Source: Cavenderia fasciculata
Lineage: Eukaryota > Evosea > Eumycetozoa > Acytosteliales > Cavenderiaceae
Direction: 5' to 3'
Length of the DNA: 64,000 nt
NCBI RefSeq assembly: GCF_000203815.1
Contig: NW_004457723.1
Coordinates: forward strand, 992,001 to 1,056,000
Below, in pieces: positions 1 through 64,000 of the stretch. How positions within the stretch are numbered: position 1 is the first letter of the stretch; each line of letters starts with the position of its first letter. The notes beneath the pieces are model-generated. The model had not been told where the DNA came from. It made no database searches and was given only the letters and a program-made list of their open reading frames with translations. Made by a program: the position numbers and the translations under genes.

Positions 1-1129
1 TTTCAAAAAAGGTAGACATGAGTATTAAAATATTAAAAGAAGCTTTAATTAAATTAAATGATATTTCTTTTAAAAAAATAATTTGGAAAGAGTATGTAAA
101 AAAATATTAATATTAATAATAATAGAATAGAATCTCCTTATTTACACTCTCTTTTATTTTTATTTTTTTAGATTAATTCAAATATCATTAAATAGTTTAC
201 CAACAAATGAAATTGAAGAATTAATTGATCAATTCTTCCAAGAGATGCCAAATGAATTTAATTATCCATTTGGTCAATTCCAAGATACTATTCCATCAGA
301 TACACCAGAATCTTTTTCAAATGCTTTAAAGATTCCTTCTGTAAAGGTAAAAAAAAACAAAAAAAAAAAAGAAAAAGAAAAAAAGAAAAAAGATAATTAT
401 CTAATTTTTTTTAATTTTTATAGGATTATTCATTACATAATTTTGTTTATGATTGTTATTGCAAGATTAAAAACAATGCAATTCCAATTTTAAGAAAGTT
501 TGCAACAATGTATCCTGATAACCCACATATGTTTTCCAGGTTTGTATTGATCAACAATACTTTTTTTGTTGTTGAAATTTAATTTTAAATATTTTATTTT
601 ATATATTTTTTAGATATGTACAATCAATAACACAAACAAGAAACTTTGACAATATTAAATCAATTTTGAAATCTATTAAACCAAAGAGAAATATCGCAGT
701 ATCAACATGGAAATTGTATGGGCTCTTTTAATTCTAGTACACCAACAACAACAGATGATTGGCAACTTTTATTTGGATAGAATCATGGCGATAAATGACA
801 ATCAAGTTGTTTTACATTTGGACTTGATTGTGGTAGTTAACATAAAACTCTTTCATTTCTTTTCTTTTTTTTTCTTTAGGTCAATCAAAGCAGCAGTTGG
901 TTTTGGTATTCCTCCACAACAAATTTCCAAACTTTATAGAAATGCTTTAAGCTTTAACCCATACAACTATGATTTATGGATGGATTATATACAATTTGAA
1001 AAAGCCATACCAAACAACCAAACCCAAGTCAACCAATGTATCGAAAAGGCCTCGAGATATGGTGTAAATATGTGGATCTTGAATGATGCTGCAATTGCAA
1101 GTCAACGTAGCGAAAATAATACCAAATAG
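1..1129 (+). CDS. UTP6-like U3 snoRNP protein, 3' part, with frame breaks
   Basis: This is the C-terminal part of a half-a-TPR (HAT) repeat protein that runs off the left edge. Exons read at about 1-91, 172-346, 424-539, 614-~832 and 880-1129, with GT-AG introns between them. Visible segments include 'NFVYDCYCKIKNNAIPILRK', 'YVQSITQTRNFDNIKSILK' and 'LYRNALSFNPYNYDLWMDY', which look like the W/Y-containing helices of HAT repeats. UTP6 belongs to the small-subunit processome and acts in nucleolar 18S rRNA maturation. That assignment rests on repeat style and on the C-terminal 'LWMDYIQFE' segment, so it is moderate; another HAT protein is possible. Between about 710 and 835 the reading frame breaks three times, and each break would be resolved by one G fewer in a short G run. 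The locus is therefore either recently broken or contains base-call errors. Confidence 0.5.
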
Positions 1130-1335
1130 AAACAAGAAGGTTATGTATATTTTATTTCGAATCGTGATTTAACCCCTTTTTTTTTTTTCTTTATTCCATC
1201 CACCCACCAACATTCAACAGAGAAAGATAAAGAAATAAAAGAAAAAGAAACAAAAAAAAACCTTTATATTCATTTAAAAAATGATAAATTTCCAACATAT
1301 TTATTTAATATTTAAAAGGGTTATAAATATTTGGG

Positions 1336-2500
1336 TTATTTGCAATGTTTGAACGAACCTCTTGAATTTGAGATAGGAACAAAGGTTAGGTATCTGAGTA
1401 TGGCTTCAATAGCCATTTGGGTATCATCTGGATAGGTTCCGTTATAATCAATATCTGTCAAATAATAAAGATCTGATAATATTTCTATAGCATGTATAGC
1501 TTTGAACCATTCATCGTCCAAACTTAAATTTAGTACTTTTGTATGATGCTCAAAGCATACAAAATGGAACCTCCAAATACTACCAATTCTCGCTCATAAC
1601 TACTATTGTGAAATGAACACTTGGCACATACTTTGTCTTTCTTTAAGTAACGCTGTCGACAATGATGATGAAAAGGTTTGTATCATCTGACCAATAAATG
1701 ATTTAGTCTCGAAACATTCTGTTATCACCCGACTTGATTGCAAACTATCCAACTTTAAACCTTTGATAATAGCCAACTTGATATCAATCTTTTCGATTGC
1801 ATAACAATTCGTATTGATTGAAACATCAACATGAAAGCATTATATCTAACAATCTTATTTTCATATTGATTTGCATTATTTATAAATTCAATCAATTCAT
1901 TCCATTCTTTATCCAAAATAATAATAATTAGTATCAGTATGCCAATTGTGATTATAATTAATTAATATTATCATACCATGGTTATCTTTGAGCAATAATT
2001 GAGCAATCATAATAATATTTAAACTCTTACTATCATCATCATCATTATGTTTTGTTTGTTTCTTTAAATGTTGTAAGATCTCTTCTTTTACTCTTTGTTT
2101 GGGTTGTGATGATATTTGCTTTCTTGAATGTCGCATTCCAACAAACTAGCTAGTGCTTTAATAGCAGCATGTTCAATCAAAGATGGAGGTCCATCAAGTT
2201 TCATTTTCTTTTTTGAATGCTATAATGATGGGTGTCTTGTCAGTACATTCATGATGACGTTATCTCTTTTGATTGAATCATATATGACTTTTTGAATACA
2301 TACATTAGGAGGCATACCATTTGAAACAAGATAGAGTAACCATATTACCCTTTGGGTTGCTTTCTTTTTAAATCCACCAATATAACTACCATTATATTTG
2401 AAATGATTGATTGTTTCTTTTATAAACTGATGAGTTGGTTCTTCTTCTTCCATTAAGTGTCCTTTGCAACAACACACATTTGATATCTGGTTAGTTCAAC
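1336..2500 (-). pseudogene. Decayed gene of unknown family (helical, possibly HEAT-like)
   Basis: Minus-strand coding-like blocks lie in different frames: about 2477-2220, continuing past an in-frame TAG to about 2105, then about 2136-1975, about 1920-1750 and 1521-1336. Pieces such as 'GPPSLIEHAAIKALASLLE', 'KEWNELIEFINNANQYENK' and 'FKAIHAIEILSDLYYL' look like amphipathic helices. The 'W..LI.FI.....' style recalls importin-type HEAT repeats, but this is only a guess. At least one internal stop and two or more frame changes break it, with no GT-AG pair that clearly repairs them, so I call it a pseudogene. It sits tail-to-tail with the UTP6-like gene. Confidence 0.45.
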
Positions 2501-2784
2501 TGTGGAAAGAAAAAGAAATAAAAGAAAAAGAAAAAACCTTGTGCCCTAGGGCATTCATTTATTTTTTTAAAAAAAAATTATAATTATAAATTTATTGATT
2601 TTATTTGTGAATAGGGGAAAAAATATCTCTCTCTAAAAAAAAGAGATATATAAAGTTGTTATAAATCCAAAAAAAAAAAAAGCTCTTTACATTTTTTTTT
2701 TTGAAAGTTTTAAAATCCGATTGTTGTTGTTGTTTTAGAATAAAACATTATTATTCTAATTTACACTTTTTTTTTTTTTTTACT

Positions 2785-4591
2785 TTACTTTAAAAGAGGA
2801 GTAAAATTAAAAGTGATTTGATCAAAATAATTGACTGGACCACCAGAAAAGCCACCAAAAACAAATAGATTGTTTCCTACTAGAGAGGCAGTAGCCATAT
2901 CTCTTGGTCTTGGTGTATAGGTATCCGATAGTGGCATGTTGATCCAATTCATTGATTTTGTATCCAATGCATAGGTATTGTTGCACACAGAGTTGGTCGA
3001 TTGACATCCACCACCAAACAATACGAGGAAACGTCCGTACACAAAAGAGGTGGTAAAAGTACTAGTATTGGGTGCTGGACCATAGATGGAAGGTTTGGAC
3101 CAACAATTAGTTTCTGGATCATAAATGTGAATATCGTTGAATCGTTGTGTCCAATCAGATACTGGACTCCAAATACCTCCACCGAAAAGATAAATCTTTC
3201 CATCAATCACTTCCATGGTATGACCACCTCTTCCACATGGAATATCACCAGTTGCATTAATCTTGTGCCATGTAAGTGTCTTGGTCTCTAAATAATAGAA
3301 ATCTTCCAAGATCTTATATTCACCATCATTTGTTGTATTGTTTCCACTAAATATATAATATTTACTACCAATCACTGCACTACTATGATTTGATCTTGGA
3401 TCTGGTGCCATTCCTTTAGTCTCTAAAATATTTTTCCATTTCTTTAATTCTATAAAAAAAAATAAAAAATAAAAAAAAAGAGAAAATAATTAATAAACAA
3501 ACAATGTAATGTAATCTGTCTTGTCTATTTTGTACATACTAAGATTATAAGTTGATAAATTAAAATAGGTACCATTTCCATTGAAACCACCGAAAATATA
3601 GATCTTGTCACCGATGACTTGAGAAGTATGACGAGAGAATCGTGGAGGTTGATCACCGACAATCTTTGGTCTCGAGAATTCATTGGTCTTGGTGTCATAG
3701 TAATAAATGTCACCATAACGTTTAGAGTTTGATCTTTGCCCGCCAATGATAACAACATAATTTTTATAAACAGAGCTTGTGTGTTTATAGCGTTTGGTTG
3801 GAAACACACCATTAAATTCTAATGGGCTCCATTGTACTGAATCTAGTAATAATTGTAATAGTAATGGGGGTAGGTGGTTACAACAATTAATTAATATGGA
3901 AAAGGAAAAAGAAAAAAGATATTTTGTTACAAATTAGTCAATGTGTCAAGATGATGATGATGATGATATTCATGAGCGGGTGTGTGTGAATGAATGAAAA
4001 AAGTGGTGGTGCAATTGCAAAAAAAATCTAGTTTTGGTGGCCCGCATTGGGTGTGTTCGCGGGTTATTGTTATTGCTTTGCACAACTGATGTTGACGAGT
4101 AAAATTAAATATCACAGGCAAGGAAGCAAGTACTTGTTTGAATACTTTTTTGGATTGTACATACTTTTGGCGGTTAAGTTTTTAAGGTCAGAGAAATACT
4201 TTTTCAAATCAAGGCTACTATTGTCCCTGATAGAATCGGTAATAGAGAATCCATGGCTATTGAGTAATTGAAACCAAAGGAGACGGTCTTCTACCATGGC
4301 ACGCATCTCTTTACAACTTTGAGATAATGATAAAAGGTCTTTGAGTGTCATGAATGAAAGAATATACATCTTTATCTCATCATTCATTAATGGGAAATAT
4401 TGGAATAAACTTGAATTATTATTAAAATTATAAAAGTCATCTTGGTAAAGGTTATTATTATCATCTTCATATTCTCCATCTAGAAATTGGAATGGTACTA
4501 TTGGTTGATATTCTGCCCTACTACTATTATAATTATTATTATTATTGTTGGTATTATAAACCTTTTTAAAAAAACTTAAAAAACAATTCAT
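2785..4591 (-). CDS. F-box and kelch-repeat protein
   Basis: Three exons (about 4591-4165, 3842-3540, 3449-2785) join in frame to a 464-residue protein. The N-terminal part is Asn-rich and disordered. An F-box follows at about residues 55-105 ('MNDEIKMYILSFMTLKDLLSL'-type helix, then a conserved 'LLWFQLL'). The rest is a run of kelch blades, visible as repeated 'GG' pairs after hydrophobic strands ('YVVIIGG', 'KIYIFGGFNG', 'KIYLFGGG', 'FLVLFGGG', 'NLFVFGGF') with downstream Tyr/Trp pairs. F-box/kelch proteins usually act as substrate adaptors of SCF (Skp1-cullin1) ubiquitin ligases, with the propeller holding the target. I chose the Met at 4591 because it is nearest the structured region; the frame stays open upstream into low-complexity sequence. 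The target is unknown. Confidence 0.85.
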
Positions 4592-5811
4592 TCCTTTTTT
4601 TTTAATTATTATTATTTTTGGGAGATAAAAGAGAGAGAGAGATATGAGGAAATAAATAAAATAAAAAAAGAGATAGAAGATAGATATACTTGGGTACAAG
4701 TAAATAGAGAGTGAGGAATGAAAAAGAAAAGAATCTTTTAAAAAAGTCGTAATTAAATACTCGTCGTTTGTTTGTTTGGCACTCACTTCTTTGCCACCAC
4801 ACACCAAACCTTTCAGTAACGCTTCATTTGCCATGTTCGTCAAAGTCCGAAAAAAGATTCAATAATATTAGGGGCTGCCCTTTCTTTGCTCTGTGTGTGG
4901 TGCAATTTAAAGATTTTTTAAAAACAGCAAAGGAAACCAATTGAGTCAAAGGGCTGGGAATGGGTAACCGAAATTGATTGGTGTTACTATTTGTGACAAG
5001 TCATCTTTTAATAGATAAAAATGGAAGGCGATCTGATGACCTTAATTATATTCATCATGATGGCATACATACAGATGTCAGGTAGGCGAACAAAACATAG
5101 AGAGAAAAAAAAATTGACTCGTTGTCGAACTTGATATTATTTGAACATGTACGTTTATTCGTTCGTTGTCGTTATTCTTTTTATCACTCGCTTTTGTACT
5201 CGTTCGTTCGTTTGATTAAGAGTTAGTTCTGTTTCCCTCATCTGTTGTTTGTAATTAATAAACAGAAAAGAACAAGTCATAGAACACAAATCTTTGCAAA
5301 CGAGATTATAAATAGACGCTTGACGAATAACTATTATAGACCGTGTAAAGCTCGCTAGTTTGAGATTATTACTCGATGTGAGTTACTTATTACTCGAGTC
5401 GAGTAGTAGTTTACTCGATTCTCTCTGGGGATTGAATTCAACCACCATTGCAGCTAGGGGGTGATGACGATGCATTGCTTGGTTACCCAAACTTCTTTCT
5501 CTCTCCCTCTCTCTTTTTTTTTTCCCTCCCTCCACCAAACCTTTTTGAACAAGATATCTTATTTGTTCTTGAAAGTTATCTGTTCATTTCATTCTTTTTC
5601 TTTTCTTTTTTAAAAATAGTAATAGTGAGGATCCCCTTTCTGGCCCCGATAAGTTGGAATGGATGGTTTGCCCACACCAAATCTAAAAATACCAAATTGA
5701 GGCATGCCACCTATCAAAAAATCAATACTTGTCAGATATGTTGTTTGTTTTTGGAACAAAATATTTGTTTGTTTTGTTTTTGTTTTTGTTTTTGTTTTTG
5801 TTTTGTTTTTT
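4592..5811. other. Intergenic region between divergent low-complexity flanks
   Basis: No supported gene. The sequence is a mix of short GA/CT runs, several TCGTTCGT-type repeats near 5160-5215, a near-palindrome TACTCGAGTCGAGTA at 5391-5405, and a GTTTTT microsatellite at about 5767-5810 next to the downstream gene's stop codon. It should hold the promoter of the F-box/kelch gene and the 3' end of the mitochondrial protein gene. I see no tRNA or snRNA signature. Confidence 0.5.
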
Positions 5812-7888
5812 TTATTGTCTAACAACAGGATTTGGTAGAATCAAGAATTTATCAATCCTTGATAATTCATCATATGTTTTTTCTTTTTGCATTTGGATCA
5901 TGATTTGTTTGAGGTAGGCATCGTCGACTGTGATTTGGTAGTTTTTACCAATCTCTCTCCATCGTTCCTCTTCCAGAGGTAGGTTGTTCATTCTATAGTA
6001 GCCAACGAATCGACTGATAATAAAGAGGGTTGGCGCGGCAAGACATTCGTCACGTCTGCGTTCAAACGCTCGGATGGCATGTTCTGGCTGGTCGTAGACG
6101 AGGTAGAGCTCAACCAGCTTTCCAAAGATCTGTTCCTTCTTTTGAGAGTGTTGGGCATCGGAAATCATTCGATAGAGACGTGGCACAAGATTGAGGGGGT
6201 CACCACGACTGTGCAGATAAAATATAATGGTGGCAGAGCCAACGGGCGTCGTTTTTTGTTGGAGGAATGTTTGGCAGAGAGTATTCATTTTCTTGGTAAA
6301 GTTTCGACGCGAGTAGTGCTGCAATAGCAAGACGTAGGAGCGTACCGACAAGACACTGGTGATGACGACGGTGTGATGGTCGACCCAATCATCGATCGAC
6401 TTTTGGTCATTGACCGATGCGAGGTATCGCAAGAGTTGTTCGTGCGGTTCCGACGTCTCGAGTGTGAGTGGCGTGTGGTAGACGGTATGATAAAAGTAGG
6501 GAACGGCCACGTGTCCGTGACCAAGCTCGACAAACACGGTAAAGAGTTTGGTGAGTGTGACAAGATCGGTCTTGTAAGAGTTGAATATATCCTTGACAAA
6601 CGGGATATTGCCCATCTGCACAATCAGCGACAACAAGCTTTTAAAGGAATCGATCGACAAGAAAAAGCCAGCCTTTTTCGTCTCTGGGTCGAGAATGATT
6701 CGCATATACTTGAGAATCTCTTCGACAGAGTCTGTGCTTTCGTAGATTTTGTTGACCAAACTATCAAAGTGCTTGTCAAATGGTAGGGCTGTCTTTTTAA
6801 TGATCGAAATGCATCGATCAAAGTTTTTGGTGTGAATATAGTGTTGCAGGATGTATCCCAACACTCGATCCGAGTATTTGATACGACTTTTGTTAATCTC
6901 GACGACCATTTCCTCTTTCTCCACATGTAGATTCTTGGCCGTGTAAAAGTCCAACATTTCCTCGTAATAGATGATATTTTCCTTTAGATAGTATCCATAA
7001 TCATCTCTAATGTTTTCAGCCAAACTATTTGCATTACTAAATGGTCTAATATACCTCAATATCGTCGACGTTGCCAATTGCATCAAAATAGCATCTTGTT
7101 TACAATAATCCATCACTCTATAATACATATTTTCGATATAATGATGTGATTCTTTAAAAGTTGTAGTTTCAACAAAATAACAAAATCTAAAAGTAAAGTT
7201 ACATAAAAGAAAGTATTATTATTAATCATATAGTTTGTGTTATTATTATTATTATTATTTCTTCTTACACAAATACTAAATGTTGTAGACCATCATAAAC
7301 TTGATTAAAGAATAATTGAACACTTTGTTTCGATCTTATACTATCCAAGACTTGTGAAATTGATTCCTTATCTAATTGTTTTATAAATTCATCGTATTGT
7401 GTTTCTTTTAAACGATAGGCAATAAGGTTTTTGTGGGATCGGTCATTGAGTTGGGCTATACCCTCCCTTCCAATCAAATCCTTTTCTGTTCTATGTCCAA
7501 CAAACTTGTTATATTCTACTTTCTTCTTTTCAAGATAGAACTTTGGTAAAAGGGGTCGATTTACCATTGGTTCATTTGCCTCCAAATTATGATGTTGTGA
7601 CCATCTTTGAAGTTTAATTTCTTCTTCTTGTTCTTGTTCTTCAAATTCTTCAAATTCTTCTAATTCTTCATATTCTTCCTCTTCTTCTTCTACTTGGTCT
7701 AGTTGTTTGTTGTTTCTCTTATTATTTGTATTTGAATAGGTTCTTTTAATAGTTGTAGTGGTCGTAGTAGGTGGTTGAAAAGAGTATGTAAAAGTAGTAG
7801 TAGATGAATGATGTGAATGATGTGACTTGAGCAGTGATGCTGTTGTCTGTTGTGATGCTAAACGAAGTGATCTACTGATCATCATCAT
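5812..7888 (-). CDS. Mitochondrial helical-repeat (PPR-like) protein
   Basis: Two exons (7888-7269 and 7186-5812, joined at a GTAAGA donor) give 664 residues. The first 25-60 residues are Arg/Ser/Thr/His-rich with no acidic residue, as expected of a mitochondrial presequence. An acidic Glu-rich linker follows at about residues 67-92. The remainder is predicted all-helical, with roughly 35-residue hairpin units such as 'VLGYILQHYIHTKNFDRCIS' and 'FGKLVELYLVYDQPEHAIRA', resembling pentatricopeptide/TPR units. Such proteins usually bind organellar RNA or assemble mitoribosomes, but I do not recognise the specific family. The join is supported because only this donor restores the frame. Confidence 0.65.
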
Positions 7889-8080
7889 ATTTGCAAATAT
7901 TAGATTTAAATATGTAATGTATGTCTGTATGTATGTGTCTAATACGATATAGATTAATTAATTAAATGACTCTAGATAGATATTGTTGTATCATTGCTTT
8001 TCACTGCTGGTGATCAAACAACAAACGATTCGTTTTTTTCATTTTAGTCGAAGTTTCGAAAACCTTGGGTTTTATTAAAT

Positions 8081-9751
8081 TTATAATTTGGATGGTGTAT
8101 TATTACCATTATTATTATTATTCGGATTGTTATTCGGATTACTATTATTATTATTCAATGGATTGATCTGTAAAATAATATTATTATTATTGGATAGTAT
8201 TGGTGGAATTAAAATGGGTGGTGGTAATTGTTTGGTCTGGTTTAGTATTATTTTACCTCCACTATTATTCCTAGAATGACTTATTAATATACTGTTATTA
8301 TTATTATTATTATTATTTGTTGTTTGTAAAGGTGGTGAAATGGTTGTTGTGTTGGTCGTAGTTGTGGTAGTTGTTATATGTGATGTGGATGGTGATGATA
8401 AAGGTGATGATGATAAAGATGATTGGCTTGATGAAGTAGTAGAGGAAGAGGAAGAAGAAGAAGAAAATCTAGCATTTCTTAAATATGGATTGATATTTCT
8501 ATTTGATGGTGGTGTTAATTTACTGTTATTATTATTATTACTGGTACTAATTGAATGATTAACTTGGTTTTTGTTATTATTATTATTATTATTTGGAAAT
8601 GAATTTTGATATTCTTGTTTAATTCTTTGAGATGCAATATCTGAATAATTGGTATTTAAAACTATAGATTGTGGTATTGATACTCTAAAATATGGATGCC
8701 TGAGTGCTTCAATAGCAGTCGGACGTTTAATAGGATCGTATCGTAGCAAATCATACATTAAATCAATTGCATCATTATTTGCATTTGGTAATATAGTTGA
8801 TAAATGAATTGGTCCAATCTAAATAATAAATAAAAAACAAAACATTAATCAAAATGATACTCTTTTCTATTTCTTTTTTCTATTTCTTTACATTTGGAAA
8901 TTTGAATTGTTTTAGAGTTGATAATTTAATTCCATCAGGCCATGAAGACATGGTTGGAGGGCCAAGTACATTACCAATTTTAAATAATTGATCGATTTCA
9001 CTTGACCCTGGAAAGAGAGGTTTAAGTGAATAGAGTTCTGCCATGATGACTCCAACCGCCCAAATATCAATCGCCGAGTTGTAAGTCTGAGCATGCAATA
9101 GCACCTCTGGTGCACGATACCATCTCGTTGATACATAGGTTGAAAAGGGTGGTTTGGCATCAATCTTTCTAGCCAATCCAAAATCGGCAATCTTTACAGT
9201 ATCATTTAATACCAATAAATTCTCTGGCTTCATATCTCGATGAAAGTATCCTCTTTCGTGCATAAATGCCAATGCTTGTAATATTTGATATCTAAGTAGT
9301 ATATATATAGTCAATTGTTAAAATCAATCCATAGTCAAACCAACCTCTCAGTGAGTTGTTGTACTTACACCATATTCCTAATCTTTGATTCTGGTAACAA
9401 TTTGTTTCTATCTTTAATCTTTTCATATAGATTACCATCAAGATATTCAAATACAAAGAATAGTTCATCGTTTTGTCTAATTACTTCTTTCAACTTTACA
9501 ATGTTTGGATGATTTAGATTATGTAGTGTATTGATCTCTCCCAACTGTATACATTCCTCCCATGATTTATATGCTTTTTTCATTCTTTTGATCGCAACCT
9601 AATAACAAATTAGGTTAATTATATGTAATAGATCAACATAAATGTGTTGTTGTATATAACATACCACTTCATAGCTCTCTCTATTAACAGCTTTGACCAC
9701 ATCACCAAATGATCCATCTCCCAATTTCATTAATATCTTGTATTTATCCAT
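8081..9751 (-). CDS. MAK/ICK/MOK-type (RCK family) serine/threonine kinase
   Basis: Four exons (9751-9665, 9598-9369, 9291-8892, 8818-8081) encode 484 residues. The kinase domain starts at residue 4 with a glycine loop ('[10 protein letters not shown]'), the ATP lysine in 'VAIKRM', the catalytic '[10 protein letters not shown]', 'DFGLAR', and the CMGC signature '[12 protein letters not shown]' followed by '[13 protein letters not shown]' and '[11 protein letters not shown]'. These match the MAK/ICK/MOK group rather than ERK or CDK. The activation-loop TxY (TDY in MAK/ICK) is read here as 'FSTYV', with Ser in place of the first Thr. The C-terminal 200 residues are Asn/Ser/Thr/Pro-rich and probably disordered. 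In animals and algae these kinases control cilium length; dictyostelids make no cilia, so the role here must be different. Confidence 0.88.
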
Positions 9752-10167
9752 TCTCTCTCTTTGTTGTTTCTATATCTTATTATTACTATTATCTATTCAT
9801 CTATATATTTATCTCTTGTTGAGGAGGATGAGGGCTGTTGATCGGTGGTGATTAATATTGTACAATTTTGTTGTTGTCGTTTGTTCTGTGATTTGACTAA
9901 TATGACATCTATATATTTCTATTTCTATTTCTATTTAACTACTACTACGACTACTATACACTAGTATGAACGGTCATACATACTATACTATAAATACTAT
10001 ATATCTTAATTTATCTTTTTTGTGTATTAATTAAAAAAAATGAATCGATCAGAGTGACGGAAGAGGTGGGTTCAAAGTGAGTGTGCACTTACTCTTTTAT
10101 TATTAATTAATAATAACGTTTATAGTTTAGTTAGAAAGGAGGAAGATAGAGTAGAGGATAAAGGAGG
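9752..10167. promoter_or_regulatory. Divergent promoter region, kinase and enolase-phosphatase
   Basis: A 416-bp AT-rich spacer separates two head-to-head genes, so it should contain both promoters. It holds short TATA-like and TTAATTAA stretches and CTA/TATTTC micro-repeats, but no site that I can assign to a particular factor. Confidence 0.4.
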
Positions 10168-11049
10168 ATGAGTAAAAAGAAGATAATCAATACAGTTATA
10201 TTAGATATAGAGGGTACGACGACACCCATCACATTTGTACATGATGTGATGTTTGTTCATTTCAGAAATAGATTGATGTCATTTATCACAGAGAGATGGG
10301 GATCGCAACCAATTGTAGATGATGTCAATGCATTGTATAGGTTGTATAGGGATGACAAGAGCAGTGGTGTCGACCATATAGTTGGTCAAAAAGGTGTGCT
10401 TACACTCGACCGTTTACCGGCCATCCTCGACCCATCCGACCCAACCTCATCACAACAAGACAAGATTCAATCCGTCTACGACAACTGTATAGCGTTACTT
10501 GACATTGATCGCAAAGCAACACCATTCAAACAACTCCAGGGGACATTATTCAAAGAGGCATTTGAAAGTGACGTACTTCGTGGTCAAGTGTATCCAGATG
10601 TATTTGAATCGGTCGATCTCTGGACCCAATCAAATGCATCGGTCTATATCTACAGTAGTGGTTCTATCGCTGCTCAAAAACTACTCTTTGGTAATTGTGG
10701 ACCTACAACTCAAGCAGACCAAAAACAACAAGCCGCCATCAATCTATTACCAAAGTTTAAGGGTCACTTTGACACTACTATTGGCAGCAAGATTGAATCG
10801 ACTAGTTACACCAACATCATCAATCAAATAGACAGTGCTACCGCCGACACAACCCTGTTTGTGACAGACTCGCAAAAGGAAGCTTTGGCAGCCTCACAAT
10901 CCAACCTCAACGTTGCCATCAGTATCAGACCTGGTAACACACCCCTCGACGAATCACTCACTCAACAAATCAAATCAATCAATCCATCCGTATCAACCAT
11001 CACTTCTTTTATCGATCTTTTCAACCATTATACTTTTCAACAACAATAA
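10168..11049 (+). CDS. enoph1: Enolase-phosphatase E1 (acireductone synthase)
   Basis: A single-exon 293-residue HAD-superfamily enzyme. Motif I is 'VILDIEGTTTPITFVHDVMF', which is diagnostic of the ENOPH1/MtnC family with its nucleophile Asp in DIEGT. Motif II is 'VYIYSSGS', a Lys follows in 'GSKIES', and motif III is 'TLFVTDSQKE', with the acidic residue expected for Mg binding. The length fits the family (about 250-270) with a modest insert. In the methionine salvage pathway it enolises and then dephosphorylates 2,3-diketo-5-methylthiopentyl-1-phosphate to give acireductone. The codon use is more GC-rich than the surrounding sequence, as in other conserved genes of this window. Confidence 0.95.
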   Translation: MSKKKIINTVILDIEGTTTPITFVHDVMFVHFRNRLMSFITERWGSQPIVDDVNALYRLYRDDKSSGVDHIVGQKGVLTLDRLPAILDPSDPTSSQQDKIQSVYDNCIALLDIDRKATPFKQLQGTLFKEAFESDVLRGQVYPDVFESVDLWTQSNASVYIYSSGSIAAQKLLFGNCGPTTQADQKQQAAINLLPKFKGHFDTTIGSKIESTSYTNIINQIDSATADTTLFVTDSQKEALAASQSNLNVAISIRPGNTPLDESLTQQIKSINPSVSTITSFIDLFNHYTFQQQ

Positions 11050-11280
11050 TCAATAATTAGTAATAATAAACATAAACAAGAAGGACCACCCACATATATG
11101 TGACAGATAGGTAGATCATGATCTTGATCACGTCATACTATATTATCCTTCAGAGGCAAGACTATCACAACAATAATAATATATAAATAATTTACTCGAT
11201 TTGTGAATATGATCTTCAATGAATCTAAAGGCTTCCCAAATTAAGTGAAAAGTAATTGTCAAAAACACAATAATAATTAT

Positions 11281-11323
11281 GGTCATAATGATCTGGCTGT
11301 GTGATGACCAGATTATGACCAAG
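11281..11323. repeat. Imperfect inverted repeat in 3' intergenic DNA
   Basis: The left arm GGTCATAATGATCTGG pairs with the right arm CCAGATTATGACC around an 11-nt loop, with a three-base bulge. It lies about 230 bp after the enolase-phosphatase stop and 140 bp before the IF1 gene. It could fold into a hairpin in RNA or be a fragment of a small mobile element. No function is shown by the sequence. Confidence 0.5.
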
Positions 11324-11465
11324 TTTGAAGTTCAATAGTGGTGATGAGGGTTTGCCAAAGCTTTCTGATGGATGACCCCCATTGCTTTAAAACAACCTTC
11401 TGAACCATTCATTTTATTTTATTCATACACATATAAACAAACAAACAAACATATAAATAATAATA

Positions 11466-11891
11466 ATGTCATTATTAGTCAGAACTATTCAAAGAACATC
11501 AATCCTTGCTCCACGTATGGGATCAACTGCCTTTATCCTCAGAGCAAAGGATAACCTTAAAGAAAGAGAAGATGCCTTGGAAGAACAATATGTCAAGGAA
11601 AAGGAAAAGGATGACCTCAGAAAATTAAAAGACGTATGTAATCACATACATCAGATGACATAAAGAAAGGAAAGAAGAAAGATTGATACTAATAATAATA
11701 ATGTAATCATATGATATATACTATTTCTTCTTTCTCTCTAGAAATTAACAAAGGATGAAGCTAAAAAGGTTGATACTAGCAGTGTACAAGGTGTACAAAG
11801 ATCAAAGAAGGAAATTGATTCTGAAATTGTTAGCTTGGAAAAGAAAGTAAAGGAACTCCAAGACCAAATTTCAAAGTTAAAGAAAAAGTAA
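11466..11891 (+). CDS. Mitochondrial ATPase inhibitor IF1-like protein
   Basis: Two exons (11466-11633 and 11742-11891) encode 105 residues. The N-terminus 'MSLLVRTIQRTSILAPRMG' is a basic, Ser/Thr-rich mitochondrial presequence. The inhibitory region follows: 'KDNLKEREDALEEQYVKEKE', which matches the charged helix of IF1 (F/L..RE.A.E..Y..E.E). The C-terminal half is a Lys/Glu heptad coiled coil ('EIVSLEKKVKELQDQISKLK'), the usual dimerisation segment. IF1 blocks ATP hydrolysis by the F1 motor when matrix pH falls. The length is typical of the family. The small size means the call depends mostly on the arrangement of presequence, inhibitory motif and coiled coil. Confidence 0.8.
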
Positions 11892-12079
11892 ACAAAAGTA
11901 AAGAAAGTTAATACTTTTCTCCTCCTTTCTCTAAATATAAATAAAAAAGAATAATAATTGTAATATTTTTAAAAATATTGTTTGTTTGTCTCTTGTCTTG
12001 TGGTTTGGTTGTTTGTTGTTATAATTATTATATTATCTATACAAAATTTATTTATTTCTCTCCATCGATCAAGATCATA

Positions 12080-12805
12080 TTAATCATCACTTTCTTCTTC
12101 TTGACTGTCTTCATCATCTTCATATTCATCTTCACTATCTGCAACATATTTATGATTTGGATTTCCAATTAAATCATCTAATCCACCATCACTGTCACTA
12201 TCATAGTTGTTTATGACAATCTTGTTGTTATTATCGATAGACTTTTGTTGTTGTTGTTGTTTAGTATTATCTTCTTGGAATTCTTTTGGCCTATATAGAA
12301 GATATAATTGCATAAGTATAAGTATACTATCTTTTCTGTCGTTTGTTTGTTTGTTTGTTTGTTTGTTTGTTTGTTTGTTTGTTTGTTTGTTTGTTACATA
12401 CCAAAGATTAACTTTTACAAGATGTTTAATTTGATCTTCACCCAAGATACTAACAATAGAGGTTCTAACCTTACTTGTTTCTTGTGTATCTTCTTGATCA
12501 ATAATAGCATATGTACTACCTATACGTCACAACAAGATAGAAGTTAATAGTTAGCAACATATCACTTTTTCTATCTATATATTTCATTCTATCTGTCTAT
12601 CTATCTATGTATGTTTACCTTTCTTTATCCATAACTTTTTATTAAATTTAGAAGGGAGGATAGCCAATGTAGTTGTTCCATTTGAGTATTGTACCTCTGT
12701 TAATTTGCCACCCCGAATGTCAACAACCTTGACGATGGATTGTGTTTCATTGGGTTCGACCAAATCATTCAGAGAGGATGTGACATGTTTACGAGCGTGA
12801 CTCAT
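12080..12805 (-). CDS. EIF1AD-like S1/eIF1A-fold protein
   Basis: Three exons (12805-12619, 12519-12402, 12290-12080) give 171 residues. The N-terminus 'MSHARKHVTSSLNDLVEP' and the OB-fold core 'SIVKVVDIRGGKLTEVQY', 'LAILPSKFNKKLWIKKGS' match EIF1AD, a nuclear relative of translation factor eIF1A. The C-terminal third is Asp/Glu/Ser-rich and acidic, as in EIF1AD of other eukaryotes. EIF1AD has been linked to late steps of small-subunit maturation. The second intron contains a GTTT microsatellite. Confidence 0.82.
12341..12394. repeat. (GTTT)n microsatellite inside an intron
   Basis: About 13 uninterrupted GTTT units lie in the second intron of the EIF1AD-like gene. On the coding (minus) strand this reads AAAC repeats between donor and branch region. 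It is a simple-sequence repeat likely to vary in length between strains. Confidence 0.9.
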
Positions 12806-13040
12806 TAAAATATACCCTAATGCTATGTATTATTACTAACAAACACTTTTGTTTTGTTATATCTAACTAAAATTGCTATAATTACACACAAAGCAAGATA
12901 GAAATCTTAAAGATTGCTCTGGTCAATCGTTCGTTTTTTTTTTTTTTAATTAAAATTAATTAATGCAACAAAAGGTCATTCTCTCTTTCATTGCTATATA
13001 GATTAGACATATGTAATAGTTAGTTAGATAGTTTGGTAGA

Positions 13041-13955
13041 ATGGATTTATTTGACTTTGTAGTGTTAACAGTCATCGTTATCTTGTTACCATTGGTAGCA
13101 GATTTACTCAATGGCATGTTCCCACACGCTAAAATTGGTAGAATTGCACAGAGAGTAGTTGGATATGTATTGGTATTTTTTATAGCATCGCTTATTCTAG
13201 TTGCTTTCTATCTTTGGTATTCGGTCTACTTTCCCTATCTCGTGATGACACGCGATTTGGAGGCATCTTCACTAGTCTATCACCTCAATGTCTTTACTTG
13301 TGTATTCCTCGTATTCACAATACTCTTTTACTATTATATGGCAATCACAACAACCTCTTTTATGAAAATACAACCAATCAACAATAATAAGAGTGGTGGA
13401 GATGGAGATTCATCATCTGTTGGTGGAACCTCTAAAACACAACAATGTAAGCATTGTAATGCAAACAAATCAACTAGTAGTAGATCATATCATTGTAGAA
13501 TATGTAAAAGATGTACAGGTAGAATGGATCATCATTGTCCATTTATTGCCAATTGTGTAGGTGTTCGTAACCACCACTACTTTATATCATTTCTAGTGTA
13601 TGCTATCATGGGCATCTCATACGCCTGTTATCTTTCATATCAACCGTTCCGAGACTGTATACTAAACACGCCATTAGAGGATGCACTCTGTCACCAACTT
13701 GGAAAACACAACTATATATTTTTGTGTGCTTGTTTGGTACATCTCCCCATTGCAGCCATCCTCTCGTGGCAGCTATACGTAGTGCTCGCCGACACCATGA
13801 CCGTAGAGATACTTGGTCACTTTAGAACCATCCCTTTCAAACGTTGGATCCCATGGTTATACACCAATTTTAAAAAGAATTACAAATTATCCAACTTATC
13901 CAATCTCTACAATAATCGTTGGAAACTTTATAATTTAATTGTACCATTTATATAA
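13041..13955 (+). CDS. DHHC-type protein S-acyltransferase (palmitoyltransferase)
   Basis: A single exon encodes 304 residues. There are two N-terminal membrane spans (about residues 5-27 and 40-65), a third at about 85-107, the cysteine-rich catalytic domain, then two further hydrophobic stretches (about 180-200 and 225-250). The Cys-rich domain reads 'CKHCNANK...YHCRICKRCTGRMDHHCPFIANCVG', with the zinc cysteines and the catalytic DHHC intact, followed by 'VRNHHYFISFL'. Such enzymes transfer palmitate to cysteines of membrane-associated proteins, usually at Golgi, ER or plasma membrane. Which location applies cannot be told from sequence. A Ser/Gly/Asn-rich insert precedes the Cys-rich domain. 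Confidence 0.93.
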   Translation: MDLFDFVVLTVIVILLPLVADLLNGMFPHAKIGRIAQRVVGYVLVFFIASLILVAFYLWYSVYFPYLVMTRDLEASSLVYHLNVFTCVFLVFTILFYYYMAITTTSFMKIQPINNNKSGGDGDSSSVGGTSKTQQCKHCNANKSTSSRSYHCRICKRCTGRMDHHCPFIANCVGVRNHHYFISFLVYAIMGISYACYLSYQPFRDCILNTPLEDALCHQLGKHNYIFLCACLVHLPIAAILSWQLYVVLADTMTVEILGHFRTIPFKRWIPWLYTNFKKNYKLSNLSNLYNNRWKLYNLIVPFI

Positions 13956-14087
13956 AACAAAGTAATAATAATAACAAATAACTTATTTATTTCTTTCTTA
14001 CAAATTTTACAAATGTTTTTTTAATTTTAATTTATTTACAAAAAGATGATTTAATTTAATTTGGATTTAATTTGGATTTGTTTTGAT

Positions 14088-16247
14088 TTACAATTCATCC
14101 ATTTCATGTGCAACTGATATGGCACTCATACCAAATGTAGCACCTGAAGAATACCCAGATTCAGATTCAGAGTTGATATTATTTGGACCACCAGGTGTAA
14201 TGGTCGACCCAGAGTGGTTGTTGGTAGATGAACCAAAACCGGTAGATGATGTGAAGTGGTCGAGTTTGGCACTAATAATCTTGGCAAATCTATTGTTGCA
14301 CACAATGGATCCTCTCCAAATACTCCTGGTACGACTCGTCAATCCATAGAGGAGGAAGCTGAAAACACCAAAGATACGGATACAGAAAACAAAAAAGCCT
14401 ATGCCAACTGCATTGGGACCTTGGACAATACATTCTGCAATAGGATCAACAGTCTTTGGATTTGTCAAACATGCAAAGTAGGTTGGAATGGAATCATAAA
14501 ATCGATCAAGTGATGATACTACATATTGATCAAAAGAAAACAAATACAAAAGAATTGTATAGTATGCCAACAAACTACAAATTGGTTTGATTTCCATTTT
14601 TAAAATATTCCACCTTGATTGATCGGTTTTTGATATTTTTACTGATACAATCTAAATATAAAAGTATTTAAAATATTAAGTTAATCTAATCAAAACAAAA
14701 CAACTACAAATATTTGTTTGTAAGTCTACTTACAAGATAGATTTCTCTCATTAATAATAATAAGAAAATAGTACCAGCAAATAAGAATACAGCCAATGGT
14801 CCCCAAAAGAATGCATTTCTATATTTTGGTGTTGCTATCCAACAACTATATAAAAAAAATAAAATTAATAAATGTAAATATTATTTGTTTGTTGGTTTGT
14901 TTTTCTGACATACAAAACATTTCCAGGACCAGCATGATAATCTCTAGCAGATATAGTAACAATTGGACAAACCAATGAAACTATACTAGTACCGATACAA
15001 TAGTATTTGAAGAAATATTCATTTTTCTTAGATCCGACTGTCTTGATGGCATACCAAATTTCAAAGGTCATGATAGACCACCATGTCACAACGTAGAGTG
15101 CGGACAGATGGAGGATAAACCCTGTTGCAATACAATAGTCGTCGATGGGGGAAGCAGAACGACCTGGTTCTGGACAGAGATACTGGTCACCTTTGAATGC
15201 CTGGATAACACCTGCCAAAGCAATACCAAAGGCACCAGACATGACACAAATATTAATCTTGTCAAACCTTGTCATCTTTGGATTCAGTGGACCGTAGGTG
15301 ATGATTAAAAAGGACGTACAAAAGAGTGAAAGGAACGATAAAATATCACCCATTGTATAGATTTGTTTCCAAGTCTTGGGTGTAAAGATGGGCGATGGAC
15401 AAGGCGATACACATGAACTAGTGTTGGAGACATACGTGTAACCTTGGTATTTTGAAGCAGCATGGTCATCGGTTGGATGTAAAAGGAGTGGACTTGGACA
15501 AAGTGAATAGGTGACATTGGAATCTATTAAATATGGGTCTTGACAGGTAACCGAGTAATTGGCCGATCCCCCATTATACGACGTTAGATTATAATAGGAT
15601 GTCTCTAGTGGAAAGGTTGAATAATTGTATACTCCATTGACAATGGTTGCATCACAGTTTACAAATGACTTTGGGATACTACACAAATTAGTTGTATTGA
15701 CACAATTCTTTGAACATGGGTATTTTGGGAATGCCAATACAACCGATGAATTTGTTTCTTTAAATTCTACACATTCCATAAAAAACTATAAATATTGATA
15801 TATTAGTTTTTTGGTTTGTTGGAATAGTTTCTTTCACTCTAATAATATTATACTTACAAATGCACATAGAGTTTTATAGGTATCTTGGATCTTACAAGCA
15901 TCTGAACCACTAAAATCCAGAATTAACTTTAATTGTAATGCTTGATCTCTCAGATCGGTCTGAGTTGTTGTTGAATTGACATAAACAGAATCTAGTAGAA
16001 GATTAATAAAGAAATTAAATGGATCAAGTTAGTTTGGTTGGACAGAGGGGTTAGGGGATAAATAAATATTTCAAATATCTTTACTAGCATTGGCCAAAAG
16101 TCCGTCACAAATGGGGGTACCTATGGGATCACCTATATAAGGTTCACAACGACCAGTTGGATCAACAGGATAATAATCTTGAGCTGTACAATAAACAATT
16201 AGGAGAATTGATAAAATTAAATAAATGTAAACAATGAATTTCATCAT
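14088..16247 (-). CDS. Frizzled/Smoothened-like seven-transmembrane receptor
   Basis: Five exons (16247-16085, 15991-15858, 15785-14914, 14845-14734, 14651-14088) join to 614 residues. A signal peptide ('KFIVYIYLILSILLIVYCTAQ') is followed by a cysteine-rich ectodomain of about 200 residues with many N-glycosylation sites; its spaced cysteines ('GRCEPYIG', 'SDACKIQDTYKTLCAF', 'YPCSKNCVNTTNLC') look like a Frizzled-type CRD. Seven membrane spans follow, with the Frizzled-family features 'WSIMTFEIWYAI' at the third span and an extracellular 'CPEPGR' loop. Dictyostelids have an expanded fsl/fsc family of such receptors without canonical Wnt ligands. The cytoplasmic tail is Ser/Gly/Asn-rich. The presence of a CRD points to the fsl rather than fsc group. 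Confidence 0.88.
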
Positions 16248-16257
16248 TTTAGATATA

Positions 16258-16288
<31 letters not shown>

Positions 16289-16298
16289 ATATTTTGTG
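16258..16298. repeat. (AAAT)n microsatellite upstream of receptor gene
   Basis: About eight ATAA/AATA units lie immediately 5' of the Frizzled-like receptor start, in its promoter or 5' leader. Confidence 0.7.
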
Positions 16299-16549
16299 TA
16301 TATGTACAATATAGATATAAATATATCTATTGAAACTATATATATCTCTCTCTTATCTCACAACAATGAAAGTGAAGTTGTGTATTATATATGGGTATGT
16401 GAAACTTTAATTTATAAATAAATCTTGATTGATGAAATAAAATTTTAAAGTATGCGGATAAAGATTGATCCGAATAGGAGATTTCTTGTTTGCTTACCTT
16501 ACATTGTTGGAGTTTAATACCCTCCTCGAAATGATTTATAAAAAGTTAG

Positions 16550-17135
16550 CACTCACTCTACAACCGTCTACTTCTTTTACTGGGATAAAGAGTTCCCAAA
16601 TGATGTTTGCTCTCTTTCAAACAATGCAACAACAACATCACCCACATCGCCATGAGGGTTACTATAGAGGTCTTGAGATGTATGTACCTTGTCCATATCC
16701 AAAAGTACTTGAGAATTGTAGATATTTTCAATATCCGCAAATCCATTGGAGCCTAGCCCTTGAAAAATCGTGATACGGGGATCATCGCAACTCCTGAAAC
16801 TTTCCATCAGTATCCTCGTAAACCAAAAAAGATCGGCAATTTAAATATCCAGTTGAATGGAAAGCCTCCCATCTTTGAAAAGGTATTTCACTGTTTTGTC
16901 CGTGTTACTCTAATCCTTCAACCAACCCATCATCTTTGCATATATCTCGATGTGAGGGGAAACTAGACAGCCGATCTGTATTCGCTATTCTCTCTGGTTG
17001 TAGGACAACGGTATACGACATATCACCTTCGTCTTCATTTGCTTCAAGATTAGATAGATTAACCGATTATGGCTTTGATAGTAGTAGCCGCTTTGCTGGA
17101 CTTCATCAGGCAATTCAATTTCAAGAAAGGTAGGT
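16550..17135 (-). pseudogene. Decayed coding fragment, family not recognised
   Basis: On the minus strand, coding-like blocks in shifting frames run from about 17135 ('FLEIELPDEVQQSGYYYQSH') through 'LQPERIANTDRLSSFPSHRD' to 16807-16577 ('TIFQGLGSNGFADIENIYNS', then 'HGDVGDVVVALFERE'). The codon use is less AT-rich than the surroundings, as in real genes. Frame changes and stops interrupt it and no intron rescues it. I considered a nucleotide-sugar pyrophosphorylase because of the 'NPHGDVGD' piece, but this is too weak to name. It is most likely a relic of a once-functional gene. Confidence 0.4.
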
Positions 17136-17139
17136 CATC

Positions 17140-19258
17140 AAACTAAAACTAAACTAAATTAACTTGTTGTAGCTATATGTTTGTAAATTGGAAATATAAT
17201 ATAATAATGATGATATGAGATTGAAGTTGGGATCGATCACCTCTTTCATAGACTATGGTTTCTTTGGTTACCTCTGCTCTACTTTGACCATTCACTTAAT
17301 GTCATTAGGTGTAATAAACACTGACCTGACGTTTAATTAAACGAAATGAAGCAAATGAAGCTGCTCCGTTGTCTCTATTTGCTGAATTAATATTAACTAA
17401 CAAACTACTATGTTGAAAGAATGCACCAAGCAACCGATACTGGATGACATTCATTGTTTATGAATCAACGAAACAGTCTTGTCTTGTCTCGTCTGTCATA
17501 CTATACTATGCTTTTATAATGAAAAAATTTTTTGGAGGTTCTCCTCATATTGAATTCAAAGAATGGAATTCCATTCACAAACTATTTTTTTTGCGCAAAA
17601 CTCATCCTCCATATTTAATGACAGAGGAACAAATACTTTAATTATTATTATAGACCAAAGAAACAAAGTATAAGCAATATTATACTACTAATTATTTATT
17701 AAAAGAAGAAGAAGAGTTAAATATTAACCTTTATAAACGAACGAACAAACGAACTAGACAACAACAAGTCTGAATTAAACAAGGGTAAGGCATAATTCAA
17801 ACAAGCTGAACAAGCAAAGCGATGATACCATCCACTCCAAAATAATTTAAAAAAAAAAAAACAAAAACCCAAAACCCTTTCGCACTCTCTCTCCCTCTCA
17901 CTCTGTGTCTGCACACCTGATCTATCATTGCTAGCAAGACAATCACACCCACACCCTACCTATCATATCATATTATATTATTATATTTCTTTTCTTTTCA
18001 TTGTTCTTAAAACTAGTTAGTAGTAAATATCAATCAATAAGTGAATATATATATTCATCACTATCAATCAAAAGAGAAGAGAATAGATTTATAGTCACAA
18101 ATCAGATTTAATATACCTATAGGTGCAAAGCGACTGGTCGACATAGAGAGAGAGAGAGAGAGAACGATACTACAACAACTCACCATCGCCGTCGTCGTCT
18201 TATTGCTCACCACATATATACCGCCACCACCAGAACCACTTACATTTACACAACACACTACTCACTCCACTCACCCACCTACCAATAACAACAGCTGCAA
18301 GGGAAAGAGTGTTTGTTTATTTTTCTCCATTATCATAATAATATTATTGATACATGATACAATTACAACTACAAAACGACAACATAAATATCAATTTAAA
18401 ATAATTAGATAGAGAGAGAGAGAGAGAAACAACAACATAATTATTATCTATCTATCTATAACAAAAAACGAAAGAAAAAGAAAAAGAAGAAATATTTAGA
18501 TAATTTCACATGAACAGGTACAATAACGAATAGACATAAACAACAGCAGATAGAAGTGTTATTTCAAGATTATTTGGAATCATATTTTTAATTCACAAAG
18601 TCATTGTCAGTATAGTAGCAGTAACAGTAGTTGTTGTGGACAATATTGTAGTGGTAATAATAATAATAATAATAATAATTTGATGAGATAAAGACAATAG
18701 TCATCAATCACATCAAGAGATGTGTTGTAATCATTTTGTCAATCATTTAGAGTATCTCCTAGACTTGGGATGTCAGGGACTTGCTTGTGTGATTGTTGTG
18801 ATGATAAAATTTTATTTATAATTATCGGTCTGCCCTCCTATTTTTTTTTTTTTTTTTTCTCGTTTGTGTTTTTTTTTATTAATTTTGTTGTAAAAAAAAA
18901 AAATTGTTGTTATTTCAAAATATTTCATTATTACTACAATTCAATTGATTGATCGACTATAGTTCTATTCTATAAATATACGATTAAAACTACTCCTCCT
19001 CATCCTCCTCTCAAGGTAAAAATGCTTGCAACAGTGGGATTGACACACCATAGGATTTGTTTTTGTTTCAATCATCATCATCATCATCATCATCTCAATA
19101 GTTTAGATTTGTAGACTAATTATAATTTACTAATACTCATATCTTGTCCATCTTAATCATCATCTAGATAAACAATATAAATTCAACAACAGGATACTTA
19201 TTATTTATTTAGAAACTTTACATCAACATAATATAAAAAAAAGAGAAAAAGATAGAAA
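17140..19258. other. Long non-coding region ahead of the Rab8 gene
   Basis: About 2.1 kb without a supported gene. It contains GA/CT tracts (about 18147-18163 and 18410-18427), an AAT run near 18658-18680, a T-tract at 18841-18859, and a CAT run at about 19072-19095. A short plus-strand reading frame at 17444-17641 has no recognisable motif. The region probably carries the promoter and 5' leader of Rab8, possibly with a spliced leader exon, which sequence alone cannot decide. Confidence 0.45.
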
Positions 19259-20394
<1,136 letters not shown>

Positions 20395-20822
20395 TTTGTT
20401 AGTATTATTTATGTTTTACAATTATATTTCTTCTCTTTTACAATTACCACCACCCTCCTCCTCTACTCATCACTACCAAATAACAACAACAATATAACTT
20501 ATATTAAAAAGACCCCAACAACAACACTATAACAATAACAACAAACCAAAACTCTCTCCCCCTTTATTATTTAATAATTAATATATTAATAATAGATACA
20601 TGTATTTATGGATTTTAGTCTACACCAACTTTTGTGAGGTAGATTGGACTTTGGAATAAAAATAAATTACCCTTTCAAAAAAAAATAATAATTTAAGTAT
20701 TTATATACTAGAGTTAATTTATTTAATATTTTACTTTATTTAATTTAATAATAAAGTATATTTATATTTTTGTTTGTTTTGGAATTAATTGATTGTGATG
20801 GATTGTTGAATTCCTTATATTT
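20395..20822. other. Tail-to-tail spacer of Rab8 and DNA ligase genes
   Basis: A 428-bp AT-rich spacer holding the 3' ends of two convergent genes. It contains AAC/CAA short repeats and AATAAA-type sequences in both orientations, which would serve as polyadenylation signals. No other feature is visible. Confidence 0.5.
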
Positions 20823-23816
20823 TTAATAATCTTCATCAACCATTTTAAAACTATTGATTTTTTGATTTTTATACATATCAACGATTTGAGAGGCGGTGGT
20901 TGCATCTTCTGGATTCTTATCTTTACGAATTTGAATAAATCTTGGGAAACGAAGAGCTATGCCCTTGTTGGGATCCAACACACCGACGGCAGCAGTGTGA
21001 ATGGGAGAGATGGAGAGATCGGCGGCCAATACTTCCCAGACCTGAGATGGATTGAACCAAACATCTGGTTTTAAATTGTCAGATACGATATAGGTGTTTT
21101 TACAACTATTGGTGACTTGTGGTGCGAGGATCTCAGTAAATTCTTTCAGTTGTTCATCACTAAACCCAGTACCAATCTTGCAAAGAGTTTGGAAATCTTC
21201 ATTGTCATCGTCATAGCATGCCAATAAATAGGCACCATAGACACCAGTACGCTTACCCTTTCCGTACCATGCACCAATGGGAACAACGTCGACCGAGTCT
21301 GTCATGCCTGCCATGTAATCCTTTTTGATCTTGAGCCAGTTGTACGAACGCTTGGATGGTTCATAGATGGACTGCTCCTTGAGAGTTTTGACCATCAAAC
21401 CTTCGCAGTTGCCGTCGATGGCTTCTTGCAAGTACAGCTGGATATCGTTGACATCTGAGATGTTGGCGTGTTTGGCGTAGGTGAGGGCACCGGGCGTCTC
21501 TTTAAAGTTGGCATAGAGCACTTCACGACGCTTGTAGAATGGCTCGTCAATCAAACTCTTTCCGTTGAGGTAGAGCAAGTCAAAGGCAAATACACAGACT
21601 GGAATCTTAATTTGATCCAACGAAACACCCTTTCGAGGTCTCGAAGAGAGGATTTGGAACGAGAGAATCTTGTTGTTGGTAGGGTCGTACGCAACAGCCT
21701 CGCAATCCAGGATAAAAGAGGTGACACCCTCTCCAATGAATCGCTTGACGTTGGCGATGATATCGGGGTACTTGCCAGTATAGTCTTCGAGGTTACGTGT
21801 GTAGATGCTGATTTTACCGTCTTCGGTGAGATGGATTTGTGCGCGTTCACCATCATACTTGAACTCGCAGGTAAACTCCATCTCTTGGAATCGGTCCAAT
21901 ACTTGGGTGATACCGGTTGTTGGCTGTGCCAACATTGGCTTGACGGGGATACCAGCCATCAACCGACACGTCTCGAGGATCGTGTCAACACCATCGGCCA
22001 CTATCAATCGAGGTACGAGCAGGTCATAATTGGGTAACTGACTGTACGCACGTGTGACCTTGGCAACAGCCGCGTCTATCACACTTGCAAACTCCTCGGT
22101 AGTCTTACCCTTTCTAGTGTCCAACTTGCCATTGGGTTCCGATGCAATGAGTGCAGGTGGCGAGATGACCATGGCACGAGTCAACGCAATCAACACTGAT
22201 CGCTCTGCCAACCCAATACGTAGTTTACCCTGCAACGAACGGATAATGTAGAGTGCTTCACTCTCTTTGCAACTGACCAACAACTTTGTTATAAGATCCT
22301 TTTTTTTGTTTTGTGAAGAGTTGCCAGTCATGTCGGCAATCTGCGAGAATATCTTGAATACACCTTGGATGGTGAGTGGTGGTGGTGCAAACATCATTGT
22401 CTGGGTCATTCTACTCGATTGCGCAATGATACCCAAATCACCAACCGTCTTTAACTCCTGTTTGATAAATTCCATTGTACGACCTGTACTTTCAGCGACG
22501 GCCTTCATCAAAATCGATTCTCCAATGCCCAACTCCTTGCCACCATACGATGGACCAATCTTGTTGATTGACATATAAATGGTATTGATCAAATCACCTG
22601 GTGTCAATGCCATAATCGATCTAAATAAATTGGTTAAATGTTCAATGATTAAAAGTCTACGTGATGTTCCTTCAATTAATTCAAAGGTTTTTGCTAATGC
22701 CATATATGGTACTCTAAAAAAGTAAAAATAAATAAATAAATAATAATTAATACACAAATAAATCAATCTTTTAATATTAATATTAATAATATACATACGG
22801 TAATCCCTTTTTCCATTGTGCATCAGTGATTGGATGATATTTTGAAAGATTAGTTAATTCTTGTTCCAATTGTTTGGCAGTTGATTTTTGTTTGACTGGT
22901 TTCTTTACAAATATTTTCTTTTTTAAAACTACAGTTTCACCTTTTTCATTCTCTTCTTCTTCTTCAAATTCTTCTTCAATTACTTCTTCCTCATCCTCTT
23001 CTTCCTCTAATTCTTCTTCTTCTTCTAAAATTTCATTTTCATCGTTTGATTTTGTTGTTGTTGTAGAGGTAGTTGAAGTTGTTGAAGTAGTGGTTTCCAG
23101 ATTTTTTTTGGTTGGTAAAACTGTAACAGTTGGAATTAAGTTGTCTTTCTTGGTTGGTGAAGTTGTTTGTTTAATTGGTGAGGTTGATTTAATTGGTGTT
23201 GATGAAGCAGATGATTCTTGTGAATCACTCATTGTATTATTATTATTAGTGCCGACAGCAGGAATAGTGGAATTATTATTATTATTATTTTTCTTTGGAT
23301 CTTCTTCCATCTTTTTCTTTTTAATTGATGATCGTTATCCTCTTCCTTTTTCTCTTTGGTTTCCTTTTCCTTTTCCTTTTCCTTTGTATTCTTTTTAGTT
23401 GTTGTTGCAGTCTTCTTTGTTGTTGATTTTGCAGGCTTTTTAGGAGCAGCTTTCTTTGGTTTGGTTGGTGTTGGAGTTGGTGGTGAAATCGACTTTTCCT
23501 CGAAATTTGAAGAAGAGGAAGAAGAGACTTGGCTTGCAACTTTATGATCGTCATCACTCAAATCAAAGATATCATCTTCAATCTTTCGAGTGCTGATATT
23601 ACTGTCTTCCTCTTCCTCTTCTTCTACTTGTTCATCATCCCTATTCTTTCTTTTTAGTTTACTACTCTTATCATTATTATTATTGGTTGTTGATGATTTC
23701 TTCTTATCATCATCTTTACTTGTCGTACTCGTTTGTTGTTGTTTCTTTGGTGAAGTTTGTGAAGCTGATGTAGAATCAGTCTTCTTTGTCAAGAATGATA
23801 ACATTGAGCTTTGCAT
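20823..23816 (-). CDS. lig1: ATP-dependent DNA ligase I
   Basis: Two exons (23816-22799 and 22713-20823). The N-terminus 'MQSSMLSFLTKK' resembles a PCNA-interacting peptide. About 330 disordered residues rich in Lys, Glu, Ser and Thr follow, as in other ligase I proteins. The catalytic part includes the DNA-binding domain, the nucleotidyltransferase motif I 'EFKYDGERAQIH' (adenylated Lys near residue 623), 'LDCEAVAYD', 'VFAFDLLYLNG', 'EGLMVKTL' and 'YNWLKIKKDY', then the OB-fold end. Ligase I joins Okazaki fragments and seals repair nicks in the nucleus. As assembled, the frame breaks once in the disordered linker near 23310-23335; adding one A to an A run restores a 969-residue protein whose total length is a multiple of three. 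Confidence 0.93.
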
Positions 23817-24150
23817 TGTTAAAAGTTATCTATTGTTGTTGTTGTTGTTTGAAAGTTACTCTCAAACAAACTAAAACTCTTTGAATGGGATATCTCTCTT
23901 CTCTGTAATTCTGATTGTAGTAAACACAGTATGTTGAGTAGAATGATTGATTCAAAAGTTTCCCGCGTTTTTTTATTTTCAAATTTAAAAAGGTGTCAGC
24001 CCTCTTTATCATTGTCATTACCCAACGTGCATATCAATATATATATTTATATATCTATCATCTCTATTATTACAACAGATTCATTAACCAAACTTTTATA
24101 TAAAGTATTAGTAGTAGAGGGTTTATATCAGTCTATATCCAATCACAAAA

Positions 24151-27100
24151 ATGGATACTGATATCATTACAGAAAACAACTCTTATGAAGAGGTAAACTA
24201 AACTAAACTCTTATTCCTCAATCAACTGATTTACTAATCATAACATCTATCTAATGTTTACTACTACTACTTCTACTACTACTATTAGTTAATGGAATAT
24301 AAAAGTGCTATACTTGAAAAAGAGTATTTGAACTCAAGTCTTGCACTTCATCAGCTGATTGAAGTTCAATCACACAGAAAAACACAATATAACATTTGTA
24401 TGTTCATTATTTTATAATTATTATTATTATTATTGATATGTATTCATTCTAATTGAATTTATTTAATATTTAGTCTTAAAGGATATGGAAATTGATGATA
24501 CAAAAGAACAATGTTATTCAATATTAACTCAAGGAATCCAAATATTATTGGTAGGTTGAGAAAGAGAGATAAATAATATTCTTTAAACTTATTTATTATT
24601 TAATTTATTAAAGGATGAAACAAATCAAGAAAGAAAATCAATGGAAGATAAAGATTTGGAAGAATTAAGAAATATTTATAATGAAACCAAGGAAATGCTT
24701 GAAGACAAAATATTGGAACAATACGAGGATATTGAGGTGTTGCACGAAAAGATTAGAGAGGTCAATGATAGAAACTCTATTCTCTTGAGTGAAAATAGTT
24801 CAATCGATTCAAAGGTTAAGAATGAATTGAATAGTCTTGGCAGTGAAAAGGAAGTGCTCGTGGAAAAGGTTGCCAAACTAAAGGCAGAGAGAGAGGCTCT
24901 AAAGGAACGCATCATTGCCTTGGAGAAACAAGTCGACAGCTGTGAAAAGCAAATGGCACAACAAGAAAAATTGATCAACCAAAAGGAAAAGAAATTTGAC
25001 CAGTTGGAAAAGTCACGCCAACGCGAACTCGAAGAGATGAGACAAAACTTGGAAAACACCACCAAAGAGGTGCGTTCGTTGGAGACACAACTTGCAAAGG
25101 CCGACCAACACATTAAAAAGGAAGAGACCAAGTGGAAGGAGGAAAAGGCCGAGATGGTCGACGACAACAAGAAGCGTATCAAGGCAGAGCAGGTCAAGAC
25201 CAAGGAGGAGCTCGCCAAGGTCCGCGAAGAAGTCTCTGACAAAAAGGCCGAGATCCTCAAACTCAAAGAGACCGTCGACTCGCTAAAAGAGGACAATCTC
25301 GATCTTTCAAAGAGTGTCAAGAACATGCAAGCAGACATTGGCAGCAAGGAGTCGGCCGACACCAAGTTGAAGCAACTCAATGAAAAGCTGACTGCCGAGG
25401 TCAAGTCGCTCAAGGAAGAGTCCAAGCAAAAGGTGACCGATGCCAAGGAACAAGCCAAGGAAAAGGTCAAAAAGGACCAAGCCAAGCACAAGGAAGAGGT
25501 CGAGAAGCTCAACGACCATCTATCCCAACTCGAGGGTGAAAAGGAGGAACTCGAGCGTTCTGTTGCAAAGTTGGAGGCTCTCAACCAACAATTATCCAAA
25601 AAGCAAGAGAAATCATCATCCATTGAAGAAAAGATTGAAAAGGAAAGAGAACGTTTGGCAGAGCAAGTGGATGTGCTCAAAAAGGAAATGAAAAAGTTGG
25701 AAAAGACAAATGAAAAATTGGAAGACGACAATAATACATTGCTTGGCAGTCAAGATGCCAAGACCCAAAAGATCGAGCGTTCCCTTCGCGATGCCAACAA
25801 ACAAAATGATGAACTCTTGGCCAAGGTCGATCAACTAAAAGAAGAGATTGTCGTCATCAAATCCAACGACAAGAGCATTGTCATTGAATCCAAGGAAAAG
25901 GATAGAAAGATCAAACAACTTGAACTTCAACTCTCTGAACGTTTGACTGAAAAGGAAAAACTCGAAGAATCTATTGGTAAACTTGAAAAACAACAACAAC
26001 AAAAAGATAAAGAAAGAGAAAAAGAAAGAGAAAAGGAAAAAGAAAAAGAAAAACTACTTCAACTTCAACTTCAAAAGGAAAAGGAAAAGGAAAAGCATGG
26101 TCAAAAGAGACAGATTCAAGAAGAGGAAGAGGAACAAGAGAAACCTACACCAGTTTTGAAACCACTTTCAAAATCAAGTAGAAAGAAAAAGGTTGAAGAA
26201 CCAGTGGTTGAGGAGGAGCCAGAAGAAGAGCCAATGGAAGAGGAAGAGGAGGAAGTTGTTCCAGCCAAGTCATCAAAGAGATCAACAAAGAAAACAAAGT
26301 TGACCGAAGAAAAGCCAGTAGTAGAGGAAGAAGTTAAAAAACCAGCCAGTCGCCGAGGTGGTAAAAAGGTACAACAAGAAGAGGAAGAGGAAAAGGTTGT
26401 TGAAGAGGAAGTCAAAAAGCCAGCCGGTCGTAGAGGTGCAAAGAAGGCTCCCGAACCAGAACCTGTACAAGAAGAAGAAGAGGAAAAAGTTGTTGAAGAG
26501 GAGGTCAAGAAACCAGCCGGTCGTAGAGGTGCTAAAAAGGCTCCTGAACCAGAAGAGGAAGAAGAAAAGGTTGTTGAAGAGGAAGTCAAAAAGCCAGCCG
26601 GTCGTAGAGGTGGAAAAAAGGCTCCCGAACCAGAACCTGTACAAGAAGAGGAAAAAATGGTTGAAGAGGAAGTCCCCAAGAAATCAACCGGTTCAAAGAG
26701 ATCAACAAGAGGAAAGAGATCCCAAGACATTGAAGAAGAGGAAAAAAGAAAAATGAAAAGGAAAAGGAAAAGGAAAAAGGTTGTTCAAGAGGAACCAGCT
26801 GAAGCGCCTGCCAAAAAATCTGCTGCTCGTAGAGGTAGACCACCAAAAGATGTAGTAGCTGAAAAAGAGGTCGTTGAAGAACCAATCGAAGAGGAACCAC
26901 CTGTAAAAAAGACTGGAAGAGGCAAGAGAGTTACCATTGTCGAACCACAAGAGGAAGAAGTTGCAGAGGAAGAAATTGTTGAGCCCGAGGAACCACCAGT
27001 CAAGAAGGGTACCAAGAGAGCTGCCTCAAAAAAAGAATAAACAACAAGACAAGGAAGAAGAACAACCAGCAGAGGAACAACCAGTAGAGGAAAGACCAAA

Positions 27101-27440
27101 ACGAGCATACACCAAGAAATCAAAAAAGAATGAAGAACCAGTAGTAGAAGAAGAAGAAGAAGAAGAACCAGAGAAACAACCAACAAAACCAAAGAGATCT
27201 TACACTAAAAAATCAAACAACAAACAGGAGGAGGCCACTGCCGCTCCAAAATCATCAACTTCTAAACCAACTCCATCAACATCTTCTCCAGCATTTGTAC
27301 AGCCAATTAAAGTGCCATCAAGTAGCACTACCAGCACCAGTGGCAGTGGTGGTACCACTCTATCATCACTCCACTCAATTATGAAAAATGTTGCAGGTTT
27401 AAATCTAAAGATTCCAAAACTTTCCCAAATGGGTCATTAA
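24151..27440 (+). CDS. Long coiled-coil protein with AT-hook-like basic repeats
   Basis: Exons 24151-24192, 24289-24397, 24474-24550 and 24614-27440. After a short N-terminal domain, residues about 90-570 form one long Lys/Glu/Gln-rich coiled coil. The C-terminal third is highly charged, with about four tandem units containing 'EEEVKKPAGRRGAKKAPEP' and later 'RRGRPPKD', which is a good AT-hook core, then a Ser/Thr-rich tail ending 'SLHSIMKNVAGLNLKIPKL'. The frame breaks at an A7 run at about 27030; removing one A gives a continuous 1017-residue protein. I do not recognise an orthologue. The acidic/basic repeats and AT-hook suggest a nuclear, DNA-associated scaffold. Kinesin-, myosin- or SMC-type motor or ATPase motifs are absent. 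Confidence 0.7.
26320..26700 (+). repeat. Tandem coding repeat, about 28 residues per unit
   Basis: Four successive copies of a unit with core 'VEEEVKKPAGRRG(A/G)KKAPEP' separated by Glu-rich spacers of varying length. The copies are very similar at DNA level, which suggests recent unit expansion within the coding sequence. Confidence 0.85.
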
Positions 27441-27592
27441 AATCAAATCAAATCAAACAAATAATCAGATCTGTGTAAACCCTCCCTCAATACCTATTTA
27501 AATAACAATTTTAGATTAGTGTGTATTATAATAAATATACATATATATTAAAAAAAAAAAATTAAATTACAAAGTAGAGAATGTTTAAAGAT

Positions 27593-30500
27593 TTATTGTT
27601 GTACAATTTCAATTTCCTTTTCCTTTTCCATTTCCACCTTTTCTTTTCTACGGAAAAGAGTATAAGAAAGATTAGGAATAAAGGAACCAAAATCATTAGT
27701 GTATTTATCAAGGTTGACAAATATTGGTATTGTTTTGGATCGATGATAGTGAACAGTCATTGTTTCAATAGTATTGCTCTTGTTGATGAGAAGGAATACA
27801 TTTTTAAATAATTCATCCATTTCTCCAGCCATTAAATGTGCATCATGGAAATCATAGGGTTTGAACATGACAAACTTGATTTTTAGTCTTTTAAGTGCTC
27901 CAAACTTTGCCAACAATTCTACCATATCCAATGTAAGAACGGTATCTTTGTTTCCAATACCCAATGTAAGGGTTTGAATTGATTTGAAACGATCTTGATC
28001 TGCAATCTGTTCTGTAAACTTTGTATTGACTTTTGATAGACGATACGATAGAGTAGTGATCGAGTGGAAGAGTTGATTGTTTGCAATCACTTTAAAATCG
28101 GTGCTTGCATTCATATGCAAATTTGAACAATACCTTAGGTATTTTTCAAATCCACTAGCGTTTTGTGAAATTAAATAGGATTGTGATACATAATCTCTAT
28201 ATTCTATTATTATTTCCCTTTCTCCATTTGGATTATTACAATTATTAATATTGTTTTTAGAATTAAATTTAATATTTTTAGATTTTAAATAATTAAATAA
28301 TAAATCTAAATAATCAATATGATAATAGAATGAATTGATTGTCAATCTTTTTAGATTTGGACAAGAATCTATATAGCTTTTGATGAAATTGAATATTTCG
28401 GGAGGATAGATAGGTGTGTTTTTAAAAGTCAATGTTAAAGTTTCCAAGGTGGTACACTCCTCGTTGTTGAAAATGGTGTCGAATGAAAGAATGTTGTGGA
28501 ATGGATGAATTTGAATATAAAGGTCTTGGAGTTTTGGAAAATGTTTTGGAAGGAAATGTTTTCTAAGACCTCGATACTCTAAAAGTAAAAGTCGCTCCAA
28601 ACTAGGCATAACTTCTTTCTTCGTGAGTTCTACAAAGCCTTGACCTTTGAGTGATTTGATTTGACTTGTTTGAACCAAAGACATTGGACTCTGACCATCA
28701 GTACCAGAACCCATAAACTTATCATATAGAATGGATCTATATTTGTTTGTTGCACCGTCGTTACGATATGATACCATCTTGAAAAAGTATTTGGATACTT
28801 GTGCGAGTGATCTTACAATCCATTGATTTGAACATTCAATATCTTGAAATAATAAATCAACTATTTTAGAGAATAAATAGTTTGGCAAGTTCAATGTTGT
28901 TGCAGTAGTATTGTTATTATTATTAATCGCTGGTATTTTCCCTTCTGGTAGGAGTTTGAATAGTTTGGTATTTTGAGTGGCGGTAATATGTCTTTCAATG
29001 TCATCGAGTGTGTCATCTGATAGTCGATAATAGATACTCTCCCAGTTGCCGATACGGAAGAAATCATCTGGATAGGTAAACAGGTAGTGTCTGAGTGTAG
29101 GTATGTTGCATGTTGACATGATGGCTTCTAATAGCACGGAAAAGTCAGCTGTTCTCCACGCTCCAGTCTTTTCCAAATCGATCATTTCATTGTGATGGAA
29201 TTGATAGTGACAGTTGATTAATTGGACTGCATCCTCGAGTCTCATACAATCTTGTCCAATACGACCACCCTCAGAGTAGTGATAGTGTAACATGTCAAAG
29301 ATGTATTCAACATTCTTGGTGGTTGTGATGTGTCCCAAAAGGTGATGCAACCCCATACGCAATGAACTTTGCATCCAATCGCCAAACTCTTCCTTTAGTT
29401 TACCCTTTAGATGATCAGAGAGCATTCGAACCAACCGAGATACCTGAGGATGAGTTGGAAGTGAATCGACGATTTGGTCAACCAGCTTGATGACCAGGTT
29501 GGAAGAAGAGATTTTGAATTTAATCTCAAACTGCGAATAGAATTGCAAGAGATGAACGGCGGACTTTACCGATTGGGTGCGTTCCATGCTTCTGAGCATT
29601 CTTGGATTGAATTGCGATGCATTGATGAGCTTTGTAAAGCCAGTATCGTGCCAAGGAACAAAGTCAAATACTATTGTTTTGGCAATATCGATTGATACCT
29701 TCCATCTAAAGAATCGGTGGTTTGAAAAGAGATTGTGGGCCAGTCTGACAAGCTCTCGTTCCAACTCTGGACGTTCGTCATCATAGTCTAAAAAGTGACG
29801 GTAATTTGATCCAAGTACCTTTTGGAGTTGCTTTAAATGCACCTTGGTAAATGGTAGAGTGGATATGCAGCAGGTGGCCAAATGTCTAAATGCCTCCAAA
29901 AATAGAGGAAATGCTTCTTGATCAAACTTTTTAGCCTTACTCTCCAAATGTCCATGAATCTTGAATAAACTTTGATACACTAGTGGTGATGATCTAATCG
30001 TATCTATTTTGGTAATGATTCTCTCTTGCAATTTAATTTCCTTTTTTCCAATGGTAATTAAATCAAATACCCATCGTAACAGTTTTTCATTCAATGTAGA
30101 GGTAGGGGATGAAGAAAAGGAGGATAAAAAGCCAAAATGATAATTGGAGTGGTTTAATTGTACAAACTCGATCAAATAGCTAATTGAAACGATAATGTCG
30201 ACATTGTCACTAAAAAGCGATTTGAATGAAATTGCGTATTGGTTTAATTGATCGGCACAAAGTATAAAGTTGGAGGCGACCACTGGTTTTGGAAAAGAAT
30301 GAGTATCCATTTTAATATGTTTGAATATGATATTGAGCATATGCACGTCTTTTGCCTCTATTGCCAAATCTATGAGTTGTACAATCGTTTGTTTACGTTG
30401 AAAAGAAGAATATTCTTCTTTTTGTGTATATGCATCTTTACAAATGTGATAGATGATAGTGTTGCAAATAGAATAAAAATGTCGATTCTTGTAAATAAAT

Positions 30501-31422
30501 CCTTTTTGAACCAAATACAAATAAATAATTTCATCTTTTACATGTCCTTCTTTTATAAAGGCATCCAAATGTCTATGAATAATTGAATATAATTTCTTTG
30601 ATTTTACATTTTTTAATATTAATCTAAAAATATTAAAATAAATGATAATTATTATTAGTTTTATAAAATTAATTTGAATTAGAAGAAGGAAAGAAAACAT
30701 ACTTTGCATATTGTTGAATGATTGGTGAATTTGGACTTTGTATCATTGACAAATGATAAATCATAAGTTCATTCTTTCTATCATCTTCAGATGCCATTAA
30801 CATTAATTGTGAGAACCGTTGTTCAGTTGATATGGTACATTCATTACCTTTTAAATTTGAAATGGTTATATATTGCTAAAAAAAAATAACACATGTCAAT
30901 ATTATAATGGATGGATAGAGACTTTACAATATTTACTTAGGTTACATACATCAAAATTAAAATCAAATAATAATGGAATGATTGATAAAAGTAAATCATT
31001 TAATTCGGTATGGGTTGGACGAGGACTATGATCATAGTTTGTCAATGATGAAATAAACCAACCAATAATTTGTTTGTATTGCTTTTTAAACTCTGAAGTA
31101 TGATTATTGAGAGATATATTTCGTTCATAGATACTCTTAATCTTTAAATATGTAACATTTGAAGCTTTTACTTGTTGTTCATAACCTTTAATAAATAATA
31201 AGATTAGTCTAGGCACACACAACGTCACCTTTTAAAATACATGTGTTACATACTATCATAAGTTGGATTATTTATGAATCGAAACAACTCTGCTTCGTCT
31301 TCCTCTTTTACTTGTATTGTTTGTTGTTTTTGTTGTTTTTGTTGGATCTTTAGTATTTGTTGTAATTTTTGGTTCTCTATTTGTTCAATGGTGTTTAATA
31401 TGATTGATAAGTATAGTTTCAT
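27593..31422 (-). CDS. Large F-box/leucine-rich-repeat-like orphan protein
   Basis: Four exons (31422-31254, 31185-30950, 30874-30703, 30624-27593) join to 1202 residues. The N-terminal two thirds is helical, with ankyrin-like or TPR-like hairpins. Near residue 790 there is an F-box-like helix pair ('LPNYLFSKIVDLLFQDIE' followed by 'LAQVSKYFFKMVSYR'). The last 350 residues contain LRR-like strands ('LKRLTINSFYYHIDYLDLLF', 'IQTLTLGIGNKDTVLTLDMV', 'LKRLKIKFVMF'). This layout is seen in large uncharacterised dictyostelid families. A ubiquitin-ligase adaptor role is possible but inferred only from the F-box-like segment. Confidence 0.65.
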
Positions 31423-31792
31423 AATGTATGTAATGTAATGTTAGATTTAGTGGTGGTATAGTAGTAGTAGTAGTAATAGATGATATTAATATATACAGAT
31501 AAATAATTGTACAGATAATTTAAGTATACATGTGCGAATGTCGTAAGAATTCAATTTAATTTAATTTAAATGGACAGGCTCAGTTCCCGATGGTCTGCAA
31601 TAAAAGATGAAGTTTGGAAAGATTTTTTAAATATTTATTTTTAAATTGTTATACCCAATATTGCGTTCAAAAAGGGAAAATTCATCAAACTTGTTTTGTG
31701 AACAAGTTGTTGTTAATAATAGAGTTGAGTGAGGACTGTGTATACTTTAGTCTTTTATAAATATATAGAGGAAGATTATAGAGATAGAGAAT

Positions 31793-32649
31793 ATGGGTGT
31801 AAATAAATCAACGTTAAGAACAGAGGAAATAGAAGAAGTCCAACAAATAACAGGTGTTTGTATGTGCATATACATGTGCATGGGATCATATGATGATTGA
31901 TCAATATCACAGTGTCTATACAATAGTCTATTTGTTATATATATATAACTAACAATCTATCTTTTATATGACAGTTTCACAAAAAGAGATAAAGAGATTA
32001 TTCAAGAGATTCAAAAGACTAGATAAAGAAGAAAAGGGTGTCATAAATGTAGAAGATTTTCCAGGTATACCAGAGTTGTCAATGAATCCTCTTCTACCTC
32101 GTCTCATAGCTATATTCGATGTCAATCGTGACAGTCAACTCAACTTTGCTCAGTTTGTAAATACACTTTCAGTCTTTCATCCAAATGCCAAAAAGGAAGA
32201 TAAATTAAAATGTATGAATTGAATGATGTGATGATGATGATGATGATGATGATGATCGGTGGATCTTAGAGACAGATGATTGATTGATTTGGTCACAATA
32301 TACTTACGAAACCATCACACCTTAGTATTATTTAGAGTATATGATATCAACAATATTGGATATATAACAAAAGGAGATATTGAAACAGTTTTGACAATGA
32401 TGGTTGGTAATAATCTATTAAAGGATCAAGTTGCTACCATCGTTGCTGAAACATTTGAAGATGCAGACAAGGGAAACAAAGGAAAATTATCATTTGACGA
32501 TTTTAAAAATGTAACTAAACAAACAAACAAACAATCAAACTATCATATATAATATTGACCTAATCACTCTTACTTTTTTTTAGTCATTCCAAGATACAAT
32601 GCCAGAAAATCTTTTATCAATTCAATTTAGTAATCCTTATGATGTATAA
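31793..32649 (+). CDS. cnbA: Calcineurin B-like EF-hand protein, N-myristoylated
   Basis: Four exons (31793-31859, 31975-32211, 32326-32510, 32584-32649) give 184 residues. The N-terminus 'MGVNKSTLR' fits the myristoylation consensus used by calcineurin B. The 'EIKRLFKRFKRLD' segment, 'IPELSMNPLLPRLIAIFD', 'FRVYDINNIGYIT' and 'VLTMMVGNNL' match calcineurin B along its length, including the linker that grips the A subunit. All four EF loops deviate from consensus (for example position 12 is Gln in the second loop, position 5 is Ile in the third and Lys in the fourth), so calcium binding may be weak. It could be the true regulatory subunit or a diverged paralogue. A 70-bp spacer of TGA repeats falls in the second intron. 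Confidence 0.78.
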
Positions 32650-32748
32650 ATTTAAAACTATTATTAATAATTACAACTAGTTAGCTATTCAATCATGATG
32701 ATTGATTGATTTGGATATATTATATGTGTATACAAAATATTGGAATGA

Positions 32749-33930
32749 TTATAGTTCTTCCTCTTTGGTCATCGTTTCGTCCTTTTCCTTTTCCTCCTTC
32801 TCCTCCTTTTCCTCCTCCTGATTGACCGTCTCTTTTGATTGGTTGGTATTTATTTTCTTTTGATTGTTGTTGGTAGTCATCTTTGTCTCATCCTTTTCCT
32901 TTCCATCATCCTTTTTCTTTTGTTTCTCTTTCCACATTGTTTGATTGAATTTTTCGATTGTGCTACTCTCAATGACAAGAGAATGACTGTTACGACACTT
33001 GGCAACCGATAGATCCACTCCAATAGAACTCAATCCCAATAAATTGGCAGTTCCCAACACGCTTCCTTTACCACAGAAGCAATCCAATATCGATGTAGAT
33101 CCAACACCACGAATAAACCGCACTGCCACCAGACATGCATTGAGACCCATTGCTTTTGGCCATACCATCGCACCTCTTGGTGCAACATCTGGAGTGTTGT
33201 CTTGATGCATGATAGATGATGGGTTCTTGGCAATACAAATCATATGAGTAAAAGATGCCTTGTTTCGTGTTACAACCTCTGTCTCTACAGGATGAGATAA
33301 CATCAGTTTGTGAAACAATACTTTACACTCTGACAACTCTGCACCTTTTTGAACCATATATCCTTTATCAACGTATTCTTCTGTAACTGATTTATCCTTT
33401 TTCCATTTCCTCTTGATATCAGTTTGATAGAATATTGCTACATTATTATCACTTAACTAAAGATGAAAACAATCGTTAATTAAGAGTATCAATTGACATA
33501 ACATTATTTGTATACAAACCTTTGAAGTTATTAAACGAACAGCATTTACAAACCATTCTTTATATTGAGGTAATGTATAACCAGACATTTCTACGATATC
33601 TGGTAGTGATGTAATAACAGAGGTATTTGGAGACAATTCATTGTTCTTGAGCCATTCAATTGCATCGATACAATAGACTTGTCTTGTTACTTTTAATCTA
33701 TCTTTTGGTACATGTATCTTGTTTTCTTTGATTGTCATATCAATATCATATTCACTTTCAAAGTATGTCTGTGTATCTTTTTCATTGTTCTTTGGTCTAT
33801 CCTCTTTTCTTAATCTGTTGTTTGTCGTAGTTGTTGTCGTCGTTGACGTTGTAGATGATGGTGTAACCTCTGTACTAGTAGTACTAGTACTAGTACTAGT
33901 ACTTTTATCTGTCAATGATAAAGATTCCAT
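32749..33930 (-). CDS. Predicted SAM-dependent methyltransferase of unknown substrate
   Basis: Two exons (33930-33520 and 33456-32749) encode 372 residues. A Ser/Thr-rich leader of about 60 residues precedes a conserved domain with 'VITSLPDIVEMSGYTLPQY', 'VAIFYQTDIKRKWKKDKS', 'HMICIAKNPSS', 'PDVAPRGAMVWPKAMGLNAC' and the motif-I-like 'ILDCFCGKGSVLGTANLLGL' followed by 'IGVD'. The aromatic/acidic motif-I ending and permuted order resemble N6/N4-type or RNA-base methyltransferases. The C-terminal 70 residues are Lys/Glu-rich and disordered. The family is conserved in bacteria and eukaryotes but I cannot name a substrate. Confidence 0.7.
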
Positions 33931-34779
33931 AATGATGATGATATAATGATAATAAATAATATATATATGCGTGTAATTTATTTGTTTAAAAGCCAATGAG
34001 TTGACGACGAATAATAATAATTATTAATATTTTTAGAAAAGAAATGATTCATTCTTGTTTCGGTCGATTTGGGGCAATGATTAACACTTTGAATAGAGGG
34101 TGTGTCAAGTCGATGGCAGTGCGTAGTGGGTGCTAGGTGCGTCGTTCAGCAGCTATCCCAATTGGGTCGTAAAAAAATAAAAAAAAAATGAATTTCCATT
34201 TTAGGAATTGTCGGTTGGCAGACTTTAGAGCACCAACCAAGCCACAGTAAGTTTATTATGAGTCAATAAAAGAGATAAAGTATAAGATAAATGAAGAGAT
34301 AGAACATAGTATAGTTAGAACATATAGTATATAGTTATATATATAGATATATCATTGTATTTTGTGGCTCGTTAGTGCCAAATGCACAAGAAAGGATAAG
34401 GAATAAGAGTTCACAATATTGTCAAGTACTGAATCAACACCAAGTCTATTGCTGTTATAACATTCACGAGTTACTTGTACTTATTTGCTCCTCCAATCCA
34501 CTCTTGATGCAGAGAGATACAGAGCTGTTCAAGTAAATTATCATTGTTTAAAGATATTGCCGCAGTTGCGTCTTTGTATGTTTAAATCTGCCACGATTAT
34601 CGATCATAGCATTGGTCCATTTACACTCAACTACCTGACCTGTGTCTCTTATCGCACTAGCTAGTTGCATGTTACTATAGTATAGAACTACCTACCTTTT
34701 TTTTATCTTCTTTTTTGGTTTTATTTATAACTATTTATTGGTGAATGGATGAATGGATGGATGGATGGAATGAACGGAG
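33931..34779. other. Intergenic region next to the transposase
   Basis: About 850 bp with no supported gene. It contains TATAGATATA-type repeats near 34300-34360 and a GGAT run near 34750. It may include the 3' end of the mobile element; I looked for a TTAA target site with terminal inverted repeats but could not fix one. Confidence 0.4.
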
Positions 34780-36556
34780 TTATCCTTGTCGTTGTTGTTG
34801 ATGTTGATGTACTATTGCCGATAGAAGCAGTTTGTTTTCTGGGAGATGTGCTATAAGATAGCATTCATCGTGAAAGTTAACTTTACATTGGCAACAAGTC
34901 TTGGTGGTTCTTGTTCTACGCTTTACATCAAGGACTTTGCAATACTGACAAGGATTTAGATCACCTTGAACCAATGCGTGGACTACAGTTTGAGGAGCAG
35001 CAGCAGAAGTGGGAGCATATTGGCCTCCATTTCCACTGGTTACGTATGTGGATTGTGTAGCCAATTCTTGTTCCAGTTGTTTAATCCTATCTCTTTGATC
35101 CTGGAATACTTTTGATGTAATTGGATTCAAGTGTTCCAATTGTTTTTGAATAGGCTCCTGCAAGCCAAGCTTATCTCTTACCACGTTTTGAGTGAAATCA
35201 CAAAATCGGTATGTGCTATTGCCTTCAAGGGATTTGAAGATGCAATATGCATTCACCATTGCACGATCCAACTGCGCAAATATGTTAACATGTGTGTATT
35301 TGCTTTTTCGATGGGGATATGACCGACAATTTGATGATAGTTGTCCTGACAGATCGACTCCGTGGGTAGTTGCATTGTATTGAGTCTGCACATCGAGCTT
35401 TGTGAGTTTTCCTTCTTTTAATGTATATGGATTACAGGCATTTGATAAAAAATATGTTACTTTGCTGTCATTGATGGCGGTGGCACAAATGTCCTGGGGA
35501 ATACCAGAGTCTTCTTTTGGAAATGCTATAGCAGCCAACTTTTTCTTGTTGTCCTTTTGTACCATGCGTCCTAAACCATCTTTGAAAAGGTACGTTGGTC
35601 TAATGGACCTTACAGTCATTACATAATGAATCTTATTGTTGGGATTGTTATCGTCGTTGTTGGAATTGATGTTTTGACTAAAGTTTGATAATACAGTGGC
35701 AACTTGTAATGATGTGTAATAGTTATCCATTGCAAACAAATAGTGACTCAATGGTCTATCATCTGTAGCTACTTTTTGTCTGACCCACTCTGCAAATTCG
35801 ATTGGGATTTTAAGAGGACTATTTGGTGGAAAAGAACTAACCACAGATGGATCTAAATAAGACAATAATAATGATTAGACATATGATGATAATGATGATA
35901 TTTGTAAATTGTTATAAAACAACATACCTATTGTTACAGATTTTGTTGTAGATTCATCACTACCTCTGTAAAGCCATTGGGTCAATATAAAACCATTTGA
36001 GTCAGATAAAACGAAATACTTTAATCCAAATTTGTGTGGTTTATCTGGTTCATACTGCTTGAACCTTACCAAGCCTTTATAAGGGGCCATATATTCATCG
36101 ATTGATAAACGTAATGATGGGATATAGTGGTTGTTTGAATTTTTTTCAATCATTTGAATGACGGAATCTTCGTCATAGTGAAGGAATTTGAGGATGGACT
36201 TAAATCTTTTTCTTGACATTAATGGGCGGATAACAGATGGAGGATGGAAAGGGCTCTTTCTATTCCAATGGTCTTCCGCCCGTGGGAGTTTGACAAGACC
36301 CATAAAAAAGGCAATATAAAAGAAATTCTCCAATTGTTTATAGGTAAACAACTTGGTGTTGTCAACCAACTGTATTTCCTCTTGTTCTAACTGTTCTTGA
36401 ATAAAGCTAAGCCTATCTTGTGGAGATAATCCTTGTGGCATTGTTGATAGAAACCCACGCTTCCAAGTCTCAAAATCAACCATTCTTCCAACAATTTGAT
36501 TGTACTCAGTTTCTACTGCATTGGTTTGATTTGAGGTAGATGTGGTAGATGTTGTC

Positions 36557-36650
<94 letters not shown>

Positions 36651-36723
36651 TGGTCGATGTTTGCGAGTGGGAGGGTGTTTTTTTCTTTGTATTCTTTTGA
36701 ATGGGTGTCTTGCTTGACGAGTG
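34780..36723 (-). mobile_element. PiggyBac-type transposase gene
   Basis: Two exons (about 36723-35928 and 35852-34780) are open; from the internal Met at 36483 they give 542 residues. The DDE_Tnp_1_7 (piggyBac) core is complete: first Asp in 'LRLSIDEYMAPYKG', second in 'FAMDNYYTSLQV', third in 'THGVDLSGQLSSNCRSYP'. The C-terminus has a cysteine-rich zinc domain ('CQYCKVLD', 'CCQCKVNFHDECYLIAHLP') as in autonomous piggyBac proteins. Upstream of Met 36483 the same frame continues through a long Ser tract encoded by GAT/ATC repeats, so the true start may lie in another exon. The intact catalytic residues suggest a recent or domesticated copy. Terminal inverted repeats were not found by eye. Confidence 0.85.
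36557..36650. repeat. (GAT)n trinucleotide repeat
   Basis: About 31 uninterrupted GAT units. In the transposase frame (minus strand) it encodes a pure Ser run; in the overlapping Fanzor-like frame it would encode Ile. It marks the junction between the two mobile-element pieces and is expected to be length-variable. Confidence 0.95.
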
Positions 36724-37405
36724 CTAAACGATGCCGGTGGTCACTGCATCGAAGGAAACTATTACCTTTAGCAGCGGATTGACATGCTTCGCTGATAGGT
36801 GAGCACTGTTGGACATTGGTCGGTTGGCCTCCATCCTTTTCTTTACCAAGCTTGAGATGGCATTTCTCCAGATGAAAACCATCCTTTGGATCCTCATGAG
36901 GTTCGTTGAGGTCATGATGGATCAAGTTTTCCTCCTCTTGGTGGAAAAAACAATCAAAATGTTGCTAAAAAGTTTAAAGAGAATTAATAAATTTAATTAA
37001 ATGTTTAAATAAAATGATAATTTTAATTAAGAAACTTACTCTTGACGTGTTGTATTCATTAATATAGACAACGGAATATTGTTTGGACTTTAACTTGTTG
37101 GCAACAGTCTTGGCTGCAAATGTTGTTACCTTGCCACGAGTGTTGTGTCCAAATTTGGCATTTCCAAAAACTATTTTAAAAAAAAAAGGAAAAGGAAAAA
37201 AGGAAAAAAAAAATACATATTAATATATATACACTTTTTAATACATTAATATTCTTTTTGAAAATGATTTATAAATACATACATATGATTGTATTGTCTT
37301 GAATGTACTGATTCCTTTCAGAATCGTTCATACTTGAATACTTGGTTGGGAAATGATCTTTAAAGAGATCAAGAATGTAGTTGTCAAATTGTTGGTAAAA
37401 GAATA
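36660..37405 (-). pseudogene. C-terminal remnant of a TnpB/Fanzor-like nuclease
   Basis: Three exon-like blocks on the minus strand join in frame: about 37405-37282 ('LDLFKDHFPTKYSSMNDSER'), 37170-37040 and 36964-~36660. The middle block reads 'FFGNAKFGHNTRGKVTTFAA' and ends 'VVYINEYNTSR', like the TnpB/Fanzor region before and at the zinc finger (usually EYxTSxxCxxC). The last block has scattered Cys ('FDCFFHQ', 'LEKCHLKL', 'QQCSPI', 'FLRCSDH') and 'LALVKQDT', where the last catalytic Asp of the RuvC fold is expected. The N-terminal half is missing. These features support a 5'-truncated Fanzor-like gene; the family call is by motif pattern only. Confidence 0.5.
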
Positions 37406-37561
37406 ATTAAAAATAAAGAAGACCATAGAGAGAAATAAGTTTTACAAATAAATAGATTCTGAGGCGGTACTCCCAACCAAAAATTTTCAAAACCCCCAAA
37501 GAAAATAAATATTCATTTTAAAATATGTACAGTTTGTTGTAAGTTGAGTGATATAGAAGCT

Positions 37562-38339
37562 TTAACTTGATTCATTTGGTTGCTGTTGTTGTTGATCGCC
37601 GTTAGTGGTGGCGGTAGTGGTGTCGGTGTTGTTGTTGTTGTTGTTGTCGGTAGTGTTATTGTTATTGTTATTGTTCTCCCTTAGTTTCTTCTCTTTCTCT
37701 TTCTCTTTTTCCTTTTCTCTTAATAATTTTTCTTTCTCTCTTTCTTTTTCTCTTTCTTTTTGTTTCTCTAGTTCTATTTCCTTTGCTATTCTATCTCTTT
37801 CTGCTTCTTCTGCCTTTGTCTTTTGAATGGCTACTCCCAATGTTTCTTGAATTTTATCCAACAATTTGACGGGATCAATTCTACTATCATACTCTTCAAT
37901 AATCTAGATAATTGATAGAGAGAGAGAGTCAATAAAAGCTACGAACCAACCATTTATAAATAATCAATCGTCCAACCAATTACTTACAAGTTGTAATTCT
38001 ACTTCAGTAGTTGGTGCTAAATTCAATACTTGAAGTGTTTCTGCTTTTGTAAGACCTGCATCCAAACAAATCTTTGAGATGGTTCTAACAGAATCGACGT
38101 CTACTTTTGATGCTGGTGTAATCTTTAGGTATCTCTCTACATTGTTGATGAACTCATTGAGTAATGCTTGTCCCTTCATTCTTCTCTTGTGTTTAAGTAG
38201 TTCAACCACTTCAAAGTTGCTAATCAGTTCATCTTTTACTGTTGGTATACTAGCAGTAGTAGCAGTAAAAATAAAGGATAGTTAATACTAAAGCTCTATC
38301 ATCTCTAATCTCTTTCTATTTATATATTTACATCTTCAT
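37562..38339 (-). CDS. rpc9: RNA polymerase III subunit RPC9 (CRCP/C17)-like
   Basis: Three exons (38339-38332, 38249-37988, 37903-37562) give 203 residues; the first exon carries only 'ATGAAGAT'. The N-terminal 120 residues match the RPB4/RPC9 fold: 'ISNFEVVELLKHKRRM', 'FINNVERYLKI' and the HRDC-like 'LTKAETLQVLNLAPTTEVEL'. RPC9 pairs with RPC8 as the stalk of Pol III and contacts initiation factors. The N-terminal 'NFEVVELL' favours RPC9 over RPB4. The C-terminal 75 residues are a Lys/Glu coiled helix plus Asn/Thr/Gln tracts, an extension absent from most orthologues. Confidence 0.82.
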
Positions 38340-38444
38340 TCTTGAATCGTTTGATTAATTAAAATAAAAGAAGATGCAATTCAACGAGTTGGAATGAAAA
38401 AAATTTTTGGATGAAGTTGTTATAAATATATATATTTATATATT

Positions 38445-41400
38445 TTATTGTTTTAATGGGTGATCAATACCATCGTCATCCATTACCAATACATTCTTTT
38501 CAAATTCATCAATCAATTCATTTGTTAAAGCGTCCAAATCATGCTCTTGACTGTTCCAGTTGGAATTGTGAATTGAAAGCATAGTGTCTTCTAATTGTTG
38601 TTGTTGTTCTCTTATTTTTCGATAATCACCTGTAGATGTTGTCGATGTCTTGTTATTATTATTATTATTATTTTGATTGTTATTATTATTATTATTATTA
38701 TTTTGATTATTATTATTATCATTTGAAACATTGAGGTAATAGTTAAAATCATCACCATTATAAATATTGCTACCATCCGATTCGATTGTATACACCATAT
38801 CATCTGCACTGTTTTCAGCACCACCTGTATTTCTTCTTGCCTTTCCAAGGAAATTTTTAGGTTCTGCCATTGATTTCTCTTGCCACGATCCAAATGCTGT
38901 AGATGTTGAAGATGAATTTAAAGATGATTTTGATTCACTAAAAATAAAACTATTAATCACCAATTCTATTCTATTATTCTCTTTTCTATTTCCTTTTTTA
39001 CTTACTATAAATTTAAATCTTCTGTTGATTTATAAGCAGTACCAAATTTAATAGATAAATCTTTCAAGAAACTTGTATAAATCCTGTTGAATGGTCTAAA
39101 TTCGGTGAGAAGTGGTTGAGAGAGTTGAGCATGTGGTATGTGGAGTTCGGCAACGAGGGTATCTCGAACATTTAATGTACTGGAACGGAACCAGAGTCCA
39201 ATGGTGAGGTCGGCAGGTGTAGAGTCATAGATTATAAAATCACCTGCGTATTGAAAGGTGGGGTTGTATTTGATGGATTGGTAAGAGGTAATATCGCGCT
39301 TTTTACCCAAACTCAACGTGACATAGGTGATCATATCTATTTCGTGTGTTGATTCGAGCAACGAGTTGGATGCAGAGTCCATAATATTGGGATCGATCGT
39401 ATATTTGGCTTCTAAAATCTCGATAAAGAGTCTACCACTTTCTTGTACCAATCGCTTGACAGATCTTAATACTTCGGCCCATTCTTCCAAATCTCTTTCA
39501 TTCTCTGCTGCTATAAAATACTGTGATTTCGTTGTGATCAATTGGAAGCAATGTACGAATCCCTCTCGCACCGAGGTTTCGTCACCCATCAATATGTTTT
39601 CAATCTCTGCTATGGGGATGGTGCCGGCAGGTGTGGCATCCTTGGGCGACTTGTAGTACGCCAATGCGTTGTCTTTGAGCACAAACCAACGTCTTCGCCA
39701 ATTCTTAAAGTTGTGTCCTTTTTTAAAGAGGTAACCGCTGTGGACACCGGCTGAGCCCTGTTTGCTTGCAATGTCCTTGGCCTGCTTGATTTTTTCAGAG
39801 TTGTTTTTGGGAAAGAAGAGGATTGATCCGTTGCGTGGCGCACGTTTGCTCTCGTGTATAATCCACTTGATCTCTTTTTTGATCTCCTTTTGGTACATGA
39901 GGTTCTGCTGTTCGGTGAGCGGGTTGACAGTGTCCTCAAACTCGAGTTTAAAGTGAAAGTCATTCGAGAACCGCTTGTCACCGTCGGCACCGTCAAGCTC
40001 AGACTTGCGCAGGATAAGTGTTGGCATTTGGAACATCCCCGTGTGGAAGTTGAACCGGGCAATCTGCTCGACCCGATAGAATGGTGAGATGTGTGAAAAC
40101 ACAACCAATATGTCTCCTCGCACCACCTTTCGCACTTCAAACACCAGCGTAGCATTGCCTGTTAGATAGGTTCGTGTCTCTTTGGTATCGCCATCCATTG
40201 GCGCACTCGAAAATATTCTTAATCCTTTTTGTGTTGCTGAATATATATTTAATACTGGACATACTCCTTGTTTTAATGGTCCCAAGAAAAACTATAAAAA
40301 AAAGAAAAACAAAATTAATAACCAATCAATAAAAATATTTATATTAATATATATCTATATACCTTTGGAATTGTGTGCATTGTAATCGATCTTAAAAATA
40401 AGGCTTTTTGATTTGGAGCTTGATTGCCAAAATAAATATTGGAAAAGTATTGTGTATATCGGATTTGGGATGGTCCCGTGACACCAAAGTTATTCGATGA
40501 TCTCTTGACTGCAAAATATCTCATTGCATCCTCTGAATTATCAAATAATCCACCATATAATAATAAACATGCAATTACAGTTCCTATAAATATATAAATA
40601 CATCATATTAATATCGAGTACTAGTTGTCTGTTATATATATACAAACCTGTTCTCCCTTTTCCAGCAAGACAATGTACTATTGCTACATTTTGTGAATCT
40701 TCACTTAACCAATTATACATGGAAGTGACAATTTTAAATAATAAAGCCAATGGAGGAGCATGGTGATCTGGAAATCCACACCAATCATAAACCTATTTGA
40801 AAAAAAAAGTTAGTTAGAAAGACTGGATAATCATTGTCGTTTTCCAAAAAAGTCAAAGACCTTGACGTGTCCTTGGGCGTGTATCTGCAACTTCACGACC
40901 TTTCGCAAAAGGTTTGACAATTCGATCATTTGAGTTTCGAGAAGCCAAGATTTTTGCTTGCAAAGAAAAGAATAAAAATAGGTATCGCGTTGTGAAGTTG
41001 GTCGCGCCTACACATTTTCTGAGTCGACTTGGACGAGTAGATATATATTGTTGTTGTTGTAGTTGTAGTTGTTGTTTGCTTGCTTGCTACCTACATTATT
41101 ATTGAATAAGCCATAATCATATTTTCTTTCACTAAGATTGAATATTTTGTAATGATCCTTGTGATGTTCGTTTAACATTTGAGATACATCATGAATCGAG
41201 TTTCTATATGCGCTTTCTACTCCATCTGCTGGAAATGACATTGCTAAAAGAATGAATGAAAGAGAATTAATACTACTTTCTTTTAGCTCCTAATATGTTC
41301 ATGATCATACCAATCACTCTTTCACAAATATATGTAAGATCCAAGTCATAGGTTTCATTTTCAAATCTATATTTATATGTGATGTGGTGTATAGGAGTAT

Positions 41401-41546
41401 TACAAGAGTTTGGAATGTGGTTAGTTCAAAGACTGTGATGTGATGTGTCGTAGCTTCTGATGGTTCCGCTTAGTGTGGATTTGATCATACCTTTGTTTAT
41501 CTGCAGATATCGTTTTCCTGACAGCTTTAACAATAGAGTTGTACAT
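38445..41546 (-). CDS. PTEN-like phosphatase with C2 and PH domains
   Basis: Seven exons (41546-41491, 41366-41311, 41243-41095, 40792-40648, 40583-40363, 40291-39006, 38937-38445) join to 801 residues. The phosphatase domain has 'YRNSIHDVSQML', the acid loop 'WCGFPDHHAPP' and the P-loop 'HCLAGKGRTG', where canonical PTEN has Lys in the third position. A tensin-type C2 domain follows ('LVFEVRKVVRGDILVVF', 'RFNFHTGMF'). A PH domain follows at about residues 380-490 ('HSGYLFKKGHNFKNWRRRWF' to 'LEEWAEVLRSV'), then a C2-like segment and an Asn-rich acidic tail. PTEN enzymes remove the 3-phosphate of PIP3 and shape chemotaxis. The Lys-to-Leu change may alter substrate preference. The third intron is about 300 nt, unusually long here. 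Confidence 0.9.
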
Positions 41547-42290
41547 TGTTGCAGTTGGTTATTGTTGTTCACTTGCAGATATATGTAAATAGTACAAAAA
41601 AGGGTGGGTAGGGTTGTAAGAGGAGGTTGATGGTTGTGTTGTTGTTGTTGTTGTTTGGTTAAAGTGTAGTATCAATGAGGATGTTGAGGATGGTGATGGT
41701 CATTGATCATAAAAAGATGATGAATGATGACTGATGACTGATGACGGGTATACAAAATATAAATTCTATATATATCTTTTGTTTCTTTCTTCTTATTATT
41801 ATTATTTATTACTAGTCTATCTATCTATCTATCTATCTATGAATATGAGTTTAGTTTGAATTGAATTGTTTTGTTGTTGTCTCTCTCTTTCTCTCTCTCT
41901 CTTTTTCTTTGCTGACCATACACCTATAAAATGGGGATTTAAAACGACTCTATCCAGCTGCACCTCTACTCATAATAATAATCTTTTTTATTTTTATTTT
42001 TTTTTTGTTTTTATTCAAAACCATCCTAACATCACTCCTCTTACGCAAGTAATAAATTAATTACCTGCTCTACCTACTCAAGTTTTCATTCTCATCATCA
42101 TCATCATCATCAATCATATTTATATTTATAAACAAGAGATACAACTAACTTTTGGTGTGGTGCAATCATCAATCATCAACTCCAAAGAATAACAACAACA
42201 ACAATAACAACAATAACAATAACTAGTATCAACAAAAGGGACTGATATTATAGATATATATAGATAGAATAGGTAGATAGATAGATAAAG
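41547..42290. promoter_or_regulatory. Divergent promoter region, PTEN-like gene and ATG5
   Basis: About 740 bp between two head-to-head genes. It contains TCTA repeats (about 41815-41840), a CT tract (about 41880-41905), a T-run near 41995-42008, a CAT run near 42095, and CAA/AAC repeats just ahead of the ATG5 start. No specific binding site can be named. Confidence 0.4.
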
Positions 42291-43452
42291 ATGTCATTCT
42301 TTGATGATGATATAAAGAGATCAGTATGGGATGGAAAGATACCTGTTATGTTTTCGATGAGTGGCAATGATGTGACGCATCATACAATGCCTGCACCATA
42401 TATGATGATGGTTCCTCGTAATTCATACTTTCCTCTAGTTACAGGTGCCGTCCGTGACTACTTTTCACACAGTACACTCATCATGTCAGACAATGAACTC
42501 TGGCTCGAGTACAAGGGCATACCGATCAAGTGGCATCTACCCATAGGTGTATTATTCGACGTGCTAGTTGGAAGTGAAAGTGGCACTCAGATATGGAATC
42601 TAACCGTTCACTTTCAATCATTCCCAGAGAAAATATTATTAAGATGTCCAAATGAGGAATCCGTTGAAACTTATTATAAAAATGTATTAAAAGAAGTATG
42701 TACATAAATATATAAATATATCAGAGATACAAATTTGTATATTAAATTTATTTCTTTTTTCTTTTAGGCAAATTATATTAAACAGGGTGATATTAATAAA
42801 TTAAATAATTTAAATATTAATCAATCAAATGAACTTTGGGATGGGTTAAGACAACGTATGTATATAAAGTATAAAGTATTCCTTTTTTAATAAGTTAATA
42901 GTTATTAATATAGATATATTTCCTTTTTTCCACGTAGATGATTATGATAAATTTTGGTCAATTAACAAATTATTTTATAATGTAAATGTTGGAGGATCTT
43001 CGACTGGGATTGGATATAAGCATATTCCAGTTAGATTAATTCAAAATAACAGGCCATATGTACAAAATCTAATAGCTCCATATAACGAATCGGGTGCTGA
43101 GCTTACATTGTCTGATTATTTCTCAAAAATACCATTCTATTCTATATTTATCGGTGGTGCCACCGAACCTTCATCCTCTTCACCAACAACAACCAATACT
43201 GGTGAATTATCAACATCTTCATCATCTACATCGATGGCCTATACAAATCTATTACAATACATTAAAGCTGGTGCTGGCAAATATCTTATACAGGGTGTTG
43301 AACCACCTTTGGAATCTTCATTTTTGTGGTTGGGTGAATACTTTAGTCATCCCGATAACTTTTTGTACATTACTTTAATCGATTCTACCAACCAACTCTC
43401 CTTGTCCTCTTCTTCAATTCCAACTTCACCAAAACAACAACAAACTATATAG
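42291..43452 (+). CDS. atg5: Autophagy protein ATG5
   Basis: Three exons (42291-42695, 42768-42855, 42938-43452) encode 335 residues. The N-terminus 'DDIKRSVWDGKIPVMFSM', 'YMMMVPRNSYFPLVTGAVRDYF' and 'ELWLEYKGIPIKWHLPIGVLFD' match the first ubiquitin-like domain of ATG5. 'WNLTVHFQSFPEKILLRC' and 'FWSINKLFYNVNVGG' continue the family pattern. The second ubiquitin-like domain ends with 'LWLGEYFSHPDNFLYITL'. ATG5 accepts ATG12 on a conserved Lys and, with ATG16, promotes lipidation of ATG8 on the phagophore. The length fits the family. A Ser/Thr-rich loop near residues 235-255 is a dictyostelid-type insertion. Confidence 0.95.
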
Positions 43453-43610
43453 AAACACAAAAAACAAAAACTATAGTTTTTTTTTTATATTATTATCATA
43501 ATAAATTAAATATATCCGCACAAATTGATTGAATTCCATCAATTCAATTAATTATCCCCCATTTCCAATGTTAAATGTTTAATTTTAAATTTATCAATTT
43601 TATTATTTGG

Positions 43611-45714
43611 TTAGCTTGAATTATCGGAATCATCATTACTATCATCACTACCATCATCATCTGATGATGATGATTCTATGTTTAGAGTTTCTAAAATTAT
43701 ATTTTTAATTTTTGGATGTTGATTAAAATGCTTTTGAATGAGGTTAATAAAACTTGGAGGTAAACTTGTTCCATTGTACATTCCAAGAACTGATTCTATA
43801 TTTTCGAGAATAGATTTCTCTTGAATCGGTTGGTTGTATGTATCCAATAGAAATTCGGCAAAAAGAGAAGGGTTGGTCCATCGTTTTTCGGCTGTTTTGA
43901 TAAAAGATAGAGAATCCAATTTTGATTTGTTGGCATGATTGAAACTAATGAATCTGAGGCAGTCCATGAACCCCATTTCTCCAGAGTGACTAGATTCCAC
44001 ATCCAAACTATTGGGATAGTTATTCAATTGACCAATCTCATCCAAAATGATTAGACTTTCAACCGAGGGCAAGTAATTTGAGAATTGATAGACTTGGGTG
44101 ATACCACCAGACTTGAACAAATCTTGAAAATATCTTTTTTCTAAATGACTGATAGGGGACATGAGTGACAGTCCCATTGTCATTGGTGTTTCATCTTTAT
44201 ATTTGTTGTACAAGTATATAACCATTTCCTTTGCTTTTGTATGTGTTTGTAAATACCCCATCACACCAAGCAAGTTATTCTTTATATAATCTCTTGGTAA
44301 TCGAATGCCGTCCTTGTTATCCTCAGGGTTCTTTCTTTTTTTGTTATTAACATCCTTTTTGGCATGTGATAGGACGTATTCCAAAGTATCAATATCGCCA
44401 GTATGAATGGCAGCAGTTATGAACCTATTCGATACTGGTACCTTGACCATTTCAATAAGATATTCCAATTCTTCTCTTGTCAATTTAGGAGTAAAGGAAG
44501 CCAATAGAACCTGAGGTTCATATTTTGGATGACTATGAATATATTTGATCAATTCAAATCGATTCTCTTTTGCCAGAAATGCATCATCTATATTGTAACC
44601 CTTGTCACCGGCTATATTGTCTTCAATCCATTTGACAATTTCCAAATGACCGTCTTGAACCGCCGACTTTACAATATCTTTTAATTTCTCTTTGGCAAGT
44701 GGAATTAAAAAGTAAATCAAATCGTAACTGTCTCGAGTCATAAGTGATGGTCTTTTCGAGAGATGATTTTCCAAATAATAGAAACAATTACGTGGTTTGA
44801 AAAAATCTTGACGACAAGAATAGATAAACTTTACAATCTCCAAATCACTCTTTTCAATTGCGTGCCACACCAATGCATCATTTGTAAAATCTATTTCCAA
44901 TTGAGACTTGTTCGCCTTTTTTAAAATAAATTTTAGTGAATCTAAATGATTAATCATTCCTTCAACTGATACTAATGTAAAAAATAAAGGTAAAAGGTTT
45001 GTTAGTAAACATGTTTTTGTCAATGGTATAATTGAGAAATTTGTTTTACTTACCTGAAAATGATACAATGTCTTGACAAAATGGAGTGAGATACTCTAAA
45101 ACTTTAATAGCTCCTTGATCAAGAGCAGGTTCCAAAAGAAGATCAATTACATTTGAGCTTTTAGTGTGTTTACCAAAGTCGAGTCGATGGTCATTATCAA
45201 CCAAGAATTTGATTGTATCCATGTCCTCTAATTTGACACAATGTCCAAGCCAATCTATGTCACATTCAATTGCCGAGTCAACTGGCAACTTTTTAAATTC
45301 TTCTATTTTGAATCGGTAGTATGTTACAAAGTCTGAGAAATATTTCTCATCTATATAGTTGGTATAGAACGGGATGGTGTTTGATTCTTGTTGAAGTTGA
45401 TCACTTTTAAAACAAAGTGATACCAATTCAAAGTTGCTAGATTCTCGTAACAACCTAGAGGTTGATCTAAAGATCGGTGTCTTTGAAAATACCTCTTCAT
45501 AAAAGTATTTAAATATTTGATATCTATCACTTTTAATAGAATAGTATTCTATAAAATATACAATCTCTTTCAAATGATTATATCTATTATATATAAATTT
45601 GAGTATTTCTAATCGATTTGATACACATGCTTGTTGAATGATTTGTTCTAAATGTGGTATAAATGTTTGATTATTCTTATTCTTATTATAATTATTATTC
45701 TTCTTATTATTCTT

Positions 45715-45774
<60 letters not shown>

Positions 45775-46098
45775 GTTGTTAAAGTTTGATTGACTATGTT
45801 GAAACCATTTATAATGAGAGTATTCTTTCTCAAAGTCTATTACAACTTGTTTAAAGATATCGAGGTAACCAAAGTATACTGCTAGTATGGGTGATTGTTT
45901 GATGTCACTCCATTTATGAATACCATTAACTTGTGGGTTATTGTCTTGATGAGTCTCTTGATCATCAGCTGAAGATGCTTTGTCTATTTGTTGATGAATA
46001 GATCGTACATGACCAAAAATAGACTTTTTAATGAATACATTATTGATTATCGACTTGATCAATCCGTTCAAATGAACATTATCTTTGTGTTTGTTCAT
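43611..46098 (-). CDS. Divergent ankyrin-repeat protein of a dictyostelid-expanded family
   Basis: Two exons (46098-45054 and 44971-43611) give 801 residues. Ankyrin-like helix pairs recur, for example 'RLEILKFIYNRYNHLKEIVY', 'DLEIVKFIYSCRQDFFKP', 'GHLEIVKWIEDN' and 'RFELIKYIHSHPKY', each followed by a loop. The style 'LEIVK(F/W)I' is typical of the huge and rapidly evolving ankyrin-type families of dictyostelids. A poly-Asn run (AAT repeats at about 45719-45773) splits the N-terminal part. The tail is Asp/Ser-rich. No catalytic domain is seen, so the role is unknown, probably protein binding. Confidence 0.75.
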
Positions 46099-46532
46099 CT
46101 TGAAGACAAAGAATAATGATGAAAAAAAATTCTGGTCAAAAGAGTTTGTTTTTGTTTTATTTTTTGTTCCATAAAAATTCTTCTTTCAATAATTAGAAGA
46201 ATTATTTGTTTGTTTGTATAATTAGTGTCAGCGTCATTTTAGACAATGTCTAGTGTTCATATTAAAGTTTAAATGGAATGATATAATCGATTTGATTGTT
46301 AAATATTTAATTTAAAAAAAATGTAATTGATTTCAAGTTATCCTTTTTATAATATCAATTCTCTACTAGTCGACCAAATACATATTTATGACTGTCATAG
46401 GAAATTAAAATTACTATTCCAAGATATGCATGAATATATGTTTTTCCAATTAAAAAATGAATTGCAATTGGATTATAATAGAAATTGTATTTTGAAAATA
46501 AATTAAAAAGAGGTTCCAACCATTCCATTGGA

Positions 46533-48640
46533 TCAGCTTTTAAGTTTCTTTTGTTGTCTGTTGCTGCTAGAACTATTTGATTGGATTTGTTGAATATTTC
46601 TTTTTTTGTCTTCTTCATCATCACTGTCAACTGAAATGGTTTCCTTTTCTTTATCCTTTGATTGATGATTGTTTGTTTTTGATATTACATCTTTGTTATT
46701 TTTGTTGTTGTTGTAGATTTTTGAATTATTATTAGTAGTGGTTGTTTCTTTTTGTTTATCATTTTTCTTTTCTTTTTCTTTTTCTTTTTCATCATCTTTT
46801 TTGAGTGTTGTAGCAATATTTAAACCAAGTGAAATTGCAGAGTTGTGTGATTTAATTAAAGGAAGATGAATAACTTGATGATGTAATTTTTGTGGTGATG
46901 CGTTTAGTGTTGTTGAGTTTCTGTACAATTCATTCTAAAATTAAAAAAATCATAAATTATAAATACTCTTCTTTTTTTTTTTTTTTCCATTTATCCTTTT
47001 TTTTTTTAACATACACTAAACCAATTATGATTTAAAGCTTCTTTAACTAGAATACGTTTTGTAGGATCGACATTTAATAATCTTGTAATTAAATCTTTTG
47101 CTTGATCGGTCACTGTTGACCAAACATGATTATCAAAATTAAAAATACCCTTACTAATCTGTTGAAAGCTATTTGTTTTATCTACATCAAATGGTGGTCT
47201 ACCAGACAATCTAAACAAATAAATAATAATAATATTAATATATATATATAAATAAATAGATATATTTAAATGTTTTCTATTATTTTTTTCTTACAAAATA
47301 TAAAGTATACAACCCAAAGACCAAACATCTACTTCTTTTCCATAACCCATCTTTTCCTTTTTATCACCTGATCCAGGCATATTACCCATTAAACAATTTT
47401 TAATAATCTCTGGTGCCACATAGAGAGGCGTTCCGCACAATGTCGTGGCCATTTCCTTTTCGCCGATGATTTTGGCGAGACCAAAATCGGTAATCTTAAT
47501 GATTGGCTCTCCGCTATTGGGTGATGAACCATAGAGTATATTTTCGGGCTTGAGATCTCTGTGTGATATATTCAACTGATGCAAATAAGATACTGCACTG
47601 AGTATCTGTTTAAACACGTCCTTTGCCTCAGGTTCTTGAAATCTTCCCTTTTGCTTGATCTTGTCAAATAGTTCTCCACCGGTTGCCAACTCTAGCACAA
47701 TGTACAAGTATCGCTCCGTATCAAATATCTCAAAGATAGAGATGATGTTTGGGTGTTTGATTTGCTTTAATATATTGATTTCACTCTCTGTCTGATTTCG
47801 AGAACTCGATAAATGCCAATACTTTTTCTTGTCTATAATCTTTACTGCAAAGTTTTCTCCCGTATCCCTCTTTGTACATTTCTTTACAACACTAAAGTTT
47901 CCTCTAAATAGAAATAGAAAATAAATATTTGTTTAATAAATAATAATAATAATAATGATAATAGTTTGTTTACTTACGTTCCCAATATACCATGTATAAT
48001 ATAAAACTTTTTGATTTCACCCTAAAATAAAAGAAGAGAGAGAAGAGAGAGAGAAGAGAGAGAAAGATTACATACATACATACATACATACATATTAATA
48101 TTTATTATTTATTATTTATTATTATTAATTATTTATTTGAATTGAATCTATTTTAATAGTTATATGACTTACATCATCACCATCGGAATCAGATAAAAGT
48201 AAATCTTGAAATATAAATGAAAGAGTACTATTGATCTTGCTCGATGTAAAAGAGACCATATCACCATTTTGTAGAACCGTTGATTTATCTTTACCCAATA
48301 GGTTACCTTTGATGAATGTTCCATTGGTACTATAGTCGGTGATCCAAACCGACCCTCCACTAGATGATGACGACGACGACGATGAGAGACTATTACCTTT
48401 TCTTTCCATCTTGCAATGAATGCCACTAACAGTAGGGTCTTCCATGACGACAGCACACTTTTTAAAGTTTCTACCAAAGAAGATTTCCTTGTCAATGAGA
48501 TCAATGTGCTTTGAGTCTGGGTGACAGCTGACTAATCTCCCCCATACCACTGATGATGGTTGTGGTTGGTCAGATGGAGGAGGGACTAGCTCATCAGACG
48601 GTTGTGTTGATTGAGTACAAGATACTTCTTGATCTCCCAT
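46533..48640 (-). CDS. FHA-domain serine/threonine kinase (Chk2/Rad53-like)
   Basis: Five exons (48640-48173, 48021-47978, 47903-47295, 47210-47015, 46934-46533) encode 572 residues. An FHA domain occupies about residues 30-145 ('IFFGRNFKKCAVVMEDPTVSG' region, 'SGIHCKM', 'STNGTFIKGNLL'), with the phosphothreonine-binding Arg, Ser and Asn in place. The kinase domain follows: 'GTGNFSVVKK', 'FAVKIIDKKKY', 'HRDLKPENILY', 'KITDFGLAK', 'CGTPLYVAPEI' and 'VDVWSLGCILYILLSGRPPF', a CAMK-type set. This is the Chk2/Rad53/Fhk layout used in checkpoint and dictyostelid FHA kinases. The C-terminal 130 residues are Lys/Asn/Ser-rich, basic, and could carry a nuclear signal. Confidence 0.9.
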
Positions 48641-49568
48641 CTCTCTATCTATCTCTATCTATATATCTATTACTAAATGATCTACTAGCTAGCTCTATCT
48701 ATTCTATTCCCTGAGTGTATTCTATTTTGATTGTTATATATATATATATAGAGATAAATAAAAGGAGTGTATATGTTTGATAGAAGATATGAAATGATGT
48801 CTACAAAGACAAAAGACTAAATTAATCTTTAATTTGCTCGTTTGCGAGACAAAGACAACAAAAGACAGTTGAATGTTTTTTGGAAATTAAAATATCTGAA
48901 AGCAACCAAAGTAAACAAAGAGATAAGATAATAGTATTGATAACAAATATCTGTGCTGGTACGAGAATGAAGTGATGTGTCTTGTTTACAACAATGAATA
49001 TGCACAACCAAAATACTTGGTTTTAAAACCACCCGTACTCAATCTTTTTTGTTTTTTTTAAATAAATTAAATAATTTAAAGATGAGAACTGATCTTTGTG
49101 GCAATATCGAGGTACATGAAAAGGACAAGACAAATCTGATGGATAATATCTTTAGTTAATTTTTTGGTTTCATCTTTTTTTATCAAATGGAAATTTTTTA
49201 ATAATGATAAAATAAATATTAATAAACTAAATTTTTTTATTTGTTTGATGCCATTTTACTTTTCTCAAAGTACTTGCTAATCCCATAAAAATTTTCATGA
49301 TAGTTGTCTATTTAAGCGCGCCAACCTAGTCCCCAATTTTTCAAATTTTTGAAATCATTTGCTTTTTTTTTTTTGACAATAAATAATCATTTTTATTATC
49401 TCTCTCTAGATACAGATAGTAATCATATACAAAATATAACAAGAGTGTTGTGTGTGTTTACGTGTGTGTGAGTTATCTATCTATCTATCTATCTATTCTA
49501 AGAGTTATCAACATACAACATACTACATTGTGCTTGTTCGTTCAACCATATAAAGAGATACTACTGCA
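48641..49568. promoter_or_regulatory. Divergent promoter region, FHA kinase and TAF4
   Basis: About 930 bp, AT-rich, between two head-to-head genes. It includes TA and TATC/TCTA repeats (about 48735-48752 and 49472-49496) and T-runs. Nothing else is supported. Confidence 0.4.
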
Positions 49569-52500
49569 ATGTCTGGATTCGATGATTTAGATCATCTCTT
49601 TGATGAAACTTCAAATTCAAACATCGATACTGAGAAGCTCAAAGGTCTTACAGACTTTTTAACACAGTCCAATCAGAATAGAAATGCTACTCCTCCTACA
49701 TCCAATACTACCCCTCCTCAACAACAACAACCACAACAACAACCACAGCAACCTGCATACCATCCAACTCAACAACAAAACTATCAAAATACACCACAGA
49801 CAATACAGAATATACAACAAACATTGCATGGCATACCATCTCCACAAGGAGGTATGACGACCGGTACACCAATGCAAGGTATGGTGCGACCAAACGTCAA
49901 CAACCCATCGACCATCTCTCCTCAACAACAACATATGCAAAACACCCCTCAAGGTATGATGGTTAAACCACAGCCAAATCAAATGGGAGTAGGTGGTGTT
50001 GGTGTTGGTGGGATGCCCCCACAAAGCAGTATGATGGCCAAGCCTCAGCCAGGCCAACAACAACAACAGCCTATATACAATGTCGGTGGATCAGTGGTAC
50101 CATCGCATCCCCAGCAGCAGGGTATTCACAAGATGACACCGATGACACCACAGCAAGCTGCCTTGATGAAGCAACAGGCTCAGTTGGGTGCTCAGGTTGC
50201 CAAGACTGCACCAGGTATGCAGATGAATACAGGAGTTGGTGGTGTTGCCGGCGTGCAACAAGGAGGAGTTGGAGTTGGAGGAGTGGGAGGTCAACAACCA
50301 CTACAACAACAAGGAATGAATCCACATGTAATGATGCATAGACAACAGTCGGGTGGTGTCATGCCAGGTGGCCAAGCACCTACTGGACAGATCACGTCGA
50401 GTACTACCATCGGACCAAATCACATGGCTGGACAGGCGGGTGTCGGACAGCAGATATACAGACAAATGGTTCCTCAAGGAACTGGTGCTCCCGTTCCACC
50501 TGGAACACAGCAACAGCAAGGTATACACCGTCCAATTGGTCAACCAACCAACACTCAAATGGGACAACAACCTCAATTCCAACCAAACATACCACAAAAA
50601 CAAACCATTCAAGGACAACCTCTTGGTCCAACCAATACCCAACAAATGGGACAACAACAACAAATGAATCAACAACAAATAGGACAACAACCAATGAACA
50701 ATGTGAACACTGGTATTCAACAACCAATGAATAATAATGTAAACACTGGTATTCAACCCCAACAACAAACACAACAAGGTGTATCGAATATGAGTGGTGG
50801 TGTATCTGGTGGTATTCAATCATTACAATCAAATATGATGCAGCAACAACAACCACAACCAATGCAGACAAGTAAACCACCTGCACCACTTTCAACGGTT
50901 GGTGGCGGGGGTGTGATTAGTACTACTACTGCAACTCCACAACAATCTGGTGGAGGAGGTGTAGGTGTAGCACCAACAGCAGCAGCACCTGGAACAAATG
51001 TGATTGGAGGGGGAGGAGGAGGAGGACCACCAACACAACAACAAATCCAACAACAAATTCAAAACCATTTCAATGCACTTGCATTGGCCTATAGAAACGA
51101 TATCTTGGGCAAGGAGGTATTGATGAAGCATTTGATCATGTTGTTTGGTGCTGAAAATGCTGGACAATACACTGTCAAGATTGACGATATTAATCCTGCC
51201 AAGGTACCAAAACTGCCAAGTGATTTCAACATTAATGCAATCTTGGACAAAACACCTCAACTTCGAGAAATGACTGTACAATTCCAAAAACAAAAACAAT
51301 CACTCAAACCTGCGCAACCAGCCCAACCACTAACACCACAACAACCATCACAAACGCCACAAACATCACAGCAGCCACCTGCATCCACGCCATCATCAGC
51401 AGCACTCAGTGCAACACAGCAATCAACCACCTCCAAATCAACTACATCACAAACATTCCGTCAATTACCACCTACAGTTCCAAATGGTCATACTGTTCCA
51501 CCACCAATTCAAAAAGAAGTTAAAAAAGAACCAGCTAAAAAACCAGAAAAAAGAAAAAAAGAAGAAGAGTAAGATTTTAAACAAAAAATATTATTTATTA
51601 CTATTACTTTATATATATTTACTTTATTATTATTATTTTTTATAGAAAACAAACAGATGATGATAAACAATCAATTAAAGAATTAAATGATGTAACAAGA
51701 ATAGCAAATATTGATATTAGAAATGAATCTGATCATTTCTTACCAGATGCCAATGGAAAAGAAGATGATGAACATTATCAAGCTGAAGTTGAACCATTAT
51801 TTTTAAATTCAGCTCCGCTTAAAAAGAAAATTGCAAATATTAGTAAGATAAATTTAAAATATATATATATATTTATATATATATTAATTTTCTCTTTTTC
51901 TTATTTAGTAACAAAAAAAGGTATAAAATCAATTGATGAAAATATTTATGAATATGTTTCATTGGCAGCACAAGATTATGTAAAAACAGTAATAGAATTT
52001 TTGATCAAAGCCTCACATCAACGTGTAGATATCAACAAGGAAGATCTACCATTTACAATCACCAACGACATTAAAAAGAAGTTGTTGCTCATTGAAAAGC
52101 GCGAGAGAGATGAACGCATTAGAAAGGAAAACGAAGAGAATGAGAGATTGTTGCGCGAGGCCAAGCAGGCCGAAGCCCTCCTCAAGAAAAAGATCGAGAG
52201 TGGACAGGCATCAGACGCCAAACTCCAAAAGTTCTCAAAGGCCAAGCAAGAAGAAGAGGACAAGCAACGAACCATCTCGGCCAACAGCACTGCCTTGGCT
52301 GCCATTGGTAACATCAAAAAGAAGGCAACTCCCATGATTGGCAAACGTCCTCCTCTTGCTCCAGCAGCACTCACCCAACTTTTAAATCTTGTCAAAGAGG
52401 GTCAGACTCTAACAGCTGAACAACAAACACAACAAACTCAACTACAAGCACAACATGATGCTGCTCTCAAATTACATCAAGTTCAACAAGCTAAATTACA

Positions 52501-53050
52501 AGCTGAACAACAAGCTAAAGCTCTTGCTGCATCAAGTTTACCTCCTCCACCTATTCTTGGTGCTACTACTACATCATCGTCTTCATCTACCTCTACAACA
52601 TCAATGGATATTGACAAGGTTACACCTTCAAAGACACCAGCAACACCTACTTCTTCTTCTTCTTCATCTTCTACTACTACTACTACTACGACTACTGCAA
52701 CTCCATCAACACCATCCACACCAACAGCTCCAACTTCAGGATCATCTACCTCTACCTCTACATCTACAACAACACCAATGGATATTGACAAGGCAACACC
52801 TGAGAAGCAACTTGCTGTCTCTACCGATTCGAGTACGACCACAGCCACTACAGCAGCAGGTAGTGGAACAAATCCTTTGCCCAGAACCTCTTTCTTGCCA
52901 CCTTCCAGTTTGGAAACCACCAAATCTAGACATTTCAACAGAAGATTATGCAAAAAGGATGTGTTCTTTGCCACCAACTTTATCGGTCAACATGTAATTC
53001 AAAAGTTTGATTTGAGGAAACTTCAAAAACGTCCATACACCTTTTTCTAG
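49569..53050 (+). CDS. taf4: TFIID subunit TAF4
   Basis: Three exons (49569-51568, 51646-51842, 51909-53050) give 1112 residues. The first 480 residues are a Gln/Pro/Gly/Met-rich disordered region, as in metazoan TAF4. A TAFH-like helical segment follows near residue 500 ('FNALALAYRNDILGKEVLMK'). The C-terminal TAF4 domain starts with the histone-fold helix region 'FLNSAPLKKKIANI', 'KGIKSIDENIYEYVSLAAQD', 'YVKTVIEFLIKASHQRVD', then a charged coiled coil and 'NSTALAAIGNIKKKATPMIG'. TAF4 pairs with TAF12 and stabilises TFIID. The extreme C-terminus is preceded by a long Ser/Thr tract with two 'TPMDIDKATPEK'-like copies. Confidence 0.88.
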
Positions 53051-53159
53051 AAAATTTTTAAAGGATAAAGTTATTCATAAAAAATAAAGAAGAAGAAGAA
53101 GAAGATTATATGCCCTTCAAGAAGCATTACCTTTTTTGATGAATTTATTTTGAGGTAAT

Positions 53160-53653
53160 ATTTCGGGTCTAATTGGAAATGATAGAATTTAATAGTTGGC
53201 CATTGGCAATACTAGTATCTCTTTCGTGGTCCAACTTGATTAATTTTTCTTGCCCTCTTGCTTCCAAGTTATCAAAATCAGCCTTTGCTTCAACTCTTTC
53301 TACGCATAAAATTCTTCCATAATTGTTGGTTCCATTTGTTCCATTCCAATTTCTTCACGAGGAAATTGTTCTGTGTCAAGTTCTTCTAGATCTCTGATCA
53401 TTTCTCTTTGTTCAGTGTCAATTTCTTCATACTCTTTTCTAATTTCTTCTTGCTCTCTGACTATCCTTGCATTGACGCTGTCAGTTTCTGCTTGGGTTCT
53501 CCTAGTCTCTGCTTTAATTCTTTTATTCTCTGTTTGTTTTCTTCCAATTCTTGTTTGTTCTCTGCCAATTCTTGATTTATCTCTGTTATTGTTTGATTCC
53601 AATCTGAGCAGAGTTGCTTGTTCCTTTCTATTTTTGATTTTCTTGTAGGTCAA
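53160..53653 (-). pseudogene. Truncated copy of the neighbouring coiled-coil gene
   Basis: The open part (53653-53300) encodes a Glu/Arg/Gln-rich coiled coil ('ARIVREQEEIRKEYEEIDTE') and ends in a stop after 'EEFYA'. Beyond it, in another frame, sequence near 53290-53190 continues the similarity to the neighbour ('KADFDNLEARGQEK', then 'ERDTSIANG', compare 'KADFDDLLSEFAREQ' and 'ERDTSIANN'). It lacks the neighbour's first membrane span and the end, so it looks like a broken tandem duplicate. Confidence 0.6.
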
Positions 53654-53948
53654 AGATATCTTGATAGTTTTGGAATCGAAAACTTTGTAAAAAGTTTGGT
53701 TTGAAAAAGATGAAAATTAAAGATTTAAATGCCCTTCAGAAACAATATCTTTTAGCAATTAACCAGTTTATTACCGATCGTTCATTAATGCGTAGCTGCA
53801 TTACAACTGAAAAGGATACTATACCATTGGCAACTGAAAAATTATCTCATTTCCTCGGTCATTTCCAATCGCGTAATACAATGAAAACAAATACCAATCA
53901 ATTTGATAGTATGAATTTTTTTTTATTTTAAGGTATGTATGATTTCTA

Positions 53949-54653
53949 TTAGACAATTTCGGTGATCTTTTTTTGGGGTTGGATCTCTCTACTTTTGATA
54001 ACATTTAAGAGTTGGTCAGCGGATTCTGTGAACATTTGTAATTCACTCACCAGATTTGCCATTTCTATAATCCTTATATTATTAGCAATACTAGTATCTC
54101 TTTCTTGTGCCAATCTGACTAATGTTTTTTGCTCCCTGGCAAATTCAGATAACAAGTCGTCAAAATCAGCTTTTGATTTTACCCTTTCTTCTTGCATTGC
54201 ATCATTTTCTACTTTAATTTCTGAAATTTCTATATGTTCTGTTCCAATTTCTTCAACCACTTGGATAATTTCTTGTATCTCTTTGAGCAATTCTGTTTGC
54301 TCTGTGTCAAGTTCTTTTAGATCTCTGGTAATTTCGTTTAGCTCGGTTTCAATTTCTTCATACTCTTTTCCAATTTCTTCTTTTTCTCTAATAGTACCTG
54401 CTATAACTCTGTCAATTGAAATTTCTGCTTGGTTTCTGGCAATCTGAGACCTATTTCTCTTATACCCTGCTAGTATTCTGCCCCATCTTGCTTGTTCTCT
54501 GACAACTCTTGCTTGTGCTCTGACATTTCTTGCTTCAGCTCTGCGATTAATTGATCGCAATATTTCTATTTCCTTTCTACTTTTGCTTTGCTTGTAGAAA
54601 ATAAATGATACTGTAACTACAAATACTGATGATAGCGCAAATCTTGCAATCAT
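53949..54653 (-). CDS. Membrane-anchored coiled-coil protein
   Basis: A single exon of 234 residues. A hydrophobic N-terminal segment ('FALSSVFVVTVSFIFY') followed by basic residues ('KQSKSRKE') looks like a signal anchor. The rest is one long helix with many repeated 'RxxA', 'REQARW', 'EYEEIETELNEI' and 'LDTEQTELLKEI' units, ending near 'QMFTESADQLLNVIKSREIQ'. The tandem partner at 53160-53653 shares the coiled-coil part. No orthologue is recognised. A tether or spacer function would be a guess. Confidence 0.6.
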   Translation of the reverse strand: MIARFALSSVFVVTVSFIFYKQSKSRKEIEILRSINRRAEARNVRAQARVVREQARWGRILAGYKRNRSQIARNQAEISIDRVIAGTIREKEEIGKEYEEIETELNEITRDLKELDTEQTELLKEIQEIIQVVEEIGTEHIEISEIKVENDAMQEERVKSKADFDDLLSEFAREQKTLVRLAQERDTSIANNIRIIEMANLVSELQMFTESADQLLNVIKSREIQPQKKITEIV

Positions 54654-54862
54654 CTAATCTTGTCTGAGTTTGTAATATTACAAATGAATAATAAATATAA
54701 TGATAGATATAGAGATTGAAAAGAATAAAATAAACACTAACCAAATGGCCTCAAAATTGGAAGGACTCGAGATTGTGTTGATCAATCTCTTGTTGACCCA
54801 AAAATTCAAAACTAAAAAAAAATAATCTTTTTCTTTTTTTTGGTCTTGTTTTTTTTTAAATT

Positions 54863-55980
54863 TCAATCTTTTAATAAAGGTAATATTTCTTTCAATGTTG
54901 AGATACGATTAGGGTGTTGAGGATGTTTGCCGTATCGATCGAGTAAAAGAGCCGAGAATCCATAGTTGGTAGCACCTTGATAATCTTTTTGATCAGAGTC
55001 ACCAACATAGACAATCTCCTCCTTTGTTAGCGACGGATCAATCTCTTTGTTGATTTGATTGAATCCATGTTCAAATATATTCCAATGCGGTTTTTGGTAT
55101 CCACTATTGAGAGATGTTGTAATTAGATAATTTGGTGGTATAGAATTATTATTATTACAATTACTAGATTCACTTGAATTAATAAGATTATTTGATTTGT
55201 TGATATAATATTCATTATTATTATTTTGATGATTATTTTGATTATTATTAAAAAGTTTTGATCTTTGATTTTTTATACAAAAATATTTAATTAAATCCAA
55301 GTCTTGTAGGATTGAAAAGATTCTTTCGTCAAAGTTTGAAATGACCGATAGGTATTTCTTTCTTTTTTGCAGTTCCTCTAGTGTTTCAACCACCTCTGGA
55401 TACACTTCCCAACAATCGTGATGACCAGACACCATTGATGGGACACCTCCACTTTTACCTTCGAATCTTTTATATAGTTCCATGTATGCTTGATCGGGTA
55501 GATTCTTTACCAATCGTGATGCCTTTTCGTCGTTTGGGTCGATCGATTTAAGTAGTACCAATTTAATTAGATCAAACCACCACTTTTCTCCTCCAACTGT
55601 ATGATGTGATGTTGTACCAACAACATTACTATTGTCTGTTTTGATTCGAGACATTGAAAAAGAGATATCTTTTTGTTCTTTTGAGTGTCCAAAACAAGGT
55701 TGTTCTTTTGACAAATCTGAAAAGACCTTTAAAAAGTTCTTACTAACAATATCATCTTTTAAATATAATCCATAGTTGTTTAATACTTTATTCTATATTA
55801 AAATAGAGAGACAAAAGAGAGAGTGCTATCAGTACAGTAAAGTATAATATCACAGTTGTAAAAGAAACCAAATAATCATTAATCTATATATATAATGTCC
55901 ATACATACATAATGAAACCCTGTAGTTCCTCTTACTTTGAATAATGTACCTGTTGCATCAAGTGATATTACTTTCCACAT
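54863..55980 (-). CDS. HAD-superfamily hydrolase (HDHD3-like)
   Basis: Two exons (55980-55909 and 55792-54863) give 333 residues. The start 'MWKVISLDATGTLFKVRG' carries HAD motif I (DxTGTL, with Thr/Ala-type second acid position changed to Ala-Thr), motif II is 'YLSVISNFDERI', motif III Lys lies in 'GYQKPHWNIFEHG', and motif IV is 'VYVGDSDQKDYQGATNYG'. This matches the HDHD3/haloacid dehalogenase-like subgroup. The second Asp of motif I is not seen, which would fit a phosphatase with unusual chemistry or a non-phosphatase role. A poly-Asn insert sits between motifs II and III. The substrate is unknown. Confidence 0.8.
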
Positions 55981-56199
55981 TCTTCTTTCTTCTATCTGTA
56001 GTAACAGTAGTAATAGTACTTTACTTATTTGTTTGTAAAAAAAAAATGTATTTTAAAACAAACAAGATGAACATCCTTTTTTGGGGTTTTATTAAAAGTT
56101 CTATTTTTGGATAAATAATTAAATTAAATTTCAATTTTCCATTGTTGATGAGACAGATAGTAGTAGATATGCAATTTTGATATAATAATAAATTACCTA

Positions 56200-56700
56200 G
56201 GTCTGCAGTTTAATCATTAATGAACGGGTTGGAAGTCCAATGGCTGGAAGATTTCTTGACAGCAATCATGATGATAGCAAATGGCCACTATAAAGAATCT
56301 TCCAGCCATAGAATATTCGGGCAACAGATATTGGGTCATCGGTCACGAGTTGCATTACGATACTTGCTTTTGGTGAGATTTGATTGAATTGCAAACGCCA
56401 ATAACTGTATATATCTACATGCATGATTTGTCCGCGATACCACAGACATATTTAATTTCATGCACAAACCAAACGATCCTTTGGGATAGTTTGTTAAGCC
56501 TCATTGACAAGTACGCCAAACCACATGGAATGATCGTATCTGGTGACTTCAACGAAACCACTAGACTCTCAGATCGCTCTCCACAAAGACCAATCTTTAC
56601 CACCGCCAACCTTCCTCTCTTCCTTAGACGCCACCTTCTCTTTGATCCAGCTCCTCTTGATTCGCAGGAATCACTTTCATTGTTAGACTAGAAAACCTAA
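56200..56700 (+). mobile_element. Remnant of an AP-type endonuclease, probably from a non-LTR retroelement
   Basis: A reading frame at 56380-56691 encodes 'ELQTPITVYIYMHD' and, after a helix, 'HGMIVSGDFNETTRLSDRSP'. The 'GDFN' core is the catalytic Asp/Asn motif of exonuclease-endonuclease-phosphatase proteins such as LINE endonucleases. Just upstream, another frame has 'YWVIGHELHYDTCFW', consistent with preceding strands. No reverse transcriptase is present nearby, and the downstream block loses the frame. It is probably a dead fragment. Confidence 0.45.
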
Positions 56701-57135
56701 TAGAAAGTTTAGAAATTAAAGGTATTATCATCTCTTCTATCATGAATCACTCAGACGTACAAACCATAACGCCTTACGGTCTGACCAATCACTACATTGA
56801 AACACCAATGATCTTGACCGTGCTCTATCAAACCATTGAATAGTTACATCTACATTCCTAATATTAGTTTATATATTTATACTACTCTGTCTTTTCTTTT
56901 CATTGCAATTAGTCGACTCGAGGGAAGTAAAATAATAATAATAATGAAACTCGAGATGATAGACTTTATCAAACCCTTCCAAAGAAGACTTGTCAGCGAA
57001 ATTAATTAAAATTAAATTATTGTTAAAAAGTAATAATTGTTGTACTAGCAACAACAACAACAACGACTACAACGACAACAACAACAACAACAACTGCAGC
57101 ACAGTCTCAGAGGCAGCTTAGTTGAATCGACGACC

Positions 57136-60100
57136 ATGGCAAAAGGGTCAGCTGCATCTGCTACGACTAAATACTATGCAATATCAAAGGGCAGAAAGGT
57201 AGGCATTCTAACAAACTGGGATGATTGCTTGCACTCTGTCAACGGGTACTCTGGTGCTACCTACAAGTCTTTCAAAGACCCAATTGAAGCACACAACTAT
57301 CTCATCAACCAACCAGATTATATACAAACATGTTTAAAACGATTCGAAAAGAATAGTCCTACCATCTCTTCAACCTCTCCTCAACCAATCACACCAGCAG
57401 CAGTACAAGTACCTGCATCAATACCAAAAACATCATCTTTATCTCTTTCTATTGTACCGTCAACTCAACAACAACAACAACAAGTTGGATCAAAATCATT
57501 CAAGACTGTTAGAGAAGCAAAAGATTATTTTCTTGAACAGATTAGTCCAACCATTATTCATAATCCTCCCCAACAACAACAACAACAACAACAAGTTCAC
57601 GATACCGATAATAATAATGGTATAATTATCAAAAAGGAACCTATAGATAATGCAATAATGGAATTTAATGTTGATGATCTTTTTGATCCAAACTTTAAAG
57701 TAAATAGTTGTGGTGGTGCTGGTGGTGGTGGAGTAGGAGGAGGGAAGAACCTCAAACAATGCTCAATTGATAACTTTGTAACCTCAAAATCAAATTCAAT
57801 TGATAAATATATTGTACGTGATGATCAATCAACAACTTTGGATACATTTGTAAATGATAATGGTGAAAGATTAGAGTTGACATACAAATTGACTATAATT
57901 AAAAATAACTCTCCTCCAATAACTCCAACCATTAATAATATTAATAATAATACTAGTTCAACAAATAATAATAACAATAATAATAATATTCCTCCACCAA
58001 TATTTATTGCTGGTAAAATAACAAATCCATCAAAGTCTATTACTACAACTACTTCGACTACAACAACATTGGCAAAAACAAAATCAATGAAAAGAAAAGA
58101 GATGCTCGTGATAGAAAATGTATTGGACAATGAAGACCAATCAGATGAAAATACAACAGATGATGAATGTTTTGATGATGATTTAACAACTGAAACATTA
58201 TCAGAAGAACAAAGATTTGTATTGGACCATGTTTTAAAGGGAAATAATATATTTCTTACTGGCGGTGGTGGTACTGGAAAGAGTTATCTGTTGCGTATCA
58301 TGATCAGTTGTTTGAGGAAAAAGTTTAAAGTCAATGAATTGTATGCTACTGCCAGTACTGGTGTGGCAGCTGTCAATATTGGTGGCACTACAGTACATAG
58401 TTTTGGAGGTATTGGTCTTGGAACCAAACCGGCTGAAACATTATACTATCAAATTTGTAACAATATGAAAGCATTGAAAAGATGGACTAGTTGTAAATGT
58501 TTGGTTATCGATGAAATATCAATGATATCAAAGACTATATTTGATTTATTGGACTATTTGGCAAAAAGAATTAGATCAAATCAAGAACCATTTGGTGGTA
58601 TTCAATTAATTGTAGTTGGTGATTTCAGTCAATTGCCACCTGTCGTAAACGATCGAAAAGCATTACAACCTGGAGAAAAGAAACAATACATGCATCAACA
58701 ATTTTGTTTCTTGTCACCCGCATTTAAACAATTGTTTACTCAAAATTCTTTTAATCTTACACAAGTCTATAGACAATCAGATACTACATTTATCGATATT
58801 CTCAATCGTATCAGATTTGGTATTGTTAAAGATGAAGATATTCAACTTATAAATGATAGAACCTCAAGACCTTTATCAATTACTGATAATATTATTCCAA
58901 CTATTTTATGTATGTAGAAAAAAAGAAAAGAAAAGAAAAATAAGTTTATATTTACTCTTTTTTTTTTTATTTAGATCCAAAAAAAGTAAATGTTCATGAA
59001 GAGAATATTAAACAACTTGCATTGATTAATGAAAAGGAATATACTTTTAAAGCTGATGATTATGGTGACCCTCAACATATGGGTTTTACAAATTGTCAAG
59101 CCCCTGAAATTGTTAAATTAAAAACTGGTGCTCAAGGTAACCAAAAAAAAAAAATATTAAAATTTAAATAATATTTTAATCAATTTATTTACTTTTATTT
59201 ATTTTAGTTTTACTTATGGTCAATCAAGATTTTAAGAAAAAACTTGTAAATGGGTCACGTGGAGTCATTGTTGGATGGGAATCATCTAATGAAAGCAAAG
59301 ATGAACTGTTGTTACCAATAGTCAAATTTAATAGTGGTATTCAAAAAACAATTAAACGTCATACATGGGAATTGGAAGAACGAATCCTTTACAGAAAAGA
59401 AGAAAAGGTTCGAGAAGTAATTGCATCGAGAACTCAAATACCTCTTATTCTAGCATGGGCTATATCTATTCATAAAAGTCAGGGTATGACCATTGATAAG
59501 CTATCAATTAATTTGGATGGCGTTTTTACTGTATGTATAAATATAAAAAACAAAATGAGAAAAATTGTTTATTAACTATATTAATCCAAAAATTTTATTT
59601 AGTTTGGTCAAACCTATGTATCATTGTCTAGAGCAACAAGCTTGGATGGATTAAATTTACAAATTCCAATTACATCTGCACATGTATCTACTCATGAAAA
59701 GGTGATTGAATTTTATGATCAAATGAAAAAAAATAATATGATCAAAGCACAAGAACCAAAAAAGATTGAAGAAGAAAAAGAAAAGATTGAAGAAGATATT
59801 GTTCAACAAACATTAAAGAAATCAAAAACAGAGCATGATATTACAAATGACAATCAAAAACTTTTACAATTGGATAATAATCAACAATCATCAAATTCAA
59901 CAACAGTAGTACCTGTTGCAGACTTTGATTCTTTTGATTTTTCAGATGACAAATCATTTACATCTGATACAAAAGATGATCAAGATCAAGATCATTCTTT
60001 TATAGACTCTGATCAAGATGATTGTACAGTTCAAGATGACGATGATGTTCCTCTTACTTTTCAAGAATGTGCCAATAATAATAATAATAATAGTAGTTGG

Positions 60101-60635
60101 GCCAAAGTAGAACAAGAAAGTCAAATAGATAAAAATACTAATATAAGAATAAGCAACAACAACAACACAACCAAAAAGACGACTTCACTGGTGATTTCAA
60201 AACAAAAACCATCTGACACGACCATTAAAAATAATATTTTACCAACAACTAATATTAATAATGATAATAATAGTTCACCAACAACCAATAATAGTTTACC
60301 AACAACTAATATTAATAATGATAATAATATTTTGCCAACATCAACAATTAATATTATTGATATTGATGAACCAGAAATAGTAGCAACACAAGAAATGGTA
60401 GTTGGACCTAATAATATTAATAATAATATGGATATTGATTTTGATTTCGAACTTGCCAATGATAATAATAATAATAATAACAACGAACCGGGAATAGTTC
60501 AAACATCAGCTCAACGTGAAATTGTATCTACCAACTCTATCAATAATCACAATGACCCAGAAACAGTACCCAAACCAACTCCATGCGAAATTGTATCTAC
60601 CAACTCAACCAATAATAATAATAATAATAATAATG

Positions 60636-60703
<68 letters not shown>

Positions 60704-60805
60704 CAACCAGAAATATTTGGTCCTAATAGCTTGGAATTCGATTTTGATGACCCAGAAACAGTACAAACATCAGCTCCCTGTGAAATTGTATCAAACAATT
60801 CAATC

Positions 60806-60841
<36 letters not shown>

Positions 60842-61171
60842 CAACCGGAAATAGTACCAACTCCCTCGAACAATATTAATAATTTAGTCGAACCCCCAAT
60901 CAATAATAACAATAATAATCAAAATAATAATAATAGTAATAATAATAATAATAATAATGATATGGATATTGATTTTGATTTTGAGACAACAGTTGGCCCT
61001 AGTGTAGAAACAAATCAAATCAAACAAGCCAAACGACCAGTTAGACTAAACCTGACTTTATCCAAAAGTAAAACATTGGATAATAATCAAACAAAGTCTA
61101 ACAACAACAACAACAATAGTAATAATTTCACACAAACCAATGATGATGATCATGACTTTGATTTCAATTGA
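57136..61171 (+). CDS. pif1: PIF1-family helicase with N-terminal RNase H1-type hybrid-binding domain
   Basis: Four exons (57136-58909, 58975-59136, 59208-59530, 59603-61171) join to 1275 residues. Residues about 10-60 ('TKYYAISKGRKVGILTNWDD', then 'VNGYSGATYKSFKDPIEAHN') match the RNA:DNA hybrid-binding domain of RNase H1, and a second partial copy ('SFKTVREAKDYFLEQ') occurs near residue 120. The helicase begins near residue 352: Walker A 'GGGGTGKS' (about 375), 'ATASTGVAAVNIGGTTVHSF' (PIF1 signature region), Walker B 'LVIDEISMIS', 'GDFSQLPPV', 'VYRQSD', and late motifs 'AWAISIHKSQGMTID' and 'YVSLSRATSLDGL'. All motifs look active. PIF1 enzymes unwind G-quadruplexes and R-loops in nuclei and mitochondria. 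The C-terminal 500 residues are Asn-rich repeats. No RNase H catalytic domain is present. Confidence 0.9.
60475..60970 (+). repeat. Tandem coding repeats and AAT tracts in PIF1 tail
   Basis: Units with cores 'EIVSTNSINN' or 'EIVSNNSINN' and 'DDPETVQTSAPC' recur three times between poly-Asn runs (AAT repeats, the longest at about 60610-60702). Short 'DMDIDFDF' boxes flank them. It is an expanding low-complexity tail. Confidence 0.8.
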
Positions 61172-61996
61172 TTAATTTTCAATTTGAACAATAAACTTGT
61201 ATATTATCCTATATAGTTTTGACAGTCAGTAGTTCACTTGTAATCTTAATCAACCAATCCAAACTAGTTAGTTCACAGCAAACATGGAACACTCTAAATT
61301 CATATGACAATTTAAATCAAAAGAAAACCCCACAAGTCATCAACACAACACCCCAACTTGATAGCTGCTGTTGCTACATCTATCTGTCGTAAAACATGAT
61401 GATGATGGCGATAGTATACTTACTACACACAAGATCATACTAAACATCAAAGGTCGACTCTGACAATAGAAAAAATTCATACCACCACCCAACAAATCAT
61501 TCTAAACAGATTTTTGCATATGCAAGTGATGGGGGTCAACTTCACCACCGTTTCTGTTTATTATTGTCCACATTCCATTGCTCATTACACAATGGATGGT
61601 ATGGGATGCAGGTATAGATAGAGTTTGGGGTGGTAAAATGAAAAGTGATCATCATTCATTGTAGATGTTCTGTTGGAGATGGATGGATGATATTAAGTAA
61701 AAAAATATCATATCATCAATTACTAGTGTATACCATGTGTCAGTGGATCAATGTTTTGATGATTTTTGATGATGATGATGATGATGAATATGTTCATGAT
61801 CAACAGTCAATTGATTTATCAATTGTTTTTGGGTAACAGCCAACTTTGCCTACACCATACAATATTTTTCATTGTGCATTCTCCATACCGATTGATCAAT
61901 TATATTTATTTATTTATTTATTGACAGACACTAGAATAATTAAAATAATCACTATAACATTATAAATATTTCATAAATATAGAGAGTAAAAGGAAA
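61172..61996. other. Intergenic region
   Basis: About 825 bp with no supported gene. It contains a TGA/GAT repeat (about 61768-61790) and a TATT repeat just before 61920. It should hold the promoter of the secreted protein gene that follows. Confidence 0.45.
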
Positions 61997-63465
61997 ATGA
62001 ATAGAGGTTTATTAGGAATTCTCCTAATTGGTTTATTGATTGTTGCTGTAAATTTTAAACCAAATTAATATTTTATAAATAAAATACTTTATTAACCCCA
62101 TCAAAAATAATATAAATTTAAAAATTTAGGTAAATGGTTCAAACAGAAACAACAATAATGAAGATAGAGAAGGAATTTCTCTCCAAACTTCAATAATCTT
62201 GAGAAAATATGCTTTGGCTCAACAAATCCAAGAGTTGAATAGAATTTTGAGAGATTTGTCATTATCACTCGACGCTGAACAATTAAGAGCCTTGGAAGAA
62301 CATGAAAAGAAAATCCAAGACCAAGAGGCAGGTGGTATTTTTGGATTTTTAAATGGAGTTGACAAGACTGGTGCTCAAACTGGAACACCAACTCAAGCTC
62401 AAGCATCAAACCAAGCTACAATCGGTAGTGCCCAAGGTGTCATTGGTAACAATATCGGTGACTCTACCGGTGCTCGTCTTACCCTTCATCAAACCAGTGC
62501 TGGTGATGAAGGAGGTATGGGTGGAATCCCATCCTCTACCGGTGAAAATCCAAATACCGGTGAATCAGTCCAAACAGGTAGAAATACTCAGGGAGGCCAA
62601 CCAGTCGAAGGTATCACTCTCTTTACCACCAAAGCTGGAAATCCAAATGGTTTGTTGTCAAACACTGTAGTCACTGCTGCCCATACTTTGGCCAATGTTA
62701 TTGGTGGTCGTTCAAGTGGAGGAATTGCTGCTTCTTTGGGTGCTATTGATCAAACTGGTATGATTTATTAAATACATTCGTAGATTTTGAATAATATTTT
62801 ATTAATAATTTTTGTTTTTTTATAGTTGGACAGGTACTTGGAGGAACTGTAGGATCAATTGGCCAAACTGGAGTCACCAACCAAGCAACCCTTGCCAATT
62901 CTGTTGCAAGTTTATTGGCTGGATCGAGAACCGGTAGCTCTTCCCTTGGCCAGTCTATTGGAAATGCTATTGGAGGTCCTGTTCAAACAGGTATGAATTT
63001 AAAAAAAAAATAGAAAATTAATTCGAGTTATTTACCCTTTATAACACTTTTCTTTCTTTGGTAATCATTCCTTCTATTTCGTTGTGATATATATTAGTTG
63101 GAAATGTCATATCTGGTCCAGATGGAACTATTGCCCACTCTATTGGACAAAATCTAGGTCAAACTGTAGTTGGAGATGGTGGATCGGTAAGTTTTATTTT
63201 AAAACTGATATTGTTGCACTATGATTAATATTTTAATTCCTTTATCCATGTGTATGTATACACACAGGTAGGGTATGTCATTGCAGGAAACTTCCATGTC
63301 TTAGGAAACATTCCATTCCTCAATCATGCAGTCATGCAAGTCACTGGAGTCACTCGTGAGTTGTCCTGGGGTTATGAGCCAAATGGTCCAAATTCATTGT
63401 TGGAACATCTCATCCAAAACTATCCAAAGGAAAATCAAGATAATAATAATGAAAATAACAATTAA
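61997..63465 (+). CDS. Secreted glycine-rich protein
   Basis: Five exons (61997-62047, 62130-62757, 62826-62990, 63098-63186, 63268-63465) give 376 residues. A clear signal peptide ('MNRGLLGILLIGLLIVAVNG') precedes a coiled stretch ('LAQQIQELNRILRDL', 'LEEHEKKIQDQE') and then Gly/Thr/Ser/Gln-rich short repeats of the type 'xIGxxxGGxVGSIGQTGVTN' with regular Gly-Ile/Val-Gly spacing. The exon joins fall within 'QTG/VG' units, so exons 2-4 look like repeated modules. The C-terminal 65 residues are less repetitive, with 'SWGYEPNGPNSLLEHL'. It is likely an extracellular matrix, spore-coat or sheath protein, but no family is recognised. Confidence 0.75.
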
Positions 63466-63639
63466 CTCTAAAGAGTTGATTTGGTTGTTGCTTTAATTTA
63501 AAAAAAAATATAAATAAACTTTTTTTTACATTTTTGTAAAAGAATATTTTTTGGGAATTGGAATGCCCTAGAGCAGGTTGAAACTCTCTGACTTTTATTC
63601 CTTTTTTCTGTATCTTGTTCAGTTCTAACAAAGTTCTTG

Positions 63640-63832
63640 GTCAGGAAAATCTTATCAGAATATGAAGCTGGAACTTACAAAATCAATCTCAAACTGTGGA
63701 TCGGTAGGAAAATATTATCAAAACTGATAATACTGCACTATGAATTAAAACTGATCTTGTTGCAGTAAGATTAATATTTTAATTCCCTATATCCATGTGT
63801 ATGTATACGCACAGGTAGGGTATGTCATTTCC
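63640..63832 (+). repeat. Partial duplicate of the preceding gene's intron and splice junctions
   Basis: This block repeats 63175-63285: the end of exon 4 ('GGATCGGTA'), the intron body with 'AAACTGAT.TTGTTGCA' and 'TTAATATTTTAATTCC', and the acceptor with the start of exon 5 ('CACAGGTAGGGTATGTCATT'). Several differences have accumulated and there is a small insertion. No continuing reading frame follows, so it is a non-coding relic of a segmental duplication. Confidence 0.85.
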
Positions 63833-64000
63833 ATTCATTAAAAAAATCAAACACCACCCCCAGCTTACACTTCTTTCTTTTTGAAAAATCAATACATTCC
63901 CCCATATTTCATCAATTAGTACTTCAACTTTTCTAATTATTAATAACCAATAATATTCTTAAGAGTCAACTGCTTACTATCTTTTAATCATAGAAAGAGT

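Follow-up and report, generated by a model that had tools for sequence, protein, structure and literature searches.

R-loops and RNA primers are usually removed by two kinds of enzyme: nucleases equipped with a hybrid reader, such as RNase H1, and helicases that lack one. On the helicase side, yeast Pif1 and Rrm3 have been proposed to clear R-loops at tRNA genes (PMC5413955). On the reader side, three human hybrid-binding domains (HBDs) in tandem form RHINO, a live R-loop sensor in cells (PMC10639055), and the combination of W43A/K59A/K60A with D210N serves as a non-binding RNase H1 control (PMC6868509). Another protist is described as lacking a typical eukaryotic RNase H1 (PMC8516963), and a fungal helitron carries a viroplasmin-domain gene that is separate from its PIF1-like helicase (PMC4289320). 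A description of an HBD fused to a PIF1 helicase was not found among the matches listed in the open-licence literature on HBD/viroplasmin, Pif1 and dictyostelid RNase H or R-loops, nor is such a fusion mentioned in the available portions of PMC8516963, PMC6511855 and PMC5603734.

In Cavenderia fasciculata, the 31.0 Mb assembly of which comprises 21 contigs, one gene combines the two halves. It is located on the plus strand at positions 57136-61171 of the window, i.e., the whole 64,000-nucleotide stretch analyzed here (G000:C7:992001-1056000), and its four exons encode a 1275 aa protein in which an RNase H1-type HBD precedes a predicted PIF1-family helicase (Table 1). The protein is similar to eukaryotic PIF1 (yeast Pif1/Rrm3, human PIF1) in its profile match, helicase motifs and spliced GAQV segment, but adds the N-terminal HBD and a linker of ~300 residues, most of it low-complexity. 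Its HBD belongs to the same family as those of RNase H1 (yeast RNH1, 1qhk; human RNASEH1, 3bsu), whereas a motor replaces the RNase HI nuclease, so that RNA would be displaced rather than cut. The domain order is the same as in certain bacterial fusions, where the HBD is found at the extreme N-terminus; the bacterial proteins, however, are compact (513-528 aa, with ~12-23 aa between the Pfam matches), and their helicase comes from a separate lineage. We assign a probability of roughly 0.55 to the reading that this is a PIF1 helicase which acquired an RNase H1-type HBD at its N-terminus and would thereby be aimed at R-loops or RNA primers.

Table 1. Features of the C. fasciculata HBD-PIF1 gene (window positions).
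Feature	Positions	Strand	Basis or description
Exon 1	57136..58909	+	ATG, HBD, linker, N-terminal half of PIF1; 591 codons plus one base; stop-free, Pfam matches at both ends
RNase H1-type HBD, aa 12-60	57169..57315	+	PF01693 60.5 bits; own HMM 62.9 bits; PDB 1qhk, 3bsu
HBD-like fragment KSFKTVREAKDYFLEQ, aa 120-135	57493..57540	+	Shuffle tests; incomplete domain
Three [ST][IL]Dx[FY][VI] repeats, aa 208-239	57757..57852	+	Pattern search
PIF1 helicase domain, first part (motifs I, Ia, II, III, IV-like)	58198..58909	+	PF05970, motif scan
Intron 1	58910..58974	+	GTATGT...TTTAG, 65 bases; position and phase as in the L005 intron
Exon 2	58975..59136	+	PIF1-like sequence restored on splicing
Intron 2	59137..59207	+	GTAACC...TTTAG, 71 bases; splicing yields GAQVLLMVN across the join
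Exon 3	59208..59530	+	Segment LVNGSRGVIVG and motif V
Intron 3	59531..59602	+	GTATGT...TTTAG, 72 bases
Exon 4	59603..61171	+	Motif VI, followed by a long low-complexity tail that is rich in N and D and contains three acidic FDF motifs; stop 61169-61171

An earlier note on this DNA had placed the gene at 57136..59800. The start stands: no earlier in-frame ATG follows the preceding stop, and the codon is preceded by A at -3 and followed by G at +4. The end does not, as the gene continues through three short AT-rich introns, all of the GT...AG type, to the stop codon given in Table 1.

The same note had claimed an HBD at the N-terminus and proposed to check it by a profile search, which bears it out: PF01693 matches aa 12-55 of exon 1 over its full length (profile positions 1-44 of 44) with 60.5 bits (E 1.8e-16, cut-off 21), within the range of 31.6-87.5 bits spanned by 59 HBD matches from 54 bacterial genomes. 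With an HMM built solely from 34 bacterial and phage HBDs, aa 12-60 score 62.9 bits, and a phmmer search of the PDB recovers the HBDs of yeast (1qhk, E 8.2e-9; 19 of 45 residues identical) and human (3bsu, E 5.1e-5) RNase H1. All of the positions that are typically conserved in the family, namely Y, both G, W, K, F and A, are present. From the PDB alignment, we take human W43, F58, K59 and K60 (human numbering) to correspond to W28, Y43, K44 and S45. Two of the three HBD residues mutated in the non-binding human control are accordingly retained (W28 and K44), and the position of K60 is occupied by serine, as it is in 29 of the 34 bacterial and phage HBDs. Together with six HBDs found by tblastn, the C. 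fasciculata domain forms an alignment with 12 invariant columns, including Y14, G19, G23, W28, C31, A41, K44, F46, E51 and A52. It also keeps seven of the eight columns that are invariant among the 34 HBDs (the eighth has I for V), a count that overstates conservation because the pattern used to pick this set, from which near-identical copies were dropped, itself demanded both G residues and the W and restricted Y14 and several other positions; K44, F46 and A52 lie outside that pattern. Among bacterial HBDs, the best identity is 60%, to the HBD of a bacterial RNase H. A structure predicted for aa 1-200 from the single sequence has low confidence (mean pLDDT 37.7) and the order strand-strand-helix-helix, which presumably agrees with the HBD fold. 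Base composition was considered as a sign of foreign origin, given that GC3 is 0.45 for aa 1-60 and 0.13-0.20 in the other three blocks of exon 1, and was dropped because values as high are reached by 32% of 212 sixty-codon stretches from the remaining long ORFs in the window.

The second partial copy of the domain reported in the earlier note is only partly sustained. The fragment KSFKTVREAKDYFLEQ resembles the C-terminal third of the HBD only (HMM positions 33-47 of 51) and has no counterpart of the Y and W residues. Shuffle tests give mixed evidence: its BLOSUM62 score is reached by 58 of 5000 shuffles, whereas with the HMM of the 34 HBDs the linker has 7.6 bits compared to a best value of 3.6 among 2000 shuffled linkers (727 reported). 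With this HMM the best stretch has 4.2 bits when the whole protein is searched and 6.6 when the linker is searched by itself. The similarity is weak and non-random, but a complete HBD with the Y/W half is not present. The fragment may be a remnant of a duplication.

The helicase body is present, in agreement with the earlier note. PF05970 matches aa 355-568 with 153.6 bits (cut-off 25.9), and a scan for what we take to be the SF1B motif set (I, Ia, II, III, V and VI, with the Walker lysine, DE and arginine) finds every one of these motifs in the spliced protein. The first of the three repeats in the linker resembles what we take to be a relaxed PCNA-interaction motif.

PIF1 matches are found at four genes genome-wide (five matches, one gene being in two pieces), namely the HBD-PIF1 gene and three paralogs, L004, L005 and L006, in none of which an HBD was found by the genome profile and protein searches. 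L005 is the closest to HBD-PIF1 (45% identity over 394 columns), has an intron that agrees in position and phase with intron 1 of HBD-PIF1 (PTIL|YPK), and carries the sequence SQITDFF near its N-terminus. By eye, L004 (G000:C21:547613) is a PIF1 with a U-box-like (ubiquitin ligase) C-terminus, and L006 starts with a mitochondrial-targeting-like sequence.

No second HBD was detected in the 31 Mb assembly by PF01693 search (E<=0.001) or protein search (E<=10), which intron-split genes may escape. In the position C-terminal to the HBD where RNase H1 carries its RNase HI domain, HBD-PIF1 has the helicase, and no RNase_H match (E<=1) was obtained in the four stretches that cover its exons. Genome-wide, PF00075 (RNase HI) has a single match, in a retroelement ORF with an adjacent reverse transcriptase. 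The model NF001236 and the phage RNase HI domain have no match in the assembly, the phage-domain search having been run without a positive control. A PF13456 match was rejected, with a score (17.3 bits) below the cut-off and an ORF that is not RNase H-like by eye. It is therefore likely that any other HBD, and any RNase HI outside retroelements, is absent from this genome, a conclusion that falls short of proof because the search ignores introns and may overlook an HBD or RNase HI that is interrupted by them. Two genes of the RNase HII type are present (L009 and L010), one of them split and still found. By eye, L009 is RNase H2A-like. L010 (G000:C21:1177209-1177901) is a 678 aa ORF with a PF01351 match of 117.5 bits, a DESGKG stretch and, by eye, a mitochondrial-targeting-like N-terminus; it may perform the organellar work that is done elsewhere by RNase H1.

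The HBD-PIF1 architecture is not unique to C. fasciculata but recurs in bacteria, in Faecalibacillus intestinalis (NZ_PYLQ01000025.1) and in metagenome-assembled genomes of Erysipelotrichaceae. A genome scan yielded 18 loci: four HBD-PIF1 fusions confirmed with Pfam (L019-L022), 12 PIF1 genes without a matched HBD and two HBDs on short ORFs. The four genomes with HBD-PIF1 that were checked each contain a second HBD, in an RNase H-type ORF of 202-208 aa. In an even draw of 196 genomes from one bacterial order, that of Faecalibacillus and its relatives, with the genomes already found included, the Faecalibacillus protein was matched in nine (E<=1e-60): seven have an intact HBD-PIF1 ORF, one has a partial copy (matched from residue 49, with three in-frame TGA codons), and one has a PIF1 without HBD. 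At the class level, the 59 HBD matches come from 54 of 395 genomes. Typing by pattern assigned 29 of 35 scanned HBD loci, 25 to RNase H and four to PIF1; six did not fit, one of which (L052) reads as RNase H type. Of the 59 class-level matches, 26 fall outside this typing, among them G335 (an ORF of 509 aa) and G134 (341 aa). Four bacterial ORFs of 493-504 aa (L050, L061, L064 and L067) consist of an HBD, an RNase HI-like part and a long uncharacterized C-terminal part, in contrast to the usual length of ~200 aa for HBD-RNase H.

On plasmids, 23 records match the HBD, and of the 20 listed, 18 carry an RNase H or viroplasmin annotation. Seven phage records have a tblastn match to the HBD; of five examined, annotation or inspection by eye identifies four as HBD-RNase H, and the fifth, the human faecal record MT835469.1, reads as HBD-PIF1. 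The protein of this record (L014), which is labelled as a bacteriophage, matches the F. intestinalis protein at a stated identity of 100%, the two translations differing by one residue over the part compared, and because of this near-identity MT835469.1 may be bacterial or prophage DNA. Two scans of IMG/VR confirmed no HBD relatives.

The identical domain order in Faecalibacillus and its relatives raises the question of whether the entire amoebal gene was transferred from bacteria bearing the same fusion. The phylogeny of the helicase makes this barely tenable. In a tree of 20 PIF1 cores, with the four of C. fasciculata as its only eukaryotic members and 16 bacterial ones, the four are split from all the bacterial sequences (support 100/99) and HBD-PIF1 pairs with L005 (83/85). 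Both trees carry a long-branch warning; upon removal of L004 and L034, the split has support of 100/100 and the pair 93/78. Forcing the C. fasciculata protein into a group with the four bacterial fusions lowers the log-likelihood by 123.86 and is rejected (p-AU 4.3e-80), and the nearest relative is the genome's own L005, with its intron in common. The tree, the AU test and the shared intron all place the helicase with its own paralogs, which implies that the helicase halves of the amoebal and bacterial fusions have separate histories and that, judging from these sequences, the fusion was made at least twice. Transfer of the HBD alone is compatible with the tree results on the helicase. We regard it as very improbable that the HBD and the helicase belong to separate genes, or mostly to separate transcripts, and that the frame was misread. 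Such an arrangement could draw on three donor-like sites inside exon 1, but the HBD and the IV-like motif are connected by a single open frame. The other two frames of exon 1 contain 30 and 71 stops, and shuffling the bases of the 299-codon linker 20000 times never left the frame open; this upholds the original claim that both domains, each with its Pfam match in the same first exon, are parts of one gene.

With regard to function, we infer hybrid binding, substrate targeting, a nuclear location and an R-loop or primer substrate. The HBD, on its long linker, would grip an RNA:DNA hybrid (an R-loop, an RNA primer or similar); this grip would raise the local concentration and the residence time of the PIF1 motor, which, on the neighboring single-stranded DNA, would strip the RNA through repeated unwinding. 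The preferred setting would be the replication fork and the R-loops or RNA primers encountered there, in view of the PCNA-motif-like repeat in the linker and the SQITDFF sequence near the start of L005. An R-loop helicase is a plausible proposal that fits the known activities of HBD and PIF1, and it gains strength from both the missing RNase HI outside the retroelement and the bacterial parallel. An alternative that we consider rather unlikely is that the HBD is a general tether for nucleic acids or proteins (for example, dsRNA or a P32-like partner) and would stabilize the helicase on many substrates without a specific R-loop aim. The human RNase H1 HBD does bind the protein P32 (PMC3750045), and the position of K60 differs from the human domain; nevertheless, the other two positions mutated in the non-binding control are unchanged and yeast Pif1 already favors RNA-DNA hybrids, for which reasons a hybrid reader fits best. 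It is less probable still that the HBD was added to the N-terminus recently and neutrally, has no selected function and is heading to decay. A single genome was inspected, the linker contains the HBD-like fragment, and the paralog L005 has no HBD, which speaks for neutrality; on the other side, the domain scores like bacterial HBDs and keeps the columns common to those found by tblastn, whereas the adjoining linker is low-complexity.

This natural fusion of reader and motor, made at least twice, allows a direct test of whether hybrid retention limits PIF1 on R-loops, and offers a natural design for helicases directed at R-loops. Because no RNase HI was found outside the retroelement in the same genome, C. 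fasciculata may also be an instance in which one R-loop pathway has taken the place of another. Tentatively, we suggest that RNase H1 might have been lost in this lineage, with the hybrid reader surviving solely on the PIF1 motor, that some handling of R-loops or primers might have shifted from cleavage of the RNA to its displacement, and that bacteria might have reached the HBD-motor design separately, as would befit a favored solution.

Two minor observations concern the flanks of the conserved domains. Judged by eye, two short ORFs just upstream of the gene (56377-56843) resemble fragments of the endonuclease and reverse transcriptase of a non-LTR element, with one stretch similar to the L002 element. 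A retroelement origin of this DNA was not retained: Pfam gives no match for these ORFs, and among the 40 of 116 candidates scored in a DNA search, the region, besides itself, has one 48-base match and matches to the CAA-repeat stretch. In the C-terminal tail, the three acidic FDF motifs lie within 60431-61168, and the paralog L005 likewise terminates in DLEFDF, which suggests a partner-binding motif shared by the two proteins.
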